The notes beneath the pieces were generated by a model that saw nothing but the letters and a program-made list of their open reading frames with translations, had not been told where the DNA came from and ran no database searches. Of a stretch of DNA of 27,655 nucleotides, positions 1 through 27,655 are shown one piece after another. The stretch is from the IMG/VR virus record IMGVR_UViG_3300037104_000677, positions 1 through 27,655 of that record. One strand, given 5' to 3'. Position numbers and translations under genes: made by a program. The DNA comes from a virus. Position 1 is the first letter of the stretch, and every line of letters starts with the position of its first letter.

Positions 1-402
1 TATGAGTTTTCCGATAAACACGTATATGTGGGATTAACATACAATATTGATGTTAGAGAAAAAAGTAGAAATAGAAGTAAAACCGATGCTGTTGTTTTAT
101 ATAAAAATAAATCTGGATTACTTCCAATTAGGAAACAATTAACTGATTATATTCAAGTAGATATTGCAATTAAATTAGAGAATGAGTATTTGCAAAAATA
201 TATTATTGATGGGTGGATTTCATTAAATAGAAGAAAAACGGGCGGAATTGGAAGTAGTTCTCCCGTATGGAATTTTAATCGTGTGAAAAAAATTACGTCA
301 AAATATGTAAATTTAAAATCTTTTATAAATAATGATTTTGAATTATATGAAATAGCCAAAAGAAGTGGATGGATATATTCTTTATTTCCAAATGAAATTT
401 AG
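1..402 (+). CDS. GIY-YIG endonuclease, C-terminal part (5' end outside window)
   Basis: The frame is open from base 1 to a TAG stop at 400-402, so the gene begins upstream of the window. The GTG at 28 lies inside the conserved motif and is not the start. The first visible residues include HVYVGLT followed by NIDVREK, which fits the second half of a GIY-YIG nuclease motif: the Y-V-G equivalent of YIG, then the downstream arginine. The GIY half would lie upstream. The rest is basic and shows no second recognisable domain. GIY-YIG proteins in phages are usually homing endonucleases that cleave intron-less or intron-containing alleles, so this is probably a selfish insertion at the edge of the structural cassette. 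A pseudogene cannot be excluded because the N-terminus is not visible. Confidence 0.6.
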   Translation, partial: YEFSDKHVYVGLTYNIDVREKSRNRSKTDAVVLYKNKSGLLPIRKQLTDYIQVDIAIKLENEYLQKYIIDGWISLNRRKTGGIGSSSPVWNFNRVKKITSKYVNLKSFINNDFELYEIAKRSGWIYSLFPNEI

Positions 403-413
403 ACAACTATCGA

Positions 414-422
414 GTATTTATA
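414..422 (+). promoter_or_regulatory. GTATTTATA motif, candidate phage promoter element
   Basis: GTATTTATA lies in the 39-base gap before the gene at 442. The same GTATTTAT core occurs in six other intergenic gaps of this window, each upstream of a gene or RNA unit on the + strand. The sequence is the reverse complement of the T4 late box TATAAATA, so it is not simply that element. Its role as a late-type promoter is inferred from its repeated placement. Confidence 0.4.
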
Positions 423-441
423 GTAAATAAATTAATTTATT

Positions 442-636
442 ATGAAAGATAAGGTAAAAAAAGCACTTGATGATTTTGTCAATCCGACTGAGACTGAAGA
501 AGAATTAGTAGAAAAAACAAAAAATGACAACGTAAAAAAGATTGTTCTTGATGAAAGAGACGGTCTCATTGTCGAACGCATTGATAAGGTATTTGTAACT
601 AAAGAGGGAAAACAGCTTCTTCGTGAAATATATTAA
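442..636 (+). CDS. small charged protein, possible head-core component
   Basis: This is a 64-residue, highly charged protein starting MKDKVKKALDD and ending LLREIY. It has no membrane segment and no recognised domain. It is the first gene after a GTATTTATA motif and lies 6 bases before a probable head-interior gene. T4 has small charged prohead-core proteins (gp67, gp68) in the comparable part of its head cassette, so a similar role is possible, but that rests on position and charge only. The stop is TAA, followed at once by further in-frame-rich AT sequence and the next ATG. Confidence 0.55.
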   Translation: MKDKVKKALDDFVNPTETEEELVEKTKNDNVKKIVLDERDGLIVERIDKVFVTKEGKQLLREIY

Positions 637-642
637 TAATAT

Positions 643-1443
643 ATGACAATGAAAAATGAAAAGAAAGATAATCTTTTAGCGGAACATCTAAGAAAGATTA
701 AATATCGTGTTGGTTATAAAATCAACGAAACTCCTAAATATCGTCCACTGGTAAATGATAATGAGGAATTTGATGCTGTTCCAGATAGTATATATGCTAC
801 GAAGGACGGTCAACCAGTTCCTACAAGTCAGGGATTAACCAATGAAGCTGGTAATCAAGAAGATGCTCCTAAACCAGAAGGACAAGAACCTCCTGCGCCT
901 TCGAATGATCAACCACAAAATACTGATGCTCCACAGGCAGGTGCTCCAGTAGATGCTCCTGTACCAGCATTTGATAAAACTGGTGGAGATAGTCAATTGC
1001 CACCACCCCCAGAAGGTGATGCACCTATTAATCCAATGGGTGATGATATGAATGCTCCTGACCCGTCACAAGAAGTAAATAGAATGCAAAACGATATTAT
1101 TAAACATAATATTGAAGCCATGAAAAGCATTCATGACCAATTAGAAAGTCTTAATGCAACTGTTCAGGAATTAAATGCACAATCAAAAATTTTAAGTGCC
1201 AATGTTGAAGAAGTTCGTGAACCTACAAATACTGAGAAACTTATGAGCAAGAAAAACGTAAGTTATCCTTATTATTTTAATTTAAATGATTTCTGGAATG
1301 GCAATTGGTTTACTGAACAGAGAGAAAAAGAGCATGAAAAAGGCATTAATGAATTACCAGATGGTACATTTGTTGCTGATTTCGATGATTTACCACAAAA
1401 ATCTAAAATTGACGTACAAAATAGTTTTAATGAAATAAATTAA
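643..1443 (+). CDS. proline-rich protein with capsid-targeting-like N-terminus
   Basis: The protein has 266 residues. Residues 1-30 are a basic helix-prone segment ending YKINE-TPKY, giving an I-N-E site at 27-29. T4 prohead protease gp21 cuts after (L/I)-x-E, and three downstream genes have an equivalent site at residues 21-27. Residues about 60-145 are rich in Pro, Ala, Gly, Asp and Gln and are probably disordered. Residues about 145-190 (NRMQNDIIKHNIEAMKSIHD onward) look like a coiled coil. The C-terminus is acidic and aromatic. An ATG two codons downstream (649) is an alternative start. I infer a head-interior or scaffold-associated protein and recognise no named family. Confidence 0.6.
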   Translation: MTMKNEKKDNLLAEHLRKIKYRVGYKINETPKYRPLVNDNEEFDAVPDSIYATKDGQPVPTSQGLTNEAGNQEDAPKPEGQEPPAPSNDQPQNTDAPQAGAPVDAPVPAFDKTGGDSQLPPPPEGDAPINPMGDDMNAPDPSQEVNRMQNDIIKHNIEAMKSIHDQLESLNATVQELNAQSKILSANVEEVREPTNTEKLMSKKNVSYPYYFNLNDFWNGNWFTEQREKEHEKGINELPDGTFVADFDDLPQKSKIDVQNSFNEIN

Positions 1444-1444
1444 T

Positions 1445-2095
1445 ATGATTAAAAATGATAAAAGAAAACTATTTGAAGTTTTTGAAAAAGTGAACAAAAT
1501 CAACCTCAAAGAATGGTATGATGATGAATATTATAGTAAAGCACCAAAACAACCGCATGGTATGGGTGATTTTAATGCTATTGATTGGGTAGTACTACAC
1601 GAACAGTTGGTATTAAATACAAAAATGATTAAGGCAGGTAATAAAAGTACAGAAAAAGATTTGGCAGCTACTGTTAATGATTTAACTGATGATGATGGTA
1701 TGTTAAGTTTAGAAGAATTACAACAACTTGAAAATTTTGGTTTAGTTAATATTAACGGTATGTTTTCAGGTCTTAATAGTCAATTCCCAATAATTGAAAA
1801 TAAAAAATATTTTGATTTTAATACGTTCAAAACAAAAGCTGCTGAAATCTGGAATAAAGAAGCACCAGTTCAACAAAGAAGTAATGATTCTGAAGCACCA
1901 TATTTAAGAGGTAATGAACCAATGTCAGAAAGCGATATTAATGCTGTGGATTGGGATGATAAATATACAAATGAAAATTTAGTTAGTTTTTTAAAAAAAT
2001 GGTTTGGAGCATTAAGATATTATGCTGATGATCATAAAGCTGTGATTATAGCAAAAGCGTTGGAAGATGAATTTCCAATATTGAAAAATGGATAA
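1445..2095 (+). CDS. unknown protein with capsid-targeting-like N-terminus
   Basis: The gene encodes 216 residues, starts 1 base after the previous stop, and its own TAA overlaps the next ATG (TAATG), so the genes are translationally coupled. Residues 6-24 (KRKLFEVFEKVNKINLKEW) match the N-termini of the next two genes and end in L-K-E at 21-23, a possible prohead protease site. Two related short segments recur in the body: FNAIDWVVLHEQL near residue 40 and INAVDWDDKY near residue 165. The middle is rich in acidic residues (DLTDDDGMLSLEEL). No enzymatic motif is visible. A packaged internal protein is the best inference from the shared N-terminus. Confidence 0.6.
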   Translation: MIKNDKRKLFEVFEKVNKINLKEWYDDEYYSKAPKQPHGMGDFNAIDWVVLHEQLVLNTKMIKAGNKSTEKDLAATVNDLTDDDGMLSLEELQQLENFGLVNINGMFSGLNSQFPIIENKKYFDFNTFKTKAAEIWNKEAPVQQRSNDSEAPYLRGNEPMSESDINAVDWDDKYTNENLVSFLKKWFGALRYYADDHKAVIIAKALEDEFPILKNG

Positions 2096-2541
2096 TGAAA
2101 GTTTTTAATTCATACGGCACTCCAGAACGTCTCTTTGAAATGATGAAGAGAGTTAATAAACTCAATGAAGAAATTCTTCCAACAGAGAAAAAAAATGAGA
2201 TTATTAAAGAATTTATTGAGTTTCTTAAAGAAAAACTTGGTTTTGGTGATGATATGCCAAAAATCACAATATCATATGATGAAAAAGAAGCACCAAGCAT
2301 GAAGTCATTTGGTAAATACACACCAGAAACCAATGAATTAAGAGTAGTTGCTGTAAATAGAAACTTGGCAGACGTGTTAAGAACGTTGGCACATGAGCTA
2401 ATACATCATATGCAGCGTTTAAAAGGAGTATTAGGTCAGAACTCTAATGATACTGGCAGCGAGCACGAAAATGAAGCAAATGCTCTTGCAGGCGTATACA
2501 TGAGGGAATTCGGAGCTAAAAATCCAATAATTTTTGAATAA
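2095..2541 (+). CDS. HExxH zinc metalloprotease with capsid-targeting-like N-terminus
   Basis: The protein has 148 residues. H100-E-L-I-H104 is a classical zincin motif in a helix (LRTLAHELIHHMQ), followed by GSEHENEANALAG at 121-133, where E123 or E127 could be the third zinc ligand as in gluzincins. The domain from about residue 55 resembles small SprT/ImmA-like phage peptidases. Residues 10-27 (PERLFEMMKRVNKLNEEI) share the N-terminal pattern of the neighbours and end in L-N-E at 23-25. I therefore infer a protease made with a removable capsid-targeting leader and packaged in the head. The substrate is unknown. It could act on core proteins during maturation or on host targets after injection. 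The start is fixed by the TAATG overlap with the preceding gene. Confidence 0.7.
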   Translation: MKVFNSYGTPERLFEMMKRVNKLNEEILPTEKKNEIIKEFIEFLKEKLGFGDDMPKITISYDEKEAPSMKSFGKYTPETNELRVVAVNRNLADVLRTLAHELIHHMQRLKGVLGQNSNDTGSEHENEANALAGVYMREFGAKNPIIFE

Positions 2542-2552
2542 TAATTAAAAAC

Positions 2553-4712
2553 ATGAAAATATATAAACCAATAGGTAGTAAAGAGAGATTTGCTGAAATA
2601 TTTCAGGGAGTTAATAAAGTTAAATTAAATGAAGGTTTTGGACAGAATTATAATCCACAAGCTGTTCTTGAAATGGCATATGAAGGATTAAAAAACGGTA
2701 CGCTTAATATTGTGCATAGTAATTCACAAGGAGAGGGTGAACAAAGTTTTATTGAACTGGTTTGCAAAGACAAACAAGGTAATAATATAACTTTTACATT
2801 TAAAACCTTATCAAGTGCTGGCGATCAGGAAGGTGTTTATAATGTTGATAAAACTATAATGACAAATTTTTCATTTGATGATCAAACTGGTGAAGATAGT
2901 GTTGAAATGGATGAAAATGCATTAAAACAATTCAATGCACAACATGCTAATGATTTATTTGACGCAGTTAAAGAATATATTGACGTTGAAGAAACCGAAC
3001 CAGCAATAGATGAGATATATGAAGATGCAATCAGAAAAATTGATTCAAGTCCATTTGGTAAAAATAGTTTTGATAAATTGCAAACAGGTAAAGCATATGC
3101 TGACGAAAAACCAGTTAATCCTGCAATAAGGGTAAAATCTCCTGAGTTAGATAAATTTGTAAACGAAGACGATCTTAATAAGGAAGTATCTTTTGAAGGT
3201 AATAATACCACTACGAAAGTGCTTAATACAGTATCACAAGAATTAAAAGAAAAAATTATTTTAGATGCTGCAACAGTTGTGAACAGGGGATTGGAGAAAC
3301 AGGGTCTTAGCAGATATGATATGCCTAAAGAAGCATATAATAAATTAATTAAACATGTTGGTTTGGCAATATTTGAAGATTATTCTGCAAAGGTTAATGA
3401 GAATTTAAACGAAGAAGAAGCAAAAATAGCTGGTGATTATCCAGACCCAATGGGTAAGAAATTCAAACCAAAAGAACATTATCCAAAGAAAAAGAGAAAA
3501 CCACAAACCAGTGTTAAATTAAGTGAAACCGAAGAAGAAAATAATTATGAAGAAACATCTGATTCAAATACTCCAATAGATAAAAGAGCAAAAAAAACTG
3601 CACAATCTGATATACATAAAGAATTTAATCGTACAGTACCATATGATACAAAATTTAATGCTGGCATAGATGAAAAAGCTGAAGAACCATTAACTGGCGA
3701 TGATAATGTTACAGACACTGAATTTATGAATAAAGAGCGTCAGGGATTACAAGGTGGTGAAAAGGATGTGCCTTCAGATACAACTAATGATATTAACCCA
3801 GAAACAGAAATGGGTACTGAAAAAGATGTTAAAGCAGGTACTGGTGAAGATCAAATATCACATCAACCAATGGATAATGAACCAGCAGGTGATGAAATTG
3901 AAAAAATTGCACAGGATAAGGAAGAAGCTGGCGAAATGATAGCAGGTGGCAAAGGTGAAGGTAAATCACCGTTAGAATTCACATCAGATCAAATATTGAA
4001 AGGTATGAGAGTTGAAATGGAACATACTGATGACCCAATGGTTTCATTGGAAATTGCGCTTGATCATTTAACTGAAGACCCTGAATATTATGGTGATGAA
4101 GAAGAAAATCCACAACTTATGGCACAGGCAAATGCTGCTGCAGACGCAAATGAACCAGAAAACGCAGAAGACGATAAAGAAAAGACAGATATGTTACTTG
4201 GTTTTAAACCGCATAATGTTGGGGATGAAATTGAAACAGATGAAGATGTAGATACTGATGATAACATTAAATGGGGTAAAGAAATGTTAAGATTTCATAA
4301 AGATTATAACAACAATAAAACTCCTGAAAAACCAGAAGATGCATTAAGTGCGGAATCTGAAACTCCTGTAGAAGAAAAACCTAAAGAAGTTGCAGAAGAA
4401 GCAGGTTTTGAAGAATATACAGGCAATATTGGTGATAGATATGCTGATGAAGATGGCAATGAATTTGTTGTTCATGATAAAGTAAAAGGTGGTGTAACAT
4501 TAAAAACTCAAAGTGGTGAAATAGAAGTTGCAACAAGTGATTTAAAATTTTATAAAAAATTAAATGAAGGCGAAACTATAAAGAAAATAATTACTGAAGA
4601 ACAAATTAAAACAGCAAAAAGAACCTTAAGCAATAGTAAAGTTCCAACCGGTATGACAAAAAAAGAAGCTGTACAGATTTTAATGAATAATAATCTAAAG
4701 AAGATACTATAA
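2553..4712 (+). CDS. large acidic head-interior/scaffold-like protein with multiple LxE sites
   Basis: The protein has 719 residues and is strongly acidic. Residues 9-27 (SKERFAEIFQGVNKVKLNE) carry the shared N-terminal segment and end in L-N-E followed by G28, a textbook (L/I)-x-E site for a T4 gp21-type prohead protease. Further L-N-E sites occur at 285-287 and 670-672, the last again followed by G. Residues about 300-345 contain a basic patch (KKKRKP), and residues about 345-640 are a long low-complexity Glu/Asp/Lys region. Residues about 630-665 (GNIGDRYADEDGNEFVVHDK onward) look like a small beta domain. The composition fits a core or scaffold polyprotein, or an internal protein cut on maturation. 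Transcription ends in a strong hairpin just downstream. The precise role is inferred. Confidence 0.6.
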   Translation: MKIYKPIGSKERFAEIFQGVNKVKLNEGFGQNYNPQAVLEMAYEGLKNGTLNIVHSNSQGEGEQSFIELVCKDKQGNNITFTFKTLSSAGDQEGVYNVDKTIMTNFSFDDQTGEDSVEMDENALKQFNAQHANDLFDAVKEYIDVEETEPAIDEIYEDAIRKIDSSPFGKNSFDKLQTGKAYADEKPVNPAIRVKSPELDKFVNEDDLNKEVSFEGNNTTTKVLNTVSQELKEKIILDAATVVNRGLEKQGLSRYDMPKEAYNKLIKHVGLAIFEDYSAKVNENLNEEEAKIAGDYPDPMGKKFKPKEHYPKKKRKPQTSVKLSETEEENNYEETSDSNTPIDKRAKKTAQSDIHKEFNRTVPYDTKFNAGIDEKAEEPLTGDDNVTDTEFMNKERQGLQGGEKDVPSDTTNDINPETEMGTEKDVKAGTGEDQISHQPMDNEPAGDEIEKIAQDKEEAGEMIAGGKGEGKSPLEFTSDQILKGMRVEMEHTDDPMVSLEIALDHLTEDPEYYGDEEENPQLMAQANAAADANEPENAEDDKEKTDMLLGFKPHNVGDEIETDEDVDTDDNIKWGKEMLRFHKDYNNNKTPEKPEDALSAESETPVEEKPKEVAEEAGFEEYTGNIGDRYADEDGNEFVVHDKVKGGVTLKTQSGEIEVATSDLKFYKKLNEGETIKKIITEEQIKTAKRTLSNSKVPTGMTKKEAVQILMNNNLKKIL

Positions 4713-4733
4713 TAATTGCAACTTTTCAATAAT

Positions 4734-4761
4734 AAAAAGACTACTAAGTGTAGTCTTTTTT
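4734..4761 (+). terminator. intrinsic terminator after the head cassette
   Basis: AAAAAGACTAC (4734-4744) pairs perfectly with GTAGTCTTTTT (4750-4760) around a 5-base loop, and the T run serves as both stem and tail. It lies 22 bases after the stop at 4712. Confidence 0.85.
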
Positions 4762-4770
4762 GTTTATGCG

Positions 4771-4779
4771 GTATTTATA
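4771..4779 (+). promoter_or_regulatory. GTATTTATA motif, candidate phage promoter element
   Basis: GTATTTATA sits between the terminator and the ATG at 4792. This is the expected place for a new promoter, and it is a second exact copy of the nine-base form at 414-422. Confidence 0.45.
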
Positions 4780-4791
4780 TAGAAAAAGAAC

Positions 4792-6348
4792 ATGTCAATC
4801 TTTAGATCATACTTCTTAAAAAATAATACGCTGATAAGTAGCAACCTTACCAACAATTCGCAAAATCCTGTAACTGAAGTGTCATATGGTACATCAGAGA
4901 AAGAATTAAGCAGATTTATTTTTGATGTTGATTTAAAAGATTTAAAAGACAGAATTACACAAGGTTTGTTAGTTCCCAATAGTGGAATGACGCATATTTT
5001 ACATATGACCAATACGATTAGATATTCACCAGACCGTCTTGGTAAAAAATCATATCTACCAAATATTAATAGAGCAAGTAGTTTTGACCTTCAATTATTT
5101 AATGTCAATCAGAATTGGGATGAAGGTAGCGGATATGAATTTGATTATGGTAAAAATTTATTTCAATTTAGCTTGCCCAATCAACCACCAAATTCATATT
5201 ATGTAAGAAATGGGGTTATTTTATCTGGCACTACTGGTACTACTGGCAGTACAATAACTGGTGTTACAATAATATATAATACTTCAGAATCATTAGATTT
5301 CGCATCAAATGTAGGAATATCTAACTGGCTTCAAGCAAGTGGAAATACTAATTGGACTAAAGCTGGCGCATACATTAGTGGTGTAACTCAAATAATAGGC
5401 AGCGAACATTTTGAAAAGGGTGATGAAAATATTGATGTTGATGTTACTGATTATATAAATCAAAGACTATTCGGTACTGGTTATACTGGTACAACAGGAT
5501 TTACTGGTAGTTCTTTTGGTATTGGTATTAAATTTCCAGACAGTTTTGAAGCACTTGACCCTGTATTAAGACAAGCTGTTGCATTTTTTGCAAAGCATAC
5601 TAATACTTATTACGAACCATATATTGAAACAACAATTGATGATAAAATAGTTGATGATAGAAATTATTTTTATTTGGACAAAAATAACGATTTATTTTTA
5701 TATTTAAATGTCGGTAATGGCAATGTTTCATATACAGCAACTGTAAATAAAGTTGAAATTTTTGATCAGGATGATAATTTAGTTTCAGGATTTACTGGCA
5801 ATTCAATTGTTAATATAAGCAAAGGCGTATATAAAGTAACTTCAAATCTTTCTTCAGTACTATATTCAGATGCTGTTTTATTCAAAGATAAATGGTCATT
5901 AACAATTAATGGCAGAAATATTGAATATGAAGGTGAGTTTTATCTTATATCACCGCATAAATATTATGCATTTAATAATTCTAACCAAATTAATTTTGAA
6001 AATTACTTCTTTTATTTCTGGGGAATTGGTGAAAAAGAGAACATTAGAGCAGGTGTAACAAAAAAAATTAAATTAACCATCAAAGAACTCTATGCAAATC
6101 AAAATAATTTCTTACCTTTGGATATTGAATATCGCTTATTTACAACAGTAGGAAAAAAATATGAACTTGATTTAATACCATTTACTTCAGTGAACAGAAC
6201 AAATACGGGATACGAGTTCAATCTTGACACTTCATGGCTGATTCCACAGGATTATTTCTTGCAACTTAGAATGAAAAATGGTGATTATTATGAAAATAAA
6301 CAAACACTTTCATTCACTGTTGTTTCTGATGGCAATATAAAATCATAA
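4792..6348 (+). CDS. phage structural protein with DNRLRE-like and Gly-Thr-rich segments
   Basis: This 518-residue protein begins MSIFRSYFLKNNTLISS. Residues about 90-220 contain W/G-spaced elements (QNWDEGSGYEFDYG, GNTNWTKAGAYISG, DVDVTDYINQRL) like the beta-sandwich DNRLRE/disaggregatase-related fold seen in surface and fibre proteins. Two short TG-rich collagen-like runs occur near residues 144-155 and 233-242. The C-terminal half (from about 290) looks like beta-rich Ig-like domains. I see no signal peptide or catalytic motif. It is a single-gene unit between a terminator and a new promoter region. A tail, neck or head-decoration role is likely; the exact virion position is unknown. Confidence 0.55.
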   Translation: MSIFRSYFLKNNTLISSNLTNNSQNPVTEVSYGTSEKELSRFIFDVDLKDLKDRITQGLLVPNSGMTHILHMTNTIRYSPDRLGKKSYLPNINRASSFDLQLFNVNQNWDEGSGYEFDYGKNLFQFSLPNQPPNSYYVRNGVILSGTTGTTGSTITGVTIIYNTSESLDFASNVGISNWLQASGNTNWTKAGAYISGVTQIIGSEHFEKGDENIDVDVTDYINQRLFGTGYTGTTGFTGSSFGIGIKFPDSFEALDPVLRQAVAFFAKHTNTYYEPYIETTIDDKIVDDRNYFYLDKNNDLFLYLNVGNGNVSYTATVNKVEIFDQDDNLVSGFTGNSIVNISKGVYKVTSNLSSVLYSDAVLFKDKWSLTINGRNIEYEGEFYLISPHKYYAFNNSNQINFENYFFYFWGIGEKENIRAGVTKKIKLTIKELYANQNNFLPLDIEYRLFTTVGKKYELDLIPFTSVNRTNTGYEFNLDTSWLIPQDYFLQLRMKNGDYYENKQTLSFTVVSDGNIKS

Positions 6349-6404
6349 ATTTTTATTAAAATAGTAAATTTTTTTATTTTTATTTAATCTAAATAAAAAA
6401 AGTC

Positions 6405-6435
6405 TTGTATTTATGAGAAATGAAGGCTATATTTG
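6405..6435 (+). promoter_or_regulatory. host-type (Bacteroidetes) promoter for the replication cluster
   Basis: TTG (6405-6407), 20 bases, then TATATTTG (6428-6435) match the Bacteroidetes primary-sigma pattern TTG/TAnnTTTG. The -33 end overlaps a GTATTTAT copy at 6407-6414. The predicted start lies about 45 bases before the ssDNA-binding protein ATG at 6486. Confidence 0.6.
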
Positions 6436-6485
6436 TAGCATAATTTTTATAATTGAAAAATAACTTTACTGTAAATTAAATTAAA

Positions 6486-7715
6486 ATGGAAAACCAAAAT
6501 GAAACGACAAACCCACAAGGTGGTAATTTGTCAGATTTGAAAAAAATGTACGCTCACTATCAAAGTGAACAAAGACAAGCAAGACGTAAAACAAGTGAGG
6601 AAATCTTAGCGAAATATTTCGTTCCTCGTAAAAACAAAGAGATTTTTAGAATCCTCCCTCCAAAACCGAACAAGAAACACATTGAAGAAGCATTCTTTCA
6701 TGTTGTGATTACTAATGCTTCGGGTGGAAAGAAAAAACACGGAACTGTCATCTATTGTCCTGCACATAATGACGCAAAAGTTCCAAGGCTCGACAAAAAT
6801 GGTCAGCCATTATTAGACACTAATGGTCAAAAGATCATGACTCCACCTCCATGTCCTTTATGTGATAAAGCAAAAAAAATGCTTATACAGCAAAATCCCT
6901 CATTAAAAGGTAGAAAAAAAGAAACTTTGAATGCAAGTGAATTAATAATTTACGAAAAAAACAAAGCAATTTTTACTGAAGCTAATAAATGGGACGCTAA
7001 GAAATTCTACATTGTTCGTGGAATTGATAAAGGTACGGAAAAAGATGGTGTTAAATTCTGGAGATTTAAACACAATTTCAAAAGTCAAGGTACTCTTGAT
7101 AAATTACTTCCTATATTACAAGAGTATACAGACATGTATCAAGTTGATTTTGCAGACCCAAAATTTGGAACTGATTTAAGCATTACAACGAATGATAGTG
7201 AATTCAATGGACATGTTTACAAGCAGATATCTGCAATTAATTTCCGTGGTAAATCATTATTAAGTAATGATTCAGTTGTTATGCAATCATGGCTTGAGGA
7301 TAATACTACATGGAGAGATGTTTTTCTTCCAAAGAAAGCACCGAACATTACATCTTTTGAATTTCTTGAAATGGTTGTAAGTGGTACTAATCCTTATTGG
7401 GATGATACTGATTCAAACAACAAGCATTGGGTATTCCCGGGTCGTCCTGATTTGGAAGAAGCTGCAAATACTCGTACACGTAATAATGATGCTGATGAAG
7501 ATGCAGCATTTGAACAGGCATCTGATTTAATTGATGACGAATATCCACGTGTTACTGTTAGTAATATGACTGCTGACAAAGTTGGTACATATGAAGATAA
7601 TGCAGTGAATGTAGGAAATCAAGTGTTAAGTAATGCATCTGCAGCACCTGAAACAAATGTAACTGAACAAGGAGAAAATGTCCCTGATAAGAATTATGAC
7701 GACCTCCCCTTCTAA
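6486..7715 (+). CDS. ssb: gp32-like single-stranded DNA-binding protein
   Basis: The protein has 409 residues. It coats ssDNA during replication and recombination and recruits partners through its acidic tail. A zinc-site candidate is C91-P-A-H94 with C123-P-L-C126, comparable to the His/Cys zinc subdomain of T4 gp32; the spacing and ligand order differ from T4, so this is homology by pattern. The N-terminal segment is basic (about residues 15-50), as for cooperative gp32 proteins. After about residue 320 the chain is acidic and low-complexity and ends D-D-L-P-F, the typical SSB interaction tip. It is longer than T4 gp32 (301 residues). UvsX and RNase H follow, which is consistent with the role. 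Confidence 0.85.
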   Translation: MENQNETTNPQGGNLSDLKKMYAHYQSEQRQARRKTSEEILAKYFVPRKNKEIFRILPPKPNKKHIEEAFFHVVITNASGGKKKHGTVIYCPAHNDAKVPRLDKNGQPLLDTNGQKIMTPPPCPLCDKAKKMLIQQNPSLKGRKKETLNASELIIYEKNKAIFTEANKWDAKKFYIVRGIDKGTEKDGVKFWRFKHNFKSQGTLDKLLPILQEYTDMYQVDFADPKFGTDLSITTNDSEFNGHVYKQISAINFRGKSLLSNDSVVMQSWLEDNTTWRDVFLPKKAPNITSFEFLEMVVSGTNPYWDDTDSNNKHWVFPGRPDLEEAANTRTRNNDADEDAAFEQASDLIDDEYPRVTVSNMTADKVGTYEDNAVNVGNQVLSNASAAPETNVTEQGENVPDKNYDDLPF

Positions 7716-7730
7716 AAATTAAAAATCCGT

Positions 7731-7763
7731 AAAGGGGAAATGTAAAAGTTTCCCCTTTATTAT
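7731..7763 (+). terminator. hairpin between ssb and uvsX, partial terminator
   Basis: AAAGGGGAAA (7731-7740) pairs perfectly with TTTCCCCTTT (7749-7758) around TGTAAAAG. The following sequence (ATTATAT) is a weak T tract. It would allow high ssDNA-binding protein output with reduced read-through into uvsX. Confidence 0.65.
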
Positions 7764-7783
7764 ATCATTAAACAATTTAAACT

Positions 7784-8920
7784 ATGGCAAAAACAACAGA
7801 AGAAGTACCTTCAAATGATAAGGTACGTAAACCAATACCCAAAAAGAATTTTTCATTAGAAAATTTCAAGAAAAAAGTAGGAGTTGATGATGTTCCAGAT
7901 AAACCATTGATTTGGATATCAATGTCTGAAGGCTTCAGAAAAGCATGTGGTCTACCCGGTTTTGCCAAAGGTTATGTTAATCAAGTACGTGGACATACAA
8001 ATACAGGTAAATCAACAGCAATCTGTGAAGTGCTTGTAGAAGCACAAAAAATGGGCATTTTGCCAATTCTTATTGATACTGAAAATAACATGGGAAGGGG
8101 TAGTTACAGATTAACTGAATTAGGTTTTGATTTTGATAATTATATCAGAATTGATAATGATTTTTTACTTCAGAAGTTTGGTAAAATACAAGATAAAGAC
8201 AGAAAAGAAGCTGCAATTGAAGACCTTGCAAAATGTTTTTATTATTTTCTTGATCAACAAGCAAACGGTGAATTACCATTTGATTTATTATTTGCAATTG
8301 ATTCAATAGGTACATTGAATTGTATTCAAACAATTAATGCACAAGTAAAAGATGATTCTCAAAATAACATGTGGAATGCTGGTGCATATGAAAAAGCATT
8401 TATGTATTTGTTAAACAACACAATACCAAGCAGCAGAAAGATTAATAAACCATACACCAATACAGTTGTTGCAACTCAAAAAATCTGGATTGATAATATG
8501 AACAAAGGAGTGGTTAAACACAAAGGTGGCGAAACATGGAATCTTGGTGCAAGACTTATATATCATTTTGGTGGTATTATAACACATGGAACAAAAGCTG
8601 CAACTGCTGATAGTAAAAAACGTACTGTTAGTTATGGTATTGAAACCAAAATTAGTGTTGCTAAGAATCACGTGGACGGTCCGCTTGGGGGAATATCAAT
8701 GCAAGGCATTATTATTTCAACACCACTTGGTTTTGTAAATCCTGATGATATTGATGCATTCAAAAAGAAACATATACTTTATTTTCGTAATTTATTTGAA
8801 GATGATAGTATTAATGCTGATGAACTCACATTATCAACAAAAAATATTGATGTTAATGGGAAAATTTCATTTGAAGATGAATTAATTGAAAGAAGTCCAG
8901 AATTACCAGAAGTTGTATAA
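7784..8920 (+). CDS. uvsX: UvsX-like RecA-family recombinase
   Basis: The protein has 378 residues, close to T4 UvsX (391). It forms ATP-dependent filaments on ssDNA and drives strand exchange for recombination-dependent replication and repair. The Walker A motif is G70-HTNTG-K76-S77, followed by PILIDTEN at 94-101, and Walker B is LLFAID at 168-173 followed by SIGTL. The C-terminal part includes a RecA-like core beta strand (NTVVATQKIW), a segment rich in Lys and Gly (KGGETWNLGARL) that probably contributes to DNA contacts, and an acidic tail. The stop TAA overlaps the ATG of the next gene. Confidence 0.88.
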   Translation: MAKTTEEVPSNDKVRKPIPKKNFSLENFKKKVGVDDVPDKPLIWISMSEGFRKACGLPGFAKGYVNQVRGHTNTGKSTAICEVLVEAQKMGILPILIDTENNMGRGSYRLTELGFDFDNYIRIDNDFLLQKFGKIQDKDRKEAAIEDLAKCFYYFLDQQANGELPFDLLFAIDSIGTLNCIQTINAQVKDDSQNNMWNAGAYEKAFMYLLNNTIPSSRKINKPYTNTVVATQKIWIDNMNKGVVKHKGGETWNLGARLIYHFGGIITHGTKAATADSKKRTVSYGIETKISVAKNHVDGPLGGISMQGIIISTPLGFVNPDDIDAFKKKHILYFRNLFEDDSINADELTLSTKNIDVNGKISFEDELIERSPELPEVV

Positions 8921-9963
8921 TGAAAACCCGTACTTTATTAGTTGATGCCTCATATTTGCTTCAACGTTCTTTTCATGGAGCAAAGGATGTTTACACACAA
9001 TCTTTTGGACATATTGGAGCACTTTACAGTTTTTTAACCACTGTTCGTAAAATGATTAAAGAACATATGATCAATAAGGTAATACTTGTATGGGATGGTG
9101 AAGGCGGTGGTGTTCAACGTTATCGTATTGACAATAAATATAAAGCTAATCGTAAAAATAAAGAATGGTATAAGAAAATTGAATTAAGTGATAGAGATAT
9201 TGAAAAAGAGAATAAAAAGAGAGACTCAATTCTTAAACAAAGACAGCATATAAAAGCATATGCAGAAGAATTGTTTTTAAGACAAATTGAAATACAGGAC
9301 GTTGAAGCAGATGATATAATTGCTGCTTATTGCTTGAAATATGATAACAAAGAAGAAATTTTTCTTTATTCGAGTGATAGAGATTTTGCACAATTATTGG
9401 ATTTAAATTTAAATATAATATTTCCAAACATTGAACAACCAGTAAATAAAACAAATTATATGATGAATTTTAATCATCATTATTCAAATGCATTAATATT
9501 AAAAATAATATGTGGCGATACTTCTGATAATATTGATGGTATTGAGGGTATGGGAGAAGATACGCTTTTGAAATATTTTCCAGAATTGAAATTTAAACAT
9601 TTAACTGTGAGGGAAATTTGCAAAAAAGCGGATGAACTTAATCAAGAAAGAGTTTTAAATAAAAAGAAACCTTTAAAGGCACTTGAAAATCTTTTAAACA
9701 ATATAGACAGACTAAAAATTAATTTTCAGTTAGTTAATTTGAGAGAACCAATGATCAATGATGAAGTGAGAACAGAACTGGATAATATCGATTCACCATT
9801 GTCACTTGAGGACAGAGGTAGCAAAAATCTCATAAAAATGATGAAAGATGATGAATTTTTAACGGTTTACGGTAGTACATTTGTTCAATATGTAGAACCG
9901 TTTTATACTGTAATCATGTGTGAAAGAGATTTATACCAAAGAAGTATCAGCAAGAAAAAATAG
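8920..9963 (+). CDS. rnh: RNase H / 5'-3' flap exonuclease (T4 Rnh-like, FEN family)
   Basis: The protein has 347 residues. It removes RNA primers and flaps from lagging-strand DNA. Acidic metal ligands of the FEN/PIN fold are visible in order: D9 (LLVDASY), a VWDGEGGG strand near residue 59, E129-A-D131-D132, D153-R-D155 (SSDRDFAQLL), and G199-D200-TSD203-NI leading into the helix-hairpin-helix region GIEGMG. Residues about 66-100 (RYRIDNKYKANRKNK onward) form the basic helical arch. The ATG at 8920 overlaps the uvsX stop (TAATG), so the two are coupled. It is slightly longer than T4 RNase H (305 residues) and ends in a basic tail. Confidence 0.88.
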   Translation: MKTRTLLVDASYLLQRSFHGAKDVYTQSFGHIGALYSFLTTVRKMIKEHMINKVILVWDGEGGGVQRYRIDNKYKANRKNKEWYKKIELSDRDIEKENKKRDSILKQRQHIKAYAEELFLRQIEIQDVEADDIIAAYCLKYDNKEEIFLYSSDRDFAQLLDLNLNIIFPNIEQPVNKTNYMMNFNHHYSNALILKIICGDTSDNIDGIEGMGEDTLLKYFPELKFKHLTVREICKKADELNQERVLNKKKPLKALENLLNNIDRLKINFQLVNLREPMINDEVRTELDNIDSPLSLEDRGSKNLIKMMKDDEFLTVYGSTFVQYVEPFYTVIMCERDLYQRSISKKK

Positions 9964-9976
9964 TTTTTAAAAACCC

Positions 9977-10007
9977 TTCCTATTTAAAAAGATTCTAAAT
10001 ATATTTG
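9977..10007 (+). promoter_or_regulatory. candidate host-type promoter, weak -33
   Basis: TATATTTG at 10000-10007 matches the Bacteroidetes TAnnTTTG -7 box. The -33 position, 20 bases upstream, reads TTC rather than TTG. It lies 31 bases before the gene at 10039. Confidence 0.45.
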
Positions 10008-10038
10008 TATAGTTTATTAACAATTAAAAATTTATAAA

Positions 10039-10677
10039 ATGAACGAAAAAGAACATAGTAATTTATTTAGGTTTTCATTAACCCAACAGGATGTACTGTT
10101 ATGTGAAAAAATATTTGATGCTGATCAGTTTAATCCTTTTACGAGATATTCTATTGATATCAGGGATGTGTTGCCAAGGGTAATTACTAAACTCCAGAAG
10201 ACACTTTCCCGTAGAAGTTACATAACATTTAAACTCAAAAACGACAGTGATGCTCCTGAATTGGGATTGAATCGTGAGTATGATTATTATGGGTATCGTC
10301 AGAAAATGGTTAGTGCATATCCGAAAGAGAAAAGAGAAGGGATGTATTATAATCCCCAGCCAATAGTTCAACAGATTGAAGAAAAAACAATTCGTGGAGT
10401 TGAATGTAAAATTGGTTTTTATATCAATAATAAACCGATTGTTGAGAGAATGTTTTATGTTGATGGGTTTAATCCGATAGCAAGATGGTCAGTTGAATTA
10501 ATTGATGAAGTATGTGATACTGCAAACATAATTAAAAATAAAATTTTACATACTGATGTTAAAAATATGTGGGATGATTACGATTTAATTAATATCAAGG
10601 GATTATCAATCACACAGATCAGAGAACTTTCTCCTTCTAAAAGAGAAGAAATGTTAAGACGACTTAGACGAAATTAA
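10039..10677 (+). CDS. unknown protein with an internal duplication, in replication cluster
   Basis: I do not recognise this 212-residue protein. It has two copies of one unit: CEKIFDADQFNPFTRYS at 22-38 and VERMFYVDGFNPIARWS at 135-151, each followed by an amphipathic helix (IRDVLPRVITKLQKTL; ELIDEVCDTANIIKNKIL). The shared core is F-x-x-D-x-F-N-P-x-x-R-(Y/W)-S. Between the copies lies a Tyr-rich, charged linker (REYDYYGYRQKM). The C-terminus is basic (PSKREEMLRRLRRN). It sits between the flap nuclease and the replicative helicase under its own probable promoter, so a role in replication or in control of the helicase is plausible but unproven. Confidence 0.6.
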   Translation: MNEKEHSNLFRFSLTQQDVLLCEKIFDADQFNPFTRYSIDIRDVLPRVITKLQKTLSRRSYITFKLKNDSDAPELGLNREYDYYGYRQKMVSAYPKEKREGMYYNPQPIVQQIEEKTIRGVECKIGFYINNKPIVERMFYVDGFNPIARWSVELIDEVCDTANIIKNKILHTDVKNMWDDYDLINIKGLSITQIRELSPSKREEMLRRLRRN

Positions 10678-10694
10678 GTTGGACAAAAATATGA

Positions 10695-10765
10695 GCAGTT
10701 GTTGGAAATTCTTTCCTTTTATTTTCTTTCTTATTATTATTTTTTCTTTTTTCTCCGACAACTGC
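10695..10765 (+). other. 12-bp inverted repeat with polypyrimidine loop before the helicase gene
   Basis: GCAGTTGTTGGA (10695-10706) pairs with TCCGACAACTGC (10754-10765) as 12 bp with one T·G pair. The 47-base loop is almost pure pyrimidine on this strand, apart from a few A. The element fills the gap between the stop at 10677 and the helicase ATG at 10788. It could be an mRNA control hairpin, a replication-related element or a weak terminator (TTTCCTTT follows). No direct evidence favours one. Confidence 0.6.
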
Positions 10766-10787
10766 TTTCCTTTAACAAATATTTTAA

Positions 10788-12914
10788 ATGAGCGAAAATA
10801 CTGAAAATACCCTAACTTCGTACTTAGGTCCTGAATTTCAACAACGTTTAATGTGGCAATTATTGGTTGAACCAGAATTTGCAGAAAAAACGATTCCTAA
10901 TTTAGCTGTTGAATATTTTGATGACCCAAATTTAAAAAGACTTTTTATAATAATATTGGAATTCTATAAAGAATTTAATAAAGTCCCAAATCTTCAGAAT
11001 CAAAGTATATTACAAGCAATTAACAAATATAAAAGTCCAAATAATATTATTGAGGAAGAATCATTATTTGCTGTAATAAAACGTATTGAATTATGGAATG
11101 AAAGAATTATTAACAAACAATTATTATATGATGGTGATGTTGTACAAAAGCAAACCACATCATTTATAAAACAACAGGAATATAGAAAAATTGGAGAATA
11201 TATACTTGGTAAAACAAAGAATGGTGAAATAAAAAGTAAATATGTTATTACTGATATTGAAGATAAATTTCAAAAAGTTGCACATATTGGAGATGAAGAA
11301 GACTATGGGACTGATGTGTTTGATAATATCGATCATGCATTGAGGAAAGAATTCAGACAAACAATACCCACAAGCATTTTTGCTATTGACACATTAACAG
11401 GTGGTGGACTTGGTAAAGGCGAAATTGGGGTTATTCTAACTCCTTCTGGTGTTGGAAAGACAACAATGCTTACCGTAATTGCAAACAGTGCATATGAAGA
11501 AGAAAAAAATGTTGCTCAGATAGTATTTGAGGATACTATCGAACAGATTCAACGTAAGCATTTTACTATATGGTCAAAAGTTCCGTTAAGCAAAATTGAT
11601 ATTCCTGAACAAAACGTCATAGTTAATAGAATTGCACACGAGAAAGCAATTAATATGAGGGGTAAAGGTAATCTTGTTATTAAGAAGTTTAGTCAGGAGA
11701 ATACCACAATGATGGATATTCGCAAATGGATGATAGGTTATGAGAAAAAATATGGCATTAAATTTGACATACTTGTGCTTGACTATTTGGACTGTCTTGA
11801 ATCTCATAAAAAATCTCCTGACAGAAATGAAGCCGAACTTGTAATCATAAAATCTTTTGAAGCATTGGCTGCAGACTTTAATATACCAGCATGGACTGCA
11901 ATTCAAACAAATAGAAGTGGTTTTAATGCTGAATATGTTGAAGCATATCAAACTGGTGGTAGTATTAAAAGAGTACAGAAAGCACATTTTTTTATGAGTG
12001 TTGCCAAAACGAAAGATCAACAGGAAGCAAGTTTAGCCAATATTAGAATTATTAAAGCAAGATTTGCAAAAGATGGTCAGGCATTTAATGACTGTGTGTT
12101 TAATAATGATACATTAGAAATCAAAATTGAAGACCCTAAATATCCTTTACAAACAAAAGGACTAAAACATCATGACAGTGAAGATATTAATAAACTTGAT
12201 GAAAGTATTGTTGAAATACAGAAAAAATCATCTGAATATGGACTGCATCTTGCAATTAGTCGTGAAATGAGTTTAACTGAAATGGTAAATGACCCAAGTG
12301 TTAATGACCATATACCTGACAAGGAAGCACCAATAGATATTGATCAATTTACTCCAAAGACTGATGATGCAGAAATTGTAAATATGCATATTGAAACAAC
12401 CAGAACTGATTTATCTGAAACTGAAATAAAACAAATATATAATATTGCAAAAGAGGCAATTACTGAAACAAAGAAGAGTGATGGACTTATTGAAATAGAT
12501 GAAACTGTAGAAATAAAGACTGTAAATGAGGGTGTAAATATAGGTTTACCATCACCAATAGGTAAAATATGTTATATTGAACCTAAGAAAAAAGATGATT
12601 TATTGGAATTAAGTGGCGATACTATAATCAGAAAAGTAATTGAAGTTGAGGTAAAATTAGAAGATTTACCATCAAAAGGAATGAATCTTGAAAAAAATAT
12701 TATACTGGAAGAAGTAAAACTTTCAACACCAAAAGTGATAATAAACTCAGAAAAAAAAGAAATAATTTCTTCGAAAGCAATTTTAAATAAAGAACAACTT
12801 GAAGAATTTGAAAAAGGACTAAAAAATCCAGATGCCTTACCAGTTGAGCAAATGGGATTGCATGAAAAATTAAATTTGATCATGAAGAAGCAAGATATTT
12901 TCAATAAAAAATAA
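10788..12914 (+). CDS. dnaB: DnaB/gp41-like replicative DNA helicase with long C-terminal extension
   Basis: The protein has 708 residues. It is the hexameric 5'-3' fork helicase. Residues 1-150 form the helical N-terminal domain. Walker A is P219-SGVG-K224-T225-T226, the following strand ends VFEDT, and Walker B is FDILVLDYLD at 326-335. AWTAIQTNRSG near residue 370 and GGSIKRVQKAHFFM near residue 390 correspond to the later DnaB motifs. The helicase core ends near residue 445. Residues about 445-708 are an extra, charged, mostly low-complexity region not present in T4 gp41 (475 residues). No separate loader or primase gene is visible in this window, so the extension might carry a partner-binding function. 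That is inference. Confidence 0.88.
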   Translation: MSENTENTLTSYLGPEFQQRLMWQLLVEPEFAEKTIPNLAVEYFDDPNLKRLFIIILEFYKEFNKVPNLQNQSILQAINKYKSPNNIIEEESLFAVIKRIELWNERIINKQLLYDGDVVQKQTTSFIKQQEYRKIGEYILGKTKNGEIKSKYVITDIEDKFQKVAHIGDEEDYGTDVFDNIDHALRKEFRQTIPTSIFAIDTLTGGGLGKGEIGVILTPSGVGKTTMLTVIANSAYEEEKNVAQIVFEDTIEQIQRKHFTIWSKVPLSKIDIPEQNVIVNRIAHEKAINMRGKGNLVIKKFSQENTTMMDIRKWMIGYEKKYGIKFDILVLDYLDCLESHKKSPDRNEAELVIIKSFEALAADFNIPAWTAIQTNRSGFNAEYVEAYQTGGSIKRVQKAHFFMSVAKTKDQQEASLANIRIIKARFAKDGQAFNDCVFNNDTLEIKIEDPKYPLQTKGLKHHDSEDINKLDESIVEIQKKSSEYGLHLAISREMSLTEMVNDPSVNDHIPDKEAPIDIDQFTPKTDDAEIVNMHIETTRTDLSETEIKQIYNIAKEAITETKKSDGLIEIDETVEIKTVNEGVNIGLPSPIGKICYIEPKKKDDLLELSGDTIIRKVIEVEVKLEDLPSKGMNLEKNIILEEVKLSTPKVIINSEKKEIISSKAILNKEQLEEFEKGLKNPDALPVEQMGLHEKLNLIMKKQDIFNKK

Positions 12915-12952
12915 TTATTTTATAAAATTTATAACTTTTTTATTTTTATTAC

Positions 12953-12960
12953 GTATTTAT
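12953..12960 (+). promoter_or_regulatory. GTATTTAT motif upstream of the RNA locus
   Basis: A copy of GTATTTAT in the gap after the helicase gene, about 50 bases before the host-type promoter of the RNA locus. It may give a second, phage-specific promoter for the same RNAs. Confidence 0.35.
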
Positions 12961-13009
12961 TAATCCGAACGACAGTGAAAAAATTTTTTAAAAATATTTT
13001 GGAAAATAC

Positions 13010-13040
13010 TTGTATATTAAAAATATCTTTATTACGTTTG
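13010..13040 (+). promoter_or_regulatory. host-type promoter of the structured-RNA locus
   Basis: TTG (13010-13012), a 20-base spacer and TACGTTTG (13033-13040) match the Bacteroidetes TTG/TAnnTTTG pattern. The predicted start is near 13047. No gene begins for more than 400 bases, so the product is untranslated RNA. Confidence 0.65.
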
Positions 13041-13057
13041 CATCGTCTTAGGATAAG

Positions 13058-13068
13058 TGTTCTTTAAA
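13058..13068 (+). promoter_or_regulatory. boxA-like antitermination motif
   Basis: TGTTCTTTAAA resembles the rRNA-leader boxA (E. coli core TGCTCTTTAA). It lies about 11 bases after the predicted transcript start, ahead of the first RNA. Similar copies occur at 13419-13430 and 14438-14450, all inside this RNA locus. The function is inferred from similarity only. Confidence 0.4.
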
Positions 13069-13085
13069 TAATTGAAATTAAAAAC

Positions 13086-13218
13086 GGGGAAGTATGCGAA
13101 TAAAATTCAAAAATACTATCGTAATACTCCTTACTGGAGAACTGATTGTGTTTACAGAAAAAGTACAGCAAATTGTCGTTCAAACAGTTGATTGGTGACT
13201 CGATATCACCCTTCCCCA
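13086..13218 (+). ncRNA. tRNA-like RNA with shared motif arm in place of the anticodon arm (RNA a)
   Basis: GGGGAAG (13086-13092) pairs with CTTCCCC (13211-13217), giving a 7-bp acceptor-like stem with A at 13218. TA follows the 5' strand as in tRNA positions 8-9. A good T arm precedes the 3' strand: GGTGA/TCACC around CTCGATA (13194-13210). The interior is too long for a tRNA. Where the anticodon arm should be, AACTG (13140-13144) can pair with CAGTT (13185-13189). Alternatively TGTTT (13149-13153) pairs with AAACA (13182-13186), followed by ACA/TGT, with CGTTC unpaired on the 3' side. This is the same arrangement of TTTACAG and TTCAAA as in RNAs c, d and e. The D-arm region (13095-13139) is unclear. 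I read it as a tRNA/Y RNA hybrid; a degenerate tRNA with an insertion is the alternative. Confidence 0.5.
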
Positions 13219-13236
13219 CAAAGAAATGGAAACGGC

Positions 13237-13334
13237 TTGTTATTACAGTAAACAATTAGCTCAGTGATAGAGCGTCCGCATTCAAAGCAGAAGGTCGGGG
13301 TGTCGAAACCCCATCATGTAAAACAACATAACAA
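13237..13334 (+). ncRNA. tRNA-like RNA with UCA anticodon-like loop on a motif-bearing stem (RNA b)
   Basis: The middle looks like a tRNA in normal order: TA, D arm GCTC/GAGC (13259-13273), anticodon-like arm TCCGC/GCAGA with one mismatch around ATTCAAA (loop 13280-13286, anticodon position TCA 13282-13284), variable AGGTC, and a T-like arm GGGGT/ACCCC (13297-13312) with a 6-base loop. A proper 7-bp acceptor cannot be formed. Instead TTGTTAT (13237-13243) pairs with ATAACAA (13328-13334), and TACA (13244-13247) pairs with TGTA (13317-13320). The sequence TTACAG at the end of the 5' strand is the motif shared with the other RNAs. It could be a Y RNA-like hybrid or a decayed opal-reading tRNA. 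Confidence 0.45.
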
Positions 13335-13361
13335 ACAAATTATCCATTTTCCTTATAACAT

Positions 13362-13410
13362 GCCAGTTCCCTTACTCATAAGAACAAGGCGCATAGAACT
13401 GGCTTTTTTT
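13362..13410 (+). terminator. intrinsic terminator of the first RNA unit
   Basis: GCCAGTTC (13362-13369) pairs perfectly with GAACTGGC (13396-13403), followed by seven T (13404-13410). The loop can form an inner CTTA/TAAG hairpin. It separates RNAs a and b from the endonuclease gene. Confidence 0.85.
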
Positions 13411-13418
13411 GAAATTAA

Positions 13419-13430
13419 TGTTCTTTGAAA
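13419..13430 (+). promoter_or_regulatory. second boxA-like motif
   Basis: TGTTCTTTGAAA lies 9 bases after the terminator tail and upstream of the endonuclease insertion. If the endonuclease was inserted later, this motif may originally have led the tRNA-Met/RNA c unit now at 14225. Confidence 0.35.
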
Positions 13431-13456
13431 ACTATAGTTCGATTTAAAAGTCCGCA

Positions 13457-13465
13457 GTATTTATA
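13457..13465 (+). promoter_or_regulatory. GTATTTATA motif before the homing endonuclease
   Basis: An exact GTATTTATA copy ends 4 bases before the first possible ATG (13470) and 13 bases before the second (13479). If it is a promoter, the second ATG is the likelier start. Confidence 0.4.
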
Positions 13466-13469
13466 ATAA

Positions 13470-14234
13470 ATGTGTATTATGAATAATTGTTTAAATTGTG
13501 GAAAATTTGTAAACAATAAATTTTGTAATGTTTCTTGTCAAAATGAATTTCAAAACACTGGAAGAAATGATAAAAAATATGGAAAATTTGTTGATTATTT
13601 GGTTAAATGTAATTCATGTGATAAAATTTTTATTGTAAATGAACGTGAAAAATTATATCCACAAAAGAAAAAATATTATTGCTCACGAAGTTGTGCAAAT
13701 AAAAGAAAGCATTCACAGAAAACCAAAGATAAACTTTCTTTGAAAAATAAAAGAGTTAAATTTGTTAATTGTGAATATTGTGGAAATAGTTTTGAGCAGA
13801 AAAAAATAGATCAAAGATTTTGTGGACATTCATGTTCTACTAAATCTCGAATGCCACTAAAAGGATATGAAAGAATTGGTGGCTTGTGCTCTGTGAAATC
13901 ACAAAATAAAAGAGGTAAAAATGAAATATATTTTGCTAAACTATGTTGTGATAAATTTAAATCTGTTCTTTGCAATAAACAAATTTTTAATGGATGGGAT
14001 GCTGATGTTATTATTGAAGATTATAAAATTGCAATATTATGGAATGGTATTTGGCACTATAAAAAAATATCAAAAAATCATTCTTTAATACAAACAAAGA
14101 ATAGAGATATTTTAAAAATTAAAGAGATTATTAATTGTGGATACGAACCATATGTAATAAAAGATTTAGGAAGATTTGATAAAACCTTTGTTATGAAGGA
14201 ATTTGAAAATTTTAGAAAACACATAGCGGGGTAG
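13470..14234 (+). CDS. zinc-finger, Vsr/PD-(D/E)xK-like homing endonuclease
   Basis: The longest form has 254 residues. An ATG at 13479 (MNNCLNCG) is the likelier start given the promoter-like motif. Three Cys-rich zinc-binding units come first: CLNCG...CNVSC, CNSCDK...CSRSC and CEYCG...CGHSC. A nuclease domain follows from about residue 150: GKNEIYFAKL (candidate catalytic E), GWDADVIIEDYKIAILWNG (D and the D-x-K-like strand), then HY, a T-x-x-R-D-x-x-K helix and GYEPYVI. This is the pattern of Vsr-like (EDxHD-type) homing endonucleases. Its TAG stop (14232-14234) overlaps the tRNA-Met-like gene. It lies between a terminator and a tRNA in an otherwise untranslated locus, so it is most likely a free-standing homing insertion. 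Confidence 0.75.
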   Translation: MCIMNNCLNCGKFVNNKFCNVSCQNEFQNTGRNDKKYGKFVDYLVKCNSCDKIFIVNEREKLYPQKKKYYCSRSCANKRKHSQKTKDKLSLKNKRVKFVNCEYCGNSFEQKKIDQRFCGHSCSTKSRMPLKGYERIGGLCSVKSQNKRGKNEIYFAKLCCDKFKSVLCNKQIFNGWDADVIIEDYKIAILWNGIWHYKKISKNHSLIQTKNRDILKIKEIINCGYEPYVIKDLGRFDKTFVMKEFENFRKHIAG

Positions 14235-14297
14235 AGAAGCGGCATCTCACGAGCCTCATAAGCTCGGAATCACAGGTTCGAGTCCTGTCCAACGCTA
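14225..14297 (+). tRNA. tRNA-Met-like (CAT anticodon), imperfect acceptor stem
   Basis: The cloverleaf is AGCGGGG (14225-14231), TA, D arm GAGA/TCTC with loop AGCGGCA, anticodon arm CGAGC/GCTCG around CTCATAA (anticodon CAT), variable GAATC, T arm ACAGG/CCTGT around TTCGAGT, then 3' strand CAACGCT and A73 at 14297, with one extra C at 14289. A1-T72 to G4-C69 pair, but two adjacent G·A mismatches follow. The anticodon stem lacks the GGG/CCC of initiators. It may be elongator Met or Ile with a modified C34. CCA is not encoded. The endonuclease stop codon uses bases 14232-14234, so the 5' end may have been altered by the insertion. Confidence 0.75.
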
Positions 14298-14303
14298 CAA
14301 AAT

Positions 14304-14381
14304 GAAGAACTGGTGGTTTTTACAGTAAAATAAATTTAAGCCAAATGTAAAGTTACCAAACAAAAACCAACGAAATTCTTC
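14304..14381 (+). ncRNA. Y RNA-like stem-loop carrying the shared motif (RNA c)
   Basis: GAAGAA (14304-14309) pairs with TTCTTC (14376-14381), and GGTTTTT (14315-14321) with AAAAACC (14362-14368). Directly inside are ACAG on the 5' side and GTTACCAAA (14352-14360) on the 3' side, with ACA/TGT (14346-14348) pairing beyond an asymmetric loop. This is the same arrangement as in RNA e, which shares TTACCAAA. The remaining loop is short (about 21 bases) with no tRNA-like arms, so it would be a minimal Y RNA. It starts only 7 bases after the tRNA-Met-like gene and could be released by tRNA processing. Confidence 0.55.
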
Positions 14382-14400
14382 AAATTTATAAAAAGTAATT

Positions 14401-14434
14401 CCCCGTTGTCCCTGTGGCAACACAAACTTCGGGG
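14401..14434 (+). other. GC-rich hairpin between RNA c and RNA d
   Basis: CCCCG (14401-14405) pairs with CGGGG (14430-14434), and TTG (14406-14408) with CAA (14418-14420). It has no T tail and precedes the third boxA-like motif. It may separate two processed RNAs. Confidence 0.5.
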
Positions 14435-14437
14435 TAT

Positions 14438-14450
14438 CGTTCTTTAAAAA
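14438..14450 (+). promoter_or_regulatory. third boxA-like motif
   Basis: CGTTCTTTAAAAA, 6 bases before the stem of RNA d, has the same GTTCTTTRAA core as 13058-13068 and 13419-13430. Confidence 0.4.
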
Positions 14451-14455
14451 TGCAA

Positions 14456-27655: not shown

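Follow-up and report, generated by a model that had tools for sequence, protein, structure and literature searches.

What is the role of an N-terminal leader that is shared by neighbouring genes whose products are otherwise unrelated? This question is raised by a gene cluster in a viral record of 27,655 bases (the window), in which four consecutive ORFs, here named B to E (Table 1), had been described as encoding proteins with a common leader that ends in (I/L)-x-E. These sites were placed at residues 29, 23, 25 and 27 of the ORFs beginning at 643, 1445, 2095 and 2553, and all four are present. The common leader was upheld for C, D and E, which follow the pattern R-[LF]-[FA]-E-x-[MF]-x-x-V-N-K...L-[NK]-E. 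It was not upheld for B, which has an unrelated N-terminus with a conserved site of its own. Judged from sequence and by analogy, the leader of C, D and E is very likely a capsid-targeting propeptide of a T4-like phage, which would be cut by an S77 protease and would free its cargo inside the head.

Table 1. Features of the leader-bearing cluster and of one leader-bearing gene elsewhere. Positions refer to the window unless another contig is named; all cut sites are predictions.
Feature	Position	Strand	Remarks
B, 266 aa	643..1443	+	Pro/acid-rich, coiled coil; predicted cut after INE29 (codon 727-729)
C, 216 aa, function unassigned	1445..2095	+	Relatives in L001-L024; leader score 31.6
C leader, MIKNDKRKLFEVFEKVNKINLKE	1445..1513	+	Predicted cut after residue 23 (LKE23)
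D, 148 aa, zincin-type metalloprotease	2095..2541	+	HELIHH and ENEAN motifs
D leader, MKVFNSYGTPERLFEMMKRVNKLNE	2095..2169	+	Predicted cut after residue 25 (LNE25)
E, 719 aa, multidomain	2553..4712	+	DUF5661 domain at 483-514
E leader, MKIYKPIGSKERFAEIFQGVNKVKLNE	2553..2633	+	Predicted cut after residue 27 (LNE27)
E, candidate internal site VNE205	3159..3167	+	[LIV]xE in 22/25, x = N, K, D, S, Q; linker 203-223
E, candidate internal site LNE287	3405..3413	+	14/23 exact, 18 with alignment slack; linker 285-301
E, candidate internal site LSE325	3519..3527	+	19/26, x = S, T, N, A, G, K, D; linker 317-444
E, candidate internal site LNE672	4560..4568	+	8/8 relatives aligning here, x = N, K, G, S, T; linker 670-678
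Kinase-like protein (AAA_33)	G002 189804-190652 (L089)		Leader core without LxE, near capsid genes

By themselves, the (I/L)-x-E sites are modest evidence. An [LI]xE whose Glu falls on one of residues 20-30 has a chance rate of 15% (655 ORFs of related genomes), and four such sites in a row would occur by chance at about 5e-4, before selection is considered. The observation is accepted because the leader is common to C, D and E, the sites alone being weak. A position-specific score, applied to the window together with three relatives (178-299 kb), gave 12 N-terminal matches of at least 20 bits versus 0 expected, the latter being an estimate from internal positions. All matches at or above 20 bits were N-terminal, and the next-highest score anywhere in these sequences was 13. 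Searching the remaining genome for the leader pattern had been proposed as a check; in the window and the three large relatives, the leader marks C, D and E and one further, kinase-like gene only. Synonymous codons differ along the leader, so its conservation lies at the level of the protein, where its helix is amphipathic.

The score matrix was trained on leaders of these same families, and the independent test is a pattern scan of viral contigs. In this blind scan, a DNA pattern for RLFEMMxx[VIM][ND] was searched in 2.9 million viral contigs with its position unconstrained. The scan returned 55 stretches, most of which are phage ORFs with the motif 7-15 residues from the start codon. In most stretches (L/I/V)xE follows soon after the motif, and about ten are chance matches elsewhere. 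The leader had been claimed to be usable as a search tag, and the scan did retrieve the N-termini of unrelated phage proteins. With all loci pooled, [LIV]xE lies at most 12 residues past the leader core in 83 of 93 non-redundant leader proteins, which are mutually related and do not represent 93 independent events; at five control offsets it is found in 1-17 of about 90 (about 1-19%). Chance resemblance of the leaders was rejected on the separation of scores and on these control offsets. A consensus leader of 28 residues, probably too short as a query, gave no tblastn match in 50,697 records of annotated phages at E values up to 10.

Stripped of their leaders, the bodies sort into some 15 or more unrelated groups, a count made at BLAST sensitivity in which singletons may hide distant kinship. 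D and E make up one large group; C, the kinase-like proteins and one pair form a group each, and fourteen bodies stand alone, of which at least two are doubtful ORFs. Represented among the bodies are a zincin, a kinase-like protein of the AAA_33 family and a GP88 protein. D and E would be joined in one group by a natural fusion in L024, where both lie in a single ORF. The E-type leader is kept at the junction of this fusion and ends in LDE; it is the one strong internal copy of the leader.

The leader and the cut site do not always go together. The [LIV]xE test is failed by 10 of the 93 leader proteins, including four kinase-like proteins and the products of L145 4355-4837 and L154 3254-3850; the remaining failures are two doubtful ORFs and two proteins whose FNE or VNE narrowly misses the test. 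Of the kinase-like proteins, the G002 copy was assigned to AAA_33, and the other three were grouped with it by BLAST. Their genes share the strand of gp23, at a distance of about 4.5-7 kb from it. In T4, the residues for targeting and for processing are described as separable in passages of PMC9026906, which fits the leader proteins without LxE found here. In the same source, an Asp at position 10 of IPIII stops processing and keeps targeting. By analogy, cargo that is tagged and remains uncut is therefore possible.

Is a suitable protease encoded by these phages? The presence of a gp21-type enzyme had been set as a second check, and S77 was found to be encoded in leader-bearing relatives, adjoining gp23. 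The S77 protease is present in G001 and in 13 of 19 further leader-bearing contigs. The capsid gene gp23 is present in the same 13 and also in G001 and G002, so that S77 is found in 14 of the 15 leader-bearing contigs with gp23. The one without it, G002, ends in or just past the ORF upstream of gp23. In the relatives, S77, a scaffold ORF and gp23 follow one another in T4 order. The capsid proteins of leader-bearing relatives carry M(I/L)NE/S (the stroke marks the presumed cut), which by eye we take to lie near the place of the T4 gp23 cut. In the proteases, (L/I/V)(N/T/S)E stands close to the protein's own N-terminus, and many also have LKE close to the C-terminus. From these sites (LNE, INE, LKE), the expected substrates of the protease show the same residues as the leaders. 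As a separate observation, the prohead proteases of G001 (295639-297588, L079), G015 (L171) and G024 (L172) are interrupted by several hundred in-frame residues, for which the intein-type matches (E 1.5e-5 to 1.8e-6) fall short of the curated cut-off.

The window fragment holds neither the protease nor the capsid genes within its 27.7 kb, and in large relatives the C/D/E cluster lies tens of kilobases away from the capsid genes. A search of the window for S77 gave no match, as expected for a fragment, and its control gave no match either, so that this negative carries no weight by itself. Replication genes of T4 type lie 3' of the cluster: a UvsX-like gene (7784-8920), an exonuclease gene (8920-9963) and a gp41-type helicase gene (10788-12914, by tblastn). 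On the other side, an ORF leaving the left end (1-402) matches phrog_20046, a family of unknown function, and a conserved 64-residue ORF (442-636) lies directly downstream of it. Four long repetitive ORFs with repeated segments in common occupy 18068-25646 and are possibly fibre-like. Upstream of the cluster in G001 (239782-250114) and G002 (140954-159254), there are dense runs of ORFs that by eye are glycosyltransferase- or methyltransferase-like.

What do the tagged bodies look like? The reading of D as a metalloprotease was supported by its match to the phrog_87 metallo-protease family (3.6e-6), by the invariant residues H100, E101, H104 and E125 with HE..H and ENEAN kept, and by a model with a zincin-type fold. 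Both HExxH with a third ligand and the zincin fold are found. Residues 10-19 are helical in the model (mean pLDDT 83), the pLDDT is under 50 at 21-25, and the enzyme domain starts at residue 30, so that the predicted cut site would fall in a disordered hinge outside the folded body. The model matches IrrE/SprT-like viral structures, and PDB matches are weak. The N-termini of distant D relatives are short and unrelated, and most close with (L/I)xE at residue 8-10 (MISFKDFIKE, MRFNELTE, MKFTELKE, MNFKELKE, MKVKEIITE; L043 is an exception). An N-terminus ending in (L/I)xE thus appears to recur around the D-type enzyme with other sequences. Some distant relatives are fused to other enzyme domains. 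In bacterial genomes, D has three distant matches only, all in metagenome bins, and no host was inferred from them.

Protein E has a DUF5661 domain (4.4e-7). Its leader site is [LIV]xE in 26 of 26 relatives, and R12, V20 and E27 of the leader are three of the six invariant columns across the whole family. The complete bodies range from about 450 to 1029 residues and diverge widely while the leader stays. The model of E is poor (mean pLDDT 59, pTM 0.25). Its low-confidence stretches 19-31, 285-301 and 670-678 hold LNE27, LNE287 and LNE672, although such linkers make up 45% of E and the coincidence is weak by itself. The preliminary description had pointed to LNE287 and LNE672 as further sites, which are indeed there, and had suggested that E is cut in pieces. 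This suggestion is strengthened by conservation: at 205, 287, 325 and 672, all in low-confidence linkers, the hydrophobic-x-E is kept while x is free, unlike the linker occurrences at 374, 608 and 615. LTE508 is conserved, yet it lies inside the folded DUF5661 region and was not counted. From the alignments and the model, further cutting of E at conserved interdomain sites is probable. Protein E, whose body had been described as scaffold-like, was rejected as the gp22 scaffold, since another ORF fills the gp22 position between the protease and gp23 in relatives. In L016 (11939-12771), and also in L006, the E gene is split by a homing-endonuclease-like ORF, and the downstream half has no leader.

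Protein C has 216 residues only in the window and in its near-identical relative L005, and most other copies have about 160-190. Protein B gives only weak coiled-coil matches in Pfam, and (I/V)(N/S/G)E(S/T) is kept at its predicted site in twelve distinct relatives. In most relatives B begins at the second Met (M3), which makes residue 27 a likelier position for the predicted site than residue 29. Lacking the shared leader, B is a neighbouring candidate substrate only.

The closest known system is that of the T4 internal proteins, which carry an N-terminal targeting sequence that is cut by gp21 after L/I-x-E and whose propeptides are 10-19 residues long, as given in passages of PMC9026906. Like the targeting sequences of IPI, IPII and IPIII, the leader is N-terminal, ends in (L/I)-x-E and stands on unrelated bodies, and leader-bearing relatives encode a gp21-type (S77) protease and gp23. 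Unlike the T4 propeptides, it has 23-27 or more residues with a conserved amphipathic helix and a VN(K/P) segment, and it is found on many more kinds of body. In the proposed mechanism, the amphipathic leader helix (R-L/F-F/A-E-x-M/F-x-x-V-N-K) would bind the prohead core through one of its components (probably the scaffold), and the bound leader would carry the attached body into the prohead. The gp21-type protease would then cut after (L/I)-x-E and release the body inside the head, from which it could leave with the DNA at infection. The cargo would include D, with its intact-looking catalytic residues, and the large multidomain E. Core binding, cleavage, packaging, ejection and action of the cargo in the host are thus proposed by analogy, with targeting, cutting and exit modelled on T4 as far as passages of PMC9026906 describe them. 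A search of the open-licence literature found no proteomics for these uncultured phages.

Could the leader proteins instead be components of the prohead core? According to this chief rival, which is unlikely, they are scaffold-like substrates that are cut by the protease and mostly lost before DNA packaging, and not ejected cargo. Such a fate is known for T4 gp22, gp67 and gp68, core proteins that are cut up and mostly lost from the head before the DNA is packaged. It is most plausible for E, a long, largely disordered protein that evolves fast and in which several internal (L/I/V)xE sites are conserved, but the gp22 position in relatives belongs to a separate ORF. It is least plausible for D, whose zincin body is compact and conserved and leaves the leader site outside the fold; by family, the kinase-like cargo is an enzyme too. 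A further step down in probability is a leader that remains uncleaved and docks, outside the head, to a partner from the phage or the host, with LxE as part of the docking motif. The variable spacing between helix and LxE and the variable middle residue speak against this, as do the match of LxE to the sites of the capsid protein and the protease and the retention of (L/I)xE without the leader helix in distant D relatives; the amphipathic nature of the helix and the leader proteins without LxE would agree with it. Finally, chance resemblance, or a recent duplication that gave the adjacent C, D and E one N-terminus with no role as a tag, is easy to imagine for a gene start but highly improbable, given that synonymous codons vary, that E bodies diverge widely with the leader retained, and that the same leader stands on many unrelated bodies in other phages.

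Capsid targeting followed by cleavage, as preferred here, also has counterparts outside T4. In the giant phages SPN3US and phiKZ, a diverged gp21-type protease cuts after Glu, and packaged proteins whose propeptides are cleaved are ejected, according to passages of PMC9026906 and PMC10052503. The leader proteins resemble these ejection proteins in belonging to large-genome phages with a gp21-type protease. They differ in that the leader-bearing phages have a T4-type S77, scaffold and gp23 in T4 order, and the passages of the two sources on SPN3US and phiKZ describe no single common leader helix of the C/D/E kind. Zincin-type peptidases are also encoded by jumbo phages (PMC7824862), and polyvalent proteins, which phages inject, are multidomain phage proteins in biological conflicts (PMC5512222). 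The fusions of distant D relatives to other enzyme domains and the D-E fusion in L024 recall the polyvalent proteins; unlike them, the domains here are separate genes, each with its own tag. Among cultured phages, the best full-length match to the capsid protein is that of Flavobacterium phage immuto (33% identity). The C/D/E leader is absent from the region of immuto that was read, where several genes begin with other short N-termini ending in (L/I/V)xE. In G001, the ORFs at 7077-7697 and 13389-14336 (L065) have other short N-termini with IKE (MKSVNRIIKEE, MLSIIQIIKEE), which resemble MKKSQLRQIIKEA of immuto. These are possibly a second leader type.

A broader reading is plausible and is put forward tentatively. 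The leader may be a portable tag for head loading that, within a large uncultured T4-like lineage, has spread to many unrelated proteins, with separable parts for targeting (the helix) and release (LxE). Some cargo would then be freed, some (the kinase-like proteins) would stay tagged, and E would be a polyprotein that is released piecemeal. Proteins delivered to the host along with the phage DNA act ahead of all phage gene expression, and in uncultured phages they are otherwise indistinguishable from other unknown genes. A tag that can be recognised in sequence provides a list of candidate cargo for phages that cannot be grown, including a metalloprotease and a kinase-like protein. The leader would be a further example of T4-like phages recruiting new head cargo. 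If the tag is indeed portable, the proteins that these phages bring into their hosts could be listed from sequence alone.
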